Source: a virus. From it: DNA of 21,635 nt. The stretch covers positions 1 to 21,635 of the IMG/VR virus record IMGVR_UViG_3300047550_002242; one strand, 5' to 3'. The notes below the pieces were generated by a model. That model saw nothing but the letters and a program-made list of their open reading frames with translations. It did no database searches and was not told the origin of the DNA. Position numbers and translations under genes: made by a program. Position 1 is the stretch's first letter. The number at the start of each line of letters is the position of its first letter. Shown one piece after another: positions 1 to 21,635 of the stretch.

Positions 1-932
1 CTGCCGAAGTTCCTGCTGAAGAAGCTGAAGAGACTGAGGAAGAACAAGTTAGTCAGTTTACAGCTCTCTCAAGAGACCTTTTTAAACTAGGTGTGTTTTC
101 AAAGGATGAAGACGAAGAGGATATAGCAATCTCCACTCCTGAAGAATTCCTTGAAAGATTTAACCAAGAAAAGAAAAGAGGTGCAATTGAAGTGGTAAAT
201 AACTTCATTAGTCAGTTTGGTGAAGATTACCAACAGGCTTTTGATGCCATCTTTGTAAAAGGAGTTGATCCAAAAGAATATTTCGGTGCATATAATAGTA
301 TACAGAGTTTTTCAGAAATGGATCTGTCACAAGAAACAAATCAAGTGGCAGTTTTAAAACAAGCTCTAACAGACCAAGGATTTGATCCTGAGGATATTAC
401 AACAGAAATAGAGCGTCTGAAAAACTATGGTGATCTCGAAACAGTTGCACAAAAGCACCACAAAGTGCTGATTAAGAAGGAAGCTGCAAAGCTTCAGCAA
501 TTAGAACAACAACGTGAGAGAGAATTACAACAACAGGCTGCTATGAAACAGCAGTATGTTGCAAATGTTCAAACTGTTTTGCAAGATAAGCTCAAAACAA
601 AAGAGTTTGACGGGATACCAATCAATCCCAAACTGGCTGGTGAACTACAAGATTTCCTTCTAGTGGATAGGTATAAAACAAGCTCTGGTGAAACACTTAC
701 AGAATTTGACCGTACAATACTAGAACTGAAGCGTCCTGAGAATCATGAAATGAAAGTGAAGGTGGCTCTCTTACTCAAAATCCTTGAGAAAGATCCCACA
801 CTCTCTACGATTCAAAAGACTGGCATCACCAAAAAGTCTAATGATTTGTTTGGTGAGGTTGCAAGACAAGCAAGTAAGTCTTCAGTGAAATCTAGCAGTA
901 AGCCAAATAAGCCCAATTCATGGTTTCTGTAA
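1..932 (+). CDS. Putative capsid scaffold-like protein (5' partial)
   Basis: The frame is open from the first complete codon at 3 to the stop at 930-932, so the gene begins upstream; a GTG at 93 is internal and not needed as a start. The first visible residues are very acidic (AEVPAEEAEETEEEQ). The middle is a long charged, Gln-rich helix (KKEAAKLQQLEQQRERELQQ, then AAMKQQ) that should form a coiled coil, and the C-terminus is Ser/Lys-rich and ends NSWFL. An acidic, helical protein directly before the major capsid gene is the usual position and build of a scaffolding protein, which would guide shell assembly and leave the mature particle. The scaffold role is inference from position and composition; I recognise no catalytic or protease motif. 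Arg is often AGA here, unlike the capsid gene that follows 36 nt later. Confidence 0.6.
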   Translation, partial: AEVPAEEAEETEEEQVSQFTALSRDLFKLGVFSKDEDEEDIAISTPEEFLERFNQEKKRGAIEVVNNFISQFGEDYQQAFDAIFVKGVDPKEYFGAYNSIQSFSEMDLSQETNQVAVLKQALTDQGFDPEDITTEIERLKNYGDLETVAQKHHKVLIKKEAAKLQQLEQQRERELQQQAAMKQQYVANVQTVLQDKLKTKEFDGIPINPKLAGELQDFLLVDRYKTSSGETLTEFDRTILELKRPENHEMKVKVALLLKILEKDPTLSTIQKTGITKKSNDLFGEVARQASKSSVKSSSKPNKPNSWFL

Positions 933-968
933 TTTGATTTATAAACAATAATTTAAAAGATAACACAA

Positions 969-2531
969 ATGGCAATTCAAACAATCCCAGGTTTAACTGG
1001 ATTTACGTATGCTCGTGTGGCTTCTATGGACAAACGTGCTGTAGGAAAGCTTACCGATGCTAACCACCTGGAGAGCTTCCACTCAACTGAGCCTGCTGAT
1101 TACGACAAGAAGATCATCAGCCTCTACACTCAAAGCTCTCTCTACAGCAATGACTTTTTGGACATGATCAACAAGTCAACTCCTTATTACATCGACAATA
1201 ACAGCGATGCATGGAAGTGGCAAGTTCAAGTTCCTTACAAGTTCCCTAAGATCATTGACATCCCCACCTCTACTCAAGATTTGATTGATAGCGGTAAAAC
1301 AGGTATCGATGGTCAAGAGTTCTCTCTTGTATTGGATACCAACGAGTTCTCCAAAAACGCTATTGTTTCTGTAGGTTCTCGTCAGTATGGTCCTCGTTTT
1401 TATGTTATCAAGGATCCCGTTCCTTGGAACATGGGCTATCTCTATTCTTTCACTCTTGTTAGTGACAACCCAACAGTTGACTATGTAAACCCAACTTTCC
1501 TCCAGTATGGTATTGAGTTGGAACTGGTTGATGCTGCTATCGGTGAATTCGATCAAGATCTTTTGGGTCTTCCTCGTTTGGGTGAGCAAATCACAATGTT
1601 TGAATCTCTTGGTTCTGCATATGGTTTTGAGCACAAGATCACTGAGTGGGCTGATGACAAAATGATGCGTGATGCTTCTGGTAAGCCTTTGGATATTCTG
1701 GTTTACGCTCCTCAGCGTAGGAACCAACTTCCTCTTACTAGGAACGATGTTAAATGGGAACCATTTATTGAGTTCTGGATGCGTAAGTCTATGCTTGAAT
1801 TGAAAGTTAAGCGTATGATTTGGAGCAAGCCTGGAACAGTTAAAACTAATGGCTCTAAACAAGAATTGAAGCGTACTTCTGCTGGTGTTTATCACAGGAT
1901 GCGTAACAATGGTAACTTGGTACAATACAACCGTGGTGAATTCACTGCAAACCTTATCCGTTCAGTATTCGGTGACCTGTTCTACAGGAGGGTTGATGTG
2001 AAAGATCGTAGGGTTAAAATGTATACTAACGAAGCTGGTTTCGATGTATTCCAACAAGCTTTGAAAAATGACGCTTTGAATTCTGGTCTTACATTCATGG
2101 CTGATTCTGGTAACAGGTATATGCAAGGCGAAGGTCAACACATCACTTACAACTTTGCATTCGATGCAATGGTTACACGTGAGACTGGTCGTGTTGAACT
2201 AATTCACCTGAAAGAACTTGACCTGCCTCAATCTAACCTGGAATTTGGTCAGAACAAGAAGTCTACCCCTGTATTCATGGTATTTGATGTATCTCCAATG
2301 AGCGATGGTTCAATGGTGAACAACATCCGTGAAGTAAGGATGAAAGGTGCTCCTTCAATGACTTGGGGTTATATCGATGGAACTCGCCATCACTTAGGCT
2401 TTGCTAAGTCTCAAGGTATGAGTTCTGCGAACAAATTCCCTGGTTATGAAATATGGATGAAAGATCGTTGTGACGTATTTATCGAAGATCTGTCTCGTAC
2501 AGTGTTGATCGAAGAAATTCCACAGTTCTAA
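969..2531 (+). CDS. Major capsid protein (crAss-like, HK97 fold expected)
   Basis: A 520-residue protein close to the usual ~500 residues of crAss-like capsid proteins. It opens MAIQTIPGLTGFTYARV and has an aromatic stretch AWKWQVQVPYKFPKI at about residues 81-95. It lacks signal peptide and membrane segments. It would form the icosahedral shell; the HK97 fold is expected from the family, not seen directly. The ATG follows an A-rich leader (aagataacacaa) with no Shine-Dalgarno. Codon use is distinctive: Arg is almost entirely CGT or AGG (I find no AGA), with many AAC, AAG, TTC and TAC codons, as expected for the most abundant virion protein. It sits directly after a scaffold-like gene and before a structured non-coding gap, supporting the assignment. 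Confidence 0.85.
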   Translation: MAIQTIPGLTGFTYARVASMDKRAVGKLTDANHLESFHSTEPADYDKKIISLYTQSSLYSNDFLDMINKSTPYYIDNNSDAWKWQVQVPYKFPKIIDIPTSTQDLIDSGKTGIDGQEFSLVLDTNEFSKNAIVSVGSRQYGPRFYVIKDPVPWNMGYLYSFTLVSDNPTVDYVNPTFLQYGIELELVDAAIGEFDQDLLGLPRLGEQITMFESLGSAYGFEHKITEWADDKMMRDASGKPLDILVYAPQRRNQLPLTRNDVKWEPFIEFWMRKSMLELKVKRMIWSKPGTVKTNGSKQELKRTSAGVYHRMRNNGNLVQYNRGEFTANLIRSVFGDLFYRRVDVKDRRVKMYTNEAGFDVFQQALKNDALNSGLTFMADSGNRYMQGEGQHITYNFAFDAMVTRETGRVELIHLKELDLPQSNLEFGQNKKSTPVFMVFDVSPMSDGSMVNNIREVRMKGAPSMTWGYIDGTRHHLGFAKSQGMSSANKFPGYEIWMKDRCDVFIEDLSRTVLIEEIPQF

Positions 2532-2561
2532 TTTCATAGTCCCCTTACAGGACAAAACATC

Positions 2562-2605
2562 GAGAAGAGCCTCCCTATCCACTCCCTCCTCAGGGAGGCT
2601 CTCTC
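2562..2605 (+). terminator. Strong hairpin after the capsid gene (terminator or mRNA 3' stabiliser)
   Basis: An 11-bp perfect stem pairs AGAGCCTCCCT (2566-2576) with AGGGAGGCTCT (2592-2602) around a 15-nt loop. Three more pairs (GAG 2562-2564 with CTC 2603-2605) form beyond one bulged A. It begins about 30 nt after the capsid stop. No U-run follows (next bases are AAAAC), so classical intrinsic termination is uncertain; attenuation or protection of the capsid mRNA 3' end fits as well. Confidence 0.6.
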
Positions 2606-2612
2606 AAAACTA

Positions 2613-2668
2613 CAGATGGATGATTTGTGCAAGTGCACAACTGCATTCCCTTCGATGGGGACCATCTG
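2613..2668 (+). ncRNA. Predicted three-way-junction RNA element
   Basis: A closing stem pairs CAGATGG (2613-2619) with CCATCTG (2662-2668). Inside it are two hairpins: TTGTGC (2625-2630) with GCACAA (2635-2640) around a 4-nt AAGT loop, and TTCCC (2646-2650) with GGGGA (2657-2661, one G-U pair) around TTCGAT. The junction has 5, 5 and 0 unpaired bases. It lies in the 168-nt gap between the capsid gene and the next gene, and I find no credible coding frame there. Function is unknown; post-transcriptional control of the capsid or downstream mRNA is an inference. I match no named RNA family. Confidence 0.45.
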
Positions 2669-2699
2669 CAACTTAAAACCAAGTTAAAATAACTACATT

Positions 2700-3668
2700 A
2701 TGGGTAAGACAGGAAAAATCTCTACAATCAAAAGAGAGTACACAACTTCACAATTGCAAACAATGCAAAGTGGATTAGCTGCAAGAGGACTTACAAGAAT
2801 CCCTGGTACAGGCGTATTCAAATATCCTTACAAGGAACTTGATGGTCAGTATAGGACAGGACTTGATCCCAATGCTTCGTACATCCGTAGGATTAAAGAT
2901 CCTCTTGAAAGAGAAATGGAAGTGGAAAGAGTTACAGCTCTTCTTGAAAGACTCCAGAATTCTCTTGGAGGAATTGATTTGTCTCCACGTTCTAAATTCT
3001 GGAACTATGGACTTTCTACATCTGTTGATGATACAATGCATGTGCAGCCTGTAAAACTGATTGATGGAGATAACTACTATGATCTTAGCATTCCTCTTCA
3101 GGAGCTAGCATTCTCATGGTTGCGTGTTCATCCTACAATTGCAAGCTCTTATCAAGCTTGGGAGCGTGGTGAATATCCAGCAGACACTCAGTTCTACGTA
3201 GCTGATGAAGAAATTGAAAATGCTGTCATCTTTAAAAAGAAGCAACTTATCAACAAAGCTATTGCTAAGTTTGATTCAATGACTCCTGAGAAGAAGAGAA
3301 AAGTTGCTCGTTTGTTAGGACTCCCTGTAACAGAAGACACTAAAGAAGAATCAGTGTATAACCAAGTGGATAATGTTCTTAAACAAACAGAATTCAAAAA
3401 TGGTAAATATCAAGGACTCTCTACAGTGGAGGTGTTCAATAGGTTTGCTGATATGAAGGAAAATCTGCTCCACATTAAAGATTTGGTTAAACAAGCACTC
3501 AGTCATTCTGTGTACAGAACTAAACCTAACGGAAAGATTTACGAGGGTGAGTTTGAAATAGCAAAGGATGAAGATGATTTGATAAAGTTCCTTGCTGATG
3601 ACGATAACCAGGATCAACTGCTTACCCTAGAAGGAAAATTGAAAAGTAAAAAATTAGCTTCTGTATGA
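2700..3668 (+). CDS. Conserved virion-assembly protein downstream of the capsid gene
   Basis: A 322-residue protein of unknown biochemical role. The N-terminal ~50 residues are basic and loop-rich. The centre (about 96-190) holds SPRSKFWNYGLSTSV and LQELAFSWLRVHPTIASSYQ. A helical segment around 194-210 reads MTPEKKRKVARLLGLPV, and the C-terminus is acidic then basic (EDDLIKFLADDDNQDQ, then KLKSKK). A protein of this kind following the capsid gene looks familiar from crAss-like phages, where it is virion-associated or assembly-related; that family link is from memory and not verified. The start follows a gap with structured RNA. Its stop overlaps the next gene's ATG (ATGA at 3665-3668), implying coupled translation with the connector-like protein. 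Arg codons shift back to AGA/AGG here, suggesting lower expression than the capsid protein. Confidence 0.6.
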   Translation: MGKTGKISTIKREYTTSQLQTMQSGLAARGLTRIPGTGVFKYPYKELDGQYRTGLDPNASYIRRIKDPLEREMEVERVTALLERLQNSLGGIDLSPRSKFWNYGLSTSVDDTMHVQPVKLIDGDNYYDLSIPLQELAFSWLRVHPTIASSYQAWERGEYPADTQFYVADEEIENAVIFKKKQLINKAIAKFDSMTPEKKRKVARLLGLPVTEDTKEESVYNQVDNVLKQTEFKNGKYQGLSTVEVFNRFADMKENLLHIKDLVKQALSHSVYRTKPNGKIYEGEFEIAKDEDDLIKFLADDDNQDQLLTLEGKLKSKKLASV

Positions 3669-4396
3669 TACCCGTAGATAGTTTATTATATAAAATAGAT
3701 CAGAAACTAAATAAACTATCAACTAACGAACATCAGCAGATCCAACTAGAAGATAAAATATTAGCTTTAAATGAAGCTCAGATAAAGCTGATAAAACAGA
3801 AAGTTGATGGATTTAGCACAGTGTCTGGTTTAGGATTGGACACCTTTAAGAAAAGGTATGAAGATCTTCAAAGTTTGGTGGTAAATTATGCCCACCAACC
3901 CCTGACGTTAACTTTAAAAAACACACAACTAAATCAGTGGTTTGCATACTTGCATGAGTTAGATCCTAAATACATGTTCTATATTGATAGTTATGTATTA
4001 GCTAACAAAGGTAGATGTAAAGATAGAAAGATTTGGATAAACAAAGATCTTGCAAAACATGGTGACTTGTCACTTCTTTTAAACAACGATCATTACAAAC
4101 CTTCTTTTGAATACCAAGAGACTTTCAACTTTATATCATCTGATGAGATATCAGTCTTTACAGATGGTACATTTACCCCCACAAAAATTTACATATCGTA
4201 CATGAGATATCCAGTATACATTGATAAAGAAGGATACATCAGATTTGATGGACTTCCTTCTACAAATGTGGACTGCGAACTTGAAGCTTACCTGGAAGAT
4301 GAACTTCTGGACCTGACAGTTCAAAATCTCGCAATGTATACAGAGAATCAGTCTGCTGTCCAAAACTCAGTGTATAGGATACAGACAAACGAATAA
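3665..4396 (+). CDS. Head-tail connector / ring-type protein
   Basis: A 243-residue protein with a helical N-terminal half containing KLSTNEHQQIQLEDKILALN and LIKQKV. A beta-rich half follows with PTKIYISYMRYPVYIDKEGY, and then the closing helix CELEAYLEDELLDLTVQNLAM. The combination of an 'IYISYxRYP' strand, a D/C-E-L segment and a terminal helix is typical of phage connector/adaptor proteins that stack under the portal. Its layout resembles that of the protein at 9803-10531: both have an N-terminal 'LST' helix, an LIK-R/K motif, and a 'YLExxxLxLTxQxL' helix near the end. Two ring components derived from one ancestor would fit the multi-ring crAss-like collar. It starts inside the last codons of the previous gene (ATGA overlap). 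Exact ring position cannot be told from sequence. Confidence 0.55.
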   Translation: MIPVDSLLYKIDQKLNKLSTNEHQQIQLEDKILALNEAQIKLIKQKVDGFSTVSGLGLDTFKKRYEDLQSLVVNYAHQPLTLTLKNTQLNQWFAYLHELDPKYMFYIDSYVLANKGRCKDRKIWINKDLAKHGDLSLLLNNDHYKPSFEYQETFNFISSDEISVFTDGTFTPTKIYISYMRYPVYIDKEGYIRFDGLPSTNVDCELEAYLEDELLDLTVQNLAMYTENQSAVQNSVYRIQTNE

Positions 4397-4423
4397 GGTT
4401 TTTAACAATTAAACAAAATAAAA

Positions 4424-5578
4424 ATGGCAGATTTTTCTTTAACTACGCTCTTCGTAGTTCCAGTAGGGCAATCAAGCTTCCCTAGCTCTGGTTCTACGCA
4501 AGATTTGAGTGCTGGCCAAGTAGGTATTTTCTCAAATGCTTATGCAGCTACAAACACTCCTGGTAACTTCCCTTATTTCTACGTTGCTCAAGGTAGAACT
4601 AACACCTATCTTCAAGGCTCTAAAAGGTCTGATAAGATTTCTGGTGCTAGTAACACTGGAAGTAACCACAATGTTACTGAATGGTATAAAGTGAGTGGTT
4701 GTGCTACTCCTGCAAACCAGGTAACAGATGTATCAGGTTGGACTGTAAAGTGTGGCGATGTTGTAACTCTTACACTTCGTGCTCACTCTAGCTACATTGA
4801 TACATTGTATTTCAACGGTTTCACTCGCAGTGTAACTGTTCAAGCTCCTTGTTGTGATTGCGGTGGTGATCCTTGTACAGATGTTGATGTTCCAGCTTTG
4901 ATTGACGAGTTCATTCTTAAGCTTGAGCAAGAAGCTCCTGGCATCAACCCAGACAACATTAGCTTCAACACATTCTATCAATTCCAAAGGATTGGTAATG
5001 ATGCAAATGCTATCCTCCGTATTTCTGGTAAGCCTCTTACTGCTTACGGTCAGCCTTGTGATGTTGCTGCATTCCCTTACGAATATGACAGAATGTACTT
5101 CCGTACTTTCGTGTATTCTGGTCCTGCAACCACTGCTGACTTCATTGTAGCAGATGCTTGTAACATTGTAGCTGAGGCAGTTATCACTCAACGTGCTTCT
5201 TATGCTTCTGGTCAATCTCCTGAGATCAAGCAACTTGAGAAAAACTACTACAGCTATCAAGCAGGTTACCTGAAGCACCTCTACAGAATGGCTGGTTATA
5301 ACGAGAACTTTGAATCTTGGGTTTCTGATGGTACTACCTATGACACCTACTATGTTAAGTTCAACGAGTATGACAAAGCAGCTTACTCTTGGGGTGACTA
5401 CATCAAAGAAGATAGCATGGTGATTATTGCTGTTCCTCAAGCAGCAAGTGCTACTCTTCAGGGCATATTGGAAGATGCATTGGGAAGTGTAAGTGATGAT
5501 AACACATGTATCACAACTACATCTACCACCACAACTGTATGGCCTACAACTTCTACAACTACCACTCTTGTTCCTTAA
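4424..5578 (+). CDS. Abundant virion protein with Cys-rich hinge and Thr-rich C-terminus
   Basis: A 384-residue protein not recognised with certainty. The N-terminal domain (about 1-140) begins MADFSLTTLFVVPVG and contains LSAGQVGIF and YFYVAQGR. A Cys cluster CCDCGGDPC (about 143-151) links it to a second domain with EIKQLEKNYYSYQAGYLKHL and DYIKEDSMVIIAVP. The last ~20 residues are Thr/Ser-rich (TTTSTTTTVWPTTSTTTTLV). Codon choice resembles the capsid gene more than its neighbours (many AAC, TTC, TAC, AAG and CGT codons), which suggests high expression and a high-copy structural part, such as a decoration, tube or head-fibre protein. It starts after an A-rich leader (aaacaaaataaaa) and is followed by a terminator-like hairpin, so it probably ends a transcription unit. 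Function beyond 'structural' is inference. Confidence 0.55.
   Translation: MADFSLTTLFVVPVGQSSFPSSGSTQDLSAGQVGIFSNAYAATNTPGNFPYFYVAQGRTNTYLQGSKRSDKISGASNTGSNHNVTEWYKVSGCATPANQVTDVSGWTVKCGDVVTLTLRAHSSYIDTLYFNGFTRSVTVQAPCCDCGGDPCTDVDVPALIDEFILKLEQEAPGINPDNISFNTFYQFQRIGNDANAILRISGKPLTAYGQPCDVAAFPYEYDRMYFRTFVYSGPATTADFIVADACNIVAEAVITQRASYASGQSPEIKQLEKNYYSYQAGYLKHLYRMAGYNENFESWVSDGTTYDTYYVKFNEYDKAAYSWGDYIKEDSMVIIAVPQAASATLQGILEDALGSVSDDNTCITTTSTTTTVWPTTSTTTTLVP
5513..5566 (+). repeat. Thr-codon tract at a protein C-terminus
   Basis: Runs of ACN codons encode TTT-S-TTTT, then VWP, then TT-S-TTTT, at residues 364-381 of the 384-residue virion protein. Similar tracts occur in three other genes of this window, always at the end of a protein or between domains. 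Confidence 0.85.
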
Positions 5579-5612
5579 TAAAGGGTAGCAGAAGAAACAA
5601 TATCATATAACC

Positions 5613-5660
5613 TAAGCCAGAGGGTGAGAGGATTCAATCTCAAATCCTCTGGCTTATTTA
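5613..5660 (+). terminator. Terminator-like hairpin with an alternative stem
   Basis: TAAGCCAGAGG (5613-5623) pairs perfectly over 11 bp with CCTCTGGCTTA (5646-5656), followed by the AT-rich TTTATTTAG. A competing 8-bp stem, AGAGGATT (5627-5634) with AATCCTCT (5643-5650), uses the same 3' arm, so the two folds exclude each other. The position, after the presumed abundant virion gene and before a new gene at 5672, favours a terminator or attenuator. Confidence 0.65.
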
Positions 5661-5671
5661 TTTAGAAAAAT

Positions 5672-6238
5672 ATGGCGGATCTTAAATTAGACATATTAGT
5701 AATTCCTACGTACAATTTGCAAACATTGGGTATTGCTGATGCGTCAACTTATCCAGATAGTCCTCCTGTAACATCCCCAACCATTACAATAAATGTTCCT
5801 GGTTTTGGCGAAGTTTCTCTCCCTTTCAACACTAATGACTTTAACATCTATACATCTGCTTCTCTAGGACTGACATCAGTTGGTGACCCACTGCTTCCTC
5901 TCCCTGATGGAATATATTATATAAAATATTCTGTAACTCCTGCATATGTAAATTATGTTGATAAAACAATCATACGTGTTGATCAACTTCAAGAAAAGTT
6001 TGACAGCGCATTTATGAAGCTTGATATGATGGAATGTGATTTGGCTATTAGGAAACAACAAAAAGTTGAATTAAATAGCATCTATTATTTTATCCAAGGA
6101 GCTATTGCTGCTGCCAACAATTGTGCTGTGGATACAGCAAACAAACTGTATAATCAGGCCAATCGAATGCTCACTAACTTCACTAAAAATGGTTGTGGTT
6201 GTGGGAATGGTAATAACTATATAAACAATTTTCACTAA
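5672..6238 (+). CDS. Conserved phage structural protein, beta domain plus helical domain
   Basis: A 188-residue protein. The N-terminal part (1-~100) looks beta-rich: LDILVIPTYNLQTLGIADAS, then TYPDSPPVTSPTITINVPGF and LPDGIYYIKYSVTPAYVNYV. The C-terminal part (~104-173) is helical: LQEKFDSAFMKLDMMECDLA and IYYFIQGAIAAANNCA. It ends in a Gly/Cys tail, NGCGCGNGNN. I recognise the general family as one recurring in Bacteroidota phages near fibre genes, but know no assigned function; a fibre base or attachment part is an inference from position. Its stop overlaps the next ATG (TAATG, 6236-6240), linking it to the Cys-rich miniprotein. The start follows an A-rich leader just after the terminator-like hairpin. 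Confidence 0.6.
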   Translation: MADLKLDILVIPTYNLQTLGIADASTYPDSPPVTSPTITINVPGFGEVSLPFNTNDFNIYTSASLGLTSVGDPLLPLPDGIYYIKYSVTPAYVNYVDKTIIRVDQLQEKFDSAFMKLDMMECDLAIRKQQKVELNSIYYFIQGAIAAANNCAVDTANKLYNQANRMLTNFTKNGCGCGNGNNYINNFH

Positions 6239-6381
6239 TGGCAAACTGTAGAAATTGTGGAACAAAAGTAGGTTGCGGTTGTCAATTAATCAATGGACTT
6301 TGCGCAGCTTGTAACATGGCTCTTAAACAAGCCACAAATAGAATAAAAAATGCTATCACCAAGGCTTACAAATTGTATTGA
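6238..6381 (+). CDS. 47-aa Cys-rich zinc-ribbon-like miniprotein
   Basis: A short reading frame starts at the ATG overlapping the previous stop (TAATG) and ends with TGA at 6379-6381. The product begins MANCRNCGTKVGCGC, continues to LCAACNM and closes with a basic helix (ALKQATNRIKNAITKAYKLY). Cys residues at 4, 7, 13, 15, 22 and 25 give two CxxC pairs plus a CxC, as in small treble-clef or zinc-ribbon folds, so metal binding is likely but unproven. The downstream gene starts inside it (32-nt overlap). Tight coupling on both sides supports a real gene despite its size. It could be a virion or assembly cofactor for the neighbouring structural proteins. Confidence 0.6.
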   Translation: MANCRNCGTKVGCGCQLINGLCAACNMALKQATNRIKNAITKAYKLY

Positions 6382-6616
6382 GTGCACAACAATAACTGCA
6401 CTTATGAATGATATTGATTGTAAGCTAACTCAGATGGCTAACAATGAATACAACAATATCGTTTTTTCTCTCAATAAATGTTCTGGTGGACCAGTTATTG
6501 ATGATCTGTTGAATTACAAAAGAATACTAAGATATAAGTATTGTAATCCAGATTATGCAAAATGTTACACAGTGGACATGATTGCTAGTAAAGTTAAACT
6601 CTTAATTCATAAATAA
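6350..6616 (+). CDS. Small conserved phage protein, 88 aa
   Basis: An 88-residue, mostly helical protein of unknown function. Recognisable blocks are RLTNCIECTTI near the start, DIDCKLTQMA, LLNYKRILRYKYCNPDYAKC and the C-terminal VDMIASKVKLL. It carries five Cys residues. The start at 6350 overlaps the preceding miniprotein by 32 nt; a later ATG at 6395 would remove the NCIECT block, which looks like part of the fold, so the earlier start is preferred. It lies between the Cys-rich miniprotein and the tail-collar fibre in one transcript, so a role in fibre or appendage assembly is plausible but not shown. Confidence 0.55.
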   Translation: MLSPRLTNCIECTTITALMNDIDCKLTQMANNEYNNIVFSLNKCSGGPVIDDLLNYKRILRYKYCNPDYAKCYTVDMIASKVKLLIHK

Positions 6617-6623
6617 ACTAAAA

Positions 6624-7739
6624 ATGTCTTGTTCAAATTGTTATAACGGATGTGCTGAAATTGTTTCAGATAGGTGCGTCAAGTACACAGGGATAAATGT
6701 TCCTGTTTTGGGAATTCAGACAGGAGATTCTTTGTCATATGTTGAGCAATCTCTAATACAGTTTCTCACATCTACATTGAATGGTCTAGGAATTCTACCT
6801 ATAGTTAATGACAGCGTACTTTGTGAAGTGGTTAGTAAATATCTCCCAGACTGCGGAGACCTCACCTTGAATGATTATATATCTGCTCTAATTCAGGCAG
6901 CATGTGATCTCCAAGAACAAGTGGACGTTTTGGATGGCAGAGTTGATGTAATTGAAGGAAGTTATTCTATAGGATGTCTAACTGGAGTGACTTCCACCTC
7001 AGGTACACATGCTATTCTGCAAGCTGTTATTACAAAGCTCTGTAGTATAGATGCAAGTTTGGCAGTACTTGCACTTGATGTAGATACAAACTATGTAAAG
7101 ATTGCAGACTTAAATGATCTCATTCAAGCCTACTTAGATAGCATAGCTACAGCAACACAACACTACACAAAAATGGTTCCATACACTGCTGTAGAGTATT
7201 ATGGTTCCCTCTCTAATTTTGATTCAACAGGTGCTGGTCTGGGAGATTGGGTAAATATCTATTTGTGTAACGGACAGAATGGTACACCAGACAAACGTGG
7301 TAGAGTTCCTGTAGGAGCAATTGACCTTGTACCTGGTGGAACTCCAAGTGCTGCTGTAAATCCAGCCACACCAGGTAACCCTAATTATGCTGTAGGTGAT
7401 GTCGCTGGAGCAAATACAATCACTCTTGATGCAACACAAATTCCATCACACACGCATGTAATTACAGATCCTGGACATGATCACTTTGTTTTAGCAAACG
7501 ATAATGCTGCTGCAATTTCATTCTCAGGTGGACCCACTGCATCAGGACCAGTTTCTTCTTACGTAGATTTGTCTGGAAACTTTAGTTACAGAACAGGTGC
7601 AAGTGCATTAACATCTGCTACTATCGGTTTATCAAGTAGTGAAACTACAGGAATAACTGCAGCTTCTACAGGAGGAGGTCTTTCTCACTCAAATATCCAA
7701 CCTGTACTTGCTTGTTACTATATTATGTACATCCCTTAA
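6624..7739 (+). CDS. Tail-collar fibre protein (receptor-binding candidate)
   Basis: A 371-residue fibre. It starts with a Cys motif (MSCSNCYNGC), then a module (about 18-70) with CVKYTGINVPVLGIQTGDSL, which recurs in the next gene. Helical stretches follow, including DVLDGRVDVIEG (about 101-112). The C-terminal half matches the phage tail collar type: YYGSLSNFDSTGAGLGDWVN and GTPDKRGRVPVGA (about 192-232), TQIPSHTHVITDPGHDH (271-287) and the end SHSNIQPVLACYYIMYIP. Collar-domain proteins form trimeric fibre tips, usually for host attachment. H276, H278, H285 and H287 form closely spaced H-x-H pairs, as in fibre tips that bind a metal on the trimer axis. The gene starts after cataaataaactaaaa, with no Shine-Dalgarno. 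The host receptor cannot be inferred. Confidence 0.8.
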   Translation: MSCSNCYNGCAEIVSDRCVKYTGINVPVLGIQTGDSLSYVEQSLIQFLTSTLNGLGILPIVNDSVLCEVVSKYLPDCGDLTLNDYISALIQAACDLQEQVDVLDGRVDVIEGSYSIGCLTGVTSTSGTHAILQAVITKLCSIDASLAVLALDVDTNYVKIADLNDLIQAYLDSIATATQHYTKMVPYTAVEYYGSLSNFDSTGAGLGDWVNIYLCNGQNGTPDKRGRVPVGAIDLVPGGTPSAAVNPATPGNPNYAVGDVAGANTITLDATQIPSHTHVITDPGHDHFVLANDNAAAISFSGGPTASGPVSSYVDLSGNFSYRTGASALTSATIGLSSSETTGITAASTGGGLSHSNIQPVLACYYIMYIP

Positions 7740-7749
7740 ATTTAAATAA

Positions 7750-8385
7750 ATGGCTTGTTACCCAGGTACACCATGTAATCCTGTACCAGTAAGTGCTGTC
7801 TATCCAAAGAAATGTAATAATGGTTGGTTTGCTGGTTATCCCATCCAAACCAATCTCATTTGCTACAATGGACCAAACTTACCAAATACAGGTGTAAATA
7901 CAGGCAATAACATGAACTTGGTTCTAGAGAAGATAGATCTATATCTCACTCCTGAAACATTGGTTCAAACTCTTCTTCAGACAATTCAGTCAAATCCTTC
8001 TCTTAATGTAAGTTTTTGTACATTGGTGAATGCTTGTGTTGAAAATACAACCACTACTACAACAACTAGTAGTTCTACAACCACTACCACCACAACCACT
8101 GCAGCTCCTACAACAACTACCACTACAACTACTGTTGGACCATATGTTTATTTTATGAAATATAGTGCTGTTAGTGGTGCAGCTGCTTGTTCAGATCCCA
8201 CTACAGTTGTAATTCTATCTGATTCACCAACACTTGACTTAGGAGTTGGATTATGGATAAATAGTTCATTAACAACCTATGCTGCACCAGGTTTCTATTG
8301 TATAGCTGATGGTTGTCCTAATGCCTATAATATACAATATGTAGAGTTTGTAGGTACAGGAATAGCTAATATAACAAACTGTTAA
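7750..8385 (+). CDS. Modular fibre/adhesin with poly-Thr linker
   Basis: A 211-residue three-part protein. The N-terminal part (about 1-98) begins MACYPGTPCNP and contains LICYNGPNLPNTGVNTGNNM, which aligns with the module at residues 18-37 of the collar fibre just upstream; I take it as a shared attachment or trimerisation domain. Residues 100-128 are almost all Thr with Ser and AAP breaks. The C-terminal domain (about 131-211) is small and beta-like, with LGVGLWINSSLTTYAAPGFY and several Cys (ACSDP, YCIADGC, ITNC). The build suggests an exposed stalk with a swappable tip, perhaps glycosylated on Thr. Target and function are unknown. Two hairpins follow immediately, so it likely ends the fibre operon. 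Confidence 0.6.
   Translation: MACYPGTPCNPVPVSAVYPKKCNNGWFAGYPIQTNLICYNGPNLPNTGVNTGNNMNLVLEKIDLYLTPETLVQTLLQTIQSNPSLNVSFCTLVNACVENTTTTTTTSSSTTTTTTTTAAPTTTTTTTTVGPYVYFMKYSAVSGAAACSDPTTVVILSDSPTLDLGVGLWINSSLTTYAAPGFYCIADGCPNAYNIQYVEFVGTGIANITNC
8047..8133 (+). repeat. Poly-Thr codon tract between two fibre domains
   Basis: 29 codons, nearly all ACN, encode Thr runs broken by SSS and AAP (residues 100-128 of the fibre). All four Thr codons are mixed, so the tract is repetitive in protein more strictly than in DNA. Confidence 0.9.
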
Positions 8386-8415
8386 AAATCCTGTTTTGTT
8401 GGTTTTACAGGATTT
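8386..8415 (+). terminator. First of two tandem hairpins after the fibre operon
   Basis: AAATCCTGT (8386-8394) pairs over 9 bp with ACAGGATTT (8407-8415) around a 12-nt U/G-rich loop. It starts directly after the stop codon. It precedes the GC-rich terminator hairpin by one base and could protect the 3' end. Confidence 0.55.
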
Positions 8416-8446
8416 ATCCCCTAGCGTTTCCACGCTGGGGGTTTTA
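8416..8446 (+). terminator. Rho-independent terminator
   Basis: CCCC (8418-8421) and AGCG (8423-8426), separated by one bulged T, pair with CGCT (8433-8436) and GGGG (8437-8440) around a TTTCCA loop. TTTT (8442-8445) and further T-rich sequence follow. A GC-rich stem plus U-run is the classical intrinsic terminator form, placed between the fibre operon and the promoter candidate at 8494. Confidence 0.75.
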
Positions 8447-8493
8447 TTTATAATTAAGTTGATTATAACCAATAATCTATCAAATTAAATAAA

Positions 8494-8526
8494 TTTGGAG
8501 AATTTCAAAAAAGATTCGTATCTTTA
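8494..8526 (+). promoter_or_regulatory. Bacteroidota-type promoter candidate
   Basis: TTTG (8494-8497) is followed after 21 nt by TATCTTTA (8519-8526). This matches the Bacteroidota -33/-7 pattern (TTTG ... TAnnTTTG) apart from the last base of the -7 box. Transcription would start around 8531-8533, leaving a leader of about 20 nt before the ATG at 8553. Its place right after a terminator supports it. No start site is measured. Confidence 0.5.
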
Positions 8527-8552
8527 CTGCAATTTTAACCAAACTAAATCCT

Positions 8553-9803
8553 ATGTTGGGAAATCAGCATCTCTTAGAACAACTTCAGCAGATGCTGAAT
8601 TGGAAGAAAAGTAAGAAGTATTACGCAGAAAAACTAGGAATTACGGAAGAAGAGGTGAATGATTTATTGAGAGAACTTAGAGGAGCAAGTAGTATTAATG
8701 ATGAGGCTGAGGCAGCAAGCTATATAGAGGAACTAGAAGAAGCTATAATTAGGTTTCAGGAGGATGTGGTTAAAGGAACAGGAGAGGTGGTATTCAATTC
8801 TCCTGAGGAAATAAGATCTCTTGATGAGCTTATATCAAAGTGTAAAATTGACACAAACAAGTGGGAAGTAACTAAATATGTTCAGAACTATTGGGGAAAC
8901 TCTGATCAACCACACTGGCAGGTAAAAGCTTGGCTTGGTAAGAAATCTACTGAGCAAGAGTTTCAAGACTCATTTATTGGCTTCTTGGAAAACTACAAGC
9001 CTCTTTCTCCAAGTGTAATGAGTCCTAAATATGTATCAGAAAAACCCAATGGATGTCTTATTATAAACAAACAAGACTCCCATTTAAACAAGTTGGATGT
9101 TGATGGATTCAATAATGTAGAAGATAGATTTGGTGCATTTGTAGAAAAGATTGAAATCATTACAAATCAAGCCCAATTGTCTAACAATCTTGAAGAGATT
9201 TATTATATAATTGGATCTGATGAATTTAACAGTGAATTCACTGGAACTACAACAAAAGGAACTCCCCAGCAAAACATCATGCAATATCATGAGTCGTTTT
9301 CTAGGATTTGTGACCATGAGGTGAGTGTGATAAATCTTCTTTTGCAAAAGTGTGAGTTCTTAAATGTCATATATGTTCCAGGTAATCATGATGAGTTTGT
9401 GGGCTGGCATATGGTGAAATGGTTAAAAACCTATTTCAGAAACATAGGTAGAATTAATATTGATGATTCTCCAAACTATAGAAAGTATGTAAGTTATGGT
9501 TCTACAGCCATGATGTTTAATCATGGTGATGCCATAAAGCCTGCTAAACTTGCTGCCATATTCCCAATGGAATATAAAGAAGAATGGTCCTGGCATGATA
9601 ACTTTTACATATTCACTGGTGATAAACACCATGAGTTGAGTCAAGATTTTAACGGAATTAAATTTTATCAAATCCCTGCATTTTCAAATGCTAAAAGTTC
9701 CTGGGATGAAAAGAATGGATACACCACTTCAAAAGCTGAAGTGACAGCATTCTTGATAGATTTCAATGAAGGAATGACAAATATATTTAAACAGTATTTA
9801 TAA
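8553..9803 (+). CDS. Calcineurin-like metallophosphoesterase with N-terminal HTH-like region
   Basis: A 416-residue enzyme. The N-terminal ~45 residues (KKSKKYYAEKLGITEEEVND) look like a helix-turn-helix. The C-terminal ~250 residues carry the metal-binding motifs of calcineurin-type phosphoesterases in order: D-x-H at 175-177 (KQDSHLNK), GSDEFN at 221-226 in place of the usual GDxxN, GNHDE at 277-281, NHGD at 323-326 and GDKHH at 356-360 for the GHxH site. Members hydrolyse phosphoesters in DNA, RNA, nucleotides or proteins with two metal ions; the substrate here is unknown, though the HTH suggests DNA. It is the only enzyme-like gene between fibre and ring genes, is first after a terminator and promoter, and overlaps the next gene (TAATG at 9801-9805). 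Confidence 0.8.
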   Translation: MLGNQHLLEQLQQMLNWKKSKKYYAEKLGITEEEVNDLLRELRGASSINDEAEAASYIEELEEAIIRFQEDVVKGTGEVVFNSPEEIRSLDELISKCKIDTNKWEVTKYVQNYWGNSDQPHWQVKAWLGKKSTEQEFQDSFIGFLENYKPLSPSVMSPKYVSEKPNGCLIINKQDSHLNKLDVDGFNNVEDRFGAFVEKIEIITNQAQLSNNLEEIYYIIGSDEFNSEFTGTTTKGTPQQNIMQYHESFSRICDHEVSVINLLLQKCEFLNVIYVPGNHDEFVGWHMVKWLKTYFRNIGRINIDDSPNYRKYVSYGSTAMMFNHGDAIKPAKLAAIFPMEYKEEWSWHDNFYIFTGDKHHELSQDFNGIKFYQIPAFSNAKSSWDEKNGYTTSKAEVTAFLIDFNEGMTNIFKQYL

Positions 9804-10531
9804 TGTCCACTTTAAGAAAATTAGTTTCAGATGTACGTGCGATGCATAGGTTGCTGTCTACAGACAATCTCATCACTGATAGGGTGGTGGCATCTGAAAT
9901 TAAAAATAATGCAATTTTACTGATCAAAAGAGAAACAAATCTTAGGAAGCTTTGGGCTACCAACACTTTGTTTACAACCATTCCCTGTTTGGAAATGGTG
10001 GAAGTTCCTATTTCAGAATGTTGTGAATATGTAGATTCTTGCATGGTGGCAAGAACTAAATACAAACTCCCTCGTATATCTGAAGGAAACTACCAGTATC
10101 TTATCCAGGGTGTGTATTCAATAAATGCTATGGGTGGCAGAGGTAAAAGGTTTAAAGAAATCACAATAAACAGATACCTTAATCTTTTAAAGCTTCCTAT
10201 TATAAAGAATGAGGAATACTATTGGATAATAAATGGTTATCTATACATAAGCAACCCTCTTCTACAAGCAATCAGAATTTCTGCTTTCTTTGAGGAAGAT
10301 GTTCCAAATGAGATAATGTTTCCTGAATGTGATTGTGGTGGAATAACATATACAGATGAAGAATGGTGTAAAAATCCATTGGACAAACCATATGGACTTC
10401 CTGGTTATTTGGAAAAGCAAGTGTTAGAATTGACATCACAAAAACTACTTAATACATACTTTAGAATTAAAACTGATCAAACGTCAGACGGTGTTGATGG
10501 ACAAGCACCTAATTCAACAAATACCCAGTAA
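9803..10531 (+). CDS. crAss-like tail/collar ring protein
   Basis: A 242-residue protein with a helical N-terminus (LRKLVSDVRAMHRLLSTDNL, then LLIKRETNLRKLWATNTLFT). A beta-rich centre follows with CLEMVEVPISECCEYVDSCM and YLIQGVYSINAMGG. Then come EEYYWIINGYLYISNPLLQA, a Cys cluster ECDCGG and the helix LPGYLEKQVLELTSQKL. I recognise this arrangement as a conserved crAss-like structural protein thought to form one of the rings between portal and tail; the exact ring is not assigned. Its order next to the IHF-like, gp4-like and muzzle genes matches that family. It begins on the previous stop (TAATG) and ends on the next start (TAATG), so the three genes are translationally linked. Compare the similar layout of the protein at 3665-4396. 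Confidence 0.7.
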   Translation: MSTLRKLVSDVRAMHRLLSTDNLITDRVVASEIKNNAILLIKRETNLRKLWATNTLFTTIPCLEMVEVPISECCEYVDSCMVARTKYKLPRISEGNYQYLIQGVYSINAMGGRGKRFKEITINRYLNLLKLPIIKNEEYYWIINGYLYISNPLLQAIRISAFFEEDVPNEIMFPECDCGGITYTDEEWCKNPLDKPYGLPGYLEKQVLELTSQKLLNTYFRIKTDQTSDGVDGQAPNSTNTQ

Positions 10532-11004
10532 TGAGAGTAAAGATTGATTGGAGAAGTGCAAGTAAAGAAAACTACAATAATTTCTGTAAAAAGAACCCTT
10601 CCATAAAAATATCATTTGATGAGTGGAAGAATATTGTGTATTCATTCAATGATTCTTTCAAAAATTACATATTAGAAACTGGAGAAAGAGCTAAGCTTCC
10701 TTTTGGATTTGGTGAGTTCTCAATCAATAAAAAGAAGAGAAGAAAGAAGAAAGGATTAAATGATGAGTTTGTAAATCTTCCTATAGATTGGAAAAAGACT
10801 AAAGAAAAAGGGAAGGTTATATATAACTTTAACTATCATACGGAAGGTTATTTTTTTGGATGGATGTGGTTTAAACATACAGCAAGATTAAAACATATTG
10901 ATCTTTGGTATTTTAAACCTTCTAGAACAACCTCCAGATTACTATCCCACTACATAAAAACCAACGAGAAATATCAACATATTTATCGTCAATGGAAAAA
11001 CTAG
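10531..11004 (+). CDS. IHF/HU-like structural protein
   Basis: A 157-residue basic protein. Residues 51-66 (GERAKLPFGFGEFSIN) resemble the 'G-x-V-x-L-x-GFGTF' strand pair of IHF/HU proteins, followed by the basic stretch KKKRRKKKG (67-75) where HU proteins have their basic arm. The preceding helices (FDEWKNIVYSFNDSFKNYIL) fit the dimerisation helices. The C-terminal half (GYFFGWMWFKHTARLKH and later) is an extension beyond a normal ~95-residue HU protein. crAss-like phages carry IHF-like genes beside the tail genes, where the fold serves as a structural ring component rather than, or as well as, for DNA binding; which applies here is undetermined. It overlaps the upstream stop and sits 5 nt before the gp4-like gene. 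Confidence 0.65.
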   Translation: MRVKIDWRSASKENYNNFCKKNPSIKISFDEWKNIVYSFNDSFKNYILETGERAKLPFGFGEFSINKKKRRKKKGLNDEFVNLPIDWKKTKEKGKVIYNFNYHTEGYFFGWMWFKHTARLKHIDLWYFKPSRTTSRLLSHYIKTNEKYQHIYRQWKN

Positions 11005-11009
11005 TATAA

Positions 11010-11984
11010 ATGTCATACTATTATAAGTATAATTTTACAACACCTGAAATTGTCTATTCCACTGTAAAGGAAGAGCTTAAAAGCTATTTTGATACAGGGG
11101 CAATAGATGATTTGATGTTTCCCACCTATCTAGACAAATGTCTTAGAAAACTGGGAAGATCTTCTTATGTCATCACTGAAAGTCCATTATATATAGAGGA
11201 TTTTGAAGCAAGGCTTCCAGATAACTTCTATGCTGTAAGAGAAGCATGGGCAGTTGCAGAAGTTCCTCAACTTCCTTATCAATCAGCTAACTCATTCTAT
11301 TCTCAAGCAGCAGATGTAACAACAATACAAGTGACTCCAGTTGTATCTGGAGGACCAGCTTGTACTAATCTAGATTGTACAAATGATGATTGTGATGGAT
11401 CGTGTATGCCTGAGATTATACAAGCAGTGTATAAAACAAATAATCAAATAGCTAGGTCATATACACTATCACATCTTTTGAAACCAGGTAATATATCTGC
11501 AAGAAGGAATTGTGATGTGAGTTATACAGATGCGTGGAATTTTAATGGTGGAGGTGCAGGACTAGGTGGATCCACTCCAGGATCATCTAGTATAGATTCA
11601 TTTGATATCAGAGACAATAAGTTTGTTACAAATTTCAGAAATGGAATTGTTCATCTTGTATTTTACGCTACAGAATATGATGCTGGAGGGAATCAAATGA
11701 TTCCAGACAACTTTCGTATTAGAGAATACATTGAAGCATTTATAAAATACAAAGTGTTTGAAACACTTTCTAACCAAATAAATGATGAAACCTTTGACCA
11801 AATTCAAAAGAAACTAGCCTACTACAAGCAACTTTCTGAGGAAGCATTCATCATGGCAGACATTGAGATTAAGAAGCAAGATGTTTATGCTAAACAAAGA
11901 AGAATCATTCAAGATTTGAATAGATTCAACATGTACGAATTACCCAATAGAGTAAGCAGATATGGCTGGAGAAGGAACAACTAA
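11010..11984 (+). CDS. P22 gp4-like tail stabilisation / ring protein
   Basis: A 324-residue protein. The N-terminal helices (TTPEIVYSTVKEELKSYFDT, later YLDKCLRKLG) and the C-terminal long helix (FDQIQKKLAYYKQLSEEAFI) have the layout of P22 gp4-type tail accessory factors that plug the portal and join it to the tail. The middle carries an unusual Cys cluster (CTNLDCTNDDCDGSC, 118-132) and a Gly/Ser loop (NFNGGGAGLGGSTPGSSS, 177-194), both probably surface insertions. A strand pair (KFVTNFRNGIVHLVFYATEY) precedes the final helices. The family assignment comes from fold-like features and from its place between the IHF-like gene and the muzzle gene. Its last 23 nt overlap the start of the muzzle gene. 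Confidence 0.65.
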   Translation: MSYYYKYNFTTPEIVYSTVKEELKSYFDTGAIDDLMFPTYLDKCLRKLGRSSYVITESPLYIEDFEARLPDNFYAVREAWAVAEVPQLPYQSANSFYSQAADVTTIQVTPVVSGGPACTNLDCTNDDCDGSCMPEIIQAVYKTNNQIARSYTLSHLLKPGNISARRNCDVSYTDAWNFNGGGAGLGGSTPGSSSIDSFDIRDNKFVTNFRNGIVHLVFYATEYDAGGNQMIPDNFRIREYIEAFIKYKVFETLSNQINDETFDQIQKKLAYYKQLSEEAFIMADIEIKKQDVYAKQRRIIQDLNRFNMYELPNRVSRYGWRRNN

Positions 11985-14900
11985 TATTATACAGGAGCAA
12001 AATGTTGCTAGAACAGGCTTAAACCTTGACCAAACCGTTAATCAGGTTCAGAAGGGACAGCTCACCTATGCACTCAATGCTGCTGTAGAAAACTTTGACT
12101 CAAATTCTGTTAACTATCAGAATGAGCCAGGTAACGAGTTTTGTCTAGAATTTCCTCAAGGATATCATCTTATTGGCACACATCTTATCAATGAGCAAAA
12201 CAAACATATATTCTTTCTTACAAATCCTGAAACGGGAGCTTCTGAGATTGGATATATGGACAATAATGATTGTATATACCGTGTATACGTTAGTGGTAAT
12301 TGTTTAAACTTTAATATAAACAATCCAATACACAAGGTGGTGCATAAGATAACAAATTGCACTACAGAAATATATTGGACAGATGGTCTCAATCCCAGGC
12401 GTTATATGGACTTAAATAATCTTCCATATAAGATTAAGCCTGGTACAGACGTTTGTGACAATCAAACAATTCCAGAACTAGATTGCAATAAACTTAAAAT
12501 ACAACCCAACTTTTCCATACCTGAACTTGAGATTTCTGGTATTGCAAGTGGTGGAGGTCTTACAGCTGGTACATATCAATTTGCTATTCAGTATTGTGAT
12601 GTTGCAGGAGATGCTTATACATCTTATTATTCTGTAACAAATCCTACACCTATTGCAGATACAGCAATTACAACACCAGATTTTAACTACCCTGTTGGAA
12701 AGTCTATTTTGTTGAATATTAGTAATATAGACACAACTGGTTATTTTAGATATTATAATGTTGCTGTTATTAAGACAGTGAATGGAATCACGTCTGTTGA
12801 ACTTGTTGGAACATATTTTATTGATGACTCTACAAACACAATCACTTACAGTGGTCAAAACGAGGCTCAAATAAGACTCACTGTTGATGATATATTTGAG
12901 AAGTTTCCATATTACGAAATTGCTCAAGACCTGACAGCTGTTCAAGATGTTCTTGTTTGGGACAATCTTACATCTATAGATAGGATCAATTATCAAAAGA
13001 TTGCTAGTCAGATTGACCTTAAATGGCAAACGTACAAGCTTCCTGCAAATGAAGACTACTCAGATGCGCTAAATGCTACAAACCTGAGAGGATACATGAG
13101 GGATGAAGTGTATGCATTTGAGATAGTTTTTCTACTTAGAAACGGTAAACAAACTGATGGATTTCATATTCCAGGTAGAGAACTTTCATACACTGAGCTT
13201 ATCCAACCTGATGTTCCAAACACCAATCCTGATTTTATAGGAGATGGTACAAGTGCTCCTTATTGGAAAATATATAATACAGCTTCCGTCACAGGAGATG
13301 CTACTGGTCCAAATATTGGTAATGCCACTCCATATAAGTATGGTGAGTTTGCTTATTGGGAATCCACTGAGGTATATCCCTGTAATGATGATGTTTGGGG
13401 AACTTTGGCAAATCAACCTATCAGACACCATAAGTTTCCTGACGTTCTTGTAAGTCCTATATTTGAGAGTGGTACACCAGTTATACAAACTGGTGGTACG
13501 TACGCAGGTCTGGTGATGGAAGATAGAGCGATATTTCCAATTGGAGTTAGAGTGGATGCCCAACAAGTTGAATATTTGATAACAACATCTAATCTAACCC
13601 AAGATCAAAGAGATGATATCATAGGATTTAAAATTGTTCGTGGTAACAGATCTACCAATCAGTCAATTGTAGCAAAGGGTATTCTCAGGAACGTTGGTGA
13701 ATATGATAGAGAAGGAACAACTTACTACTTCCCCAACTACCCATATAATGATCTTCGTACTGATCCTTTCTTGTTAGAGAAGAATAATGCTTACAACCAG
13801 GAATGTATCACATACGTATTTACATGTGCTACGGATGGTTTATACGAATACACTGATTGTTTCACTAACTCTGTGAACAGTAAAACAATGGAGGCAGGGA
13901 AAGAATATACAGAATGTTCCCTAACCATACCTGTAGCAATATCTGGAACATTTACAGGTACTCCTAATGCAGTTCAATATGACACATATTTCATAAAGTG
14001 TGACGGTATTATAGTGAAGTTTGGATATATAGATCCTATAACATTAGACACTGAGTATATTACACTAATCACTGCTCAGTCTAGAACAATACAAGTTGAG
14101 GCTGGAACAGTACCGAATGTAGCATTTAGAATTGGTGGGTATACATTAAGATTGGTTTCTGAAAGCAGTGATGGTCCAAATGAATACTGTTATCCTGATA
14201 AACTTGAAGCATTTAATACAGATGCATCTAAATACAGACAAGTATTTAACTCACCAGAAACATCGTTCGGCAGACCTTTTCTTGGAGATATTCTAAAACT
14301 TGAAAGTGCAATATATGGCACAGGTAATGCTCACTTTGTTCAGGTAGAAGATAATGCTAACTACAAACTTTTAACCAAAGAAGCTCAACAAGATGCGCTT
14401 GCTTCTGCTGAAGGAATTGCAAATATAACATCAACGTTTGATGCTTCTGCAATGTTTGCTGCATATCAGTCTTATTTACAAATCTACATAAATGGAATAA
14501 CTAGGAGAAACTATGCATACTCCTACAATTCTATTGCAAAATATGGATATTCAGCACCAATAGACAATGGATTAGGTGTTAAACAAAGAACACTTGACAT
14601 TGCTCAATATCTTGTCCCTGGAGTTCAATCTGCTGGTGACAATCATAATATCAACAATTTTCAAAGAGAATCTTCTGTATATTTAAAAACAATAGAAGAT
14701 AGAGATAGTCTATCTGTTTCTCCTCTACCGTTTCCAAGTGACACTCCTAATCTTTTAACTAGTACTGGTGTTAGTGTTATTGAAGATAAGTCTAGATATA
14801 TTGCATCAAATGCTCCAACTTCAACTGGTTGTTATCAGCCTGAGAAACTATTTGATATATCAACTGTATCCTACTATGGATCATTAAAAAATATATTTGT

Positions 14901-16584
14901 TAACCAGTGGGGTCAGATATATTCATATGAAACAATTGATACAGGATTCCAAAGAGCTATTGATTCTACAGATGATCCAATTGTCACTGTGTTCGGTGGA
15001 GATACATTTATTAACAAGTTTTCGTTTAAAACAAAACTTCCATTCTTTATAGATAATAGAGTGGGGGCTCCTGATGATAGTGATATATTCTATGATGAGA
15101 TAGGTAACATAGCCTACCCAGCATATTGGCACTCAGCTAGATCCATACTGTCTGATTATGTTGTTGATGAAGGTGGTGGAGATGAAAGAACTTTAAAAAA
15201 TATTATATCAATCAAGGCTCATAACTTTGATTGTCCAAACAGTCAATTACCTGCTCCTCCAGATCCTAACCCTGGAAGAACATATTATGATGGTAAATTT
15301 TATTTATTTGCCTATGGTATTCCTACATTCTATTGTGAGTCGACAGTGAATGTTGATCTTAGGCAAGCATATAATAATAAAGAAGGTGACTTCTACCCAC
15401 ACGTGAGTACGGGTATTCCTGACCAATGGTTTCAGGAAAGTTTTGTAACCATTGCTCAAGACAACACTTATTATTACAATGGTACATTCTCAAAACAAAA
15501 CACTGAGAACTTCTTCTCACATCTACCAATAGATTGGAAAGAACAGCTCTGTTATACTAATTTCCCATTCAGGGCAATTTATTCTGACAGACAACAGAGC
15601 TTTACAGATAATAGAATAAACAGTTGGTTAATTTACAGACCTATCAGTTTCTTTGATTTCCCACAAAACTACGGTAAACTTACCTCTCTTGATGGAATCC
15701 AGAACAGAGCTGTACTTGCTAGATTTGAAAACAAATCATTGTTATACAATACATTGTTGACAATTGATACTAGTAATCCTCAAGCTGCTTATTTAGGAAA
15801 TGACACACTATTTAAAAGTTCTCCTCCAATTGACTTTGCAGAAACAGATCTTGGATTTGTAGGAAGTCAAAACAAGATGTTACTTAAAATACCTCAGGGG
15901 CAAGTTACTATAGATGCTAAAAGAGGTCAGGTCTTCTTGGTTGTAGGGAATAGTGTAAAAGATTTGTCAGGATTTGACTCAGGATTGAATAGGTTCTTTA
16001 CAGATCATCTGGCATTTGAAATACTCAGATATTTTCCAAATGTCCCTACGGACAACCACTTTAATGCTGTAGGTTTACATGGAGTGTATGATAGTAAGTA
16101 TGACAGAGTGATTATTAGTAAGTTGGATTATATTCCTCTTAATACTAATGTTAAATATGATGCCACTGAAAATAAGTTTTATGTAAATAAAACATATGGC
16201 ACATCTATTATAAAGGAATATGTAGAACTTACAGATGGGGATTATTTCTGCAACAAGTCTTGGACTTTGTCTTATAATTTCAACACTGATAGTTGGGTGA
16301 GCTTTCATAGCTACATTCCCAACTGGTATATTGCTGAAAACAATTTCTTCTATTCTGGTATAAATGGAGGTTGTGATTTGGAAGCAATCGCTGCTCAAGA
16401 AATTGAATGCGCACCAGATTGTGCTTTAGAAGGAACTGTCGATGTATTCAATTGTGCACTAGAAGGTGAGGTGTATGTACCTGATTGTGAGCTGGTGGGC
16501 GAAGTGTACATACCTAGTTGTGAACTAGAAGGAACTGTAGAAGTTAATACCACCACAACAACTACAACAACAATACTTGGATAA
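11962..16584 (+). CDS. Tail stabilisation / muzzle-type protein, C-terminally modified
   Basis: A 1540-residue protein, the large tail component that crAss-like phages encode after the gp4-like gene. Conserved-looking N-terminal blocks are KGQLTYALNAAVENFDSNS (31-49), FCLEFPQGYHLIG (60-72), HIFFLTNPETGASEIGY (82-98) and IYWTDGLNPRRYMDLNNLPY (137-156). AGTYQFAIQYCD (202-213) starts a beta-rich region, and the body ends near WVSFHSYIPNWYIAENNFFY (about 1442-1461). It then changes character: four 11-residue repeats starting with Cys, then eight Thr and ILG. The body should form the tail barrel below the rings. The conserved C-terminal piece that I associate with this family appears instead in the gene at 17236-18105, so this gene looks split. 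It starts 23 nt inside the previous gene. Confidence 0.75.
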   Translation: MAGEGTTNIIQEQNVARTGLNLDQTVNQVQKGQLTYALNAAVENFDSNSVNYQNEPGNEFCLEFPQGYHLIGTHLINEQNKHIFFLTNPETGASEIGYMDNNDCIYRVYVSGNCLNFNINNPIHKVVHKITNCTTEIYWTDGLNPRRYMDLNNLPYKIKPGTDVCDNQTIPELDCNKLKIQPNFSIPELEISGIASGGGLTAGTYQFAIQYCDVAGDAYTSYYSVTNPTPIADTAITTPDFNYPVGKSILLNISNIDTTGYFRYYNVAVIKTVNGITSVELVGTYFIDDSTNTITYSGQNEAQIRLTVDDIFEKFPYYEIAQDLTAVQDVLVWDNLTSIDRINYQKIASQIDLKWQTYKLPANEDYSDALNATNLRGYMRDEVYAFEIVFLLRNGKQTDGFHIPGRELSYTELIQPDVPNTNPDFIGDGTSAPYWKIYNTASVTGDATGPNIGNATPYKYGEFAYWESTEVYPCNDDVWGTLANQPIRHHKFPDVLVSPIFESGTPVIQTGGTYAGLVMEDRAIFPIGVRVDAQQVEYLITTSNLTQDQRDDIIGFKIVRGNRSTNQSIVAKGILRNVGEYDREGTTYYFPNYPYNDLRTDPFLLEKNNAYNQECITYVFTCATDGLYEYTDCFTNSVNSKTMEAGKEYTECSLTIPVAISGTFTGTPNAVQYDTYFIKCDGIIVKFGYIDPITLDTEYITLITAQSRTIQVEAGTVPNVAFRIGGYTLRLVSESSDGPNEYCYPDKLEAFNTDASKYRQVFNSPETSFGRPFLGDILKLESAIYGTGNAHFVQVEDNANYKLLTKEAQQDALASAEGIANITSTFDASAMFAAYQSYLQIYINGITRRNYAYSYNSIAKYGYSAPIDNGLGVKQRTLDIAQYLVPGVQSAGDNHNINNFQRESSVYLKTIEDRDSLSVSPLPFPSDTPNLLTSTGVSVIEDKSRYIASNAPTSTGCYQPEKLFDISTVSYYGSLKNIFVNQWGQIYSYETIDTGFQRAIDSTDDPIVTVFGGDTFINKFSFKTKLPFFIDNRVGAPDDSDIFYDEIGNIAYPAYWHSARSILSDYVVDEGGGDERTLKNIISIKAHNFDCPNSQLPAPPDPNPGRTYYDGKFYLFAYGIPTFYCESTVNVDLRQAYNNKEGDFYPHVSTGIPDQWFQESFVTIAQDNTYYYNGTFSKQNTENFFSHLPIDWKEQLCYTNFPFRAIYSDRQQSFTDNRINSWLIYRPISFFDFPQNYGKLTSLDGIQNRAVLARFENKSLLYNTLLTIDTSNPQAAYLGNDTLFKSSPPIDFAETDLGFVGSQNKMLLKIPQGQVTIDAKRGQVFLVVGNSVKDLSGFDSGLNRFFTDHLAFEILRYFPNVPTDNHFNAVGLHGVYDSKYDRVIISKLDYIPLNTNVKYDATENKFYVNKTYGTSIIKEYVELTDGDYFCNKSWTLSYNFNTDSWVSFHSYIPNWYIAENNFFYSGINGGCDLEAIAAQEIECAPDCALEGTVDVFNCALEGEVYVPDCELVGEVYIPSCELEGTVEVNTTTTTTTTILG
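16420..16548 (+). repeat. Four tandem 11-residue Cys-LEG repeats
   Basis: Residues 1487-1529 read CALEGTVDVFN, CALEGEVYVPD, CELVGEVYIPS and CELEGTVEVN (the last one residue short). The 33-nt units at 16420, 16453, 16486 and 16519 are diverged in DNA. Each has Cys at position 1, Gly at 5 and alternating Val, which would suit short beta strands. Confidence 0.9.
16549..16572 (+). repeat. Thr-codon tract at the end of the muzzle gene
   Basis: Eight ACN codons encode residues 1530-1537, three residues before the stop. The tract directly follows the Cys-LEG repeats. Confidence 0.85.
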
Positions 16585-16603
16585 ATTTTTAAAATAAACA
16601 AAA

Positions 16604-17233
16604 ATGGCACAAACAGTATTAATAACATTAACAACCGCTGGAGCTGATACAGGTCCTTTCAACTTGTATTCAGATGTAGACGGTTATGTTACACCATTTG
16701 AAACAGGTGTGAGTAAATCTGCTTTGTTGGCAGGATATACATCTACAAGTGTTCCAGATGCAGCAACAGTTTTAAGAGTTAAGTCGGCAAGTACGCTTTG
16801 CACAAATTATATTAATTTGTCATTAACTACTACCACTACAACTACTAGTACTAGTAGCACTACTACAACAACTACCACATCTCAGGATTTGGTTGATGTA
16901 GTTTTGTATGCTAGACATGATCCAGGAGCAAGCACGTTCCCAATTTTAGCATTTGCTTATTCTGTAGATGGTGGTTCAAGCTGGACAGCTATAGGATCAT
17001 CTTTTACAGATACAAGTTGTACACAGAGAGCTATAGTTACCATTCAAAGAAACACAAGCTTGTCTATTAAGATTACAGAAGATGGTAACACAAGTAATGT
17101 ATGGCAGAGTGCAAGAGATACATCAGGTTGTCCTGCTTTTTCAGCAGCAGCTTGTACATGGCCTGCTGTAACTAGCAACAACACAATCACTTATTATTTC
17201 ACTGTAAATGGTGATGACCAAGGAACTTGCTGA
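16604..17233 (+). CDS. Modular beta protein with poly-Thr linker
   Basis: A 209-residue protein in three parts. Residues 1-74 form a small beta-like domain (TVLITLTTAGADTGPFNLYS, later VSKSALLAG and LCTNYINLS) that aligns with residues 1-~72 of the next protein. Residues 75-93 are Thr/Ser. Residues ~95-209 form a second beta-like domain (LVDVVLYARHDPGASTFPIL, then AFAYSVDGGSSW and IVTIQRNTSLSIKI) with paired Cys near the end (SGCPAF, AACTW, QGTC). It has the look of a decoration or adhesin subunit attached to the tail. It sits 19 nt after the muzzle gene behind an A-rich leader (aaaataaacaaaa), and its stop lies 2 nt before the next ATG. No specific function is recognised. Confidence 0.6.
   Translation: MAQTVLITLTTAGADTGPFNLYSDVDGYVTPFETGVSKSALLAGYTSTSVPDAATVLRVKSASTLCTNYINLSLTTTTTTTSTSSTTTTTTTSQDLVDVVLYARHDPGASTFPILAFAYSVDGGSSWTAIGSSFTDTSCTQRAIVTIQRNTSLSIKITEDGNTSNVWQSARDTSGCPAFSAAACTWPAVTSNNTITYYFTVNGDDQGTC
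16826..16882 (+). repeat. Poly-Thr codon tract between two domains
   Basis: 19 codons encode Thr runs broken by Ser (residues 75-93). The DNA includes ACTAGTACTAGTAGC; a related ACTAGTAGT word occurs in the tract near 8065. Confidence 0.9.
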
Positions 17234-17235
17234 TA

Positions 17236-18105
17236 ATGAGTAAAACAATTATCATAAAATTAAAAAAGGCTGGAAGTAGACTAAGCACGTTCTCCATATC
17301 TGACGGTGTGGGGAATGTGCTTGCTACTAATGTGCCTAAGAGTAGTTTAATTTCAGGACTAGCACTGAGTGTAGATGATTTTGTCAATGTGGTTGTTTTA
17401 TCATCTACAGGAACTAATTGTTGTTCTAAAACATGGAACATCCCTGTTACAGAGATTTGTTTAACGGATCTTGCAGCAATTCAATATACAGAATCAAATA
17501 CATCATCTCTCTGGAGACATCTAACAGATCCTGTAATATATAACAAGTTTTATGGATGTGTTCAGCCTTACATTATTGAATATCCTTTTGCATATCAATA
17601 TTATGACGAGATTCTTCAGAATGTAAAAGATTACACAAAAGCATATAAATATCTTCCTACGGATGACGGAGTATTTAACGATAATAGGAGAATAGCAATC
17701 AACGAATATTTCAACAAAGCTGTATTGTACAATGATCAACAAAGCACAGGCATTCTTGAGCTTGTTGCTAAACCAATGAACAACCTAAAGGAATACTTGA
17801 AGTATCCTGTATACAACACTGATAGTAAGACAATTACGTACACTAAATCAGATAACTTCTATCAATATAACACGTTCTGGGGATTGGTAAAAGATAAATC
17901 CCTACCTTTGTTTACAAAGAGTTGTGAGTCAATGTCCATAGACAAGATTGTAAATCAAGCTAATATGGACTATGGAAAGAGATCGTTTAAGAAGGAACCT
18001 CTTAGAGCTAAGGATTTGAAGGTGAGACACATTCTTGATAACTCAAGTGAAACTCATCTTGTTTCTCAATTCATTATTACACCAAGTCAAATCTCTTACA
18101 AGTAA
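17236..18105 (+). CDS. Muzzle-type C-terminal domain fused to a duplicated beta module
   Basis: The ATG at 17236, 2 nt after the preceding stop, is preferred over a TTG at 17227 inside that gene, giving 289 residues. Residues 1-~72 (MSKTIIIKLKKAG, NVPKSSLISG, NIPVTEI) are a diverged copy of the first domain of the upstream protein. The remainder is a different, well-conserved-looking domain: SSLWRHLTDPVIYNKFYGC, PYIIEYPFAYQYYDEILQNV, YFNKAVLYNDQQSTGILELV, SDNFYQYNTFWGLVKDKSLP and the end LKVRHILDN ... LVSQFIITPSQISYK. I recall this domain as the C-terminal part of the large crAss-like tail stabilisation protein, which here would be a separate polypeptide; that link is from memory and should be tested. 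Its stop overlaps the next start (TAATG, 18103-18107). Confidence 0.6.
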   Translation: MSKTIIIKLKKAGSRLSTFSISDGVGNVLATNVPKSSLISGLALSVDDFVNVVVLSSTGTNCCSKTWNIPVTEICLTDLAAIQYTESNTSSLWRHLTDPVIYNKFYGCVQPYIIEYPFAYQYYDEILQNVKDYTKAYKYLPTDDGVFNDNRRIAINEYFNKAVLYNDQQSTGILELVAKPMNNLKEYLKYPVYNTDSKTITYTKSDNFYQYNTFWGLVKDKSLPLFTKSCESMSIDKIVNQANMDYGKRSFKKEPLRAKDLKVRHILDNSSETHLVSQFIITPSQISYK

Positions 18106-21100
18106 TGGCAAAGAGTAAAATCAGTAAAGCTCAGGTTGGAGTAAAGTCTGGTAAAACAGAACAAGAGGTTAGATCGGCCATCTTAAAGAAAGCTGATGAA
18201 ATTTTCAAAAGTGGTAAGAAACCTTATAAGGTTCCAGATGAAATAACACAGGGATCTTACCTTACTGGTAGAAAGGTATGTATTCAAGGTGTTTGTGGAA
18301 TTCTCTCAGATGCAGGATTTATACCTGAAGACTATTACACAAATACAAAATTTGCAGAAAAAGCAAATGAACTTGGTTTTGGCTATCCTATTACAGATAT
18401 AAATCGTTTAAAACCAGGAGACGTATTTCAACATTTCACTGAAAAGAATGAGCAAGGAAACTACTATCCCACCCATGGTGAAATATTTAAAGGATGGAAT
18501 AAAGAAGGTGAGGCTGAGTTTTATGACTATTATGACTATTACAACTATCCGCTTGGAATGAGTGAGGGTATTAGAACTTATTCTAAGGATGAGTTGATGG
18601 AGAGATTGAAAAGAAGAGCAGAGAAGGATAATAGTGGAAAACAAGCACAGTTCTTTAGTATAGCAGGAAACTTTCCAACCAAGAAAAGTTTCCCATACAA
18701 TCTTCCAGAAGGAGAACTTCAACAGTATTTTGACAAAACCCACGCCTCTAAAGTTAGATATGCTGCCCCACAATCTAATATAGATGTAAACTCCCCACTG
18801 TACACTTTATCTGGAGAAGATGTTAGACAGGGTACAAAGAACGTATTGGTAGATTCATTTAATGATTCACAACTAGATAGTCAACTAAAGAAAAACTTAA
18901 AGATTACAGATCAAGATTTACAGAGGATAAAACCACTTGTTTATGGAATAGTGGGTCAAGAAACTCAATTCAATAGTCCTAAAAGTGGATTGGGTAATCT
19001 TAAATATACACTTGAAAACCTTTTCCAACTTGAAGGGACATCTTTAGGTCCTGGACAGATAAAGTTGAATTCAATATCTAAAGACACCAGAAAGAAGTTC
19101 AATATAAACAAAAACAAAGACCTGCTTGATCCAAAAAACACGTATATCGGATTAGTTGATATATTAAGTAAAGCAGCAAACATAACAGATAAACATATCA
19201 CTCCTGAGAGTCACCCAGAGCTTGTAGATAAAGATAGATATGAAAGAGCCCTATATTTTGTAAACTCTCCTGGAAAAGTTAGAAAAACAGATAAACAACT
19301 CTCAGAGGATGTAATGAAGAAGTCTCCCTGGTGGAATGATTTTTCTGAAAGAAAAATGGAAAGCAACATCCGTAAAGCAAAAAATGCACCACTACGCATG
19401 GATGCTACATCCTATCCAGGAAAGGTTGTAAGTAAATCTGGTGAACTAGAAAAAGACATTAATTTTGAGGATGTTGGAGTTCTTCCAGAGGTTAGTGTCA
19501 CAGCACCAGCTAAGAAACAAAAGAATGGCGGATGGCTTGATAAATATCAAGACGGTGGGGAATACCTAGGCACAACAAACAAAGGGTTTGATTATAATGG
19601 TGCATGGGGTGGTCCTTCTATGCAAAATGGCGGACTGACATTCCTTGAACCAACAAGTAGAAAGTTACCAAAAGGACATGTTATTCCAAAGATTGATCCT
19701 AGTACAGAATTAGCAATTTCTGTAGGTGGGGAAGATGGAGAACCAGCTTATTTAATTCCATCTTTTAAGTATGGTAAATATTTAACAGATAAAGACGCTA
19801 AAGCTGAGTTTAGAAAAACAGGAGAACATCTTGGTGGTCCTTTCAAAACGTGGCAAGAAGCTGATGAATGGGAAAGAACAGTGAGACATCCGTATGTAGA
19901 GAAAGGACAAAATATTCCTACACCTTTTAGGAGATGGGGAAAAGACTTTGCAATGGGCGGTTCTCTTTCTGGTCCTACAGGAATGATGTACGCACGCACA
20001 CAGAGTCCTGCTCCTAGCAATGGCCCATATGCTAAGAAGACGTTACCTAGTGCACAGAATGGCGCAGAGATGAATTACTACCAACAAGGACTAGATTGGA
20101 AACCTAGGAATATTAGCAGGGATGGAAGTGAGATACCACAAGCTCAGCCTGGTAAAATTATACCTAAGTGGCAACAAAGACTTAAAGAGGAAGCAGCAAA
20201 GCTTGATGATCCTTTGTCTACCTTTCAACTTATGAAGAAAGGATATTCAAAAAAAGATGCACAAACTATACAAAATGCTGTAAAAAAAGAACAACCTGTT
20301 ATACAAACGCCTAAAGGTAAACAGCTTAGTGAAGAAGAAATTCGTAGGAAAAATAAACAATATGCTGAACAGTACGGTAGGCATTATAATGAAAAGACTG
20401 GTGCTGTTGAAGCTCCTTATTCTAAATCACTTGATCGTCTTAATGAAAGTATGTTGAATGCCGCAAATTATGCATTCAATGTTGTGCCAAAATTAGTTCA
20501 AAGTACATATAAACCAAACTATACAGCAATTGATGCGCTCAAAGGAAAACCAAATGACGCATCTCTTGTTGAGGATATTATTACTGATCCTACAGCATTG
20601 GCAAGTGGTCTTTTAAAATTTGGATTAAAAGGAGGACTAGGTAAAGGATTGTTAAGTTCTACAATACTGCCTTTTTATAAAAGCATACCACGCCAGGGTT
20701 CTGATGCTGCCAGACAATCTTTTTATTCAAACTTGGATCAGATAAAATCATTACTCACTTCACAATCAGCAAAAGATGCTTTTGGAAGAGTGAGTGATGA
20801 TATCAATAGTTTACCAATTCTGTCATCAATTGATCCAAGTTATTCAGCAGCACTTGCAGACCCTAATCTTCCTGTAAGAGCTCTAGATAAATATGGTAGT
20901 GCTATGATTTCTATAAATCCTGCAGATAATGCACTAACTCCTGAGCAGGTGAAATACTTAGATAATCTAGGAAGTCTTTATACAGATTATAGAAGAATTA
21001 ACAAATGGGACACAGATATAAAAGATAGATTACAGTTCATAGTTGAGAATTCAAAAAACATATCACCAAGAGACATATTACCACTTCTGCATGCAGAGAA

Positions 21101-21635
21101 TCCCACCACTGGACAAATGAACACTTTCTTAAAAAATCTTTATGAGAGCTATGGTGGTCAGGCAGTTAATAATCCTATGGCAGAGTACACTGCTGCCACA
21201 GATCTACTTGGTCTTGCTGATACATACGAGAACAGGTATGCTCCATTATCTGGAAAAATAAAAGCTGGTGTAACAGAGTTGTCAAAAGTTTCTGATGCTG
21301 TGAGACCACAGGTTATTATAGATGATCCTTATTTTGATGCAGCAAGAGGAAATAATGATTATGCAAAGGAAGCAATCCACCTACTTGAAAGAGGATCATA
21401 TCAAACTGTTCCAACGCAACCAGAGAGACTTAAAAACATGCGTTCAGCAGGAAAAACAGTTATTGAGACAGTAAATAATGCATTTAGTGATCCTATGAAT
21501 AGAGGAAGAACTATTGTTGGTGCACACAGTTTGAGTACAGACAGCTATCCTTTAACACTAAGTCTATTTTCACGAAACAAAGACAAGTTTGATTTTATAC
21601 CAATACATGAAGGAACTCAAGATGCAATTTATCCT
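18105..21635 (+). CDS. Giant virion protein with Cys-peptidase-like and lytic transglycosylase-like domains (3' partial)
   Basis: The frame from the ATG at 18105 has no stop to the window end: 1177 codons, continuing beyond. Residues ~50-140 resemble a CHAP/NlpC-type peptidase: C59 or C64 in KVCIQGVCGILSDAG, LKPGDVFQH (102-110) and H124 in YPTHGEIFKGW. Residues ~262-350 resemble a lytic transglycosylase: IVGQETQFN with E286 as candidate acid, SLGPGQIKLNS (313-323) and LLDPKNTYIGL. Residues ~470-680 are Gly/Asn-rich (GGWLDKYQDGGEY, MQNGG, AMGGSLSGPTGMMYART, SAQNGAEM) with an inserted segment RKTGEHLGGPFKTWQEADEW (570-589). The rest is helical and unrecognised. Known relatives travel in the virion and open the cell wall at infection; here that is inference. 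It starts on the muzzle-domain stop. Confidence 0.7.
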   Translation, partial: MAKSKISKAQVGVKSGKTEQEVRSAILKKADEIFKSGKKPYKVPDEITQGSYLTGRKVCIQGVCGILSDAGFIPEDYYTNTKFAEKANELGFGYPITDINRLKPGDVFQHFTEKNEQGNYYPTHGEIFKGWNKEGEAEFYDYYDYYNYPLGMSEGIRTYSKDELMERLKRRAEKDNSGKQAQFFSIAGNFPTKKSFPYNLPEGELQQYFDKTHASKVRYAAPQSNIDVNSPLYTLSGEDVRQGTKNVLVDSFNDSQLDSQLKKNLKITDQDLQRIKPLVYGIVGQETQFNSPKSGLGNLKYTLENLFQLEGTSLGPGQIKLNSISKDTRKKFNINKNKDLLDPKNTYIGLVDILSKAANITDKHITPESHPELVDKDRYERALYFVNSPGKVRKTDKQLSEDVMKKSPWWNDFSERKMESNIRKAKNAPLRMDATSYPGKVVSKSGELEKDINFEDVGVLPEVSVTAPAKKQKNGGWLDKYQDGGEYLGTTNKGFDYNGAWGGPSMQNGGLTFLEPTSRKLPKGHVIPKIDPSTELAISVGGEDGEPAYLIPSFKYGKYLTDKDAKAEFRKTGEHLGGPFKTWQEADEWERTVRHPYVEKGQNIPTPFRRWGKDFAMGGSLSGPTGMMYARTQSPAPSNGPYAKKTLPSAQNGAEMNYYQQGLDWKPRNISRDGSEIPQAQPGKIIPKWQQRLKEEAAKLDDPLSTFQLMKKGYSKKDAQTIQNAVKKEQPVIQTPKGKQLSEEEIRRKNKQYAEQYGRHYNEKTGAVEAPYSKSLDRLNESMLNAANYAFNVVPKLVQSTYKPNYTAIDALKGKPNDASLVEDIITDPTALASGLLKFGLKGGLGKGLLSSTILPFYKSIPRQGSDAARQSFYSNLDQIKSLLTSQSAKDAFGRVSDDINSLPILSSIDPSYSAALADPNLPVRALDKYGSAMISINPADNALTPEQVKYLDNLGSLYTDYRRINKWDTDIKDRLQFIVENSKNISPRDILPLLHAENPTTGQMNTFLKNLYESYGGQAVNNPMAEYTAATDLLGLADTYENRYAPLSGKIKAGVTELSKVSDAVRPQVIIDDPYFDAARGNNDYAKEAIHLLERGSYQTVPTQPERLKNMRSAGKTVIETVNNAFSDPMNRGRTIVGAHSLSTDSYPLTLSLFSRNKDKFDFIPIHEGTQDAIYP

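Follow-up and report, generated by a model that had tools for sequence, protein, structure and literature searches.

The DNA analysed here (the window, 21,635 nucleotides in full) is a 21.6-kb virus record from a crAss-like phage. In a Pfam search its structural genes follow the order ring protein 2 (PF25702), ring protein 1 (PF24228) and muzzle (PF25731), the last two standing as gp43 and gp44 do in crAss001. The muzzle match (124 bits, against a cut-off of 27 bits) falls on a 1540-aa protein, chain A, which is followed by a middle gene, P2, and by the gene for a second protein, chain B:

11010–11984, + strand: ring protein 1 gene (PF24228 CrAss_Ring_1, E 8.6e-11), directly adjoined by the muzzle gene
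11962–16584, + strand: chain A (P0001), 1540 aa, muzzle without its C-terminal ~200 residues (PF25731 crAss_MUZ, 6.3e-36)
16357–16581, + strand: chain A C-terminal tail past the break, 75 aa, with GINGGC, four Cys repeats and poly-Thr; the fused homologues lack it
16372–16374, + strand: Cys1471 of chain A, the Cys of GxNxxC at the break, from the alignment of split relatives
16604–17233, + strand: middle gene P2 (P0002), 209 aa, a 74-aa module (MODN family), Thr/Ser linker and C-terminal decoration domain
16883–17230, + strand: P2 decoration domain, with Pfam matches to BNR_4 and BT_3657-like_N (7e-4 and 3e-3) under the curated cut-offs, and kin in L011, L010 and L064
17236–18105, + strand: chain B gene (P0003), 289 aa from ATG, comprising module P3N and muzzle C-terminal region P3C
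17236–17502, + strand: P3N, a module of ~89 aa with an invariant Cys63, paralogous to the N-terminus of P2 (AF2 pLDDT mostly 70–90)
17503–18102, + strand: P3C, ~200 aa, muzzle C-terminal end, equivalent to aa 1461–1654 of 1654 in a Leptolyngbya phage protein

The initial annotation, made from the sequence alone, had placed the three ORFs and their features at these positions, and had described a 1540-aa protein ending in repeats and poly-Thr, with a module-plus-Thr-linker gene between the two muzzle parts. All of this is confirmed: the four ~11-aa Cys repeats near the chain A end form a TRF array (16450–16532, period 33) and are followed at the terminus by NTTTTTTTTILG, and P2 has the module, linker and domain listed above. 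The 3' end of the chain B gene is adjoined by an ORF of at least 1177 aa (18105–21635), in the position of the crAss001 cargo gene gp45, in which peptidase-like and lytic-transglycosylase-like stretches can be discerned by eye and Pfam finds no match. Among the structural genes, immediately upstream of ring protein 2, is a 416-aa ORF (8553–9803) with a GNHDEF motif, metallophosphoesterase-like by eye.

Single-gene homologues and the position of the break

Chain B has no Pfam match of its own and is assigned to the muzzle through phrog_15100 and through fused homologues. Along phrog_15100 (1783 positions), the best match of chain A is at 11–418 and that of chain B at 1587–1781 (E 2e-14). In the Leptolyngbya phage Lbo-JY46, a single 1654-aa ORF (XAI97387.1) aligns at 30–1455 with chain A 36–1467 in one BLAST alignment, and at 1461–1654 with chain B 90–289, at about 31% identity. 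The core and P3C are likewise contained in single ORFs in the Flavobacterium phages FpV4 and Fpv1 and in csAssE-Sib, in Cellulophaga phi4:1, which is the weakest case (E 0.002 for the chain B part), and in MT837925, where one open ORF runs over both parts. Altogether, five annotated phages and one partial record contain a P0001-like core and a P0003-like C-terminus 0–8 residues apart in one ORF, and thus the sequence from chain A residue ~1466 to chain B residue ~90 is extra. The nearest annotated phages are ~30% identical to the split clade. Lbo-JY46 differs from the window in being fused with few junction residues and in lacking the tail, the middle gene and P3N.

The proposal of the initial annotation that the large muzzle gene is split into separate polypeptides is supported by these homologues, each covering both parts, and the densely conserved residues 90–289 of the protein encoded at 17236–18105 correspond to the missing muzzle C-terminus. 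A domain of this type that is always separate, which would have argued against the proposal, was not seen, 77 of 217 classifiable loci being fused. Judged by homology, the two-gene arrangement is a split crassvirus muzzle, and a wider phenomenon than was first guessed. Among the annotated phages, neither P0002 nor, in a DNA-level search, the region 16604–18300 was found; no IMG/VR match was confirmed when the Leptolyngbya junction alone served as query, and chain B was not found in GTDB genome contigs, which therefore provide no host link.

The junction aligns, through the fused profile, to FYAFK-DGK-MWEQF near residue 1236 of PhicrAss001 gp44, the homology between P3C and gp44 being remote and alignable only through that profile. 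In gp44 the IG1 domain spans residues 163–292 and the IG2/crass block residues 318–1021 (PMC10172136). From these boundaries, the junction would lie outside both, and thus in the propeller/ring-joining part. The fold was examined in a fused relative, L219 (aa 1091–1645), for which an AF2 model (27 sequences) has pLDDT mostly 70–92 past local residue 200. The best PDB matches of this model by Foldseek are the crAss001 muzzle chains 7qol_P (E 1.5e-13) and 7qok_A (1.5e-12), followed by nozzle/tail proteins of SU10, Pan3, A4 and VP1, so that the C-terminal region of L219 has the muzzle/nozzle propeller fold in a single-chain model. The junction KVGIG (local residues 352–356) falls between predicted strands 348–352 and 356–359; the model thus has the break in a short turn that links two strands of this nozzle-like C-terminal region. 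When chain B is modelled alone (56 sequences), P3N folds well and P3C has poor confidence, and Foldseek finds no significant match for this chain B model. The poor confidence of P3C could reflect a need for chain A, or a shallow alignment, the chain B and L219 alignments differing in diversity.

Split and fused muzzles in IMG/VR

Scanning IMG/VR with chain B gave 409 relatives, and in all of the best 80 of these that were kept, the chain B domain is a separate ORF with the same module at its head. Two further scans started from fused seeds yielded more loci, resulting in 140 split and 77 fused among 217 classifiable loci, some contigs being counted twice; after removal of repeats, there remain 101 window-type split, 57 fused and 11 second-type split sequences. 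In a tree of the core block and P3C, all window-type splits form one clade, with L152, L232, L178, L190 and L163 as the nearest fused outgroups. The fused L219 is nested within this clade next to split L167 (100/100), and a topology keeping the split sequences together without L219 is rejected (p-AU 0.008). The simplest reading of the tree is one fused-to-split gain in the window lineage followed by one apparent re-fusion, the latter based on a single 56-kb contig, in which P3N is lost and one module gene is kept elsewhere. In L147 (4501–10704) and L191 (5554–11136) the muzzle ORF is broken inside the core block, probably by assembly or sequencing errors.

The first ~80 aa of P3N are paralogous to the P2 N-terminal module (E 6e-5), a relationship that the initial annotation had missed, and the two are members of a single family in which one Cys is nearly invariant (100% and 97%). 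The nine window-type genomes or large fragments examined each have two or three copies of the module, and L219 has one; module genes occur in 10/10 window-clade records tested and 0/10 fused outgroups, a distribution that would fit capture of the 5' end of a module gene when the split arose.

Chain A tails are 30–808 aa in length in the 79 measured loci of the window lineage (the longest is in L051, 6548–8971), with Thr/Ser runs in 78 of them. The chain B gene starts -4 to +29 nt after chain A in 55/79; the other 24 have intervening sequence, nearly always a module-bearing gene. Among close relatives, the core (73–93% identity) and P3C (79–91%) are conserved and the P2 decoration is unrelated (25–32%), except in L011 (88%). 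The same decoration domain also occurs at 66% identity in L064 and in L010; in the window, as in L011 and L064, a P2-type gene carries it, and in L010 the tail of chain A does, showing that decorations move between carriers. The suggestion in the initial annotation of a swappable decoration at the break is therefore upheld by a conserved core and C-terminal chain, mostly unrelated decorations, and the change of carrier in L010. Most decorations have no Pfam match, the BNR_4 match of P2 being below its cut-off; among 53 tails scanned, one matched DUF5122 (beta-propeller, 2e-46). The idea that the Cys-repeat tags are docking sites for module proteins was rejected, tag number being uncorrelated with module-gene number (rho -0.15, p 0.26); the correlation of tag number with the presence of a gene between the chains is weakly positive without correction for kinship (rho 0.36).

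A second type of split is found in a phi4:1-like lineage (L098, L099, L101–L105, L108, L110, L113–L115), in which chain A stops one loop earlier than in the window type, and in chain B the entire hairpin follows a Cys-rich flank, which is ~47–91 aa long in most cases and 363 aa in L098. The L098 chain B (12807–15191, 794 aa) itself contains repeated Cys motifs and, ahead of the hairpin, a large additional domain. Fused relatives (L093, L094, L095, L097, L100, L111) contain ~300–550 aa between the core block and P3C, a decoration inserted in the loop where the second-type splits fall, and several are Cys-rich at both insert edges. Monophyly of the eight non-redundant second-type splits is rejected (p-AU 1e-96), so gains and/or losses were repeated. 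The arrangement suggests that in the phi4:1-like lineage the decoration was inserted first and the gene was split afterwards.

Evidence for two translation products and their probable assembly

Muzzles of this family, which form a hexamer at the tail tip with a gate loop, are usually, if not by definition, single continuous polypeptides; in the window there are two ORFs with their own starts and stops. Chain A ends in TAA in 95/100 window-type and 11/11 second-type sequences, and chain B starts with ATG in 97/100, in frames that are random relative to chain A (36/33/31, n=100). The dN/dS of P3C (0.065–0.089) is like that of the core (0.075), indicating strong purifying selection, and that of P3N is 0.21–0.42. 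No Rfam intron family reaches the gathering threshold in the window, L098, L101, L108 or L110, and no Pfam intein family matches any of the 53 chain A tails and 56 chain B proteins scanned. From the stops, the random frame, the ATG starts, the dN/dS values and the lack of introns and inteins, it is very likely that chains A and B are translated separately.

We consider it probable that a crassvirus muzzle gene became two genes whose products co-assemble into one muzzle subunit, with the break as an outward site for exchangeable decorations. Chain A would run from the N-terminal part through the Ig/crass region and over most of the returning propeller, and chain B would supply the last ~200 residues (P3C) behind the new ~89-aa module (P3N). 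Translated separately from neighbouring cistrons, the chains would most likely co-fold, two strands pairing across the break. Decorations would be attached through poly-Thr linkers to the chain A tail, or would sit on module-bearing proteins whose genes lie between those of the two chains or nearby; in either place they would be displayed outward and might bind receptors or surface sugars. Invariant Cys residues on either side of the break may staple the chains.

An unlikely alternative to this co-assembly, though one deserving some weight, is that the middle protein and chain B both dock on the tail as independent accessory or fibre-type proteins, P3C having left the muzzle fold and chain A closing the propeller alone. 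The equal constraint on P3C and core argues against this, as do the short distance from chain A to P3C in the loci that were read and the re-emergence of a fused form inside the split clade; the kinship of P3N to a module of separate decoration proteins, and the AF2 result for chain B alone, would be expected from it. It is very improbable that only the gene is broken and that RNA splicing, protein trans-splicing, frameshifting or read-through rejoins one muzzle chain. In favour of it, homologues have the flanking parts joined without a seam, and recoding of stop codons, the muzzle gene included, is reported for a zeta crAss-like phage (PMC12386605). Self-splicing is rejected because no group I/II intron RNA lies between the parts by Rfam, in the window and four other split loci, and P3N, being conserved and in frame, is a module of the protein and no intron end; a split intein with trans-splicing is rejected because the free ends lack intein domains in the 53 tails and 56 chain B proteins scanned; and frameshifting or read-through is rejected because the chain B frame is random, with its own ATG, and the stops are mostly TAA. 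An assembly or annotation artefact or a decaying pseudogene, conceivable for metagenomic contigs, a few of which (L147, L191) have broken muzzle ORFs, is refuted by ~100 distinct split sequences from many samples with conserved length and start and dN/dS well below 1, and can be practically dismissed.

Cysteines at the break and comparison with known muzzles

A chain A Cys is present within 7 residues of the break (GxNxxC) in 56/56 non-redundant split sequences, and none is found in the fused turns of L219, L163, L178, L190, L152 and L232. A disulfide staple between the chains is a reasonable guess from this pattern. In the window lineage, Cys1471 could pair with P3N Cys63, or modules could pair with each other; for the phi4:1-like lineage, the candidates would be the Cys-rich flanks, with 7–10% Cys in the first 70 tail residues vs 0.3–1.6% in the core. 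Most insert-bearing fused relatives already have Cys-rich edges around the decoration, which may have made a later split tolerable. More broadly, and tentatively, crassviruses may have repeatedly made the muzzle propeller a two-chain, disulfide-stapled structure, turning an inner loop into a free end for open-ended decoration, by a split that would be reversible; we regard this as possible but rather less likely than otherwise.

The closest characterized protein, PhicrAss001 gp44 (PF25731; PDB 7QOK/7QOL), belongs to the same family, has the same place after ring protein 1, and gives the best fold match to the C-terminal region of the fused relative, but is one 1371-aa chain, whereas the window has a separate C-terminal gene and a new N-terminal module. 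Bayfield et al. described the muzzle as a single chain whose crass and IG2 regions contain insertions, surface-region insertions being a known source of muzzle length variation (PMC10172136). Cellulophaga phi4:1 gp042 and its relatives (L093–L116) resemble the window in having a decorated muzzle that is split in some members, but the decoration or split is at the neighbouring upstream loop, and chain B is a hairpin behind a Cys-rich flank with no P3N. The T7 gp12-type nozzle (also in SU10, P22, VP1 and GP4) shares the propeller fold at the tail tip (PMC10172136) but lacks the crass domain, and a split form of it was not found in the literature searched. The word ‘split’ is absent from the main text of PMC11054128 and PMC12386605, and a review (PMC10136315) applies it only to gene modules. 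A split muzzle was not found described in the open-access papers searched, and prior mention may exist elsewhere.

The muzzle, which has been described as one large chain, acts as gatekeeper in virions that rank with the most abundant of the human gut and are also common in other places. A conserved break at a site of decoration exchange, gained at neighbouring loops in separate lineages and with one apparent reversal, provides a model for surface variation of a constrained tail tip, and predicts a two-chain, possibly disulfide-linked nozzle. For annotation, full-length muzzle models miss the separate C-terminal gene of split phages. Poly-Thr runs also occur in two more structural-region proteins of the window (7750–8385 and 4424–5578); in the former, a domain behind the linker follows the same decoration logic with a different N-terminus.
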